A stretch of DNA of 38,341 nt from positions 5,097,548 to 5,135,888 of the forward strand of contig FN649751.1 of NCBI GenBank assembly GCA_000310025.1. Reading direction: 5' to 3'. Position numbers and translations under genes: made by a program. The DNA is from Ectocarpus siliculosus (taxonomy: Eukaryota; Sar; Phaeophyceae; Ectocarpales; Ectocarpaceae). The notes beneath the pieces are model-generated. The model saw only the letters and a program-made list of their open reading frames with translations. It was not told where the DNA came from and did no database searches. Shown here in pieces: positions 1 to 38,341 of the stretch (position 1 is its first letter; each line of letters starts with the position of its first letter).

Positions 1-206
1 CTTCCGCTCGTGGTCTAGTGGATAGCGCTAGTTCGTGTGTACACAGAGGGAAGAGAGTGCTGAACTCTTCTCGCATTAAAATCGAAGGCAAAGTACCGCA
101 GGAGGGGAGGGTAGAGAGGGGCTCTTCTGTGTGACCACGGGTTGGAGTAAGCGGCACTAGTGCTGTGAGCGCTGATTTGAAGTGAAGACCAAAAAAAAAA
201 AAAAAA
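1..206 (+). repeat. tRNA-derived SINE-like element, copy 1
   Basis: The first ~200 bases match 25214-25415 at roughly 90 percent or better by eye, with a few small indels. The head contains an A-box-like TGGTCTAGTGG at 11-21, followed by GATAGCG as in a tRNA D arm. A B-box-like GGGTTGGAGT lies further in, and the element ends in a run of about 16 A. It sits in the intron after the last visible GH114 exon. The 5' end may be cut by the window edge. Confidence 0.75.
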
Positions 207-269
207 GGCAGGTAGGACGTAGAGTCTCGACATGAAATCAACTCGTGCTTTTTTGTATGGTCAACTCAC

Positions 270-3200
270 CGTCTCCGCGAACCATTTGTTGTATGTGACC
301 TGCTCGTCCCGGGAGATGGTGAGACCGGTCCCCTCCTGGTTCCAGTTCTGCCCGCCGGGGAAGAGGGGGCCAAGAACAACAACAATTGAACAAGGGAGAG
401 ACACAGATCAACGACATCAAGACGTGGCACGTGGGACGACGGATCGCTCACGCAGGAGCGTAGCAGGAGAAGGGTAGCGATCGGTCAGCATGTTCTCTGC
501 AGCACAACAACCACGGTGAAAATGTTTCGGTGCACTGGGAAAACGGATACTACTGTGAATCCGTGCGTTCATTGCGTGGGCTCGATACTTGTGTAAAAGG
601 ACGAAAACTCGCGACCCGCGTTGGTGCGATTCACACCGTACTTTGAAAGTTGAATCACTTGCAAAAAAACTATGGCAATGATCACGGGCGTGCGGGTAGG
701 CCATGAACGCCATGTATTTCTCCTTCAACCGCCCCATCTTCCGTATACCATGCCTCTTCTCCAACTCCCAGTCCAACCCCGTCCCTAGCACATACCATGT
801 GGAATATACATCCCCCCGCGGGTTTTCGTCGTTTGGCAACGACGTTGTAAAACAAGCCGCCGCCCCCGGTGTTTGCCATCGGGGTTGGGTTTTCGTCGCT
901 TGGAAGCGATGTTGTAAAACCAGCCGATCACTTCGTGAGCTCGGCAACCAGGTTACTGCTTTTTGTTTCCTTTTTTTTTTTTTGCGATAACCATGAATGG
1001 TGGTCGAGTAGATTATGTTGTGCGGGATCGAGAACCCTCACTCCGCGCAAAGGAGATAATCGCACAACGTTGTGTTAAAATGGTCAAGCACCCTCGAGGC
1101 CGTTACACAGTGCTTATAGCCGTCTCTGGAAGTGAAAGCACCAGAAAATAAATTAAGTCATAAGCAGCTGGCATCCGTACGGAAGGAAGAAAGCACAAGA
1201 TGCCGAACACCCTAGCAGGATGCAGCACACCCTTCATGCGACTCGCCGCATACCTCACGGCGCTTCGCGCTTTGTGATGTGAGAGCCTGGTCCGGTGAGA
1301 ACCCGGCGTGCTGAGAACCCGGCGTGCTCCGTCCCGGCTTTGTAGGGATGCTAGGTCAATGGTCTAACGACTACGGCATTCACGACTATGAGTACACCCC
1401 CCCCCCCCCTACCCCACCGCCTTGTCGACTTCGCCGACAATAACTTGATTACTTTCCGACCCGGGGCCACGCACACAAAGACGTGGGGGGCGGCTCCTCC
1501 CGGACCCTCTCCGGTGGTCTGAGTGGTGAGTGGGCACTCACAGACATGTTGTCGGGCTCGATGGCGTCGCAGTTCATCCTGGCCGCCTTCTCCACGCGGG
1601 CCTCCATGAGATCCCTCACGCTCTGCGACCAAGCCCACAACGCGGCAACGGTATCACGACGTGATGAAGGTCAAAAACAAAGCAAGAGAGTGGTGTTGTT
1701 GTTGCTGTTGTTGGGAATAGTGTGCTGAATCATATGCAGCACAGCGTAGAGTAAACACGAAAACGCGGACGAGTCTACACAGGCCACTTTGTCGTGCTCT
1801 GCTCAGGCAGCGCACTCGTTGGCGGGGGTGGCGTTGTGTCTCCTCAGAACGGCACGCCTTGTCGTGGCCATCATGCTTCATGCGTACCTGCTGGGTGATG
1901 TCGAGGAAATTCTCGCCTTGCCAGTCGTCCCAGGAGTTCCCGACCGCGGAAGACGGGAAGGCACCGGCGTCCTCGCGCCACGACTCCACGGTGCCGACGG
2001 AGATGTAGCAGGAGACGTACTTGCCCTTGCCGTGCAGCTCGTCGATCGTGTCTTGAGCGTTGTCTGAAGCGACGGCGACGACAACGGCATATTAATTGAA
2101 CAGAAAACGGCGAGGGCGACGATGGCGACAACGACAGTCAGCAACACGACAACAGCAAAAAATTCAGCGATAGCGCTGGTTTCCATACATCCGGTTGGGG
2201 CCATGGGCCGTGAAGGAGGACGGGGGAGCAGGGGGGGGGGGGTTGACAGCCATCGACTATTGCACGCCCGATTCCAGTCGATGCGTTAAGTCGTGCAAAC
2301 AATTGCGTTTGTTTTTGTTCTTCTCTGGATAAACATGACCAACAACCCGCAACAAGCACGAAAAGCGGCGAGAAAACACACGAGCCACTTCTTCTGGCAT
2401 CGAACGAAAGCTTCTATTTGGCAACCCTCCTCACCCATGTCGATAAAGAACACGTCGACATCGACGTCAGTGTCCACCGGGGTGTTGAGGTTGTAGTTCC
2501 AAGTGTCCCCGACCTTGGGTACCCAGGTGCCCCCCGATGTGGGGGGTGTCGGCGCCGGAGGAGTTGGGGCAGGGCTCGTGGGTGCGGAGGGATCGGGTGT
2601 AGGGGGGGAAGTCGGCGAAGGGTTCGTGGGTGTAGAGGGCTCTGGGGTAGGGGGAGTCGGCGTGGCGGGAGTTGGGGCGGGAGTAGCTTCCGTTGGCGAG
2701 GCAGGGGTTGTCGGCGTCGAAGGCGACGGTGTAGAGGGTGTTGGCGCGGGGGCGGGGGGTTCCGTGGTGAGGAAACCCAGGACGGAGTCGCAGTCGACGT
2801 CCCTAGACGAGTCGGCGCAGCTGCACAGCGGGGCGTCCAGCTCGAGGTTCTTTTTTTAAGCAACAGGAGGTAGGATGGCCAAAGGGTAATGGGAGGGCGG
2901 TACACAGACGAAGGTTGGCCGTTGATGCGCGGGTTCTCGTTGAAACGGCAAGAAGGGTATCTTAGCTGTCGCACACATAAATTAAACTTATATTCATGGA
3001 CTTTCATCGATCGAACCGGGTACAACGAGGCGCGGGGACGTAGACGTTTGCTTGTAGAACCAAGCGAGACCTGCGCTTTGGAGACAACCAACCACAGTTC
3101 ACAACAATTCTTGAAAGTAAATCTCTGGTATTGGGGGGTTTCTTGAATGTAGTCGAACAACCGTTTATTTATATCGAAATCATAATCAATCCTGCAATAA

Positions 3201-6200
3201 ATTATCGATCTCAAAGAGGTCCAGACAACAGCTCGCAAGGTCAGTCTTTTATCTCTTTCCTCCTTCACCTTGAAGATGGTGTCGATACCGAGCGCGTTGG
3301 ACTCATCACACACGCCGTAGTCCTTGCTGTACCTGGAAAATGAAACGTGACACGCGAAGGAAGGGGCGGGAAAGGGGCTTTAGTTTTTTTTGGGGGACTT
3401 CTGACTTCCCACGCAGGGAGCTGAAGTTGACAGGGCGGGATACTCTTCCAGGGGACCGTTGCTCAAGAAGGCGTCTCCCAACCAAAGTTTGTTGCATGAA
3501 TACGAGAAAATACACCGGTGTTGTCATTGGAAAGAGAATTCCGATGGCTTGGGGCAAGCCACACACAAATTAACACACTGGTCTTTTGAGAACTCACGCG
3601 CAGTATCCCTGACGAGCGGTTTGCCTCTATCAACGCCAAAAGACACGCAGACCTTACAGCATGCGACGCGTCTATCTGGCGGCTCTGCTAGGCGCACTCA
3701 CTCCACATTGAAGACGGGCTTGTCCTTCAGCAGGAACGGCACCGTGTACACCTTGGTTTTCACAGAACGAAGAGCGTTTGGTTGGGGGGGGGGGGGGGGG
3801 TCAGGGGCCCCCGGGGGGATGGAAAAACCAAAAAAAATTAAAGTCTAAGAGATCGCACGGGGGCTTCGTGCGGTTGGACCCGAAGAACGTTGTGTGTTCC
3901 CCACCATGGGCAGTTTCCGTTGTTGATAATTGCAGTTTCCGTCGTTGATAATGGCACATTCTGCCCTGCCACGTGGGTTCGACCAACCTCTGGTCACTTG
4001 CTGTTTTGGTGCAGAGTATGGCCTGTATCGAGACTATATGGAGAGCCTCTTGAGGGGACGACATGTGAGCCGAGACTGCGCGCGCTAGTATGGGCAGACG
4101 AGAATAATACGCAAGGTATGCCTAGAAGTATCGCCAACCAAAACGAGCATCGTGAAACCAACCTCAGAGCAAAACAAATACTTCGAGTATATGTACGAAG
4201 TAGAAAACAGTCGAAGCAGCAGTGGCAGCAACAGCGGAAAAAAAATAGAGTTAAAGTTCACGTGTACTCACGCCGCACTCGAACTCCTCGTGACACTCCG
4301 CGATGGCGAAGTCGTAGTACGAGTTCAGGTCCCCCACGAGCTCAAAGCTGTCCTTGATTCCCACCCGCATTCCGTTCTCTCGAACCTTGGGGGCAACAGA
4401 CAAAAAAAACAAGGCATGAGCCAAGGCAAGCAAGCGGCGTTCCGGCGGCCAGGAGATCTAGTCTAAGGCGTTACGACGCCGTAGCAAAGACACACATTCG
4501 AAGCCTTTCTGGCGGCATCACAATCCTAAAGTGTGGTACCAGCGAAGCACCATCATTCGCAATTCCCGGAAACGTGGTCTGACAATATCTGTATGATGAT
4601 CGCGCTCTACGTAGCGCCCGTTCTACTGATGCTACATCGTACCGCACACAGCAATCTCCGTCCTTCTTTTACCGCTCGTTGCGGAGACCTGGGCCTCAGG
4701 GTCCTGGCCGGTATCTAGAATAATAGTACTTTTGTATCTTATTAGCACTCACCAGCAACGCGAACCATATGTTGTAGGCGACCTGGTCGTCCCTCGAGAT
4801 GGTGAAGCCGGTGTTCTCCTGGTTCCAGTTCTGCGGGGGGAGTTCATAATCACCGGTGGAAGAGAATGAAATAGCTATGCCAAAATGAAACGAGAAAAAG
4901 CTCTGATGACTCTGGCGCACGAATGCCAACATTCAGACCGCAACCTGTGTCTCCTGCGATGATACCAGAGCTTGAACCGTTTTTTCTCCCAGAACCTTGA
5001 CACTTTTAAAAGGACGGAGCTGTGTACGAGCTCGACATTTTGCTGGGAGTAGAGGTATACCACGCCGCCAGCGGTATACTGCTACACACACGGGGGGGGG
5101 AGGAACCAACAAATCAAGGGCTTGTCGGCAGTATTGACTCACAGACATGTTGTTCGGCTCGACGGCGTCGCAGTTCGTGCTGGCGGCCTTCTTGACGCGG
5201 GCCTCCATGACCTCCCTCACGCTCTTCCCAGGACATGCGCCGAGGAAAACACGCGAAAAACAAACGCCGATCGCAGCGAGCGATGATGTCAGGAAACGGG
5301 AAGAAATCATGCGTGCGTTCTTCTGAGAGCGGCACGGATACACCGAGCGAGTCCTAAGTAAATAAGAGGCATAGGTTAACCCGTTCAGAAAATAACTAAC
5401 TTTTAACTAGGTGCAAAGGCTTCCTGCGTACCACTTACGAGGTGGTACGGGAGATTTTTTTTCATCGCCGTGTCGACACTCTCTGAGACGTGGTCGTTTC
5501 CGTGTTTTTCCACGGCTGGCTGTGCAACACGAAGTGGCTTCGCGCCTATTCTAATAGGTACGTCGTAACGCCCTAGGGTCGATACAAAGAGCTCATGTGA
5601 TTGTTCGTGCTCCCGACAGACCCAAGAATACGGCGCCCCGGCGTTCCATCTTGGAAGAAGCGTCAGTTGGACGCTTGCATGCTTCTGCATTATATGGTAC
5701 CTCCTGGGTGATGTCGAGGTAGCTCTCGGCTTCCCATTCTTCCATGCGCTGCCCGATCACGGAATCCGGGAACAACTCGAAGTCCTCGCGCCACGGTTCC
5801 GCTGTTCCGACGGAGATGTAGCAGGCGACGTACTTGCCCTTGGCGTGCAGATCGTCGATCGTGTCTTGAGCGTTGTCTGGAGCGACGACGACAACGACAA
5901 CGACGGTGGCGACGAGAATTATATTAGCAACAACCACGACGATCACCACCACCACGACCACCACGACGAACACAACAACAACAGCAACAACAGCGACGAA
6001 CACAACAACAACAACAACAACAACAACCGATCCGTACTCCGTGAAGAACCATAGAGCGCGTGTCACGACCTCGTCTGGTAGTATCTACTTCGACGCCCAT
6101 CCCGAACAAGACTGCTACACCCAAAATGCACTACACCCAATATGCAACGGGTCGAGAATCCCATAAAACCACCGCTATCGCCGCGGCTGGCTGCAACCGG

Positions 6201-9200
6201 CAGAAGATCGGACTCTCCTCACCCATGTCGATGAAGAACACGTCCACGTCCACGTCGATGTCCACCGGGGTGTCCAGGTTGTAGTTCCAGCTATCCCCGA
6301 CCCTGGGAAGCCAGGAGCCTGGCACCGCCGTAGGTGATTCCGTGGCAGGGGTCCCGGCCGTCGATGATGTCGGCACCGGTGTCGGACTGGCGGTCGCTTT
6401 GGTACTAGGCGACGGCGTGCTTGGAGCGGGGGGTTCCGTGGCAGCGGTCCCCCCGGTGGGGGGTGATGTCGGCGCAGCAGGTGAGGGCGGTTCGGCAGTC
6501 GGCGAAGGCGTGCTTGGAGCGGGGGGCTCCGGGGTAGGGGCCGGTGCCGCCGTTGTGGTGGTGGTGGGCGCGAATCCCGTGACCAGGCTGCAGTCGTGGT
6601 CCCTCGAGGGATTGGCACAGCTGCACATGGGGGCCTTCAGGTCGTAGTTCTGCAGAAATAAACGTATCGGCGGAACACGGGCGGATGGCGTCGGGGGACG
6701 GGGGCAGGGGTCGCCGGCAGATTTACCGTCTTGCCAAAACAAGTACAAACAAAATTTGATACCAACTTTACCGCTGTGCACAGCCCGTAAGTTGCCTGTT
6801 GCCCGTCATGCATGCCTCTTGCTGCATTTGTCACCGCCGGGCTCCGCCTTGGTAGTAAATTGTTCGTCGAACGTCAGGGCTGTAACCGAGCTTCTCGTCG
6901 TCGTGCCTACCTTGAAAATGGTATCAATGCCCAGCGCATTAGATCCATCGCACCCGCCGTAGTCTTTGCTGTACCTGAAAGTAGTTGGAGGTGGAGTCGG
7001 GACGGGGACGGGGGCGGGGATGTAACCGACTTGGTTCCGGCTTCGGTCGGCCCTGTAACAGCAGGAAGTTTTTGTGCAGCAGGAACACCCACACTTTTGC
7101 TAAACCCTCCAACAACGTCATCAATAACATCAACACACATTCATCAGAGCCCCCCCCCCCGCCCCCGCCCCCGTAGCCATGCCGGAAGTCTTAAGGCTCT
7201 CGCAAACAAACTGCCTTAACGTGATGTCGGCAGAGGCTAGAGTATCGTGCCGGCCGGCCCGGCACCTCGAACAACAGAGTATCGCATCTAGTTTTGCGTT
7301 TGTAGAGCGAACTCACTCGACGTTGAAGACGGGCTTGCCCTCAGACAAGAACGGGATCTGGTACGCCTGCCACGAACGAGAAGGGAGAACAAGTGCACGT
7401 ATTTGTCGCACCGGGAGAGGGGGCGGGGGGGTAAGAAGGCTTTTGTGTATGGTGCCAACGATGCAGAAACGGTCCCTCCTTGGAAGCAAGGCTTGCTCTT
7501 GTTCGTTGGACGTTGCCATTTCGACCCGGAAGCGCGGCAGGTGGCACATGTTTTGATAACTTCTAGAGCATGTCGATGTGCGCCACAGGAACAAACAAAA
7601 CAGCGCAAGTTGCATGAGAGCAACAACGACTACTATCCGAGGGCTGATCGCAAAGCCTACTCACGTCACACGCATCCCACTGGAGGCACTCAACGCTCAC
7701 GGCGAAGTCGTAGTACATGCTCGTGTCTTCAATCAACGAATGGCCCGCTTTCAGGCCAACCTTCATGCCGTTCTCCTGGACCTGAACCGAAACAGCACGA
7801 GAGAGCGGAACGGCAAGCACAAGAGAGCGGCGAGATTTCCGCCGTACGGACGACAACAAACAAGAAGCCGCAGGAACGGAGCAAGTAGTGGACGATTGGA
7901 TTCTGTGTGGCAAGTCCTGCTATGGCAATTCGCCGAGAATCTTCATAACGGCCACCACAACGGCAGTGAGCGACGAGCTGTGGGAATAGAACAAAGTCGA
8001 AACTTCATACGGAGCCTGTGGCTAGAGTACTGCGTACATCATACATACGCACATACATGGATGATTCGGAAGCGAGCGCCGACAACTATGTACAGGAAGC
8101 GATGATAACTCAGTTTATGGCCTTGGGGAGGACTGGGACACCCCTTGGTGTGAAAAAACGTTCTTAACCTAGCGGTCTTGGGCCGTGCCACCGCATCGGT
8201 GGGAAGACGCCCACCCCTCATCCTGACCCTGCATCTTCTCGGGGCAAAAAGCTACTGGTATGAGTTCGATTTGCGGTGGTTGGTTGGTTTTCCTTACACC
8301 ATGCAAAGACTAGATATATATATGGCACTCACCAGTTCCGCAACCCACTTGTTGTAGGAGATCTGTTCGTCCTTCGAGATGGTGAACCCGGAGTCTTGTT
8401 CGTTCCACACCTGCGATTTTGTTTTTTGTGCGGTGGACGAGTCAACAAGAGAATGGCCGCAGTATGTGATTCATGCTCTTGGGGTAGACCTGCTATTTCC
8501 TGCCATCACATGACTTCTGTGCAAACGCGGACGCTGTCTAAACAGCCGCCGTCGAAATTGCCAAACACGGCAAGTACTACCCTTCCCGACAGAGAGGCCC
8601 CGTGCCGAACGGCGTGCGGAGAGAGAGAGAGCTTGTATGTATGAACGACGAGCGAGCACACCGGGGGGTGCGTGTTGCTGCCGTATTGTCCCCGCGGCGA
8701 CTCACGGAGATGTTGTCCGGCTCGACGGCATCGCAGCCCTTGCTGGCCGCCTTCTTCACGCGGTCCTCCATAATCTCCCTCACAGACTGTAACACTCGAG
8801 AACACGCAAGCCAAGCGCGGAATAATCATCGGACGGTGGGCGGGCGGGCGGGCGGGCGGGCGGGCCAACGGTGAATCGTGCCTACAGGCAGTAGGGAAGA
8901 AGGGTCGAGCGAGACACCCTCTGGTTGGGGTTTCGTTTTGCACTTCTTTTATCCCCTTTCGTCGAACCCGGCGGGGTCATCAGAGGCTGTGCCCGGTATT
9001 CTATGTCCGGCAGGAAGATCACCAGCACATCTACGCGCCCGGAACCAACCGAACTGATACCACATCACTGGGCGTTTTAACTGATGTACCTCCTGGGTGA
9101 TATCAATCCAGTTTTCGCCACTGTCGTCGCCGGAAGCAGTCCCGACCACGGAAGACGGGAACACGCCGACGTCTTCGCGCCACGACTCCACGGTGCCGAC

Positions 9201-9689
9201 GGAGATGTAGCAGGAGACGTACTTGCCCTTGCCGTGCAGCTCATCGATCGTGTCCTGGGCGACGTCTGAAACGACGGCGACGACAAATAGGTTGTTGGTC
9301 GCCGTCGTTTGGGTTGCAGAGGGTTGAACGCCCGCCTCGTAAGCAAAAACGACTTTTGAATGAACGGTGTGCGGCTTCGTACTCACCCAGGTCGATGAAG
9401 AACACGTCCACGTCCACGTCCGTGTTCACCGGCGTGTCGAGGTTGTATTGCCACGAATCGCCGACTCCGGGGACCCAAACGTCTCCACCGCTAGAGGTTG
9501 AGTGCTGCTGCTGAGCCTGACCCTCTAGAGTAGGCGCCATCGTCGCTTGTTCTGGGGTCGGGGCCGGCACAGTCGGCTCCGGCGATGATGTGCCTGTTGA
9601 ATGTTGGAAGTTCATAGGGGGACCGGGCACGTTTTGTGAGGTGACACTGTTCTGCGACCCACAGCATGGACGGGCAGAGGACGTATGGT
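270..9689 (-). CDS. Multi-module GH114 glycoside hydrolase (endo-alpha-1,4-polygalactosaminidase family), three modules visible, partial at the left edge
   Basis: Family role: GH114 enzymes cleave alpha-1,4-linked galactosamine polymers and fold as a (beta/alpha)8 barrel. Exons, high to low: module 1 at 9689-9387, 9265-9090, 8786-8706, 8410-8333, 7781-7665, 7366-7317, 6974-6911; module 2 at 6649-6223, 5876-5701, 5223-5143, 4830-4753, 4385-4272, 3751-3702, 3332-3269; module 3 at 2849-2435, 2063-1888, 1622-1542, 347-270. Each module shows the family signatures in order: W-Y-NLDTPV plus FFIDLD/MD, DTIDELHGKGKYVSCYISVG, SWRED, LDITQE, CDAVEPDN, GFTIS-D-Q--YN-W, E-C, KPVFNVEYS. All junctions keep phase (1,0,0,0,0,2,0). 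Pro/Thr/Ser linkers precede every module. The gene continues past the left edge, since the last four exons of module 3 are absent. Polysaccharide substrate and secretion are inferred from the family and from the probable signal-peptide exon at 10851-11256. Confidence 0.88.
815..931. repeat. Two direct repeats, each holding a perfect or near-perfect hairpin
   Basis: Copy 1 (about 819-862) and copy 2 (about 886-931) share a ~43-base unit starting GGGTTTTCGTCG and ending GTTGTAAAAC-AGCC, with five differences. Each contains a hairpin: 827-844 and 894-911. Three of the five differences preserve or extend pairing in the stem. The pair lies in the long intron of GH114 module 3. Confidence 0.6.
1320..1413 (+). 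repeat. C-tailed tRNA-like short repeat, copy 1
   Basis: The shared core is GTGCTCCGTC, then GGTCAATGGTCTAACGACTA, GGCATTC, GAGTAC and a poly-C tail. Related copies are at 27343-27441, 28457-28550, 29990-30088 (minus) and about 33690-33770. This copy is in an intron of GH114 module 3. Confidence 0.6.
3781..3845. other. Homopolymer-rich, low-quality-looking stretch
   Basis: A G18 run is followed by short runs of C, G and A in an intron next to the 50-bp exon of module 2. Its texture matches the right end of the window (37780-38340), so base errors are likely. Confidence 0.4.
5880..6030. repeat. Degenerate trinucleotide repeat (GAC/AAC/CAC) in a GH114 intron
   Basis: About 150 bases of imperfect GAC, CAC and AAC trinucleotides lie immediately upstream (minus strand) of the module-2 exon 5876-5701. 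On the transcribed strand this is a GTT/GTC-rich tract leading into the acceptor. Long open frames over it in several phases are artefacts of the repeat. Confidence 0.7.
6911..9689 (-). other. GH114 module 1 (N-terminal module), seven exons
   Basis: This is the first catalytic module. The linker exon carries a Pro/Thr/Glu-rich tract and then the WQYNLDTPVNTDVDVDVFFI start of the barrel. The substrate-site motif reads CDAVEPDNIS, with the acidic residues intact, and a later exon gives SVECLQWDACD and then KPVFNVEYSKDYGGCDG. The first exon has two possible acceptors: TCTAG before 9689 (phase 1, which matches the Cys-rich exon upstream) or CGCAG before 9651 (phase 0). All later junctions are GT-AG. 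Confidence 0.82.
8837..8865. repeat. (GGGC)n microsatellite in a GH114 intron
   Basis: About seven tandem copies of a GGGC tetranucleotide lie in the intron between exons 9265-9090 and 8786-8706. The G runs could form a quadruplex on the plus strand, which is the non-template side for this gene's antisense. Confidence 0.8.
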
Positions 9690-10850
9690 CTAGACAGCTC
9701 TCAAGAAAGCGAGATAAGGGGGCGGTTTTGGTTCCGCACTCTCGACAATGAGACCGCAACAAAAGAGAGTTGATTCGTTACGGCACCGATCCATGTCCAT
9801 ACTGACCAATTGTGTCTAGAAAACCCCACACATGCGCGAGGGAAATAAATCAAGGTTCCCCCATCCAAAGATCAGAGAGTATTACCATGCCCCGGCTTTT
9901 TGTGTGGACGCCCACGCCACGCCTACATAATAAGACATGTTGGTTTGGGGACGCGGGTCAAAAACGCGGGGTTTGAGTCAACGACACATCGCTCCTCTTC
10001 AAGCGGTGTGTCCGTGTGATGAACCATGTCCACAAGAAAAGCCAGGGTATTCTACTGAAACAGAGAGAGTACGAAATGCAGAGATCTCTAACTATTGTGT
10101 GTGTACCGAGTAAGCATTACAAATGACTACAGTACGTGTAAAGTACGTGCATATTGCAATTGATACGGTGTACAGAGAGTTAGACTGGGTTATAGGGTTG
10201 TAAGGGGAGAAGGTCCGCTGCTCGTTGTCTTGAGTGAGGCATACACAGCAGTTGTTGCTCTACTACATCTTGCTTCATCCTCGCTCACGGGCTAGGTCTG
10301 CTCAGAGTCGCACATGAAAGTGAGAGATCACCCCAAGTGTAGTTGATTGAATACCGTGTACTGTCTGTAGTGTGTTTCCTACGGAGAGCGAAACGTTGCG
10401 TCGTGTGCTACTTAAACTTGTTGCAAAGGGGTATATCGAAGTCACCAATGATACAACACAGGATCTTGGCCGTAAAACTCAACGGCGCAAGCTGGGATAA
10501 AAGTAAAAGTCGTTCTGTCCGGCAGTTTGTTACATTTGTTTTTTAGCGTAACTAACTGCCGTTGGTAGCAGCATATTTGGCTGGGGACTACATACAGAAG
10601 CTTTCACCCGTACCCTCCAGTTCTCCCGTGTTGTTTCGTCAGGGGTGTGGGCTACATACGATGGGTTACAGGGCTACCGCGCAAACCTTCACCATGCCCT
10701 CCTTGGTTTCGAGTAAAGAGTCTCATAATCTTCTGGGGTATCTTCTGGGGTGTCGCAATGGTTTTTTCGAAAACCGCTCTTCTTGCTGTCTAACATATCA
10801 TCGTAGAAAAGTTAGTGTAGTTCCGGCGGAAAGTACACACAGCAGCTCAC
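9690..10850. other. Probable intron between the Cys-rich exon and GH114 module 1
   Basis: I see no coding signal here on either strand. The region contains AT-richer sequence, poly-A and GTAC-rich stretches and no recognisable domain. If the Cys-rich exon is a separate gene, its 3' UTR and the intergenic spacer would be here. Confidence 0.4.
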
Positions 10851-11256
10851 CAACTTCACCGTCCACGAAGCACGGTGCCTGGCCCGCTACCGAGCACAGA
10901 GCCCCGTGTTCCTCGATGTTAGAAACGCAGCAGTCGTCACCGGTCAGTCCTCCGCCCCTATTAGAGCAACCGACCCCTCCACATGAACGACATTCGTGAC
11001 GGCAACAAGCCTGACCGTTAAGGATGCCGTCGCACGTGAACGGGCTGTCCGATGGAGAGGTTACCGGAGGCTCGGTTGGTGTGGGCGTCGGCGTGGGCGG
11101 CGTCGGTGTCGGCGAGGGGGGCCGGCATACTTCCAACTCGGCCGTCAGGTGATCGATTTCTTGCTGCTTCTCTTCGAGGAGATGAGAGCAATGAGAGGCC
11201 TCCGTGACGTGGAGGGCAGCAACAAGAATGAAAGTGATGAGTGATGGCCTCATCAT
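10851..11256 (-). CDS. Signal-peptide, Cys-rich exon; probable first exon of the GH114 gene
   Basis: The frame opens at ATG 11256 (a second ATG at 11253) with a clear signal peptide, MMRPSLITFILVAALHVTEA. Next come a short charged helix (LLEEKQQEIDHLTAELE), a Pro-Thr repeat linker, and a domain with ten cysteines in a CC--C--CGG-GC--CC--C--PC spacing that I associate with secreted stramenopile proteins. The frame ends at a GTGAGC donor after 10851 (or GTGAAG after 10860), both phase 1. A phase-1 acceptor at 9690 would join it to GH114 module 1, giving a secreted protein of about 1005 residues up to the left edge. The join is inference; the exon could instead be a separate short secreted protein. 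Confidence 0.6.
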
Positions 11257-14200
11257 CCCGTGAAGCGACCTGACGAGCAGAAATTGCCACCCAGCCGCCC
11301 AGAGTGTAACGCACGGAGGAAGGGTGTGGTGTGTTGGATCTCTGGCGATGGTGGGGACGTGTGCGTGTGCACGAGTACCTGAACACACGTGTGTGTGCAT
11401 ACACCCGCGATCTTTGGATCTTTCGTGTTCTTCGACATCCGGATTCAGGATTTAAAGAGCAGAAGATTTAAGGAATAATAAAACACACACAGAAAGACTT
11501 GTTGTCGGGCAGCTGGTGGAAGTAAATATACCGCAGGCCGTTGGAATGTTACAACAACGGGCGTAGGTAGGGCTGTATGGTACTTACTCACTCTAACAGC
11601 AGTAGCCTCTGCTGATCGTATGCATAGAGAGCCCCTCAGGACAGAGACAGAGAGCGAAGGAAGGATCGTGTATGGCGGTATATGTATTATGTTGTGAGAG
11701 GTCACTCGTTGCAGACTCACTCGCTGATGATATAGAATGAATGGCGCGCATCCGACGAACGAACGCAAAAGAAGCGAATAGATACGAAGGAGTGCTATCA
11801 TATGTTGTTTTTGTTTTGATTATGTTTTGCTTTATTAGGAAGTGTTCCATTCTTCTTTTGTTCAGCAATTCCTGAAGTGTTGTTATGTTATGTTCTTCGT
11901 ACACCGCAATGTCTATGTGACAAATAAGAACGTTGGTATGTAATTAATGACGTCAGACAGACACACCCACATGTCGGTGATGAAACCTCAAACACACGCA
12001 TCTATCGGCGACCACGTCAGGAGGCAATGGATGATGAGAGAATGTTCTCCCGTGCCATTTGCACATCATCTATCTAACGACACGAAATTATACAAAACGG
12101 TAAGAAAATTGTGAGACCACCTCCCGTGAGTCCGCACATACTCCGAAATGTGTCCGCACACATGCATACCCGGTACATACGCGTACCACACTGAAAACGT
12201 AGACATACATACAGGTACTTTCTGACGCTATGAATTCATTGCTAATCTGTCTCACGCTTTTCTATGATAGAGATGGATTCGTCGTGTCATATTATTAAGA
12301 AAAAAAAAAAAAAAAGCCTGCGGATGGCATGCGGATGGATGAAGAATGCATGGATGGATGAAGAGAATGAAACAAAGTCGTTCAGGAGGGTTTGGTGCGC
12401 GGGTAGTCTTCGTCTTTTCCCCCCTTGCCGTAGGCAACATTACATTTATGGTCGGCTGCTTCACACGCGGTTACCGGTTATCATGTTATCATTGTAAGGC
12501 GTGTACAGCAGAGGTATGCCTATTTGCTGAATGGTGGAGTGGAGAGAAACCACCGAGAGACAAACGGCAACGCCGCAATCTGAAGAGACCTACCTTTACG
12601 ACAAGGGGGGGGACTACAGGTATATGTAGGCAGCACGTATGTGTGCAATGTGTCGTGTACGCACCCGCAACAATCTAGCTAGTTGTAATGATCGAGTACG
12701 CTGAGAAGTGTAAGTGCACATACATACGCGGCAAACAAACGTGTAGTGTGCACCGAAGAGGAGTAAGCAGGCGGCGCCAGAGACGGGACGAAAAAAAAAA
12801 AAAAGTGTACACACGCCATCCGTTTGAGGAGCCCTCCCGCCCACGTTTTGTTGTTGCTGCAGGATAATATTTTTGAGAGGTCAAGATCGCCGCAAGAGTT
12901 GGTAGCATCTGTACCGAGTACATGGTAGGACGCTGCCGCTCCATATCTCGAACGGGATGATTCATCAGATGGAAACAAAAACGCCTGTGAGTACACGCCA
13001 CCCCCCTCACTCCCAGACACGCTCCTTCGAACCAACCGATTCTTCTGTGGACGGACTCACGTTCAGCATTGTTCAGGTGTGCGATAACCAACACCACACA
13101 CAAGCGGCAGTAGCCAAATAACGATGGTGGCGACCACTATATGGCTTCGAAACACAGAAGGCAGCGCAACAAAACTGAATGAAGGTTAAACCGCCGGGCC
13201 TTCGTTGTCATTGGTGGATACTACCCGCTGCCTCCTCCCAGCGTACCATCTCCAACTAACATGCACAAGAGCTGCATGCTCCAAGTGGCTGCATGCTACA
13301 TGAAAACCCAGAGACGGGCAGAGGCACCTACAAGATACGCATGTGCCATGGTCGCAAGTTCTTCAGGCTTGAAAAAAATCGAAAAGCTCAAGGCTATATA
13401 TATTGTATAGCTAAAATTGTTGACGGCGGCCAAGTTCTTGCACGCGTATAGTACAGTACTGCTGTCAAGCGCTGGTGGAGTGTTCGCAGTCGGTCGGCCG
13501 TGTCGTGTGTACCAGCAGGAGCATACTGACAAAATCAAAGGGTGGCCCACGACAAAAGTAGACTACATCTGTTGTAGTTCGCAGCAAGAGCAAATAACCC
13601 CCTCCGGGCAAGCACACGATCCCCAAACACGGCAAGCACCTCCTCTCTTATTTACACACACACCGCGCTCGGTACCCATGATTCCGACCCGTCGGGTCCG
13701 CCGAACACGCATCCCCACAAGAGGACCAATTTCCGACACTTGACTGAACTGAACGGTATCCCACATGCCAATGGTCCCCCCCCTCCCCCTATCCCTCCCC
13801 CTTCCCTAACGAAAAAACTCAAGCACGAATTTTATCATTTTCGTGTTGTTGGTGACGGCTTCGTTTGTGTTAGTGACACCTTCCGCATGATTGGATAGAT
13901 GCGGCAAACCGAAAAAAAGAAAACACCAAGATGAGTAAATAGTTAACATGCCGGCCTGCTAGGCCAGCCGAGCGTGGATATCCGCCGGTCAGACGCGAAG
14001 AAAGGACCACGACTACATAGAGTACACGATCCTTACGACTAACATGAAAGCGAAATGGTACTGTACAGACAACCTGGCGGAGGCGCAGCGTGGTCACGCC
14101 CTACGGCGGCACACCCTTGATCATGAATCCACACCCTGCGGGAGACGCCGAAAAACGTGACAACTATAAGAAGGACTGTACTGCTGTGCACGATGCCGTA

Positions 14201-14898
14201 ATCACACACAAATTTCGTACAAAAAATGCAAGCGACGAAGTAACCTAACGACCTACCTCCCCCCCCCCCCTATTCAACAAAGTTGACATGTTTCACGATG
14301 CAAGCCATGGCTTGCGGCCGTTTTCTGTTTTCTCAAGGGCGACACCTGTTCATTACCGTGCCCGTCTACACTACATACCGTCACGTACCTCGGGAAACGG
14401 CATTTAATTAACTCTAGGAGCATACCTTAAAGCAAGAACTTTGAAGCGGTACGACTCAACAACGCTCCTTCCTTGGGCTTGGGGCAGCAAGCCAGGCAAG
14501 GTAAGGACCACACCGGTGCTCTCTCTAGAACAGCCAGGTGGTCACATGCAAGCTCGCGAGGCGAACACTTCGAAATAAAAAAAAAACACACACACACAAA
14601 AGCTTTGCCAAAAGGGAAAACCACACGGACTGTGGTTCACTGCCCCCTGCCCCCGAGAGCAACAATCCAAACAAAAAAAGCAGAGGCCCGAACTCACGCC
14701 CCCCTTGACAAAAAAAAAGACCGCCAACTTGCACCAAAATCTAGACTCCGTGCTCACCGGTGTTGGGTGCTTCTAGTGGGGGCCTGCCACCCGAACCAAG
14801 CCACCGAGCGCAGTCAACACGTGCAGGCGCCACAACATGCCACGATTCGGACCGATTTCCCCCCGTGCGATGTTGATAGCCCCCCCCCCCCCCCCCCT
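11257..14898. other. Gene-poor region, no supported gene
   Basis: I find no exon with family signatures. The region holds a poly-A run at 12299-12316 followed by imperfect ATGG/GGATG repeats to about 12365, GTAC/TACATAC-rich AT-leaning sequence, and a few donor-like GTGAGT sites without matching coding context. Open frames here lack conserved motifs. Its 5' end should contain the promoter of the Cys-rich/GH114 gene, but I cannot point to an element. Confidence 0.5.
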
Positions 14899-14976
14899 NN
14901 NNNNNNNNNNNNNNNNNNNNNNNNNNNNNNNNNNNNNNNNNNNNNNNNNNNNNNNNNNNNNNNNNNNNNNNNNNNN
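14899..14976. other. Assembly gap (78 N)
   Basis: A run of 78 N is preceded by a poly-C run of about 17 bases. The open frame spanning it is not meaningful. Confidence 0.99.
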
Positions 14977-15375
14977 CGTGTTCGATACACAGCACGAGCC
15001 GGCCTAGCTGAACCGGGCAGTGTAGCCGATACCCCCACCGTACCAGAACACGGCGCCTCGGGTGATAACCTGACTTGCTCCATCCGATCGTCAGCCCAAG
15101 TCACATGTTCATGAGCTATCGCCCAACGAACTCCGGCCGTACCGCCCCCCGTCCCCTCGCCGACACCCCCCGACAGGTTGGAAAATTGTAGGCTTGCGTT
15201 GTCTCTCGTTTGCGCCCTCTTCCTGCCCATGTCTAGTAACCGAGAAGCAGTCGTCCAAAAAAGCCAGAGCCCACGCGCGCCAGCCATCCTCAAGTATAAT
15301 CGGCGGTGGTGGCATCAAGAGATGCCAAGAAAAAGGCCGGCCGAAAGAGAACGCGCGCTTGGCTCGCGTGCCCCG

Positions 15376-17992
15376 CTATTTTCCTGCCCTTCCCCCCCCG
15401 GGGGCCTTGAAGACCCTGACGGGGTTGGCCCCCATGCCGCCTCCCGTCGACGCTCTCGTGAAATGAGGCCCCGCTCCCCCGCTGCCGTGGCCGATGGACT
15501 TTATCTGCATGCCCTGGGACGGCTGCTGCTTCTTCTTCTGCTGCTGCTGCTGCTGCTGCCGCTCTGCGTTCATCTCTTCTCGCGCCTCCCTCTTCGCTCG
15601 GTCCACGACCTGGTGCTTGTCCTTCTGGAGCTGCTGCATCGCCATTCTCCCTCTGCAAATCTTTTCGTTCGGGGAGGAAGATACGCGCGGAGTGTGGTTG
15701 GATGCAAAAATTGAGTCTAATAAATCCCACGAGTCAAAGCCTGTTGGCACGGACGAAACGCAACCGAAGACTCGCCTTTGGGGGTGCAAGGACCGACGGC
15801 TATGTGCGTGCTAGGTGCTAGGGTACGGGACCGTAAACACCAACAACAGAAGCAAGAGATGCCAATTTAACATGCGGAGAGCATAACCAAACAAGACAAC
15901 CGACGAGACAGCGCTCTCCAGCCGGATACACACAAAAAAAACGAAAACGGCCAGGCGTCTTCGGGCGGGGCGGCACCGCGAGGTGTTGCCAGACGACACC
16001 GCTTGGCCAGATCGTTGTTTGTTTTGCCTCTGTCGGGTGCTTGAGCTGGGAGGGCAGCGGCGTTTGTGGCTGCTCGCGCTGCTTTCCTGTCTATCAAAAA
16101 CCTGCCGATTAATTGTCTATGAATAGCGATTCCCCGGTACACGCTCGATTATAGTAGTGTTGGGGACGGGACGGAGGAGGGTGGCGCTGCTGTATCGTGT
16201 ACGTAGTCCATACGACCAAAGGAATGATTGAGGGCATGCATGCAGCGGTGGACGCACGATCGCTCTTTGAGGTCGAGCGCAAGCCATGGTTTCAAGACTG
16301 AAACGCATTACGTCGAACAATCTACGCGGGTTGTTGTGTTGTCGGCGGGGGGGGGGTAACTTGAACGAGTACCACATACAACCGGTTTTGTCAGAGAAAT
16401 GCCGGCCGCCTTCTGCCTACCGATAAACAAACAAAAACAAAAACAAAAAAAACACCCCACGCGCGCCTAAGAGCCCCGTACATGCGAACAAAAAAGAAAA
16501 ACCTAAATGAAACTACCGAGACCCAGGAACCGACCGACCACGATGCAACAAGGAGACGTAGGTATCACAGCAGTCGGGCGCAACTACACACGGCGGACTT
16601 CCCCTTGCTGGCAACGGGTACATATGGTCACACGCGCGGTGTTATCTGTGTCCTAGGACGCGTTTCCCAGGAGCCAAGAGAGAGAGAGAAAGAAAGACGA
16701 GCCCGGAAGAGACGGTTCTTTCGCGCAGCGACCATGGGTGCCTGCCGGCCAGCGCGTGCGACGCACTAAAACATCCGCGGCAGCGTGCATGATACCACAC
16801 CGCCGCACCTTGCCTCCCAGATTGATGATTTGCCGGTCCCTCGTGCGCACTCCCAGAGCCGCATCGCTCAGCGCCTTGTCGTTCATCTGCAGCTGCCTCT
16901 CGTTTTCCTCCTTCTGCGCCTGGATCTCCTTATTTCTCCTGGCGAAATCAAGCTCTTGTGCCTGTGTGTTTTTTTCGTTCGCCGCCGGAGACACCACACG
17001 AACGCGAAAAAAAAAAAAGGCGCGGACATAAAAAAAGGTAAGAGAGAGAGCGAGTGGCAGGCGGTGAGGCCCGATAGTAACAGCGACGGTATTGTGTGTT
17101 CGTTTTGTGCTGCTAACCCACCCCGGTCGTTTCCGCTCCACGCCTAGGCCTGCGGCAGCCAAACAACCAGCGCCGCCGTCGCAAAGAGCAAGCTTCTCCT
17201 CTCGGCTACCAAAGGAAACAGCGTGGTGGACAATACAGAAACAAATCACAATCCATTCTGCGGTACCCCACCTACCAACGGCTCTTTCGGAACGTACCGC
17301 CATCGCTAAAACGGAACGTACCGCTATCGCTAAAACGGAACGTACCGCTATCGCTAAAACGGAACGTACCTTGAGTCTGGCGTCCCCGTCCTCCTTGATC
17401 TCTTTGAGGAGGGCTAGCTCGGATTTCAAGCGCTTGACTCGCTCCAGCAGAACTTTCTTGCTAAGTGATGCGCCGTTAGGGACGTTGAACTGAGGCCAAA
17501 GAAGAAACGAAGAGGGCGACAGCGGCCGAAAGACAGCGGGGTATCGCAGAGAAAGGGGCGGTGTGGGGACATCGCGTCGAACTCTTCCCAAGATCGGGCA
17601 GACTCGTGCACGGCTGTACTAAAACGCTTACGCTCGAGAATACGAAGAAGCGCTGGCAGACCCACCGCGCCGTCCACCAACGCTATTAAGGTTGCGGTGG
17701 TCGAGAACCAACTTTTTCCTCGGCGTGCGCAACAGCAGTACAGCAGTAGCCTACAAACCGGTCGCGCACGGCAGCCGCAAAACACCACCGACGAAATAAG
17801 TCGCGCTCCCTCTCCGCGTGTGTTCATGCTCATAGCTCCCGACGACTACGGCTGTGTCCACATTTCGCGCACGCTACACACTTGTGTAGTCAACAGACAC
17901 GCCAGATGCCGCCGCAGTGTCACATTCTCGGCAGCCCGACTCACGTTGCCATATTCGTCTGGGAACATGCGTTGGGGATCAGTACTCGACAT
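15376..17992 (-). CDS. Small coiled-coil protein, function unknown
   Basis: Exons: 17992-17945 (start MSSTDPQRMFPDEYGN), 17489-17370, 16961-16809, and a last exon from about 15633 (or 15652) to the stop at 15376. The first three junctions are GT-AG and phase 0. The product is about 190 residues, mainly charged helix: SLSKKVLLERVKRLKSELAL, then QELDFARRNKEIQAQKEENE, then KDKHQVVDRAKREAREEMN. A Q7-K3-Q2 tract from a CAG repeat follows, and then a Gly-rich basic tail ending VRVFKAPGGGRAGK. The last acceptor is uncertain: phase 0 fits the CAG at 15634-15636, while the CAG before 15652 needs one more exon in the 1.1-kb intron. An upstream in-frame ATG at 18037 is possible. No family recognised; a cytoskeletal or scaffold role would be a guess. 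Confidence 0.6.
17289..17370 (-). repeat. 24-bp minisatellite that repeats the 5' splice site
   Basis: About three and a half tandem copies of a 24-base unit abut the donor of exon 17489-17370. Every copy contains GGTACGTTCC, so potential donors start at 17369, 17345, 17321 and 17297. The unit length is a multiple of three and has no stop in the coding frame, reading VRSVLAIA per copy. Confidence 0.85.
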
Positions 17993-19871
17993 GGGTCCTC
18001 CCAGCGCTGGCACACCGCGGTAGTGTGCGTCACGCATGCCTCCGCAATACCCTCGAAGATGAGCGTGCGCGTGCCGGTGTGTGGTCGGGTCGGCGAATCA
18101 ACAACCACGCTCCTGCTCCACACCGAGAAAAACGGGAAAGAAAATGGGAAACCCGTATTAGCGACGAAGCAGCTAAATAGCACTACCTCGCAATGATGTG
18201 GTCATAAACCAATCGGGAAGGGTGTAAAGGGAAGGGAGGTTGATGAGAAGCTACTGCTGGAGCTGTGGCCATCACGAGTACAAACGAGCGAGTTGTGGGT
18301 GCTGCTCTCCGCTATGCTAGAGCCAGGACATTTATTGTATGCTATGCTACTCCGGAGTAAGGCAAGTGCTGTGGTGCTGTTGTGCACTCCGGCTGAAAGG
18401 CGGCGTGTTCTCGGATCAGTTTTTTTGGTTCTTGAACACGCGGGGGGGCAACACCGCCGTTGCTGCACCCTTCTCGCAGTAGAATTGAAGGCGTGTTTCG
18501 TAGAGGATCTCTTCTGTGTGTCCCTGGACCGTACCTGCTAAGGAGAGAAGCCAAAGCTTGTACGGTGATTGGTGCAGGCAAACGAATGTAGATGCATCCC
18601 GAATCTCCACTTTGAACACACCACACACGCACCGGCTTGGCTCTTCATTTTTAGCCTCTTTGTCAAGGGTAGACCAAGACCGACCTAGTGTACTGCGGCT
18701 GTCCCTAACGAAGCTTGGGCAAAGCGCGGATGAGATGTTTCACAATGCAGCTTGTTTGCATCCGCTGCCTGCAGCAGGAATGCATCTATCTCAAGTTCAG
18801 TTTACCAAAAAAGTGAGACATGAGTGACTCTTTTTTCACGTCAGAGGATCCGCTGTCAGGAAGAACAGCAGTACAATACAGCAGTAGTCTACCCGTGGGA
18901 GCTTCAACCAATTCGTTCAAACTGACCATGTCACCTCGAACAGCACTCACAAGCTGGTTGGCGGCCTTGATGATGTATGCAGCAGAGGTTCCGGCGGCAA
19001 ACGTGTCAGGGTGTGGAATCGGAATCAACAAGAGCTGTGGTAGGAGAGCGGACGGAGATGCCTTGGGGGGGGCGGTGATTGGGGGTGACGTGAGCGGCCG
19101 GGGTGACGTGAACGGCAAAACGGAAGGAGGTATTCCACCAGGAAAAAAAAAAATGCTCGCGGGCGCGCAGGGGCCGAGGAAGGCAGCAAATACATGCAAG
19201 CCACAGGCAGAAGCAGGCTTGGTTGTGCGCGCGGATAGGAAAAGCAACACGCGGATAGTTGACGGGTCTTCCTACTTCGCCTGGCTCACAATTAAATTAT
19301 CATTGAATCCCTCTCTTGACATCCAGGAACGGAGTATCTATTATTAAAAATAAAGACGAACACACAGAAAGACTACCCGTTCGAGATATAACCACAGCAG
19401 GAGTTATTGTTCCCCGCACAAATTCTGGGAAATTTTCGCACCCCCGGCGAGAGCGGTGCTCGCGAATGTCGTTGATACTGGTGCCATAAAACAAGCGGTG
19501 GCTTGCGGGGTTGCGTCTAGAACGCATGGTTGGTGTGACGTTCAAATTCAGCGATATATATGTGCGTGTGGTCATATTTTCATATTTTCGAATACAACCA
19601 AAGAAGGTCGCGCTTATACTGTATGCATGGGAGGGCGACAATATATATTGTCGAATAACAGTTCGTACCAAGGACTAAGTCATCAGCGATCTCCACATAT
19701 GATTCCACCAATGACCGCCCGACTGCAGTCAGAAAGACATCTTGGCCATCATGGACATCAAAAATTCACTCGCTTTGCTGCCGGACAACGCAGGCTCCGC
19801 CGTACGTACACAGACTTTTGCACTCATCCCCCCCCCCCGCCCCCCCTCGACTCTGTCGCTTCTGCCTCCCA
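17993..19871. other. Mostly no gene; two weak minus-strand exon candidates
   Basis: Candidate 1 lies around 19034-18952: it follows a CCACAG acceptor, reads IPHPDTFAAGTSAAYIIKAA and ends at a strong GTGAGT donor. Candidate 2 lies around 18533-18480: it follows a TTAGCAG acceptor, reads HTEEILYETRLQFYCEKG and faintly recalls a RanBP1-type start. Their phases do not join each other, and neither has a clear partner. The rest, including 19040-19870 downstream of USB1, shows nothing I can support. Confidence 0.25.
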
Positions 19872-22094
19872 TCAACGGCCTGCCAACGGTGCTTCAAAGT
19901 ACGTCGTGCCAGCCTTGCACATAACAACGTCGACCGGAAGACAAACCTCCCACGGAACATCGTCGCTGCTACTACTGCTGCTGTCTTCCTCATCGTCACT
20001 ACTGCTGCTGCCATCCTCTTGGGTGCCTTCGCCACCTCCTGCTCTGTGGCGGCGGGCTTCCCTGGCAACTACTCCCGGTGGCGAAGCACGTGGTCGTGCT
20101 TTTCCCGGCGAGGAGGAAGAGGAAGAAGGGACGCGAGAGGAGGAGGAGGAGGAGGAGGAGGAGCTGACGTACGTGCTGACGTCCCCTAGCACCGAAGCTA
20201 CGCTCACGTGTACGATGGGCTCCTGTCCGTGCGCACGGGTGAACGAAAGGGGGTGCCGGACGGGAGTGAGGACTCCCTTGGAGGAACACGCCGGCCACGA
20301 CTCTTAGAAGCGGGTTCTAATCTATGGACTAATCGATGTCGTCTTCTTCTGAAGCATTCCGTCAAGACTGCCGAACGTTGTCTCGGTAGGCGCCCGTTTT
20401 GCGCGGAAGGCAAGGCAACGCACGTTATACGCAAAGCACGTCGCAGTTTGTCTGCTCTGTCTGCCTCTCTTACACTTCAGACGATGCTGCGTGGAAGGTC
20501 AGTGGGTGGACAAAAAGGGCGGCAAAAGTTGGCAGGTGCATAGAGAGAGCGAGAGAGGTGGTCCGGTCCCCCTCGTGCATGATAATCACCTCGTAGTACT
20601 CTGACTGCTTGAACCTTCGCATCAAGGGGTCCACCTTCGCGATGAGGCTGAGAACCATCTGTCGCCCCCCCCTGACCCTGAGACACACGAAGGAGCGCGT
20701 TTTGTCTTCGTTGACCAGCACGTCGTAGCCGGAGACGAAGGAAGCGGTGAAACTGAGCCGAAACGCGCATTAACGAAACGGACAAAAAAAAAAAACGGAA
20801 AACAAGACGGATGGATCCGTTTGGCGACAAGTTTCACGGGAGAAGGATCGGGGTTTGCTTCGGAATTCGACTTCCCGACGAGCAAAGCACTGTTCGAAAA
20901 TTGAATAAATGGATGTGTACGCGTCATAAACTCCTGGCATGGAGACGAACGCGTCGTCTGACCGAGAATTGAAGAGAGTGATACGGACGTGTCATACAGT
21001 CCCTGGTTTGTGGTAGATTTCGGAACTCGAGTTCCCGACGAGAAAAACACTGTTCAAGTGTCAATCAACCCCCTGGCATGGGGCATTGGATGTGTTCTCT
21101 GACCTCTCTCGACAGCGCCCGTGCGAAGAAACAGAGGTAGAAGGACACCTCAAGCTCACCCGTGGGAACACATCCCGTAAACAGCTTGACATCAAAAAGA
21201 GTCGGTGCCAAATGACTGTGGGTGCCTCACCTGCGAGACGATTTGACGGCTTCCTTGAGCCCCCGCACGAACGGGTTTATCTGGTGGGCTCGAAGAGCGG
21301 TCGTTTTGGAGAGACTGAGGTGCTGTCGTCCGGAGGGATCCATGTCATTCATTACTACCTCCGGAGGATCAAGTTTCCCAGCCGATGAAGCGCTCGCCTA
21401 TATGCATAGATATGACGAAAAGAGTTGCATATTCAGAAAAACGTTGTCGACAGAAACGGCGTCAGACATGGGTTCCACTTATCGTAAGGTGTTGCGTGCG
21501 CTCCTCTCTGTAGGACAACCCATCCTTACTAAACTACCTCCTGCACGCTCTGGCAAAAACAGCAGCTAAAAGCACAATATTTGCGTTACGCGCCACGCAG
21601 CCGGAAACATCGCGACGTTCAGTATGAACACTTTCGTCGGCCTCCAGAAACAATCAGCAGCTTCTTTGGAAGAACGGAGGTGCAGGAAAAGCGTCTTGCC
21701 GACGACGCGACACACAAAACCTAATCTGGTGCTGCTGCTGCTGCTGCTTACTTGGTTGGAACGCTGCCGGCCATCCCTTGTGCGCTTCTTCCCGCCCTTC
21801 CCACCTTCAGCACGCCCGTGCCCCTCTCTCCATGCCGTAGCCAGCCTTTGCCGGAAGTGCGAGACGCTCGCCTCCGCCATGCTCTTGAAAGCTGCGGAGT
21901 TGGGAACTGTATTGTGGCGGGCCGAGGAGGGGGGGGCGCTTGGTCACGCGGGGGGTGCACGCAGCATGCAGCAATGCCGCCGGGTTTGAGCAACGTTTGG
22001 AGCGAAATCTGGAGGTTGTTCGCGGTAAGGTAAAGCCCTGTGCTTTTTGACGATGGCTACAGTAACAGTGTCGCACCCGGAGCCAAAACGAACG

Positions 22095-22130
<36 letters not shown>

Positions 22131-23466
22131 GGAATGAAGACGTGCGTCGGCCAGTTCCCTCTCTCGTGGGGAAACCTTCGAACCCATCGGATGTTCCCTG
22201 CCCGCTCCTCTGCCCTCCGCCGCTCGGTCGCGAGGTCGTACTCTGTGGCAGCACGTAACGAATCATGTCGTGAGGCTGTGCGTTTATACCCGACCGTCCG
22301 ATAGCGTACCGAAAGTATGGTCTAGTGTTGAGTTGCTGTTGTCCAGAATGCGAAAGGTACACGTAGTCGAGTGTATAATTACTGTTGTCCAGGATGACAG
22401 AGATACTCTTGAATAGAAACACACGCGGCGGCGTGGGCCTGGTCCTCAAAGTGCATGTGGCCAATACAGAAGATGGGGGCTTCTTTGGCCAAGACAGAAT
22501 TGCTGGGGGAGAGAGCCTGGAGACTTGGGAGAATAAGCACGCAGCAACGGTCGTGGTAGTTTCTGTATGCCGGAGGGCTTCCTGCTGCGGTAGATCTTAT
22601 GTGTGATAAGTATGCATGCAGAGGGGGGTAGGCATTAATGGTGCATAAGATGGGCCCGCAGTTGAGAAAAAATCTCAGTCTCGGCCACAACAGAAGAACC
22701 GTCCCAATAAGAAGCATGATCGTGCGATACCCCAAGACATCTAAAGAAGGGGTAGAAGCTGGGAGAGCGCGTCCTAAGAAACACCCCTGCTGCTGCTGCT
22801 GCTGCTGCCGTGCTCCCACCCCTTACCTAGCTCAGCCATGATGTAATTTATTGGTGGGGCGGAGAGTCGTTATTTTCGCGGCGCCCCCCGCGCCCCAGCG
22901 CCGCCGCGGGCTGCGCTACCCACTGCTGGTGTACTGTACTTCTACAAACCCCAATGTTCGCCACATCCAGCTGTCGGTTTAATGCTGCAGAAGGCTTTTG
23001 GTGTGTTGTTGTTTTCCTCGCCGTCAGAAATAAGAAAATAGGAGAATCAGCAGGATGGGACAGCCCAAAGTATTTCGACGTTTCTTATCTCCGGGCACTA
23101 TCTGTAGACCTAGAGCATTCGCTCGTTGTATGCATACATTATGGCATATACTTGTACATCCTGAAGTAACAAATACGTCAAGGATAAAGGAAAATTCTGC
23201 TACATCAAGGTGGGTAGCAAGGAAAGTCCACAGCGAAAACAATAAGGCGGTACAGCAGTACATGTACAAAAGCTGCTCCAGCACTTGACACAGGCGTAAG
23301 TTACGAGAATGGATGATGGTGTGATTCTGAGAGTCTCACCGCTGTCCTTGAAAATGGTGAGCAGCTCCGATGGCAGTCCGCCCAAGACCGAAGGGTTGGG
23401 GTCTTTTTCTTCGATTTTTTCGTCTTCAGAGCTACTACTAGCGTATGCCTCCAGGAGGTGATCCAT
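19872..23466 (-). CDS. USB1: U6 snRNA phosphodiesterase USB1 (HVSL family, 2H phosphoesterase)
   Basis: USB1 is a nuclear 3'-5' RNA exonuclease that trims the U6 snRNA oligo(U) tail and leaves a terminal phosphate. Exons: 23466-23340, 22242-22129, 21891-21752, 21322-21231, 20752-20590, 20222-19872, with phases 1,1,0,2,0 all consistent; about 328 residues. The N-terminus reads YASSSSEDE and LPSELLTIF, as in other USB1 proteins. RRFPHERGNWPTHVFIP follows, then catalytic HLSLSKTTALRAHQINPFV, then NEDKTRSFVCLRV, then the second catalytic motif in EEPIVHVSVASVLGD. The C-terminus reads VMCKAGTTYFEAPL. Both HxS motifs (HLS, HVS) are intact, so activity is expected. Odd feature: about 70 residues of Ser/acidic low complexity between the second HxS motif and the C-terminal strand. 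Exon 4 could start at 21358 instead of 21322 (12 extra codons, same phase). Confidence 0.92.
20108..20165. repeat. GAG/GGA-rich low-complexity tract encoding poly-Ser in USB1
   Basis: On the minus (coding) strand the trinucleotide tract encodes SSSSSSSSSS and SSSSSS blocks of the USB1 insertion. It sits inside the last exon and keeps frame. Confidence 0.8.
22096..22128. repeat. (CA)n/(GT)n microsatellite forming a USB1 splice donor
   Basis: About 16 CA repeats on the plus strand are GT repeats on the coding strand. They begin exactly at the donor of USB1 exon 2 (CCAG followed by GTGTGTG). Confidence 0.9.
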
Positions 23467-25108
23467 TGCCGTTGCTGGTGTGTCCTCAAAATGCTTGTGG
23501 ATTGTGGACGTCTGCCATCGGAGATCTGGGAGATCGGAGAAGGGGGCGCGCGATTGGGACTACATGTTGCATGGGGGGATGCTGATCCCAGCGGTTGCTT
23601 TGATGGTCCGCATCCGCGGGTGCCTCGCCTGGTTCAAACACAACAGCGACAAAACTGAGAACACCACGCACAGCGCGCACGGACACCTCCTGCCGTCCAA
23701 GCAGGTGAGATCAACCTGTTCATAGCCGACACTTCGACATAGGTACAGAGATACGTGCGCATTGGGCGTGTGTGTTGGTGTGGTGTATGGATCAATTCTG
23801 ATCTCCACAGCAGCGAAAGTGGACCCGCTCTCCTTCTTTCTGTCCACCTACATACACCGGCGGTTGGTCACTTTACCAACGCCGACCACAGGCACATCGG
23901 TCAGGCCGGGGGGTGTTGTTTGAGGTGCCGAGATTTTCCCATGCTGTCACCCCGGCGAGGGTGTTTGTCTGCTATTCGATTGAAGCTGCGCGTTCACGCC
24001 AAGTAACAATGGCAGGGTGTTGATGATGCGCATGAACTTGAAGAAAAAAACAGCTCTCTTCAATTGCTGCTGGCCACTCTGTTTCGTGACATTGGAATAG
24101 ATGACCCCAGCCTTAAAAGCGAGGCACCCGGCGTCTGTTAGGCGGCAATGGCGATGCGTAGTGGGTGCTAGCTCGGGCAGGCGTATAGGACAAAGCAGAT
24201 GTAGCTGCCTTCTTTTTCGACACGAGAAAGAATTCCACTTGGTGGTTGATCAACCCCTCAACTTATCATATGCCAACGTGCCACCACCGATGGTTTGATT
24301 TTTGTGAGAATTGGAATTCCTCGCGCTCTGCCTTCTTTCCCCGCCAACTTACGCGTAACCCCGACCCGCCCCGTTGATGCTTGCGCATACCGCATGCTCC
24401 TTCCCATGAAAAGTCACCCACCCAGTTGGTCGTGTACCTACAGCAGCTGAGATGTCACAAGTTGTCGCGGCGTCTTTTTTCTCTGGAAAGCACGCCAACA
24501 AACAGCTGGACGCCCTCGTCGGGCGGCGTCTGTGTTTCCCCTTTTGTTTCATTTTTTTTTGGTTGAGGCAGGCAGGCAGCTGGTCTTACATATCGACGAG
24601 TGGGGTTTTTAGGGGAGGGCTGCTGCTGCTGCTGCTGCTGCTGTTCGCGCATGTGTACTATTAATAATCGGACAGAAACCGCAGACAGCATTAGTTGCTG
24701 TTCATTATCACGGTGTAATCTTGATCTTTGACAAGAGCGTGTGAAATCCATGGTATGTACGACAGATTCACAGCAATGTTGCCCCTTCATTTCCTGCTCA
24801 TTCGGCACTGGGCCTGAGGTATCTTGAAACCGTTTTAGATCTCTTGCGCATTGCTCATACATCCTTCGAAGGCAACATGCGTTTTTCCGTGGCCACAAGC
24901 TATGCATACAGCAGTACTTCATAAAGTGTACTGCTGTAGACGTCTAGACCAGCGAAAACGGTACAGACGGCGGGAAAAGTACATCATCCGATGTCTCTGC
25001 GCAAAGCGCAAGTTTTTTTTGTCCGCCATTGCACAGGCTTCCCAACTTTTTTAATGTCCCGCCGAGCACACACACACGGCCTCCATAATAGAGGCATTTT
25101 GTTTATAC
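23467..25108. other. Intergenic region between divergent USB1 and the TMEM16-SMP gene
   Basis: No exon is supported. It contains a hairpin at 24907-24938 built from two inverted TACAGCAGTA motifs, and a (GCT)n tract at about 24619-24644. Promoters of both divergent genes should lie between here and 25528, but no core element is recognisable. Confidence 0.5.
24907..24938. repeat. Inverted repeat hairpin of the TACAGCAGTA motif
   Basis: TACAGCAGTACTT (24907-24919) faces its inverse AAGTGTACTGCTGTA (24924-24938) across a 4-base loop region, with one 2-base insertion in the right arm. The motif recurs elsewhere in the window. Confidence 0.6.
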
Positions 25109-25182
25109 TCCCCCCGGTGGTCTAGTTGGTATCCTCGAAACCTTCTAGGGTTCAGGTCAGGGTTCGAATCCCGGCGTGAGCG
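25109..25182 (+). other. tRNA-like sequence (pseudo-tRNA or SINE head)
   Basis: An A-box-like TGGTCTAGTTGG (25118-25129) and a perfect B box GGTTCGAATCC (25161-25171) have tRNA-like spacing, and a TTTT run follows. I could not pair a 7-bp acceptor stem or find a proper anticodon arm, and the T stem has a mismatch. It is therefore a tRNA relic or the head of a tRNA-derived repeat rather than a functional tRNA gene. Confidence 0.55.
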
Positions 25183-25213
25183 AGCTTTTCTTGCAAAGTG
25201 AGTTTTTCTCTCG

Positions 25214-25415
25214 CTTCCGCTCCTGGCCTAGTGGATAGCGCTAGTTCGTGAGTACACAAAGGGGAGAGAGTGCTGAACTCTTCTCGCATAAATCAAAGGC
25301 AACGTACCGCAGGAGGGGAGGGCAAGAGGGGCTCTTCCGTGTGACCACGGGTTGGAGCAAACGGCACTAGTGCTGTGAGCGCTGATTTGAAGTGAAGACG
25401 AAAAAAAAAAAAAAA
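25214..25415 (+). repeat. tRNA-derived SINE-like element, copy 2
   Basis: This is the second copy of the element at 1-206, with A-box-like TGGCCTAGTGG at 25224-25234 and a terminal A15 tract. It lies directly 3' of a tRNA-like sequence at 25109-25182 and directly 5' of a short repeat at 25416-25453. It is in the intergenic space upstream of the TMEM16-SMP gene. Confidence 0.78.
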
Positions 25416-25453
25416 CGCACTGAGACTGACGTCTTTTCGTTGGTCAGCCGGTT
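25416..25453 (+). repeat. Short interspersed repeat (ACTGAGACTGACGT family)
   Basis: About 38 bases directly after the SINE poly-A tail match, in inverse orientation, 35153-35190 with only a few differences. A shorter, poorer match is at 38213-38240. Core: ACTGAGACTGACGT, then TTGGTCAGCCGGT. Confidence 0.65.
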
Positions 25454-25528
25454 AGCGCGGTCGCGATGCTAACAATAAAACGCACAAACACGCACACACA
25501 CGCAGGCGTGCCATCGGGCGTTCCAACC

Positions 25529-26126
25529 ATGTCGGACACCAGCGACTCCTCCGGGATGCGCAAGAAGAAAAGCTTCTCCTCCCGCTTCTCCAGCAAGATG
25601 GATAAGCTTTCGAACCCCTTCAAGCGGGGGGACCACTCGGACTCGGACAGCGACGACGACGACGGCAGCGGAGGCGGCAAGGGCAAGTCGCTCTTCGGGG
25701 GCAAGCTGCACAACCCTTTCAAGAAGGGTCACGGCTCCGACAGCGAGGACGAGAGCAGCAGCAGCAGGTCCCCGGCCAAGGACCGCCGCAAGGCTAGCGA
25801 GGAGGCGACCACGCCCAAGCCGAGCGGCGGCGTCGTACCCCACGTGCCCAGCCTGTTCGCGAAGTCCCCCAAGAAACACGAGGGCCCCACCGAGGAGGAC
25901 AAGCCGGCGGCGCAGCCAGTGGTCCCGCAGCCTGCGCGGGTCCCAGAGTCGGAGCCTCCCGCAGCGGCAGCAGCAGCAGCAGCAGCAGTCGCGCCGGCTC
26001 TCCCGCCTCGGACTCCCGCGGAGGCGCCGAGGGCGGCGGCGGCTGCACCGGCCGCCAAGCCGGCGGCGGAAGCCCCCGCGGGCGCCACTGACGCTGCCCT
26101 CTCCCCACAGTCGACAGACGGTGGTG

Positions 26127-26160
<34 letters not shown>

Positions 26161-29100
26161 TGAGCCTCAGAAGCCGAGAGTGACGGTCGGAGGGCCGGTG
26201 TTCGGTGCTCCGGACATCCTGCTGACGGGGGTCAAGGGGGAGCCGGACGCGGCGATGAGGACCCTCAGGCAGAGGGGCTTCGTCATCCACCTGGTGAGAG
26301 ACGGGGAGAGAAAGATTTCTATACGCAGGTTGAGAGCGAGAGGGAGGGAGGGAGGGAGGGAGGGAGAGAGTGAGTCTGTCCGACCTTAGTTTGGATGGTG
26401 CTGTTTTGATCATTGCAAACGACAGCGTTTCAAGAGAGCGTGTGGCGAGACGAAGTGGCGAGGGGTGTTTTCCCCTACAGCTCATTTTTTTATTGGTCTG
26501 TCATCCGATTCCTTGTGTCGTGTCGTCGGTTTGCAGGTTCTATTTGCTGGCGCCACAGAGCTCCGACCTTGTCGCCCTCTCTCACCTAGCGCATGCAGAC
26601 ACCAACTCCCGTGTACCTCGTTTACTCCGGATGGAGCATGCCAGTGGATTATCGATGTCTTGCAACACCTGTTTGATAACCGTCGTTTTTTCATCACCGC
26701 GAACCAAACATGAAAAATGGTATATACCATTACCTCACCCTTAAAATACATTTTTTTGGCCGGCCGTCCCGGGGGGCGCCATCGAGCATTTAGCGCCGCC
26801 GCCGTACACCCTCGGTGTCCAACTGAATTGTCCTTTTCCTTTCCACCCTCGTCGAACACAAACATCATTCCGTTTGATTTGTGGCTGGTGCGGTGCAATC
26901 GGTCCCTCTTCTCCCTTCTTCAGTCGGGCCCCTTGCACATTTTTTTGTTTCTTTGCACTTGTCGTGGCCGCCGCCGCCTATGCCGGGGGCTCTTTTTTGT
27001 CTGTTTTTTGTTTTTTGGTCAGTCCATGCTGCACGAGGAACAAGTGCCGCCGGCGATGACGATGGTGCTGGCCATGGGCCCCAAGCTGCTGGTCAAGTCT
27101 GCCGTCGAGAGGAACCTGGCGACCAAGGCCAGGCAGGAGTACACGTCCGGCGAGGTGGCCCAGCTCTGCGCCGACGCCGTGCACGTCATCAAGCGCTCCG
27201 GCCTGGAGTACGAAGAGGCGAGTCGGGTTGCGGTGGTGGAGCGTTGTCACACGCGTACTCGGGGAGCAGTGGGGCTAGATGGAGGCGGAGGGATGGCAAC
27301 CCCCGCCTAGTAGGAAGGAACGATTGTCCATCGGTGATCGATCCTGTGGGAACAATGCTCCGTTCTCTCGAGGACGCGTGGTCAATGGCCTAACCGCTAA
27401 GGCATGCAAAACATAATAGTACGCCCCCCCCCCCTCCCCCCATAGCGAAGTTGATTGGGAAGGGTAAAGCTCAGATAGGCAAGATGGACGAGATCCTTAC
27501 GGACCCACACCTAGACACTAGGATTAAGAGGTGTATTCTCTTGAATGTGATTGTACCTAAGCTAGAGTATGCAGGAGAGGTATGGGAAGGTAACGAAAAG
27601 GCCGTCAAGCAGCTGGAAACGGTGCAGATGGCAGCGGCCAAGAAAATATTAGGATGTTCAAGTACAACGAGCAACACTGTATTGAGAGCAGAATTGGGAA
27701 TGTACTCTCTTAAAACAAAGAGAGACATGCAGAAGTTGAATTGGCAGTACAAGGTAAGTAGAATGTCGGACGATAGACTACCAGCCATGGTTGACAACGC
27801 AGCTTGGGGAAAAGCGACTCCAGGAAAGAAGGGAATCAGATGGGACAAGGTGGTAGAGAAGGTTTGGAAGGAGATAGGAGACGAGGAGGAGACGTTGGAC
27901 ACGGAAGGGTTCGGGGGGTTCAAGACGAAAGTCAAGGAGATGCTAGAGAGTAGGGAGGAGGCAACCCTTCGGAAGAAGGTACGAAGCGAAGACCACTTAG
28001 AGATATACGGGAAGTTGAAAGAAGGGATAGGGATGAAGACGTACTTGGACGGCCCCATGGACTATGCGAAAAAGCTGAAATTGCAATTTCGAGTAGGCGA
28101 TCTGGACTTGCCAGAACGGAGGAAGAGGTATACCAGCCGTAGGAGAGAGGAAGAGGAGGATAGACACACATGTCCATGTGGCAAATCGGAGGAGAGTAGA
28201 CCCCACATAGTTGGGGAGTGTGAGTTGTACAGGAAGGAAAGAGAGGATCTCGAGGAGGAAATGAGACAGAGAGGGTGTGACATGGACAAGTTTGGTAAAT
28301 TAGACAACAGCGAAAAAACGATCGCGATAATTGGGGATAGATGGTGGGCACAAGAGGCCCTAGAGGACGGGAATAAGATGTGCAAGGAATTTTTATGGAG
28401 TTTGTGGCAGAAACGTAAAGAGCTCCCAAATGTTGGTGGTGTCTCTAGTAGGTGTAGGAACGGTGCTCCGTCTCGAAAGGGACGCGTGGTCAATGGTCAA
28501 ATGACTACGGCAAGCAACAAATGAGTACGCTCCCCTCCCCCCCTCCCCCCTAGGCCGATTTTCAAAGTTCGATTGCTCAACAAGCGAGGTTGTGCCCAAA
28601 CGGTGGTTTTGGAAACTTGTTGTCGAAGGCTTTCCGTAGACGGTATCGGGCTCGCGCCGCACCCACTTGGTTGTGGAGCATTCAACGTTTGAAAATCGGT
28701 CTGGGGGGAGTGCCAAATCTCTCCGCCTCTTGTGGTAGGCAGCCCTCGGTGGCTTGGCGTGGGCGATGGCCGCCACCATAACTTGTCTCTTTTTGTTCTT
28801 TCGTTGCTTGCGGAGAGCTATCATAGGGACGGGTAGGCAGCGCTCAAGTTTTCGGAGCAGTGTTTGTCACTGCCTGTATATCATCTCGGTGCCAGGCCAT
28901 CTGGAGGATGTGCCCTTGCATGTTGTTCTTGTACTAGATTTGTACACGCAGCGGTACTCGAGTGGAAGCATGGTGACTGGACGTGCATTCTTCTGCGTCG
29001 TTCAGCGGGGTTAAGTCTCTACACGCAAGTGATGCCTGGCGCTCTCGCACGGCCTTCTTTTGTTCGTGGTGCGGCGGGTAAGCCTGTCTGTACCCACACA

Positions 29101-32100
29101 TGGTGGTGCCTGGCGCTCGCTCTCGACCCCGACTGCGCCTCCCACGAGCTCTCACGTACCTACCGATGTACAAACCCGTCATGTGATCTCGGCCCCGCAG
29201 GCGAACCTTCTGCACGACAAGGATGCGCTAGAGGGCGTCGCGAAGGCCGATAACAAGGACGTCCCTGACGCCGTCAACTCGTACTTCGGCCCTTACATCG
29301 GGATCTATTTCGCGTGGCTGCGGTTCTACACCAAGTGAGTGGCGTCGCCGTTAGGTAGAGGGTCGCGGCATGTTTACTTGGGACGGTTACGATCCCGTTT
29401 CGTTTCTTTGATGGGTAGATGAGATCGGATCGCAAGCGGAGCAAGGAGCCCGGCGATCGCAAAGGTGTCAGCGTGTGAAGTCGTACGCGGTAGTCGGCCT
29501 TGGTGTCTTGCTTGACCCTCAGCTGAGTGTGGAGCTTACTTGGCATTATACTTGTACTTGTACACCGCATCAATTTTCTATACCGCGGGCTTTGTACGGG
29601 GCTGGTTTTGTGTTTTATTTCGTGCCTGTCCCTCCCGCATCGACCGCAACCTCTGGAACCACCCCGACCTCCTCCCTTGTCTGCGGTGCCCCAGGGCCCT
29701 GCTGATCCCCACCGTGGGAGGCGTGTTCCTGTTCGTGGACCAGATGCGGACCGGCTCGCCGGACAGCCCGCTCCTGCCGATCTTCTGCATCCTCATCATG
29801 GTGTGGGTGGCCCTGTTCCTCGACGTCTGGAGGCGGCGCAACAATGAGATTGCCTTCCGGTGGGGGGTGGACGGGGTGGAGGACGAGGAGCTCATGCGGG
29901 TCCAGGCCGCTAAGGTGGGAGAGCTGCTGCGTCGCGTCGGCGCCGGCGGCGGTGCCTTGGAGCGTCTTATGTGAATTGGTGGACTTGTCGGGGGGGTGGA
30001 GGCGTACTCGTGTTTTGCATGCCCTAGCGGTTAGACGTTGACCGCGAGTCCTCGAGAGGACGGAGCATTGTTCCCACAGGACCGTGGGGGGGCTTAGATG
30101 TGTACAACGTGATGATAAGACCAGTGTGAAGCAAGGAGGCGTTTTGTGTTTTGTGTGCGCGCCTCTTGGGCCCACAGTTCTACAAGGTACTGCAGGATCG
30201 TCCGTCCGAATATTCACATGCACACATCGCAGCACACGGACTTAAGAGCTACAGGAACCCCCCGTGCCGGGTGTTTTTTGTCGCAGTGCAGGGCGGCGAT
30301 AGATTACCCGGCTAGCTCTCTCATTGAGTTCTTCTTGCGGAAACAATCCAGGAAGAAGGAGGCTAGGGAAGAGTAACGCGCGCCCGCGTGGGGTTTTCAC
30401 GTGCCTGGCGCGTCGCTGCGTTGTACTGTTTCGGTAGGCGTTTTTTTTGTGGTCATGTGCCTTTCCTTACGACTGCTGCTGCTGCGTTTTGCTGTGCGTG
30501 CGACTCTCTGGGTGAGACAGAAGGGGAACTTCAAGCCCAGCCCGGCCGGCAAGCTTTGCGTCACCGTGCCCATCATTCTGGCTGTCATGTACGCCGTCAT
30601 CCGCGCCATGCTCTACTGCATCTGGCTGAGCGACCACGCCGTCGAGGTGGGAGTGCCGAGCGCCTACTCAACGGTGTTTGTTGGGATATATCACCTTTGG
30701 TAGCGTGTGTGGAAAAGCAGACACAGAGCGATGAAGGACGCGTGATTTTGAGTTGTGGTCAAAACGACACGTTTCCCGATCTCCCACATATAATTGTGCC
30801 TTGCCAAAGGAGCACTTGCGATTGTTGGGTGTGGCGGTAAAGGGTCTCGCGGAGATGTGGACTTGGGGGTCTCGACGCCGTTGTGTTACATGCGACTGGA
30901 CCGAGCACGTATTGGGCGTGTTGACACTGCTTTGTTCGATGCCGTTGGCTGAGCGTTTGCTGAAGTTGCCCAGGTCAGTTTGATGGGCCCCTGTTGAGCA
31001 CATAGCCGGTAACCCGTATCACTCGCAAGGTTGTACGTACAAGATAAGCTCGACGGGCGTGTCTCGCGAGGGGACTAAGCGCCCAAGCGTCGTTCCCCAC
31101 GACATGCGCAAGCCCACATAAACAACGGCCACAGAAGTCGCTCGCTTGACCGCTACAGCGTAGCCGCCATTCGCTCGCCCGGTGACCCGTCTCCTGCCTT
31201 GCTTTAGACGTTGTTGACCGTGCGTGTGATGATGGTGGTCCGCGTCTCGTCGCCTCCGGCCGCCGCTGCTTCGCTTGTGTGACCTGCGTCCTCCGGCAGG
31301 TGTACGGGGAAGAGTCGTACCTTCAGTACTACCCCCTGGTTCTGTACAGCATCGTGCCCGTGGTGGCGTCGACCCTCTACACCTTCCTCGCCAAGGCGCT
31401 CAACAACTTCGAGGAGCACCCTACGCTCGTCAGGAAGAAGAACGCCTTCGTCATCAAGGTGTCGCTTTTTTTTTTGTGTCTTTCTCTGCGTGAATGAATC
31501 TCGTTCACAGAAAGCGCCGCCCCTTTTGAGTCGACACTTGCACCAAAGATCGTAAGACACGTTTTTTTTCTATTATGTTTACCTCGTGGTGCATGGAGCA
31601 TGAAACGGCCTGTTCTCTTATTTCTTATTCCTTCCGTCGTCGCCTTTTTTTTGTCTGAACTTGGTCGCCCTGGTCTCGTTTTTTTTTTTTCTCCCCCCCC
31701 CCCCCCCTTTTTTTCGATAGATGTTCGTCTTCCAGTTCGTCAACTCGTACTGCAGTCTCCTGTACGTTGGCTTCTGGCTCAGGGACCTCAAGCGGTTGCG
31801 GCAGCTGCTCATGACCATGATGATGGTCAAGCAGTTCATCGGCCAGCTCGTGGAGAAGTACCAGCCGGTCGTCGCGCTCTGGATGAAGAACCGCAACCTT
31901 AAGAAGAACGTGAGCAGTTTTTTCCCCCTCCCTGCCGGACCCGCCTACACTCGCGAAAAAGTTCCTTGTTCCTGTTCCTCAGTGACTTTTGCGCGAAGGT
32001 CTTGGTCGGGATTTTCGCGCACATGTCGTCTTTGTGTGTGTGTGTTTTGAAGTGTTGACGTATAAGTAGGTCTTCCTCTCTGTGATGGTGCTCTGTGTGT

Positions 32101-35100
32101 GTGTTTCGTTTGTTTTTTCTCGTCCGGTTGGTTTAACCGATGGCACAAGGTGTGATGGTTTCGTGCACGCTGTGAGTGTTTTGGCGGAGTAGCGACCTAT
32201 ATAGCGACTCCTGATTTCGGCACAATGCTTGCCTCGCGAGCCGCCGCTCTTAACGCCACGATCTCGCGCGCTTTTGAAGACTAGGACGGTTCGCTGCTGC
32301 AGTGCTCTCTGGTCTTTTCGAGTAGGCTTCCGTGTGGACCGCGAGCGCCCTCATATTGTATTGTCTCACCAAAACTGAAGTTCACCAAAACTGAAGTTAA
32401 AAATCAATACAACAACACAACACACACACACGAAATATCGTTTACGACGCCGATCGATCTCCCCCCGGTTTATTGCGCCTCGGCGCCAGCCTCCTAAGGA
32501 TCCCGTGATGCTGGTGAAACACACCGGAACAATCAGTCCGGAGGAACTGTTCGAGGAGACGAAGACGGAGATGGCTGATGTGGAGGAAGACTACCTGGAA
32601 ATGGTGTGTGTTTTGCTTCAGTTCCTTTCCTTTCTTTTTTCTTGTTTGTGGTGATGCCACAATCCGTCGTCGATTCCCAAGCACAGGTCTGTTTCGTCCT
32701 AGTGTGCGCTTTTTGCAACAAGTCTCCTGCCCCCCAAAGCTTCGCCCCCCCCTCTCTCCTGTGCGGCCCGGTCCGCAACACTTGGTACAGCAGTAGCATC
32801 AAGAAACGTCCGGAATATTAGTCGTGTTTGTCACGAGTGGCCGGCGGCGACTGCGGCGGAGGCGTCTCTGGCCCATTGATCTGTCTGTCTGCCTGTCTTG
32901 TCTCTTGGTGCAGAGTCGAACACTGCTGTGCGTCCCAAAGATGAGACCGATGCCTTTGGTTTGTTCTTGTAAACGGTATTTTATTTTTATGTCCTCGTTG
33001 TGCGAGGGAACCGCCGTCCTCAAAAGGCCAGCCCAACAAGCCTGCAACTGCTGCGTACATGCGGCAATGTTTTACCCTATAAAAAACAAGATTTTTCGGA
33101 CTCTCTATGTTTGTTTTTATTTTTCTTGGTCGCTCGGCCTCTCGGCCTCTCTTTCTCATATCGTGACCCTAACCCTTAGTATCGATCTGGTGATGCTTTG
33201 CTTGGCGGACCGGAAAATTACAACAGGTGCTGCAGTTCGGGTACGTATCCATGTTCGCTGTGGTCTTCCCGCTGGCCCCCTTGTTCGCCTACATCAACAA
33301 CATCTGGGAGTTCAAGCTCGATCTCAGCCAGCTCGTGAAGACGAGACGTCCCAAGGTGAGCGAGAGGGGGACTATGGTTGCGTCGTGGTGGTTGCATCAG
33401 AAGTAGGCCAGCAGGGCAACCGAACCTCTGGACCGACCGTGTTTCTGGTCTGTTTTCCTCTTTTGCCCCTACATCGTCCCATGAGACGCTGCGAGGAAGA
33501 TGGAACGGATGAACGAGCTGACCTGAATGGAAGTAGTCCATACCTTCTCCGCGCAAGGCATCACGGGCCCGCACGTAGAGAAGAGCCGCCAAAATTGTGG
33601 ATGGATGTAGTTTTTCTACACGGAGAGCAGGAACGGCGGGCCACCCTCCCTCGCGAAGGAACTGCCAGGTCAACCGTACAGTAGTAAGTGGGTTTCGCAA
33701 ACAATGCTCCGTCCTCTCGAGACAACGGTCTAACATGCCAAGGCATGCGAAACGCCTCCTCGACCCCCAGACGCACGCCGAGTCCTCCATCGGGGCCTGG
33801 CAGCTGTGCCTGGAGATGATCGGAGTCGTGGCGTGCCTGACGAACCTGCTGCTGGCGGTGCTGGTGTCGAAGAACGTGGACATGTACGTCCCCTCGTCCA
33901 TGGCTGAGCAGCTTGGCAGCTTCGAAGCAAAGGTGACACTTAGGCTTGAGACACGACGATGGTGGTGGTAGCGTATTTGCCTTTTCACTGTACGGTTTAT
34001 TGCCCATGTCAAAGCCGGGGGCGGCCACTCTCTACTTTTATGTTCTGCTTTTCTGCAACCGTCCGCGCGGAAGTATGCGAGCGGTATACTGTATGAGTGT
34101 TGCCGTGTGGTACGGGTTACCGTTTTTGTTGGCGTGGTTGTTGTCACGCCCCTGCCGTTCCTCGTGCAACTGCGACGTCACAACCCGCTGTAGTTGCCGG
34201 AGTTATTTCAACGGGCCGATCGACCGATCGCTAGTCATCGTTCTTCTCCGCCCGATGTCCTGTTTCCAAGGTCGTTCTGGTGGTGGTGGGAGAGCACGTG
34301 CTGTTCCTGCTCAAGGCGGTATCCTCGGGTCTGATAGACAAGGTGCCCCGGGTGGTCCGGGAGGCGCAGCTGGTGATGGCCGTCCAGCAGAGGGAGGAGC
34401 GCAAGGAGTTCCGCCGGCGCGCTAGCGGGCTTCCGGTACGACGACTGCTGATGATGCTGCTGCTGCTGCTGCTGTGCTCGCTGGTTTTTTTTCGATGTCC
34501 TCCCCACAACCGGAAAAATGTAACATGTGACATGGCGCCTCAGATTGGTTAGTCAGATTATTACCTGTTGGAGATGTACCGTGGGGGTGTTGTTGCCACA
34601 GATTAGGAAAGCCAGGGGACACCCTTATCCCGGCGTACAAGACCAGCTCACAGAGCAGTGTTTATACCCGCGTGCCGTATCCGCTGAACCGCATATCGCA
34701 TGGTGCTGCACACCACCGGTGCACCTACCTCATGGCTGATTGTTTTCTCGGTGCTGCTGTTCGTGCACACACACGCGCGGCGCGGTAACGTGCGTTCGTT
34801 CGTCCCACCAGGAGTCCGAGCGATCGGCGCCTGGCTTTCCGCTGGCGCCATCCACCCCGGCCGACAGGCTCAAGGAGCTCAACGCGACGCACGACGTGTG
34901 GAAGTTCGGGCCGAAGTGGTACATGCCGCTCGCTTTCCTGCCGTTCATCGCCGCCTGGTGAGAGAGATGTTGAGGGACAACGCCCGAACGCGCTCGCGTT
35001 TTGTTTTTTTCCGTGGAAGATGATGGTACCTAGCAAGAGTTGTTCCAGAACAGCGCCGAGCACGCTCGTGCTCGTGGTGTTTTTTTCCATGGGAGATTAT

Positions 35101-37248
35101 GGTAGCAAGGGGCGGGTGTGGGTGTGTTTTTATTTTTAGCGTGGACCACGTTTACCGGCTGACCAATGAAATGACGTCAGTCTCAGTGCGGTTGAAAGCG
35201 CAAAGTGCTGGAGGGCATGTGTGTGTGGGTTTTTGGTAGGTCGGCGATTGTTCTCATCTCCATCAAAGACCATCTGCCGGAGTGGTCTATCGGGTGGCGT
35301 TCAGGTCGTCATGTATTCGTACTCGTGGGTTCGAATCCCACGGTGGTCATTATCTTTTTTTCCTCGTTTTGTTCTTTCCCTCTGGTGTTTCACAGTTTTG
35401 TTTTTCTCCTACTTAAGGTGGACCTCCTACTCTAGGTAGACACCACTAATTCGAGAGAAAAACGTCAGCACGCGACAACGAAGGCTATTAGTCGTGTCGA
35501 GGCAACCCTCTCGAGACAGAGCAGTACCTTTCTTTCCCTCGTATGGGCGTGAAACACGGATCGATAACATCCCGCCTGATAGAAATTCCCTAAATAGTGT
35601 AGTGTTCGATGTTGGATGACACTATAATAATACATTCATCAATAGGCCCTTGTTTGGCACACGGACGGTGTCATCCTGTCCCTGGACTGGCTGGCTGTGT
35701 ATTTCTTTTTCTTTTTCTTTTTCTACAAAATCTCGCAACTGTTTTGTTTTTTTCCAAACCTTTGCGGCCCCAATCCGAACAAAACGCTGCTCGGGGCATT
35801 GCCGCCGCCTCCGCTGTTCGTTGTCTCAGGTTCAAGTGGAGCGCCCTCTGGGTGCTACCCATCGCGTTCGTGTTCGTGAGCTACCTGCAGCACCAGAAGG
35901 ACCTGTCGGACAAGGCCTTGGCCCTTGGCGTGGTGAAGGACCCCAAGGTCGGTCAGCGGAGCAGCCGGTAGCCACGAATCAGTTTTTGTTTGTTGGCGAT
36001 TTCTTGTGTCGTGTGTGAGCTTGTGATAGTTTCAGGAGCTTGTTTTCTCGTGTGCGCCAATATGATACCTCGCAGCTTTGAGTATATGATAGTTCGAGTC
36101 TTGTGTTTTTTTGTGTGCACCAATAGAATTCTGTCGCTGCTTGTACAGCGGTAGTTAGGACTTACAGACAACAAATATTTGGTCGTGATCATCGGGCGCG
36201 TGAGTCAGTCGACGGTTCGATAGCTCTTTGTCGTCTCTGAGTTGACCCGTTACTCTTTGGCATTTCGTAAGCGTTTGTCCGAAGGCACTACTTGTAGAGC
36301 GGTTGGTGAAACAACTGAATTGCTGCATCGACCGACAAAGAAGCAACAACAATGCACGTTGCGGCCGGCTAGGGCCAAGAGCAGTAGCCTTCTCTGCAAG
36401 CGGAGCCCTCTCTCTCTGCATGCATCCACACGCTTCGCCGGTTAGGGTCCACGGCAGTTGTAGCCTTTCCGCACAGGCGAGACCTGTCTCTGCATGCACC
36501 CACCACACGCTTCGCCTCAAGCGTGCGACGTGCTTTTAGGCTTGCCGCGACAACATGCCATGGTCTCCATTAAGAAATTTTGTTTCTTCTCTCCTCCCGA
36601 AATGCCTATTTACTTCATTTACCACACCCGCCACGAGGTAGACTTTGACTTGCTGCCGCGCGCTTGAATGTGCATGCTGCAGGTATTGGAGATGGTGACC
36701 GGGTTCTTGCCTCCTTGGTACACCGATTCGGAGGTGGAGCGGGTGGACTGGCTGAACAAGATGCTCGACAAGGTGTGGGTTTCGGGAGACGTGAAAGGAT
36801 GTGCGGCATAGACAAGTCAGTCAGCAGGAGGTTTGCGATTGTTGCCTGCTGATGCTGCTGCTGTTATTGCCACCGAGTGGGCGGTGGACCTGGCCAAATG
36901 ATGAAGCTGTGACGATCGACGGACCTCACCGCCGACGCTCTCGCCTTTGCAACGGCGTAAACTATGCATGTACCCTAGGTAACGTCCTGCCTGCCGTCCC
37001 CCCGTCGTCTGGTCGTCCCGTTTGCTCCGCCCTTGCCTCATTGCCCTAACCCTCTGCTGCCTGCGGTCGCGTTTATTCGCTCTCTCTTGGCGGCGGTCTG
37101 TTGGCGTGGACAGATGTGGGTGTCGGCGTCTGCGGCCACCCAGGACTTGTTCGCGACGACGATCCAGCCTATCCTGGACAGCTACCGCCCGCCGGGGATC
37201 AGCGCCCTCGGCTTCAAGAAGGTCTCGCTCGGCACCATCCCGCCCAAG
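25529..37248 (+). CDS. TMEM16/anoctamin protein fused to an SMP lipid-transfer domain, partial at the right edge
   Basis: Exons: 25529-26293, 27023-27217, 29201-29334, 29695-29914, 30287-30372, 30517-30646, 31300-31458, 31721-31909, 32490-32603, 33227-33355, 33771-33932, 34271-34435, 34812-34957, 35830-35947, 36683-36772, 37114-37248; all phases agree, about 979 residues to the last exon. Residues 1-255: Ser/acidic, Lys-rich and poly-Ala tail with a repeated NPFKRG/NPFKKG motif. About 340-816: anoctamin core, with GIYFAWLRFYTK, KPSPAGKL, FQFVNSYCSLLYVGFWLRDL, FGYVSMFAVVFPLAPLFAY, IGAWQLCLEMIG and VGEHVLFLLK; closest in style to the ANO8/ANO10 group. About 850-890: two hydrophobic stretches, a hairpin as in E-Syts. 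About 905-979: SMP start (PPWYTDSEVERVDWLNKML, LGTIPPK). Anoctamins are scramblases or anion channels; SMP domains carry lipids at membrane contacts. Exons 5-6 and the GC donor after 27217 are the least certain. The rest of SMP and any C2 domains are outside the window. Confidence 0.8.
26126..26159 (+). repeat. (GCT)n microsatellite encoding poly-Ala in exon 1
   Basis: About ten GCT codons encode an Ala tract in the N-terminal low-complexity region. A second Ala tract (GCAGCGGCAGCAGCAGCAGC) lies at about 25961-25988. Both keep the frame. Confidence 0.85.
26341..26368. repeat. (GGGA)n microsatellite in intron 1
   Basis: About six GGGA units lie shortly after the exon-1 donor (GTGAGAG) of the TMEM16-SMP gene. 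Intron 1 (26294-27022) otherwise shows T-rich sequence before the acceptor and no further exon that fits phase. Confidence 0.8.
27343..27441 (+). repeat. C-tailed tRNA-like short repeat, copy 2 (5' of LINE)
   Basis: It starts CCTGTGGGAACAATGCTCCG, contains GCGTGGTCAATGGCCTAACC, and ends GTACG followed by a poly-C-rich tail that abuts the LINE. It is very similar to the reverse complement of 29990-30088. Confidence 0.7.
27442..28524 (+). mobile_element. 5'-truncated non-LTR retrotransposon (LINE), 3' end of the reverse transcriptase ORF
   Basis: A single open frame of about 355 codons encodes the C-terminal part of a LINE-type polyprotein. It has the thumb-like region RIKRCILLNVIVPKLEYAG, then EVWEGNEKAVKQLETVQ and AAAKKILGCSS, a charged helical region, and a CxC-H-C zinc knuckle (CPCGKSEESRPHIVGEC) near the end. 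The catalytic palm and endonuclease are absent, as expected for a 5'-truncated copy. It lies in sense orientation in intron 2 of the TMEM16-SMP gene. The open frame suggests a fairly young insertion. A copy of the C-tailed repeat flanks each end. Confidence 0.82.
28457..28552 (+). repeat. C-tailed tRNA-like short repeat, copy 3 (3' end of LINE)
   Basis: It contains GGTGCTCCGTC, then GACGCGTGGTCAATGGTCAA, then GAGTACGCTCCCCTCCCC. The LINE frame runs into it and stops inside it at 28524, so it may be the LINE 3' end or a separate insertion. Confidence 0.65.
28555..28699. mobile_element. MITE-like element with terminal inverted repeats
   Basis: The left end CCGATTTTCAAA is the exact inverse of the right end TTTGAAAATCGG, and pairing continues imperfectly for about 20 more bases (GCTC and AACAAG/CAACCAAG blocks). 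It is about 145 bp, non-coding, and directly follows the poly-C tail of the repeat at 28457-28552. I could not confirm a target duplication. Confidence 0.5.
29990..30088 (-). repeat. C-tailed tRNA-like short repeat, copy 4 (inverted)
   Basis: On the minus strand it reads CCTGTGGGAACAATGCTCCG, then GCGGTCAACGTCTAACCGCT, AGGGCATGCAAAAC, and GAGTACGCCTCCCCCC. It sits in intron 4 of the TMEM16-SMP gene. Confidence 0.7.
31677..31720 (+). promoter_or_regulatory. Extreme polypyrimidine tract at the exon 8 acceptor
   Basis: T13, CT, about 15 C and 7 T run almost without interruption into CGATAG at the acceptor of exon 8 (31721). It is longer than other acceptor tracts in the window. The homopolymer lengths may be misread. 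Confidence 0.5.
33690..33770 (+). repeat. C-tailed tRNA-like short repeat, degenerate copy 5, ending in a splice acceptor
   Basis: ACAATGCTCCGTCCTCTCGA and GGTCTAACATGCCAAGGCAT match the other copies. Its C-rich tail (CGACCCCCAG) ends exactly at the acceptor of exon 11 at 33771. Confidence 0.6.
35153..35190 (-). repeat. Short interspersed repeat, second copy (inverted)
   Basis: This is the reverse complement of the repeat at 25416-25453, with very few differences. It lies about 80 bp upstream of the tRNA-Leu gene. Confidence 0.65.
35268..35349 (+). tRNA. tRNA-Leu (anticodon CAG)
   Basis: This is an 82-nt complete cloverleaf. The acceptor arms GACCATC (35268-35274) and GGTGGTC (35342-35348) pair fully with one G-T. 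The D stem is CCG/CGG with GGAGTGGTCTATCGG as A box. The anticodon stem TGGCG/CGTCA encloses the loop TTCAGGT with anticodon CAG at 35302-35304. A variable arm with a GTA/TAC stem (35313-35322) is typical of the class II Leu/Ser type. The T arm is GTGGG-TTCGAAT-CCCAC, the discriminator is A, and CCA is not encoded, as normal for a eukaryote. A T7 Pol III terminator follows from about 35354. The gene lies in sense orientation inside intron 13 of the TMEM16-SMP gene. Confidence 0.93.
35353..35361 (+). terminator. Pol III oligo(T) terminator of tRNA-Leu
   Basis: A run of seven T within about 5-12 bases after the tRNA 3' end matches the usual Pol III stop signal. Confidence 0.75.
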
Positions 37249-38341
37249 GTGCGGGTTATGCTGGTGTTCGTTGTCGTGGTGTGTCTGGGGGCGGAGCCTG
37301 CTGCCTGTACACTCGCGCGTATCACTCGTTGTTGCTGTGGTGGTGGTGATGGTGGCACCGCTGCGTGAGGCTGCTGCGCCGTGTGTTGGGGTTCGTGGGG
37401 CGCTCTCCAATCACACGCGCGACACACAAACCACAAAACAGCAGGCCATCGTGCAACACAGCAGCAGCAGCATGGACCAAGAGCAGACGTAGATCGTTCC
37501 GTCTCCGGCGTTGTCTGCTGCGGTAATACCCCGGCATCCCTAACTGGCATGTCAATTCTCGTGCTCCGGACTCTAGCCCGCCGCTTAGCTACTACAGCAG
37601 TATCCCCCACCACTTTGGCTGCCCACACTTGGTTTAATCTTTTTCTCAAAACTTGATTTTCTTTTTTCCTCGTCCGAGGTAGATCCTGCCCAAAGCTTCG
37701 ATAGTATGCTACCACGAAGCACGCCTTGCAATGGTGGTACAACCGCCCTCGCCTGATCTTTTACCTGTGTGTTGTTTCCGTTCGGCGTGGGGGGGGGCAC
37801 ACTTTTTTGCTTTTTTTTTGGGGGGGGGGGGGGGGGTTTTAGGGCCCCGGCATCCCCCCTTTGGAAAAAAAGGAAAAAAAGGCCGGGATCCAAATCCACC
37901 CCCCTTGGGCCGGGAACCCGGAATTTATGCGGGAGGCCGGGGTCAAGCCCGTCCCCCTCCCCATCCCCCTCAAAAAAATTTGCTTCCCCGGGAGGAAGAG
38001 GGGGGAGCTCGCCCCTCTCGGGCCGGTCTTCCCCTGGTTCGGGGCAGGGGGGGGGGGGGGGGGGGGGGTATTTTATTGGTAGGATCCACCCCCCTAAAAG
38101 GGTTTTGACCAATGAAAAAACTTTGCGTTTGAAAAAAAAAAGTTCTTTTTTAGGCCATGATCTGGGACCCCGGGAGGTTGGGGGGTTTTTTTTTTGCCCT
38201 CGGGCGCCCCAACGGCCTGACCAATGAAAAAACGTCAGTATTCTGGGGGGAAAAAAAAACCCCCGCCCACTCTACTCCCTGGTCAGGTGGGGGGGTTTTT
38301 TTTAACCTCGAATACGGGGACCGGCTGAACAATGCAAGTTT
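37249..38341. other. No gene supported; right end is low-quality homopolymer-rich sequence
   Basis: After the exon-16 donor (GTGCGG) nothing continues the SMP domain before the window ends. From about 37780 the sequence turns into long G, C, T and A runs, including a G26-type run near 38047-38068, typical of unreliable read ends. Degenerate matches to the ACTGAGACTGACGT repeat occur at 38213-38240 and near 38320. Confidence 0.6.

Follow-up and report, generated by a model that had tools for sequence, protein, structure and literature searches.

Scrambling lipids and carrying them between membranes are usually tasks of separate proteins. It is still debated, on the basis of pairs of separate proteins, whether lipid carriers acting at membrane contact sites require a donor-side scramblase. 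A locus of Ectocarpus siliculosus raises the question of whether both jobs may be held by one polypeptide. The first-pass annotation of the analyzed window (38,341 nucleotides, C26:5097548-5135888 of the 189-Mb genome) described a TMEM16 (anoctamin) protein joined in frame to the beginning of an SMP domain, and we asked if this union is real and what such a protein could do.

After correction by comparison with relatives, the gene model starts with an ATG at 25529 and runs through 15 plus-strand exons to 37248, encoding 952 amino acids. GT..AG borders are present at all 14 introns and the frame is open throughout. Sixteen plus-strand exons in one frame, with a start at 30287, had been proposed initially. 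The open frame held, extending from the ATG at 25529 to 37248 without a stop (976 aa), while one exon proved false, three exon edges were moved and the gene was found to begin about 4.8 kb earlier. The false exon, 30287-30372, belongs to intron 4; none of the seven relatives aligned there (P0001-P0005, P0027 and P0034) has anything that corresponds to its peptide, and it was rejected for this reason. An end of exon 2 at 27217 with a GC donor was replaced by 27226, which has a GT donor and is supported by relatives, and an acceptor at 32499 for the exon ending at 32603 was rejected as late, since relatives place the start at 32490. The whole gene runs from 25529 to a TAA about 46.1 kb from the start of the window, across a 4,347-base assembly gap, and its domain order is N-tail, complete anoctamin, hydrophobic hairpin, SMP, C2 and C2. 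The encoded sequence shares 97-98% identity with proteins from Ectocarpus sp. 13 and sp. 12.

Exon 1 (25529..26293) carries the ATG, a low-complexity N-tail and the start of the cytosolic N-terminal anoctamin region; the same start and tail are found in P0002 and P0003. The tail contains two KL(S/H)NPFK(R/K)G motifs, each followed by an acidic stretch, which are present in P0002 and P0003 too. NPF motifs can bind EH-domain endocytic proteins. Exon 2 (27023..27226), with its end corrected, continues the cytosolic region, and P0003 has EYEEASRANLL there. The Pfam Anoctamin domain begins in exon 3 (29201..29334), continues in exon 4 (29695..29914, profile positions 22-90), which is joined directly to exon 5 (30521..30646), and proceeds through exons 6 (31300..31458) and 10 (33771..33932) to exon 11 (34271..34435), where the last anoctamin segment, VGEHVLFLLK, is followed by the beginning of a linker. 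In the 976-aa model the domain was recognized with an E value of 6.7e-100 and 335.6 bits against a cut-off of 28, covering positions 1-456 of the 460-position profile. The nearest solved structure by sequence for this first half is ANO10 (5oc9, 5.4e-44). Hydropathy alone merges the transmembrane segments of the anoctamin and does not separate ten helices.

Site columns in the alignment place Ca2+-site residues in three consecutive exons: the TM6 Glu in exon 7 (31721..31909), the TM7 DYLE residues in exon 8 (32490..32603) and the TM8 E...D residues in exon 9 (33227..33355). These positions were assigned by the site numbering of mouse TMEM16A. Five of the six positions are acidic in all four anoctamin-SMP fusion proteins that we found (E, D/E, E, E, D), the TM6 Asn being replaced by Gly in each of them, and the window model carries the same motifs.

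The second half of the protein begins with the linker and the first hairpin arm in exon 12 (34812..34957), collinear in P0001, P0002 and P0027, followed by the second arm in exon 13 (35830..35947); the reading frame is kept across the phase-2 intron 34957/35830. A hydrophobic hairpin ahead of the SMP domain had been suggested from the start, and a largely hydrophobic stretch of about 35 residues does begin at model residue 821, collinear in P0002, P0027 and P0034. We predict that it folds as a hairpin. SMP starts in exon 14 (36683..36772, LPPWYTDSEVERVDWLNKMLDK) and continues in exon 15 (37114..37248). The strings VGEHVLFLLK, PPWYTDSEVERVDWLNKML and LGTIPPK, on which the original proposal was built, were all found in the translated frame. 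Jointly, exons 14 and 15 match PF17047 at 6.3e-5 with 23 bits, under the Pfam cut-off of 27. The relatives exceed this cut-off, with 67.8 bits for P0002 and 48.9 bits for P0027 over the whole domain and 57.8 bits for P0001 over 140 of 180 positions; judged from these relatives, the start of SMP in the window, sub-threshold when taken alone, can be called with certainty.

A local SMP profile search found three SMP exons in the window: exons 14 (E 1e-10) and 15 (E 8.7e-14) and a further plus-strand exon 16, from the middle of the domain (profile 74-135, E 7.6e-11), with approximate limits of 37843-38046. This last exon lies in error-rich sequence at the edge of the gap and agrees with P0001 at 47 of 68 residues, compared with 557 of 574 for the preceding exons. 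The end of the window (37780..38341), which precedes the 4,347-N gap (C26:5135889-5140235), is of low quality, error-rich and marked by long runs of G, T and A. In this genome the gap conceals the remaining SMP and the beginning of the first C2 domain (C2A). The end of C2A and all of the second C2 domain (C2B) are encoded by five exons beyond it, at C26:5140768-5140928, 5141651-5141914, 5142426-5142627, 5142964-5143061 and 5143655-5143685 (TAA), collinear with P0002. The expectation that more SMP sequence and C2 domains would follow past 38341 was borne out for C2 beyond the gap (Pfam E 7.9e-8, with two C2 stretches there and in P0002), the additional SMP exon being inside the window. Pfam recognized one C2 stretch only in P0027, where the second was identified from the alignment. 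The first C2 of P0002 has, as read by eye, the Asp pattern of Ca2+-binding C2 loops. With P0002 as query, the nearest solved structure by sequence for the second half is the SMP-C2 part of E-Syt2 (4p42, 1.9e-40).

Three protein searches, each scoring the best 7,999-8,000 candidates by shared words, returned 53 distinct proteins, four of which hold both domains as a search for anoctamin and SMP in the same protein had been proposed to reveal. Because only these candidates were scored, other lineages may hold the fusion as well. P0001 from Ectocarpus sp. 13 is partial and joins anoctamin to SMP. The same domain order as in the Ectocarpus siliculosus gene is found in P0002 (EukProt, 1,400 aa, 88% identical to the gene product), P0027 (JGI, 1,418 aa, 40% identical to P0002) and P0034 (NCBI, 1,346 aa, 38% identical to P0002). 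Anoctamin and SMP both score over the Pfam cut-offs in P0001, P0002 and P0027, and were assigned in P0034 from precomputed domains and alignment. Since P0027 and P0034 are only 40 and 38% identical to P0002, the domain order has been kept over long evolution. Identity between P0002 and P0027 is 41% in anoctamin, 17% in the linker, 30% in the hairpin, 54% in SMP, 50% in C2A and 41% in C2B. SMP is thereby the best-conserved domain, at 53-54% against 41% for the anoctamin. A useless or mispredicted tail would not be expected to hold the best-kept domain of a protein.

The open frame, the splice sites, the four relatives with both domains and the fact that distant members are more alike in SMP than in anoctamin support the original proposal of one polypeptide. 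From this sequence evidence, the anoctamin and the E-Syt-type half are almost certainly encoded as a single chain, about 1,400 amino acids long as judged from P0002. That an anoctamin gene and an adjacent E-Syt gene were misjoined by gene prediction is very improbable. Such an error could be suspected from models that contain one half only, such as the SMP-only P0035 and P0036 and the anoctamin-only P0004, yet the linker and the hairpin align collinearly in all four fusions (P0001, P0002, P0027 and P0034) and the frame is preserved through the phase-2 intron 34957/35830. P0027, which comes from a JGI contig and has V as its first residue, was probably called as one uninterrupted ORF. The half-only models are all brown-algal and all three look cut: P0035 (Hapterophycus) is marked partial and begins in the linker, P0036 (Discosporangium) begins inside the SMP domain and so cannot be a whole E-Syt, and P0004 (Ascophyllum) lacks the N-terminal exon and ends in the linker. 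A chance match or a separate neighboring gene was rejected on the collinear linker and hairpin in relatives and on the 557 of 574 identities to P0001, which are ungapped and span both disputed introns. A different possibility is that the gene yields both a TMEM16-only form and the complete fusion, by retaining or splicing intron 11 (34436-34811), so that coupling is optional. Read-through past 34435 would reach a stop at 34550-34552 (ORF 34235-34552), and the P0004 model, with the anoctamin alone, stops in the linker; however, P0004 may be just a cut model given its missing N-terminal exon, and we consider production of two forms distinctly unlikely.

The SMP tree (17 rows) unites the four fusions with two brown-algal SMP pieces at a support of 98/99 and shows P0027 and P0034 as a pair (92/88). 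P0028 and P0050 were left out of the set of 19 used for this tree; P0050 has no anoctamin match. In the anoctamin tree (39 rows), the fusions group with the brown-algal P0003 and P0004, P0005 from Phaeothamnion and the window with support of 100; P0027 and P0034 pair again (99), and the tree does not fix where P0005 joins. The four fusions are the only rows common to both trees, and they show the same branching in each. Both trees carry a long-branch warning from the program. Such agreement fits, while it does not prove, one fusion event followed by descent.

To see how the fusion stands among related loci, we also considered other anoctamin, SMP and C2 sequences. No SMP exon was detected about 9-16 kb beyond the last detected anoctamin exon at five other anoctamin loci (C2 twice, C11, C157 and C20) using the same profile that found three such exons in the window. 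This control scan covered 13 stretches with 3,761 ORFs and gave one chance match (E 4.1) on the opposite strand; the C20 control is weak in that only N-terminal anoctamin exons were seen there. The SMP-C2 part of P0002, searched against the Ectocarpus siliculosus genome with E up to 10, limited sensitivity and scoring of the best candidates only, gave SMP matches at this locus only. The C2 part alone matched at four other places (C16 twice, C11 and C10). One of these, C16:1615944-1616237, is a C2-like match to C2A of the fusion (37% identity, E 1.5e-9) in a 266-aa open frame without an SMP match. The Pfam SMP_LBD and SMP_MUG190-like profiles found no match anywhere in this genome, this locus included, probably because the exons are short, and a plant SMP query also found none, again including this locus. 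Because these queries miss even the fusion gene, their silence says nothing on a divergent second SMP gene or a stand-alone E-Syt. No relative was found among viral contigs (94 pattern matches) or prokaryote genomes (123 pattern matches).

Several other features lie in introns or in the 5' flank. Between hairpin exons 12 and 13, the intron contains a plus-strand tRNA-Leu (CAG) at 35268-35349. A 376-aa open frame in intron 2 (27394-28521), whose ends overlap 74-nt direct repeats at 27372 and 28480 (73%), has no Pfam match and looks like an inserted mobile element. Inverted repeats, located in introns and the 5' flank, were found at 27339-27385/30038-30084 (47 nt, 91%) and 25413-25462/35144-35193 (50 nt, 88%) and are probably copies of dispersed elements. 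Ten ORFs, chosen among the 22 longest of those in intron 2 or outside the gene, all lacked a Pfam match.

Both halves of the protein belong to known families, and their union in one chain is a new architecture as far as found in the open literature. Like E-Syts and tricalbins (E-Syt2, 4p42), the protein has a hydrophobic hairpin, SMP and C2 domains in the same order. In those proteins the hairpin is N-terminal with no other membrane domain, whereas here it follows a whole TMEM16 protein and two C2 domains only were seen; by its domains the protein would work like an E-Syt yet is not simply one. It resembles anoctamins, the nearest being ANO10/TMEM16K (5oc9), in its whole Anoctamin domain and acidic Ca2+-site residues, and differs from them in bearing a C-terminal hairpin, SMP and two C2 domains and in the Gly at the position of the Ca2+-site Asn. 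E-Syt with VMP1, a suggested partnership, and ATG2 with ATG9, itself a scramblase, likewise pair a transfer protein with a scramblase, but these are separate polypeptides and their scramblases are of other families. An ATG2A-ATG9A structure is among the references of PMC13286939. In yeast, Ist2 with Osh6 similarly ties an ER TMEM16-like scramblase to lipid transfer across a contact, as described in PMC12617493. Unlike the fusion, whose C-terminus is SMP-C2-C2, Ist2 recruits a separate ORD protein, Osh6/7, through a long disordered tail, and the sequence match between the two is weak (6.2e-10). The first-pass annotation knew of no description of this architecture, and we found none of an anoctamin-SMP protein in the open-licence literature searched. 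In its main text, a bioinformatic survey of the anoctamin superfamily (PMC5868767) mentions neither SMP nor synaptotagmin (0 occurrences) and allows only that some large members may be fusions.

What could such a protein do? TMEM16 proteins are dimers, and both ends of the TMEM16 core are cytosolic. The best overall explanation, and in our judgment a probable one, is a Ca2+-controlled ER contact-site protein combining a TMEM16 core with hairpin-SMP-C2-C2 in one chain, the scramblase feeding its own SMP. The TMEM16 core and the hairpin would sit in the ER, leaving both core ends and everything after the hairpin in the cytosol, as transfer requires. When cytosolic Ca2+ rises, both the TMEM16 core and the first C2 domain would respond, and this C2 domain would dock on the opposite membrane, most likely that of the cell surface (plasma membrane). 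The SMP dimer would take phospholipids from the cytosolic ER leaflet and hand them across, while the attached scramblase would refill this leaflet from the lumenal one. Since TMEM16 and SMP are both known as dimers, two chains would form one scramblase dimer and one SMP dimer.

Parts of this mechanism have precedents. The SMP of E-Syt2 dimerizes into a 9-nm cylinder harboring glycerophospholipids (PMC10023780), and tricalbins and E-Syts are anchored in tubular ER by the hairpin and bind the plasma membrane by their C2 domains (PMC13286939, PMC10023780). It has been suggested that the scramblase VMP1 may assist E-Syt transfer (PMC10023780). In vitro, the ER scramblase Ist2 refilled the outer leaflet while Osh6 removed PS, and transfer was up to about 15% higher (PMC12617493). 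The same source reports that no effect on cellular PS was seen in yeast without the Ist2 scrambling domain, so that coupling may matter little in cells. The simplest reading unites donor-side scrambling with SMP transfer in a single brown-algal protein governed by common Ca2+ control, and on balance we lean towards a scramblase that feeds the SMP, a step that we infer.

Alternatively, the anoctamin half could be a Ca2+-activated ion channel, or just a bulky ER anchor to which an E-Syt-like tether is attached, and not supply the SMP by scrambling. The change of the TM6 Asn to Gly would suit this alternative, as would the retained hairpin, which gives the E-Syt part an anchor of its own, and the TMEM16 family includes channels as well as scramblases (PMC6863393). 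We regard it as unlikely, because the nearest solved structure, ANO10 or TMEM16K, is an ER lipid scramblase according to PMC7335067, and because an anoctamin kept at 41% over its whole length together with five acidic site residues goes beyond the needs of an anchor. The place of action may also be another contact, such as ER-plastid envelope or ER-endosome, instead of ER-plasma membrane. NPF motifs in the N-tail could recruit endocytic EH-domain proteins, and PMC7335067 describes an interorganelle role of TMEM16K in regulating endosomal sorting. E-Syts and tricalbins with hairpin-SMP-C2, however, act at ER-plasma membrane contacts according to PMC13286939 and PMC10023780, making a different contact rather unlikely, if worth keeping in mind.

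For the scramblase-fed SMP protein favored here, we tentatively suggest, at somewhat less than even confidence, a self-contained lipid-flow machine that unites scramblase, tether and SMP carrier in a single chain. The fusion would have arisen once, ahead of the divergence of brown algae from the lineages to which P0027 and P0034 belong, and may be the main or only E-Syt of these organisms. The fusion points to a contact-site design in brown algae for which the open literature searched gave no example, and to cooperation of TMEM16 proteins and E-Syts elsewhere. Being a natural fusion of two dimerizing proteins, it allows a direct test of whether the carrier needs the scramblase, in which either half of a single purified protein is disabled. 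Should this self-contained machine be real, the natural fusion would count as evidence that TMEM16 scramblases and SMP carriers function as one unit, even where they occur as separate proteins.
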